Below are positions 1 through 12,463 of a stretch of 12,463 nucleotides of DNA, piece by piece; position 1 is the stretch's first letter; each line of letters starts with the position of its first letter. A model generated the notes under the pieces. The model was not told the DNA's origin, ran no database searches, and saw nothing but the letters and a program-made list of their open reading frames with translations. The stretch is from Thermoflexales bacterium. Its GTDB lineage: Bacteria; Chloroflexota; Anaerolineae; Fen-1058. The position numbers and the translations under genes are program-made. Where the stretch lies: positions 1-12,463 of the forward strand of contig JAUQXD010000879.1 of the NCBI GenBank assembly GCA_030834835.1, given 5' to 3'.

Positions 1-2
1 AG

Positions 3-623
3 AACGCCCGATGGTATCTCATCAGTGTTTTGGCCTTCCCGGTCGCAATGGTGCTTACGTTGCTGATTGGGGCAATGACTTCGGTTTCCGCGGTCTCCGG
101 ATTTTCAACGGAGTCCTATCTTAAAATGGTGCTGCCCGCTGCTGCGATGTTCCTGATTTTTGCGCTCTTTGAAGAATTTGGTTGGCGAGGATATTTGGTG
201 CCTAAATTGGCTTCAATTGGAATCAATAGTTACGGCGCGGCCGCTATCGTGGGAGTTGTCTGGGCGACCTGGCATCTGCCCTATCTTCGTGAATTGAAAT
301 GGGTCTACTCTTCGGAAGATCTGGTTACTTTCATGCCCAGATTCTACCTGGGCATGGTGGCCTGCTCGCTGTTGTATAACGAGATCAGGCTCGTTACGGG
401 TTCTGTCTGGCCGGCGGTACTCATGCATGGCCTGACCAATTCGATTCAGCATCCACTGGCCGCTCAGTATCTCAAGATTGCGGCTGGTCAGGAGTATCTT
501 GGCTCGATCGGCGATGGTCTGTTCACGATTGCCTTCATCGGCCTGGCGGGAATAGTCGCGAACCGTTGGCGGATGAGGCGAGAACGTAGCAGAGTCTCAG
601 TGCGAAGGCTAACAGCAAGTTAA
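3..623 (+). CDS. CPBP-family intramembrane metalloprotease (5' end outside window)
   Basis: The reading frame is open to the left edge of the window, so the true N-terminus is missing and the TTG at 30 is probably internal. The protein is strongly hydrophobic with several membrane segments. All three motifs of the CPBP (CAAX protease / bacteriocin-processing) family are visible: EEFGWRG near nt 171-191 (the EExxxR motif), WATWH near nt 261-275 (the xxxH motif), and HGLTN near nt 426-440 (the HxxxN motif). These glutamates and histidines are expected to bind the catalytic metal inside the membrane. Family members cleave prenylated proteins, process bacteriocins or give bacteriocin immunity; the substrate here cannot be told. 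The C-terminus is short and basic, consistent with a cytosolic tail. The next gene starts 34 nt downstream, so the two may be co-transcribed. Family assignment is confident; the role is unknown. Confidence 0.85.
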   Translation, partial: NARWYLISVLAFPVAMVLTLLIGAMTSVSAVSGFSTESYLKMVLPAAAMFLIFALFEEFGWRGYLVPKLASIGINSYGAAAIVGVVWATWHLPYLRELKWVYSSEDLVTFMPRFYLGMVACSLLYNEIRLVTGSVWPAVLMHGLTNSIQHPLAAQYLKIAAGQEYLGSIGDGLFTIAFIGLAGIVANRWRMRRERSRVSVRRLTAS

Positions 624-657
624 CCTGCACTTCTGAACCATTGAAAAGGAGAACCGA

Positions 658-1341
658 ATGAACCAGAGCGATTTAGCCAACAAACAAGTTGATGAAGATC
701 AGTTGATGAAGAGTCAAATGGAAAAGATGGTGTCGTCCTACGACTCCTATATGAGAAGAGTAACGCTGGGACGAGAGGGCGCTTTGCGCCAGGCAACGTT
801 AGACCTGGCGCAAGTGAAAGCGGGCGATTGCGTCCTCGAAGTGGGGTGTGGCACAGGCACGTTGACGCTGGCGACCAGGCGACAGGTTGGGCCAACCGGT
901 CAGGTGTTTGGGATCGACGTTATACCCGGGATGATTGAACTCAGTCAACGGAAGGCCGCCCTGGCCCATGAGAATATTGCTTTTCAGTTGGGAGCCATTG
1001 ATGACATTCCCTTTTCGGCCAACCAATTCGATGTGGTCCTGTGCAGTTTCATGATTTTTCATATGTCGGAAAACACGCGGCGCAAGGGAATTGCAGAAAT
1101 CTATCGCGTCCTTAAACCACAAGGACGACTGGTGATATTGGATCTCGCGCTACCCACTCAGCCTGTACAGCGAGCAATCGCTCGGAGGCTATTCGGTGGC
1201 ATGTTGCAACATGATTTGCGAGAGCTACTCCCGTTGATGGACGTCGCTGGATTCTCGGATGTGGAATTTGGCCCGACTGAATTTCGGATACTGGGACTGT
1301 CTGTTCTCGCTTTCGCACGTGGAAAGACTCGGAAAGGGTGA
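658..1341 (+). CDS. class I SAM-dependent methyltransferase (UbiE/COQ5-like fold)
   Basis: This is a 227-aa soluble protein. Motif I for SAM binding is clear (EVGCGTG, residues 61-67), followed by an acidic loop at GID (D87) for the ribose hydroxyls, a post-motif region FDVVLCSFMIFHM (124-136) and motif III VLKPQGRLVI (151-160). The pattern is that of the UbiE/Methyltransf_11 group, which acts on small molecules, lipids or quinones; the substrate is not determinable. ATG 658 is chosen because an AAAAGGAG Shine-Dalgarno sequence lies just upstream. Residues 1-50 are polar and helical, a typical substrate-lid region. No arsenite methyltransferase cysteine pattern is evident, so I do not call it ArsM despite the metalloid-type permease further right. 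The codon and base composition of this gene and its left neighbour looks more AT-rich than the sulfur genes to the right. Confidence 0.85.
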   Translation: MNQSDLANKQVDEDQLMKSQMEKMVSSYDSYMRRVTLGREGALRQATLDLAQVKAGDCVLEVGCGTGTLTLATRRQVGPTGQVFGIDVIPGMIELSQRKAALAHENIAFQLGAIDDIPFSANQFDVVLCSFMIFHMSENTRRKGIAEIYRVLKPQGRLVILDLALPTQPVQRAIARRLFGGMLQHDLRELLPLMDVAGFSDVEFGPTEFRILGLSVLAFARGKTRKG

Positions 1342-1430
1342 ATTTCTCAACGCAAGAGCGGGCAAACATCCGTGCCGTCAACCGTCTGCCAATGTCGGCT
1401 GTTAGTGCCGATCCGCTTCAATCTTAACAA

Positions 1431-1582
1431 CCCGCCGCCGATCAACAATGGCGCATCGTGGCCTACCTCGATGGCTTGCAGGCGAAAGCCGATGCCGTGA
1501 AGCAATTGCAAGCGCAGATGCGAGCCGAACTCGACGTGCTGCTGCCCTCGGTGCTGGATAAAGCGTTTCGGGGGAGTTGTAG
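1431..1582 (+). pseudogene. hsdS: 3'-terminal relic of a type I restriction specificity subunit (hsdS)
   Basis: Only about the last 50 codons remain. Translated from 1440 the frame reads DQQWRIVAYLDGLQAKAD and continues to LLPSVLDKAFRG, the typical C-terminal coiled-coil end of HsdS (usually P-P-L-x-E-Q-R-R-I-V-x-Y-L-D...LLPSILDKAFRGEL). Two single-base losses are apparent. One is in the C/G run near 1431-1440, upstream of which the PPP codons sit in another frame. The other is in the G run at 1570-1574: one extra G would restore the usual ending GEL followed by TAG (1580-1582). There is no target-recognition domain, and the methyltransferase gene ends only about 90 nt upstream. The rest of the 1342-1641 gap shows nothing recognisable. 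This is the trace of a lost restriction-modification locus. Confidence 0.75.
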
Positions 1583-1641
1583 GAACCGACCTGTGTGCGG
1601 CGCTTTGAGCACCATGTCTCATTTGTCCAGGATGAACGGCT

Positions 1642-3069
1642 TCAAGCCAAATCGCGTTCCACTCGATCGAGATCAACCAGGATGGCGGCGTGTTCTTCAG
1701 CGAAAGTCTGGGCAGCGGGTGTAAAGCCGGCACGACTAAACAGGGCGTAATGCATCGTCCACATCTGGCCTTCGTCAGGCAGGAGCGCCAGCACCTTCGG
1801 CGCTTTGGTCTCGATCAAGTCCGTCACGACGTCGCGCGCTACGCGATCAGTGCCCCATTTGCATTCCCCCAGCAAGATCGTTTTGGTATGCCAGTTGACG
1901 CCGACCACATCGACTTGAACGTCCCGGCTCCAATGGCTGCCCACCTGTTGTACCTCAAAGGGCAATTGCCCCGCCTGACTCGCCGTTGCAACCCACGTGC
2001 GACAGAGTTCTTCATAGGCCGTCCCGCCCACAAAGGCGCGCAGCTGCTCCTTGATCAGGCTTAAGATGCTGGCCTGCTGATACCCCACTTCCGAGCGCTG
2101 GGGAGCGACAAATCGAAAATAGAACCGCAAGAAGGGATCGGTGAGATGGTAACGTCCCATGCGACTCAGTCGAATCTTCTGCGGAGGGACAGTGGCCGGC
2201 AAACGACGTTCGACAAAGCGAATCTCTTGCAGCCGCGCCAGATACGACGATAGATGTGTTTTGCTGATCAAGGTTGCATTGGCGATGTTGTCGAGCGTAT
2301 GCGCACCTGCCCCAATCGCCTGAAGAATCGCCTGGTACACGCGCGGATCGCGGACTTCGTCGTAGAGCAACAGTTCAGGCTCAGTGACGAACATGCCGCC
2401 CGGATCGAGGATAACCTCGCGGATGTTATCCACCAGTGAACGCTCGGGAATGAGCCGCTCCAGGTAGGCAGGGACACCACCCATCATCGCGTAAGCGGCG
2501 ATCCGTTCATCGACCGACCACTTCGGCACAAACTCACGCACCGAACCGAACGGCAGCGGTTCCAAATGCCACTGTCCAGTGAAACGCCCAAATAGCGGCG
2601 AGCCACTCGCCAGCAGCGTTTCCATCGTATGCACGTGAGAGCCACTGAGGATGAGGATCAGTTTCGACTGCTTCAAGCGCTGATCCCAGGCGTGCTGCAA
2701 GGCCGACAAAAACGCCTCATCAGATTCGGCTGCATACGTCACTTCATCGATCACCAGGATACGCCGTTGATCACCGATCAGGTTTGCAAACGCTTCCCAC
2801 AAATCGGCCCAGGCTTCAAACACCGGCGTCTGCGCCAGCGCCATGCCGATCATTTTGGCGAACAACTTGCGGCGTTGCAGATTGGCGGGTTCTCGCTCCG
2901 CCGCCCAATAGATCGTGGGCAAGTCCGTCGATTCAGCCCAATGTCTTGCCAGCACAGTTTTGCCTACCCGGCGACGCCCATAGAGCAAGACCATTTGCGC
3001 CGCCGTTGGCTGGGTGCGTTGCAACAATGAGTTTAGGAAAGCAAGTTCACGGACGCGATCAACAAACAT
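1642..3069 (-). CDS. AAA-type ATPase of the archaeal ATPase/DUF234 family
   Basis: The 475-aa protein starts with the family-typical FVDRVRELAFL. The Walker A motif is GRRRVGKT (residues 31-38), Walker B is ILVIDEV (104-110) and a sensor-like LILILSGSH lies at 137-145, so the N-terminal half is a STAND/AAA-type NTPase (PF01637-like). Residues about 200-320 look like winged-helix regions (for example GAHTLDNIANATLISKTHL). The C-terminal part carries QVDVVG (D387) and LLGECKW (E402, K404), the D...ExK core of PD-(D/E)xK nucleases as seen in DUF234 domains. The biological role of these ATPases is poorly known; they are abundant, often multicopy and frequently found near defence or mobile DNA. 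ATG 3069 is the start expected for the family, although no good Shine-Dalgarno sequence precedes it. It is transcribed alone from a strong promoter and flanked by an hsdS relic. Confidence 0.9.
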   Translation of the reverse strand: MFVDRVRELAFLNSLLQRTQPTAAQMVLLYGRRRVGKTVLARHWAESTDLPTIYWAAEREPANLQRRKLFAKMIGMALAQTPVFEAWADLWEAFANLIGDQRRILVIDEVTYAAESDEAFLSALQHAWDQRLKQSKLILILSGSHVHTMETLLASGSPLFGRFTGQWHLEPLPFGSVREFVPKWSVDERIAAYAMMGGVPAYLERLIPERSLVDNIREVILDPGGMFVTEPELLLYDEVRDPRVYQAILQAIGAGAHTLDNIANATLISKTHLSSYLARLQEIRFVERRLPATVPPQKIRLSRMGRYHLTDPFLRFYFRFVAPQRSEVGYQQASILSLIKEQLRAFVGGTAYEELCRTWVATASQAGQLPFEVQQVGSHWSRDVQVDVVGVNWHTKTILLGECKWGTDRVARDVVTDLIETKAPKVLALLPDEGQMWTMHYALFSRAGFTPAAQTFAEEHAAILVDLDRVERDLA

Positions 3070-3079
3070 CTATCATCTG

Positions 3080-3103
3080 CTATGTAATTTTAACCCCACA
3101 TAG
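3080..3103 (-). promoter_or_regulatory. operator-like inverted repeat over the transcription start
   Basis: On the minus strand, CTATGT (3103-3098) and ACATAG (3085-3080) form a perfect 6-bp inverted repeat with a 12-nt AT-rich centre. It begins 3 nt downstream of the -10 box and covers the predicted start site. That placement is typical of a repressor operator; an RNA hairpin in the leader is the alternative. Which protein would bind is unknown. Confidence 0.5.
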
Positions 3104-3106
3104 ATT

Positions 3107-3135
3107 ATTATATTTTCAAAGTGCCTAGTTGTCAA
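3107..3135 (-). promoter_or_regulatory. consensus sigma-70 promoter of the DUF234 ATPase gene
   Basis: On the minus strand, TTGACA (3135-3130) and TATAAT (3112-3107) are separated by exactly 17 nt, a perfect match to the housekeeping consensus. The predicted transcription start is near 3100, giving a 5' leader of about 30 nt before ATG 3069. Confidence 0.85.
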
Positions 3136-3249
3136 CGGGAATATAGTCGCGAGATGTGGGAGGTTGCCTGGAAAGAATTTTAGGCAAAGATTCAGGCCTG
3201 CTGTCGATGCCTCACGCTGTCGCTTAGTCCGCCGAAAATTACAGAGAGG

Positions 3250-3255
3250 TATAAT
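3250..3255 (+). promoter_or_regulatory. possible -10 box for sigZ
   Basis: A perfect TATAAT lies 36 nt before the sigZ start codon. I see no convincing -35 hexamer at 16-18 nt; TTAGTC at 3224 would need a 20-nt spacer. Just downstream, GAGG and CCTC (about 3274-3288) could form a small hairpin that would bring the distant GAGG ribosome-binding sequence closer to ATG 3292. Confidence 0.35.
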
Positions 3256-3291
3256 GTCACGGAGAATCTGCCCGAGGCAAAATACCTCAAT

Positions 3292-3846
3292 ATGCACGAA
3301 CCATTGGAGCAAGGCTGGGAACAGTATTCCCGCCGGCTGCGGGTCTTCATTCGCGGCCGGGTCTGGGACGATGCGGAAGCCGACGACATTTTGCAGGAAG
3401 TCTTCATCCGCGTTCACCGTCATCTGTGCTGCCAGCCGAACTGGGACAAGCCCGACAGCTGGTTCTATCAGATCGCCCGCAACCTCATCATCGATCATTA
3501 CCGCCGCCGACGTGAACTGGTGGAACTCTCCGACAGCCTGCCCGCCGACCCCGATTTTCCAGAGGCAAACTCTGAAGCTGAGCTGGCGCTCTCGCTGAAA
3601 GAGATGATCGATGAACTGCCAGAGCCTTACCGTCAGGCCCTGCTCCTGACGGAATATCAGGGCTTGAGCCAGAAGCAGCTGGCCGAGAGCCAGGGGCTAT
3701 CTCTATCCGGCGCGAAGTCCCGTGTGCAACGCGCCCGCGAAAAACTGCGCGACAGGCTGTTGCAGTGCTGCCACTTCGAGTTCGATCGCCGGGGCGGCAT
3801 CGTGGACTACTATGAACATTGCTGCTGTTGTTCCCCCTGTATGTGA
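3292..3846 (+). CDS. sigZ: ECF-type RNA polymerase sigma factor, SigZ-like, with cysteine-rich tail
   Basis: The 184-aa protein has the two-domain ECF layout. Region 2 (about residues 8-75) contains DDAEADDILQEVFIRVHRHL and SWFYQIARNLIIDHYRRRR, the core-binding and -10 recognition segments. Region 4 (about 104-156) contains LPEPYRQALLLTEYQGLSQKQLA followed by the helix-turn-helix GLSLSGAKSRVQRAREKLR. The tail reads CCHFEFDRRGGIVDY and ends with a CCCCSPC cluster, the hallmark of SigZ-type factors; free or metal-bound cysteines there could make the factor itself a thiol or metal sensor. There are further cysteines at 46-47. No anti-sigma gene is adjacent. The permease gene starts 100 nt downstream on the same strand and is the obvious candidate target. 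The start ATG 3292 keeps a standard ECF N-terminus. Confidence 0.88.
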   Translation: MHEPLEQGWEQYSRRLRVFIRGRVWDDAEADDILQEVFIRVHRHLCCQPNWDKPDSWFYQIARNLIIDHYRRRRELVELSDSLPADPDFPEANSEAELALSLKEMIDELPEPYRQALLLTEYQGLSQKQLAESQGLSLSGAKSRVQRAREKLRDRLLQCCHFEFDRRGGIVDYYEHCCCCSPCM

Positions 3847-3946
3847 ACCTCGCGCCTGAAACCCTGCCAACTGAATCTCAAAACCTGCGTCCTTTTTGAT
3901 GGACGTGCGTCTATATGGGTGAAATCCATCTTGAACGGAGATACCC

Positions 3947-5086
3947 ATGGAAGCCTTGTTGAATTTAGTCCTCAAATCGATCGAGCAGGTCTGGTTGACC
4001 CTGCAACACAACTGGCCGTTTCTGGTGCTGAGCGTGGTGATCGCCACAGCGTTGAAGTTGTTCGTTGACACTGAGAAAATCGCGGCCTTTTTGGGGCGAC
4101 ATCGTCGAGCGGGCGTCCTGGCGGCCACAGGCGCAGCGGTTGGTACGCCGCTCTGCTCGTGTGGCACGACCGCGGTTGTCCTGGGCATGATGGCCAGCAC
4201 GATGCCGTGGGCGCCGATCGTCGCCTTCATGGTCGCGTCACCACTGACATCGCCCGAAGAACTGGTCTACAGCGCTGGCTTGTTTGGCTGGCCGTTTGCG
4301 CTGGCGTTCTTCGCGGCCTCGATTGTGTTGGGGCTGGCCGGCGGTTGGATCGCGGGCGTATTTGAGCGCCGGGGCTGGCTGGCCAATCAGACGCGCTTTG
4401 CCCAACCGGCGACGACCGCGTGTGCGTGCGCCGTTGAAAGCAACGTGCCCGCACCGACCAGTCGCGCCTACCGCCAGGCAGTGCCGCACATCCAGTTGAA
4501 TCAGATTGGGCTGGCGAGCGACTTCACCATTGCTCCGATGGCGCTGTCCGCCGATTGTGGCTGTGGCGAAATCGCGATCCCGCTTGAACGTGCCGAACCG
4601 GCCTGCGGTTGTTCCGATCGATCCGCGCGGCCCACCGGCCCGATGGTTCCGTCGAAACCCGGCGTGACCCCGACCGTGTTTGCGGCTGAACTCTTCACCA
4701 GCGGGAAACGCCTGCTGCTGATGTTCCTGGGCTTTGCTTTTGTCGGCTATTTTCTCAACGGTTTGATTCCGGCCAGTTGGGTGGCCGCACTGTTCGGCGG
4801 CGGCAACATCTATAACGTCCCGTTAGCCGCCACGCTGGGGTTGCCGTTCTACATCAACACCGAAGCGTCCCTGCCGCTGATCCGCGCGTTGCTGGACAAC
4901 GGCATGAGCCAGGGCGCGGCGCTGGCCTTCATGATCTCCGGCGCGGGCACCTCGATCGGCGCGATTGCGGGCGCACTGACCATCGCCCGCTGGCGTGTGA
5001 TTGCGCTGGTGGTCGGCGTGCTGTGGTTCGGGGCGATGATCAGTGGTTTTGCATTCGATCTGGCCCTATCGATGAAATTGTTCTGA
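3947..5086 (+). CDS. ArsP/DUF318-type permease with Cys-rich central loop
   Basis: The 379-aa inner-membrane protein has a hydrophobic N-terminal half (helices between residues about 22-140), a hydrophilic central loop (about 145-245) and a C-terminal bundle of helices (about 255-379). The family signature GTPLCSCGT (66-74) is present and is echoed in the second half by GLPFYINTEASLPL (298-311), the internal duplication seen in PF03773 permeases. Known members include ArsP, which exports trivalent organoarsenicals, and uncharacterised YraQ-like proteins. Unusually, the loop carries three CxC pairs: CAC (159-161), CGC (204-206) and CGC (220-222), suited to binding a soft metal. GGAG lies 8 nt upstream of ATG 3947. 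It follows sigZ on the same strand. Export of a thiophilic metal(loid) or its organic form is inferred, not shown. Confidence 0.85.
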   Translation: MEALLNLVLKSIEQVWLTLQHNWPFLVLSVVIATALKLFVDTEKIAAFLGRHRRAGVLAATGAAVGTPLCSCGTTAVVLGMMASTMPWAPIVAFMVASPLTSPEELVYSAGLFGWPFALAFFAASIVLGLAGGWIAGVFERRGWLANQTRFAQPATTACACAVESNVPAPTSRAYRQAVPHIQLNQIGLASDFTIAPMALSADCGCGEIAIPLERAEPACGCSDRSARPTGPMVPSKPGVTPTVFAAELFTSGKRLLLMFLGFAFVGYFLNGLIPASWVAALFGGGNIYNVPLAATLGLPFYINTEASLPLIRALLDNGMSQGAALAFMISGAGTSIGAIAGALTIARWRVIALVVGVLWFGAMISGFAFDLALSMKLF

Positions 5087-5107
5087 ATCATACGCCGCAG
5101 AAGCACC

Positions 5108-5140
5108 ACGCCCTATCGGTATCTGCGACCGATCGGGCGT
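5108..5140. terminator. hairpin between convergent genes (possible bidirectional terminator)
   Basis: The arms ACGCCC-T-ATCGGT (5108-5120) and ACCGAT-C-GGGCGT (5128-5140) make a 12-bp stem with one T/C mismatch and a 7-nt loop. It lies between the ends of the permease gene (plus) and the DsrE-like gene (minus). Neither side has a clear T tract, so intrinsic termination would be weak; it may instead protect 3' ends. Confidence 0.5.
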
Positions 5141-5188
5141 AGCGCATTCACAACGGATGTTCTCAGCGAGACGGAATCTTCAACGTCG

Positions 5189-5590
5189 TTACAATGTGAT
5201 CATCTGATCGGGCGGATTGCCCGCCAGCGCCGTATACAGATCGGGGAAGCAGCCCACCGCCACACCCGCGACAACATCTTTCACCTGACAGTCACCCGGT
5301 TCAGCCCGCCCCTGTCCATTGGCGTCGCACCAGCGCGGCTCGCCCTGTGCCAGGCCGCGCTCCAAAGCGCACATATCGCACATCATCAACAGGATGCCTT
5401 TTTCGGCGGCGACTTTGGCCAGCCGCTCACCAATCGGATCGCCATGCCGCAGCACAAAGGTATTGTCGTCGAAGAAGAACATCCCGACGACGTCCACCCC
5501 GTGCACGCCCGCTTCCAACTGCGGCAGGATCATCTGCCCCAACTTGTAACTGGCCGAGCGCGGCATCGCAAACACGTAGGCAACTCTCAT
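5189..5590 (-). CDS. DsrE-like, cysteine-rich small protein (SaoD-like)
   Basis: The 133-aa protein begins MRVAYVFAMPRSASYKLGQ and has the alternating strand/helix pattern of the DsrE/TusD sulfur-relay fold: VAYVFAM, then GVDVVGMFFFDDNTFVL, ILLMMCDMCALERGL and DVVAGVAVGCF. Cysteines occur as CDMC, WCD, GDCQVKD and VGCFPD, so persulfide or metal handling is plausible. From memory it resembles DsrE-related proteins named SaoD, described with predicted organometal-handling cassettes; I cannot verify this. ATG 5590 is chosen over an upstream in-frame start because GAGGAG lies 8 nt before it and the conserved fold begins there. It follows the malY-like gene by 55 nt on the same strand and is probably the last gene of the metB-like operon; the permease with CxC motifs converges on it. 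Confidence 0.7.
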   Translation of the reverse strand: MRVAYVFAMPRSASYKLGQMILPQLEAGVHGVDVVGMFFFDDNTFVLRHGDPIGERLAKVAAEKGILLMMCDMCALERGLAQGEPRWCDANGQGRAEPGDCQVKDVVAGVAVGCFPDLYTALAGNPPDQMITL

Positions 5591-5645
5591 GCTAAAGTCT
5601 CCTCGGTTGATAGATTGACCACCAGGGATGAGTTTACGGTGAGGA

Positions 5646-6809
5646 TCAAATTGCGGCAAGTCGCTTGAGATAGGCCGTCTTCATCCGCTCCAGCGCTTCG
5701 ATCAAGACCGATCGTGAGCAGCCGAAATTCAAGCGCACAAAGCCCTTGCCTCCAGCGCCAAACGTCGCACCATCGTTCAAGGCCACGCGCGCTTCTTGCA
5801 AGAAGAAGTCATAGGGCTTTTCGATGTTGGTGGCCCGACAATCCAGCCATGCGAGGTAAGTGCCTTCCAGCGGCGACACCGTGATGCCCGGCAATTTGTT
5901 TTGTACAAAGTCGATCACGAAGTCACGATTCGCCTGCAAATACGCCAACACTTGCGTCAGCCACGCTTGCCCATCACGATACGCGGCCAGTGCCGCCGTC
6001 CAACCGAACACATTGATGCCGCTCACCAGACCGCGCTGCGCGTGTCGATAGCGCCGGCGCAAGTCTTCATCTTGAATGATGGCAAACGAGCAATCCAGCC
6101 CCGCAATGTTAAACGTCTTGCTGGGCGCCATCAGTGTGATCGTGTGACGGGCACTCGCCGGGTCGAGCGAGGCAATCGGGACGTGCTGATGTCCGGCATA
6201 GATCAGATCGCAGTGAATCTCATCGGAGCAAATCACGAGGTTGTGACGCAGGCAAATATCCGCTAACCGTATCAACTCGTCGCGCGTGAAGACGCGCCCC
6301 ACCGGATTGTGCGGATTACACAGGATAAACAAGCGCGTCCGCTCGGAGATGGCCGCTTCAAAAGCATCCCAATCGATGTGATAGACGCCAGTCGTGTCAC
6401 GGCACAACGGCACATCGCGGCGAATCAAATCCGCGTGGCGCGGCGCAGTCAACACCGGCGGATAGATCGGGGTTTGAACCAATACTTCGCCGCCCGGTTC
6501 GGCTATCGTATGGCAGGCCAGATTGAAGCCACGAATCACGCCCGGCAAAAACAGAATATCGTCAGCCGTGATGCGCCAACCATAGTGCTCGGCCATGCGC
6601 GCCACGATGACCTCGCGCAATTCAGCCGACTCGTGCGCATAACCAAAAACGCCCTGTGCCACGCGCTCGCGCAAGGCGCGCTGCACCGGCTCAGGCGCGG
6701 TGAAGTCCATGTCCGCCACCCACAGCGGCAGCACGCCCGCCGGATATTTATCCCATTTCTCGCTGTTCGTGCCTCTTCGATCGGGGCAGGTATCGAAGTC
6801 GTAGATCAT
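5646..6809 (-). CDS. patB: MalY/PatB-type cysteine-S-conjugate (cystathionine) beta-lyase
   Basis: This is a 387-aa fold-type I PLP enzyme. The N-terminus with DRRGTNSEKWDKYP and LPLWVADMDF is diagnostic of the MalY/PatB group. Also visible are NPHNPVGRVF (165-174), SDEIHCDL (195-202) and the PLP lysine in APSKTFNIAG (K231). These enzymes cleave C-S bonds of cystathionine or other cysteine conjugates, giving homocysteine, pyruvate and ammonia. Directly behind a cystathionine gamma-synthase gene, the likely job is the second step of transsulfuration (a metC-like role); a function in cysteine-conjugate salvage is the alternative. ATG 6809 is supported by GGAGG about 6 nt upstream and removes a 15-residue extension that would overlap the previous gene. 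The 13-nt gap to that gene shows they form one transcript. Confidence 0.88.
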   Translation of the reverse strand: MIYDFDTCPDRRGTNSEKWDKYPAGVLPLWVADMDFTAPEPVQRALRERVAQGVFGYAHESAELREVIVARMAEHYGWRITADDILFLPGVIRGFNLACHTIAEPGGEVLVQTPIYPPVLTAPRHADLIRRDVPLCRDTTGVYHIDWDAFEAAISERTRLFILCNPHNPVGRVFTRDELIRLADICLRHNLVICSDEIHCDLIYAGHQHVPIASLDPASARHTITLMAPSKTFNIAGLDCSFAIIQDEDLRRRYRHAQRGLVSGINVFGWTAALAAYRDGQAWLTQVLAYLQANRDFVIDFVQNKLPGITVSPLEGTYLAWLDCRATNIEKPYDFFLQEARVALNDGATFGAGGKGFVRLNFGCSRSVLIEALERMKTAYLKRLAAI

Positions 6810-6822
6810 CGCGGCCTCCGTG

Positions 6823-8034
6823 TTAGCCTTCGACAGAACGCAATGCTTGATCAAGATCGGCGATCACATCGTCGGCATCCTCAAGGCCCACGGCCAGCCG
6901 CACGAGATTATCGGCCATGCCCAACTCCGCGCGTTCTTCCGGCGTGCAATCGTAATAGGCCATCGCCGCCAGATGTAGGACCAGCGTCTCGGCACCGCCC
7001 AGCGACGGCGAAATGTACGCTAATTTCAGCGCATCGATGACGCGAAACGTTGCCGCCCGATCGCCGCGCACGGCAAATGACAGCAACCCACCGAAGCCCG
7101 TCATCTGGCGCGCGGCCAATTCATGCCCCGGATGCGATTTTAGGCCGGGATAATAGACGTTTTCAACAGCCGGATGCTGCGCCAAAAATTCAGCGACGCG
7201 CTGCGCGCTGCGATTTTGCTGCTGCACGCGCACGTTCAACGTCTTCAGGCCGCGCAACAACAGATACGCCGTGTTGGGATCAGAGATACCGCCGAAGATG
7301 CCGATCGCTTCACGTAAGGGCTTGATCAATCGATCGGACCCGGCGATGAAGCCCGCTAACAGATCGTTGTGGCCACCCAGATATTTCGTTGCCGAATGAA
7401 TCACCAGATCGATGCCCCACTCAATCGGGCGCAGATTGATCGGCGTGGATAACGTCGCATCGATCACCGTCAGCACGCCGCGTCGACGACCGATCTCCGC
7501 AAAACGTTCGACATCCAGCACATGCAAGAACGGATTGCTGGGCGTCTCCGAAAACAGAATGCGCGTCTCAGGTCGAATCGCTGCTTCGAGTGCGTCGTAA
7601 TCGCCCAGCGGCACGACCGTACACTCGATGTTGAAACGCTTCAAATGGTCTTCGCAAAATTGGCGCGTGCGTCGATAACTATCGTCGGTCATGACGATGT
7701 GGCGACCGCTGCGCAAAATGCTGAGAAATGTGTACGTGAGCGCGGCCATGCCCGATGCGACCAGAATCGCGCTGTCGGCTTTTTCGAGCGCAGCCAACCG
7801 TTCTTCGACGGCCTGAATGGTGGGATTGCCATAGCGGCCATACTCAAACCGATCGGCCACGTGGCCCTTGGCGTGAGCCTCTTGAAATTCGCAGACCTCG
7901 GCCATGCTATCGAAGGTGTAGGTCGAAGTCTGAAAAATCGGATCGATGAGGGCATGCTGCGGCTTGCGGCGAACTTCGCCCGCGTGCACAGCGCGTGTCG
8001 CGTTGCGTACTACGGCAGATAGTTGATCGGTCAT
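6823..8034 (-). CDS. metB: cystathionine gamma-synthase, plant-type clade
   Basis: The 403-aa PLP enzyme belongs to the Cys/Met metabolism family. Visible motifs are the phosphate-binding YGRYGNPT (66-73, from the neighbouring subunit), SGMAA (94-98), ETPSNPFL (163-170), the aspartate in VIDAT (D192) and the PLP lysine in HSATKYLGGHND (K217). Several stretches resemble plant chloroplast CGS rather than E. coli MetB: DDSYRRTRQF where E. coli-type enzymes have YGGTYR, LRGLKTLNVRVQQQN, and [23 protein letters not shown]. The reaction joins an activated homoserine with cysteine to give cystathionine, which the next gene product can cleave to homocysteine. GGAGAAG precedes ATG 8034. Expression is probably controlled by the Met-codon leader and terminator upstream. 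Gamma-lyase activity is an alternative that sequence alone cannot exclude. Confidence 0.88.
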   Translation of the reverse strand: MTDQLSAVVRNATRAVHAGEVRRKPQHALIDPIFQTSTYTFDSMAEVCEFQEAHAKGHVADRFEYGRYGNPTIQAVEERLAALEKADSAILVASGMAALTYTFLSILRSGRHIVMTDDSYRRTRQFCEDHLKRFNIECTVVPLGDYDALEAAIRPETRILFSETPSNPFLHVLDVERFAEIGRRRGVLTVIDATLSTPINLRPIEWGIDLVIHSATKYLGGHNDLLAGFIAGSDRLIKPLREAIGIFGGISDPNTAYLLLRGLKTLNVRVQQQNRSAQRVAEFLAQHPAVENVYYPGLKSHPGHELAARQMTGFGGLLSFAVRGDRAATFRVIDALKLAYISPSLGGAETLVLHLAAMAYYDCTPEERAELGMADNLVRLAVGLEDADDVIADLDQALRSVEG

Positions 8035-8066
8035 GACGGCTTCTCCTTGGTATTGAATGGGGTAAC

Positions 8067-8098
8067 AAAAAAACGGGCTGCCTGAATCAGGCAGCCCG
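8067..8098 (-). terminator. intrinsic terminator (attenuator) in the metB-like leader
   Basis: On the minus strand CGGGCTGCCTG (8098-8088) and CAGGCAGCCCG (8084-8074) form a perfect 11-bp stem with a 3-nt loop, followed by seven T's (8073-8067). It lies 32 nt before the metB-like start codon and downstream of its promoter, so read-through is required for expression. Confidence 0.92.
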
Positions 8099-8122
8099 AG
8101 TTCAAACTACGTCCCTTTGGCT

Positions 8123-8145
8123 GGATAGAACTGAAGACTCTATCC
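8123..8145 (-). promoter_or_regulatory. hairpin overlapping the leader-peptide stop codon
   Basis: GGATAGA (8145-8139) and TCTATCC (8129-8123) form a perfect 7-bp stem with a 9-nt loop. The leader stop codon TAG (8142-8140) lies inside the 5' arm, so a terminating ribosome would melt it. It sits between the antiterminator segment and the terminator. Confidence 0.55.
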
Positions 8146-8241
8146 GCCGCTGCCTAATAAGCACCCGCGCATCAACATCGCCATCATGTTGGACATGATC
8201 GCCATGGTTGAGTGGTTCAGGGCAGCGTTGGAAGTCTTCAT
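8140..8241 (-). CDS. methionine-rich leader peptide of the metB-like operon
   Basis: A 33-codon ORF lies between a strong promoter and the terminator. Met occurs at codons 1, 13, 16, 19, 20, 22 and 24; residues 13-24 read MAIMSNMMAMLM, followed by RGCLLGSGG and TAG. There is no Shine-Dalgarno sequence: ATG 8241 sits only about 0-3 nt from the predicted transcription start, so translation would be leaderless. The nucleotides ATTAGGCAGC (8158-8149), inside codons 28-31, can pair with GCTGCCTGAT (8095-8086), covering the 5' arm of the terminator. With scarce Met-tRNA a ribosome stalled at the Met run leaves this segment free and the antiterminator can form; with ample Met the ribosome reaches the stop, masks it and the terminator folds. 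The ORF is too short for ordinary gene calling; the regulatory role is inferred from its layout. Confidence 0.75.
   Translation of the reverse strand: MKTSNAALNHSTMAIMSNMMAMLMRGCLLGSGG
8149..8158 (-). promoter_or_regulatory. antiterminator segment of the methionine attenuator
   Basis: ATTAGGCAGC is complementary to GCTGCCTGAT at 8095-8086 over 10 bp, including one T-G wobble; the central 7 bp (AGGCAGC/GCTGCCT) are perfect Watson-Crick pairs. The same bases copy part of the terminator's 3' arm, so the two structures exclude each other. Confidence 0.65.
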
Positions 8242-8250
8242 TAAGGCCGA

Positions 8251-8279
8251 ATTTTACGGGACAGAGTGCTCACTGTCAA
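8251..8279 (-). promoter_or_regulatory. sigma-70 promoter of the metB-like operon
   Basis: On the minus strand TTGACA (8279-8274) is followed after 17 nt by TAAAAT (8256-8251). The predicted start is near 8244-8241, at the ATG of the Met-rich leader ORF. The promoter lies just beyond the end of the carbonic anhydrase gene, giving the metB-like operon its own start. Confidence 0.8.
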
Positions 8280-8324
8280 TCCACATTTCTTACGGTGTTC
8301 ACAGCCCAATCGAGGTGCACATTC

Positions 8325-8350
8325 ACTATGCGGCGCATACTATGCGGCGC
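8325..8350. repeat. tandem 12-bp repeat at the carbonic anhydrase stop codon
   Basis: ACTATGCGGCGC occurs at 8325-8336 and again at 8339-8350, a period of 14 nt. The unit with its spacer contains the palindrome TATGCG-G-CGCATA (8327-8339). The second copy overlaps the stop codon of the carbonic anhydrase gene (8340-8342). Confidence 0.6.
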
Positions 8351-8921
8351 GACCCGCCTCGGTCGCCGCCGGCACTTCGATCAGGCGGCCCGTCTTCACG
8401 TTGTAGACATAGCCATAGATCGGAATGCTCTTCGGGACGAGCGGATGCGATCGGATGCGGCGCACATCATCGACGACGGCGCCCGTTTGATCGTGAACCG
8501 TCAGCCAGTCAATGTACTCCGCTTCCGTCGAACCTGGCCCCTTGCCCACATCGTGCCAGCCAGTGGCATCTACGGTCGCCGTTTCCAGACTGTTCGCCAA
8601 CAGGCCGCGAATCACCCCATCCGTGAACAGTTCCATGCCACAGTCGGTGTGGTGAATGACAAACCACTCGCGTGTGCCGAGCAGCTTGTACGAAATCACC
8701 AGCGATCGAATCGCGTCATCGCTCGCGCGCCCACCCGCATTGCGAATGACATGCGCATCGCCTTCGGCCAGGCCCGCATACTTGGCCGGATCCAGCCGGG
8801 CATCCATGCACGTCAGAATCGCGAAGTGCCGCGCGGGCGGTAGGGCCAACTCGCCTTTCTTGCCGAAGCTCCCCGCGTAATTACGGTTGGCTGCTAACAC
8901 TTCATCCAGTATTTTGCTCAT
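8340..8921 (-). CDS. beta-class carbonic anhydrase
   Basis: The 193-aa cytosolic zinc enzyme carries the family zinc ligands in CMDARLD (C38, with the D40/R42 catalytic dyad) and HHTDCGM (H91, C94), plus the conserved [15 protein letters not shown] (60-74). It interconverts carbon dioxide and bicarbonate. ATG 8921 is chosen because GGGAGAG lies about 7 nt upstream and the usual N-terminal helix ([14 protein letters not shown]) starts there; a longer in-frame start would add 16 unconserved residues. Length fits the short clade of beta-CAs. It sits 70 nt after metY, with a GC-rich hairpin between them, so it may be partly uncoupled. The link with sulfur metabolism is not obvious; bicarbonate supply for anaplerosis toward the aspartate/homoserine family is a guess. 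Confidence 0.9.
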
Positions 8922-8952
8922 AGTGTCTCTCCCGTCGCTAAGATGTTGATCA

Positions 8953-8977
8953 AAGCGGCGGCTGGTCACCGCCGCTT
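8953..8977 (-). terminator. GC-rich hairpin between metY and carbonic anhydrase
   Basis: AAGCGGCGG and CCGCCGCTT form a perfect 9-bp stem with a 7-nt loop, 14 nt after the metY stop codon. Only three T's follow the stem on the minus strand, so it is a weak terminator or an mRNA processing/stabilising hairpin. Confidence 0.5.
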
Positions 8978-8991
8978 GTCACCGAGATTGG

Positions 8992-10362
<1,371 letters not shown>

Positions 10363-10499
10363 TCAAGTTACTGTCGTGTATAGGCTATTCTCCTAACGAT
10401 GATCGCGCCAGTCACTTCCCCGCGTTGTTGAGGCAACCCGCCTCGTTGGATAACAGCGCTGGTCGATTGGATATCGGTTTCATGTGCTGTTTAGCCGAA

Positions 10500-10590
10500 A
10501 GACGACGGCGGGATTCGAACCCGCGAATCAGGATTTTGCAGACCCTGCGTGGTTTTGCAGGCCCTCGCCTTCCCACTTGGCCACGTCGTC
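10500..10590 (-). tRNA. tRNA-Cys (GCA) with a near-duplicated anticodon arm
   Basis: On the minus strand the 7-bp acceptor stem GACGACG/CGTCGTC, a short D-arm (GCC/GGC), the T-arm GCGGG-TTCGAAT-CCCGC and discriminator T73 (a Cys identity base) are all intact. The anticodon arm AGGGT-CTGCAAA-ATCCT gives GCA with 5 pairs (one G-T). Between D-arm and this arm is an extra 19-nt segment that is an imperfect copy (AGGGC-CTGCAAA-ACC) and pairs poorly. The molecule is thus about 91 nt rather than about 72; without the extra copy it would be a standard tRNA-Cys. No CCA is encoded. It lies between cysK and metY on their strand. Whether it is charged, processed or dead cannot be told. Confidence 0.75.
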
Positions 10591-10601
10591 ATGCTTCCTC
10601 T

Positions 10602-10674
10602 GCCGCAGAGAGACGCCCCGCTCACCATGCCCCTCCCCAGGAACAAGCGCTACGCGGCGACGTCTCTCTGCGGC
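10602..10674. repeat. 14-bp perfect inverted repeat between cysK and tRNA-Cys
   Basis: GCCGCAGAGAGACG (10602-10615) and CGTCTCTCTGCGGC (10661-10674) are perfectly complementary across a 45-nt loop; inside it CCGC and GCGG can add four more pairs. It follows the cysK stop by 15 nt and ends 11 nt before the tRNA. No T run follows, so it is not a canonical terminator; a processing or pausing hairpin is possible. Confidence 0.7.
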
Positions 10675-10689
10675 CACCACAGGAGAGCG

Positions 10690-11622
10690 TCAATCCGTCA
10701 GTCCGGCAAAGAGCGCCGTGCTGAGATAGCGCTCGCCGAACGACGGAATGATCACCACAATCAGTTTGCCTGCATTTTCAGGCCGTTTCGCCACTTGCAG
10801 CGCCGCCCACGTGGCCGCGCCCGACGAAATGCCTACCAGCAGGCCCTCTTCTTTAGCCAGCCGCCGCGCGATGTCGAAGGCATCGTCATTCTTCACGCGG
10901 ATGATCTCATCATAGATCTGGGTGTTGAGCACCGCCGGCACAAAGCCCGCGCCGATGCCCTGAATCGGATGCGGCCCCTTGGTTCCGCCCGACAAGACCG
11001 GCGACGCATCCGGCTCAACGGCGATCGCCTTGAACGACGGCTTGCGCGACTTGATCACTTCGCCCGCGCCCGTTATCGTGCCGCCCGTGCCGATGCCGCT
11101 GACGAGGAAGTCCACCTGTCCCTCGGTGTCGCGCCAGATTTCTTCCGCCGTGGTCTTGCGATGAATCTCCGGGTTCGCCGCATTCTTGAACTGCTGCGGC
11201 AGGAAGTAACGCGGATCAGACGCGACCAGTTCTTCCGCCTTCTTGATCGCGCCGGCCATCCCATCGGGGCCGGGGGTCAGGATCAATTCCGCGCCGTAGC
11301 CGCGCAATAGCGCGCGCCGTTCTTTGCTCATCGTCTCCGGCATCGTCAACACGATCTTGTAGCCGCGGGCTGCCGCCACCATCGCCAGCGCGATGCCGGT
11401 GTTGCCGCTCGTCGGTTCCACGATGATCGTGTCGGGCTTGATCAGGCCCGCTTTCTCGGCTGCTTCGATCATCGACAGACCAATGCGGTCTTTCACGCTG
11501 TGCGCGGGGTTGAAGAATTCCAACTTGGCGACGACCTGCGCCACAGCGCCCTGCGTGACGCGATTGAGTCGGACCAACGGGGTGTTGCCAATGAGATCGG
11601 TGACACTATTTGCGATTGCCAT
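10690..11622 (-). CDS. cysK: cysteine synthase A (O-acetylserine sulfhydrylase)
   Basis: The 310-aa fold-type II PLP enzyme has the standard CysK length. Motifs: [10 protein letters not shown] (11-20), the PLP lysine in SVKDR (K44), the substrate loop TSGNTG (71-76), the phosphate-binding GIGTGGT (176-182) and GISSGAA near the C-terminus, whose serine contacts the PLP ring nitrogen. It condenses O-acetylserine with sulfide to give cysteine. AAGGAGAG lies upstream of ATG 11622. The livF-like gene ends 31 nt before, so the two are probably co-transcribed. Downstream lie the long inverted repeat and tRNA-Cys, placing synthesis of cysteine and its tRNA in one stretch. No CBS extension is present, so it is not a cystathionine beta-synthase. 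Confidence 0.95.
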
Positions 11623-11653
11623 GTGTTGCTCTCCTTGAGGTGATATGAATCCG

Positions 11654-12394
11654 TCAGGTGACGGTTAATCCTTCTGTTTGACTGCCGAGATAGGCATCCT
11701 GAATTTCAGGACTATCCAGCAATTGCCGTGCTTCGCCGTCCAACACGATGCGCCCGTTTTGCAGCACGTAGCCCCGGTGCGCGATTTGCAGCGCGAGATT
11801 GGCGTTCTGCTCGACCATGAAGATGGTGATGCCCTGCGCGTTGATCGATTGGATGATCTCCAACACCCGATCGACAAACAGCGGCGACAGGCCCATCGTC
11901 GGTTCGTCCATGCAGATCAGGCGCGGGCGGCTCATCAAGGCGCGGCCGATCGCCAACATTTGCTGCTCGCCGCCGCTGAGCACCCCGCCGCGTTGCTGCA
12001 GCCGTTCTTTCAAACGCGGGAACAAGCCCAACATCCGATCGAAGTCCCACTCGATCTGAGTCTTGTCGGTGCGTTGATACGCGCCCATCAGCAAGTTCTC
12101 ACGCACCGTCATATTCGCAAAGATGCGACGTGATTCCGGCACCGAGCCCAGTCCGCGTCGAATGATCTGTGGCGTCGATAGGCCGGTGACATTGTGGCCG
12201 TCCAGCAGCACGTGCCCCGATCGCGGCTTGACCAGACCCAGAATCACCTTCATTGCCGTGCTTTTGCCGCTGGCATTGCCGCCCAGCAAACACACGATTT
12301 CACCCGGCAAAATGTGCAGATTCAGATCGAAGTGCACCTGCACCGGGCCGTAATACGTATCGATGTTTTGCAGTTGCAAGAGCGGTGTCGTCAT
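11654..12394 (-). CDS. livF: LivF-type ABC transporter ATP-binding protein
   Basis: The 246-aa protein has Walker [10 protein letters not shown] (38-46), the ABC signature LSGGEQQ (139-145), Walker B LICMDEP (159-165) and the switch histidine position replaced by the LivF-typical VEQN (194-197). [17 protein letters not shown] (85-101) and the C-terminal IQDAYLG are typical of the LivF subunit of branched-chain amino acid (HAAT-type) importers. Partner genes (livG, livM, livH, the binding protein) would lie beyond the right edge. The substrate could be amino acids, amides or urea; the cysK linkage hints at an amino acid but does not prove it. ATG 12394 is chosen because family proteins begin at this point ([12 protein letters not shown]); the frame is open further upstream to the window edge. 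Confidence 0.88.
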
Positions 12395-12462
12395 CAGCCC
12401 AACCTGATCGCCGTTGAAGCGTGCCCCAGACCGTGATCGCCCCACGCGATGGCCGGTTCGAT
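12394..12462 (-). CDS. possible C-terminal end of the preceding gene (partial)
   Basis: On the minus strand a second frame is open from the window edge to a TGA at 12396-12394 that overlaps the livF ATG (TGATG). The visible peptide ends GDHGLGHASTAIRLG and does not match a family I recognise. The stop/start overlap suggests translational coupling with an upstream transporter gene, but 22 codons are too few to be sure it is coding. Confidence 0.25.
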   Translation of the reverse strand: MEPAIAWGDHGLGHASTAIRLG

Positions 12463-12463
12463 T

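Follow-up and report, generated by a model that had tools for sequence, protein, structure and literature searches.

A predicted methionine-codon attenuator before a plant-type cystathionine gamma-synthase gene of a Thermoflexales bacterium, and similar leaders in its relatives

Bacterial methionine genes are textbook cases of control by SAM riboswitches, T-boxes and MetJ/MetR. Which of these, if any, governs a predicted cystathionine gamma-synthase (CGS) gene in a Thermoflexales genome (G000) is the question raised by the DNA studied here. Searched against Rfam at gathering score, the window (the whole stretch of 12,463 nucleotides that was analysed) matches only a tRNA, with no SAM-I riboswitch (RF00162), T-box or amino-acid leader family. 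A preliminary description had read the region before the gene as an attenuator built on Met codons. That interpretation is supported by Met leaders and covariation in relatives, by the lack of an Rfam riboswitch or T-box, and by similar leaders before other Met-pathway genes, the sensing itself being predicted. We consider it very probable, judging from sequence comparison, that the region is a ribosome-mediated transcription attenuator which would sense charged Met-tRNA and control the predicted CGS gene.

The elements first described (TTGACA-17-TAAAAT, a Met-rich 33-codon ORF, a 10-bp pairing and an 11-bp hairpin with T7) agree base for base with the minus strand, and the metB-like gene behind them belongs to Cys_Met_Meta_PP (PF01053; 8034-6823, minus strand). 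To these we add segment 1, the geometry of the ribosome edge, the distribution over several operons, and the SAM-I riboswitch found before the same gene in relatives. The features, with their basis, are:

8274..8279, minus strand: -35 hexamer TTGACA (sequence)
8251..8256, minus strand: -10 hexamer TAAAAT, after a 17-nt spacer from the -35 (sequence, promoter scoring)
8140..8241, minus strand: leader peptide ORF MKTSNAALNHSTMAIMSNMMAMLMRGCLLGSGG, 33 codons plus TAG (sequence, alignment of orthologous peptides)
8221..8227, minus strand: segment 1, CGCTGCC, early in the ORF, predicted partner of segment 2 when no ribosome is present (complementarity, folding)
8170..8205, minus strand: Met run, codons 13, 16, 19, 20, 22 and 24, predicted stall sites (sequence)
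8149..8158, minus strand: segment 2, ATTAGGCAGC, in the ORF tail, 5' arm of the antiterminator (helix test, covariation)
8086..8095, minus strand: segment 3, GCTGCCTGAT, in both antiterminator and terminator (helix test, covariation)
8067..8098, minus strand: intrinsic terminator with 11-bp stem, 3-nt loop and T7 (sequence, covariation in relatives)
6823..8034, minus strand: CGS-like gene, plant-type, metB role predicted (PF01053, structure matches)
5646..6854, minus strand: PatB-family C-S lyase, cystathionine beta-lyase role predicted (TIGR04350 over cut-off)

The layout has the parts of a classical attenuator. The leader is a short ORF rich in codons for the end product: seven Met codons (the start, codon 1, and those of the run), six of them internal among 33 codons, with the run kept in orthologues. 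Between ORF and gene lies the terminator, CGGGCTGCCTG-ATT-CAGGCAGCCCG (8098-8074, minus strand) followed by T7 (8073-8067), one arm of which is shared with the antiterminator, where segment 2 (8158-8149) pairs with segment 3 (8095-8086) over 10 bp including one G-U. Segment 1 (8227-8221) is the reverse complement of GGCAGCG near the end of the ORF and completes the 1:2, 2:3 and 3:4 set, although this 7-bp match, taken alone, is not above shuffles (p 0.42).

The gene is named a plant-type CGS because its best match among solved structures, tobacco CGS 1i41 (388 bits), outscores the best methionine gamma-lyase (319 bits); its activity is predicted. No NCBIfam model exceeds its cut-off among the matches listed (25 of 49). 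The PatB-family ORF, as listed, overlaps the end of the CGS gene, and the two are likely to be on the same transcript. Upstream of the CGS gene lie carbonic anhydrase, metY-type and cysK-type genes, a cluster reading in the same direction, and a promoter-like pair sits between this cluster and the leader ORF. Adjoining the sulfur cluster is a gene for a SaoD/DsrE-family protein (5189-5659, minus strand; NF040913 over cut-off), convergent with one for a SaoE/SO_0444-like efflux permease that scores below cut-off (3947-5086, plus strand). Also in the window, an ORF at 3292-3846 (plus strand), presumably encoding an ECF sigma factor, has a Cys-rich C-terminus, CCCCSPCM.

The end of the -10 hexamer and the leader ATG are 9 nt apart in the window, and the identical 9 nt occur in L003, the leader before the CGS orthologue of genome G004; from this spacing, the window's leader mRNA is predicted to be leaderless or nearly so. 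All 14 CGS leaders compared have upstream of them a best -35/-10 pair scoring 9.5-12.5 points. The ATG falls 7-11 nt past the best -10 in seven of them (the window, L003, L174, L175, L178, L180 and L181), which are predicted to start at, or a few bases from, the transcript end, and 18-31 nt past it in the remaining seven. Immediately upstream of the window's -35, CGTAAGAAATG (8284-8294, minus strand) is identical in G004 and could be an activator or UP-like site.

We infer that the leader is translated, that ribosomes stall on it, and in which direction the control runs. Transcription would begin at the leader ATG or a little before it, as predicted from the promoter spacing, and a ribosome would translate the leader. 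Were elongator Met-tRNA scarce, the ribosome would stall in the Met run, segment 2 would be free to pair with segment 3, and, with no terminator formed, the genes would be on. When Met-tRNA is plentiful, the ribosome would pass over segment 2, leaving segments 3 and 4 to form the terminator and turn the genes off. With no ribosome at all, folding predicts a 1:2 pairing and a formed terminator in the window, though not in all relatives.

Such a device depends on where the control codons lie. When a hungry codon occupies the A site, the front of a bacterial ribosome is expected about 13 nt beyond that codon's first base. Segment 2 of the window starts 14 nt after the first base of the last Met codon, so that a ribosome stalled on that codon would leave the antiterminator arm free. 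This distance could be compared across 41 leaders: 14 before CGS genes, seven new matches of a covariance model (R1, below) and 20 before metG, six of 33 non-CGS leaders (metG) having been dropped because they had no ORF with a terminator. In 33 of the 41, the longest pairing of the ORF tail with the terminator arm starts 14-21 nt beyond the last Met codon, against 9.0 expected from shuffles, a comparison in which the range was set after the distances had been seen and the metG leaders had been picked for their Met runs. Two leaders outside the 41 counted give 20 nt (L241; 6-bp helix, p 0.94) and 22 nt (L222; 8-bp helix, p 0.11), and the metG antiterminators are individually weak (many p > 0.1).

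When the nascent RNA is folded as far as the terminator loop, the window has 9.7 expected pairs between segments 2 and 3 if a ribosome is stalled on its last Met codon, and 0.7 if there is no ribosome; the zero pairs at the stop codon are given by the construction of the model. At least five such pairs are expected at the stall in 34 of the 41 leaders, and fewer than five in seven. Without translation, the 1:2 hairpin forms in the window's model, but 18 of the 41 leaders, G004's L003 included, still keep at least five expected 2:3 pairs, so that a state in which lack of translation leads to termination is not general. In seven of the 14 CGS leaders, 21-22 nt separate segment 2 from the stop codon that follows it; a ribosome waiting there would already be off segment 2, and masking would therefore come about by passage or by 1:2 pairing.

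Evidence that the antiterminator exceeds chance is modest from the window alone and decisive together with its relatives. A gapless longest-helix test was used in place of RNAduplex over long regions, whose p-values were noisy. By this test the window's 10-bp helix has p 0.0175 (mononucleotide shuffle), and its 7-bp Watson-Crick core p 0.068 (codon shuffle). Individual relatives can be unimpressive (L003, 6 bp, p 0.65; L092, 5 bp, p 0.72), while the 14 CGS leaders combined give a Fisher p of 5.6e-8. Covariation was assessed in 13 CGS leaders, L180 being left out for its different register. With strings registered by eye to the pairing, and hence biased towards pairing, 80.4% of antiterminator cells are standard pairs against 21-42% when the strings are slid; five pairs have changed on both sides, which 7 of 500 shuffles reach, and further pair types are unremarkable (51 of 500). 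The terminator is 98.3% paired in alignment A7, with both-side changes and covariation that none of 500 shuffles reaches and further pair types that are again unremarkable (499 of 500); on shorter by-eye strings its covariation falls short of significance, the core being almost invariant. In L176, segments 2, 3 and 4 read GGACAGC, GCTGTCC and GGACAGC, all three altered and both pairings kept.

Alignment of leaders from orthologous genes, the check proposed in the preliminary description, thus bears out both conserved Met runs and compensatory changes, in antiterminator and terminator alike. The first set of relatives held 60 genomes, 59 with some match, and 30 loci were read, the window included. 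Among them the G004 orthologue, 88% identical, has the leader MNPSHAAMTNSHLAIMLNMMAMSMRVWNSGSGA, which agrees with the window's in its promoter spacing and in the core of its terminator. A scan of named genomes found, among its best 80 loci, a Met-rich leader with a terminator in two, Bellilinea caldifistulae GOMI-1 and Anaerolineales UBA4823. Within Bellilinea's family (Anaerolineaceae), 46 of 61 sampled genomes gave some match and 11 had a CGS orthologue (57-100% identity), G201 being Bellilinea itself by identical protein. Each of the 11 orthologues is preceded by a leader ORF in which, as listed, 3 to 10 Met codons are internal, the weakest being L180, which R1 misses.

The window's peptide shares an MMAMxMR motif with L003, L062, L172 and L173. 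Two exact peptide patterns were tried and set aside: AIMxNMMAM matches 21 of 396 genomes of the class, with the window and L003 as recognised leaders, and MMAMxxR matches 53 of the 396, where three of 30 matches with loci are leaders and another, in G130, is a metG leader. One further CGS locus (L094) has a GTG-started ORF with four Met codons and no terminator, and carries SAM-I.

The same kind of leader occurs before other operons. R1, built from the 13 CGS leaders and run on 147 genomes of Bellilinea's family, gave 17 matches above 40 bits: ten were the model's own leaders and the other seven were all new Met leaders, two before metA-metY, two before aspartokinase-asd (L233 and L237) and three before CGS-aspartokinase, the genes having been identified by search at five of the seven loci and read from the sequence at the rest. 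At 31.7 bits, L222 (G414) is a third aspartokinase-first leader, MHSLPILREKFPPSCLILGMGTMMSMTTMTAYSATTAAAAFEDHRR. Over 386 genomes of the class, nine match at E <= 1e-6, namely G000, G004, G201, four with metG leaders (L240-L243; the gene was identified by search at L240, L241 and L242) and two by chance. The chance matches, L217 and L244, were rejected as terminator-only or repeats, as were L219 and L221 among the hits under about 40 bits. L222, L242 and L243 also scored below about 40 bits and proved to be real Met leaders, and further leaders may lie among the remaining weak hits. A phylum-wide scan at E <= 1e-7 found only G000 and G201 among 196 genomes, which is weak evidence on range since R1 is tuned to CGS leaders.

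A separate survey of metG found matches in 165 of 199 genomes and took the upstream DNA of the 90 ranked highest. Of these regions, 32 had a terminator-like hairpin, and 18 of the 32 had a Met-dense ORF that ran up to the terminator, against none on the reverse strand and 0-1 in each of 20 shuffles. Six of the 18 came from family f27, all nine genomes of which had a Met-containing ORF. In the same survey Arg-dense ORFs were commoner than Met-dense ones (23), and Ser- and Ala-dense ORFs numbered 13 each, all three being codon-rich amino acids; single-codon Trp gave none. No Met-dense ORF with a terminator precedes metG in G004, and the metG search of G000 returned one match only, at 26%. G130 has two metG-like genes, of which the copy on contig 75 (L241) has the Met leader. 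Upstream of metG in family f11 (L268, L270 and L273), very GC-rich nested hairpins stand near Met codons in a different layout.

Codon content varies with the operon. Up to the last Met, Thr makes up 19 of 85 residues in the three aspartokinase-first leaders and 28 of 518 in 24 others (p 2.8e-6); in the metA leaders it makes up 5 of 41. The aspartokinase-first leaders L233, L237 and L222, which mix Thr and Met codons, may thus be two-amino-acid attenuators that also read Thr-tRNA. The best reading of the relatives, as their sequences stand, is that the same device is predicted before metA-metY, aspartokinase and metG. If so, a regulon of CGS, metA-metY, aspartokinase and metG is predicted in a group that includes the cultured Bellilinea.

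In most relatives scanned, the same CGS gene stands behind a different sensor. Among 60 CGS loci compared with Rfam, the window included, 49 have SAM-I (two contigs are counted twice, as L006/L063 and L014/L083), four have a Met leader (L002, L003, L062 and L092) and seven have neither (L011, L020, L069, L081, L084, L093 and L105, of which L011 and L081 are one contig, and L069 and L093 have less than 240 nt upstream, so that their label may reflect truncation). None of 15 Met-leader loci, the window among them, has a SAM-I riboswitch. A quick tree was built from 74 rows (49 SAM, 17 Met, 6 neither, 2 outgroup), and in it the 17 Met-leader genes fall on one branch (SH-aLRT 98), joined by a single SAM-I row, L061, and the labels require two changes against 15.4 when shuffled. 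A single gene tree thus allows study of how one RNA sensor was exchanged for another, since most scanned relatives have SAM-I where one branch has the predicted Met-codon attenuator. For L061 (2744-2864), with its CGS gene under SAM-I, a swap back is possible. A contig filed as Pleurocapsa minor (L066 / L008) carries a Chloroflexota-type CGS and is probably misfiled.

The CGS genes of the window and G004 nest inside the Anaerolineaceae group on this tree, and G002, congeneric with G004, has a different CGS under SAM-I (L009); gene and leader would appear to have been transferred together. Contamination is 7% in G000 and 9% in G004, and the window's contig could accordingly belong to another organism. 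SAM-I occurs in 137 of 147 genomes of Bellilinea's family, and so coexists with Met leaders. G000 itself has one SAM-I riboswitch, elsewhere than in the window, before a gene which we take to be metH.

A wider proposal is that a regulon of Met-tRNA attenuators displaced SAM sensing for part of the methionine pathway, with a two-sided response arising from the double use of methionine; we hold this as a tentative suggestion, and would sooner bet against it. The leader would need fMet-tRNA for initiation as well as Met-tRNA for elongation. Mild shortage of Met would then cause stalling and turn the genes on, and severe shortage would stop leader initiation and turn them off again where segment 1 pairs with segment 2, as predicted in the window. 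Because the leader also needs the initiator tRNA, the predicted two-sided response would not be possible for an attenuator of any other amino acid, and the system suits tests of what follows when one amino acid is both sensed and used to initiate translation.

Among explanations that dispense with codon sensing, the best placed, although improbable, is arrest by the nascent peptide: a Met-rich peptide with an M-x-M-R end would stall in the exit tunnel on methionine or SAM, much like the MTO1 region of plant CGS1, and the stall would set the hairpins. It draws on the recurrence of M-x-M followed by Arg or Pro in both CGS and metG leaders and on the fact that the controlled enzyme is a plant-type CGS. 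The peptides, however, vary outside their Met codons (mean column identity 39%), and the residues after the Met run follow the bases of segment 2. Thr is enriched in the aspartokinase-first leaders, as codon sensing predicts, and an arrest induced by SAM would turn the gene on at high SAM.

Still less probable is a ligand-binding riboswitch that works independently of translation, with the ORF incidental. The frequency of SAM-I before the same gene (49 of the 60 loci) speaks for it, as does the fold of the window's leader, more stable than all but one of 200 shuffles (z -4.3). Yet at gathering scores Rfam found no riboswitch, T-box or leader family in 20 Anaerolineaceae loci, the 11 CGS orthologues included, and nothing in 20 metG loci, in line with the result for the window, and the conserved part is a reading frame of Met codons with an antiterminator and a terminator. 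That the hairpin constitutively ends the upstream metY/carbonic anhydrase transcript, with the ORF there by chance, fits the co-directional upstream cluster but is the most remote of these readings, given the promoter-like pair between cluster and ORF and the fact that Met runs, the pairing and its spacing recur in front of four kinds of operon.

Attenuation by Met codons therefore remains our reading, on the strength of the layout, its conservation and covariation, the distance from Met codon to antiterminator, and the link to Met-pathway and metG genes. The preliminary description had thought it possibly undescribed. The idea of a Met leader is already in print: for Streptomyces lividans TK24, the available part of PMC8079986 predicts such a peptide upstream of metNIQ, named metL, with 29 residues, two internal Met and several Thr, leaderless, and lacking, according to its authors, a typical Rho-independent terminator. 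It resembles the window's leader in being a predicted Met peptide with a leaderless start, and has Thr codons too; unlike the leaders described here, it is a single actinobacterial leader before a transporter, for which that part of the source shows neither an antiterminator nor conservation. What stands of the earlier remark is narrower, in that the accessible portions of the open full-text literature (subscription papers lying outside its scope) held no conserved Met attenuator with terminator and antiterminator before biosynthetic genes or metG. The mechanism is known and its Met specificity nearly unreported; priority is not proven.

The attenuators of trp, his, leu, thr, ilv and phe likewise place codons for the end product in a short ORF, with alternative segments and an intrinsic terminator. 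Here the codons are Met, four kinds of operon are involved, and half of the CGS leaders are predicted to be leaderless. The attenuator motifs named in the available part of PMC3766115 are His, Leu, Thr, Trp, Ile/Val and Phe; that of PMC9413887 treats His leaders, that of PMC13236596 ilvB1 and Cys codons, and that of PMC1262725 describes the methionine operons of Actinobacteria as lacking a conserved upstream RNA structure. Synthetase genes may also follow leaders with their cognate codons, as described in the accessible sections on cysS in Rhodobacterales (a uORF; PMC8632094), hisS in Firmicutes (PMC2965389) and leuS and trpS in Streptomyces (PMC1262725); the counterpart here, in the window's class, is metG with Met codons. 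If the present reading is true, leader-peptide attenuation that works through a terminator and an antiterminator would gain Met, and possibly Thr plus Met, as a full specificity.

Two other systems act on the same gene or enzyme. SAM-I, which most scanned relatives have upstream of the same CGS gene and which also occurs on other genes in the same genomes, senses SAM through an aptamer and needs no ORF, and is absent from the window. Plant CGS1 is subject, through MTO1, to nascent-peptide control within its coding region, by SAM-induced arrest and mRNA decay; it shares with the predicted attenuator a translation-dependent feedback on plant-type CGS, and differs from it in working without a separate leader and terminator.
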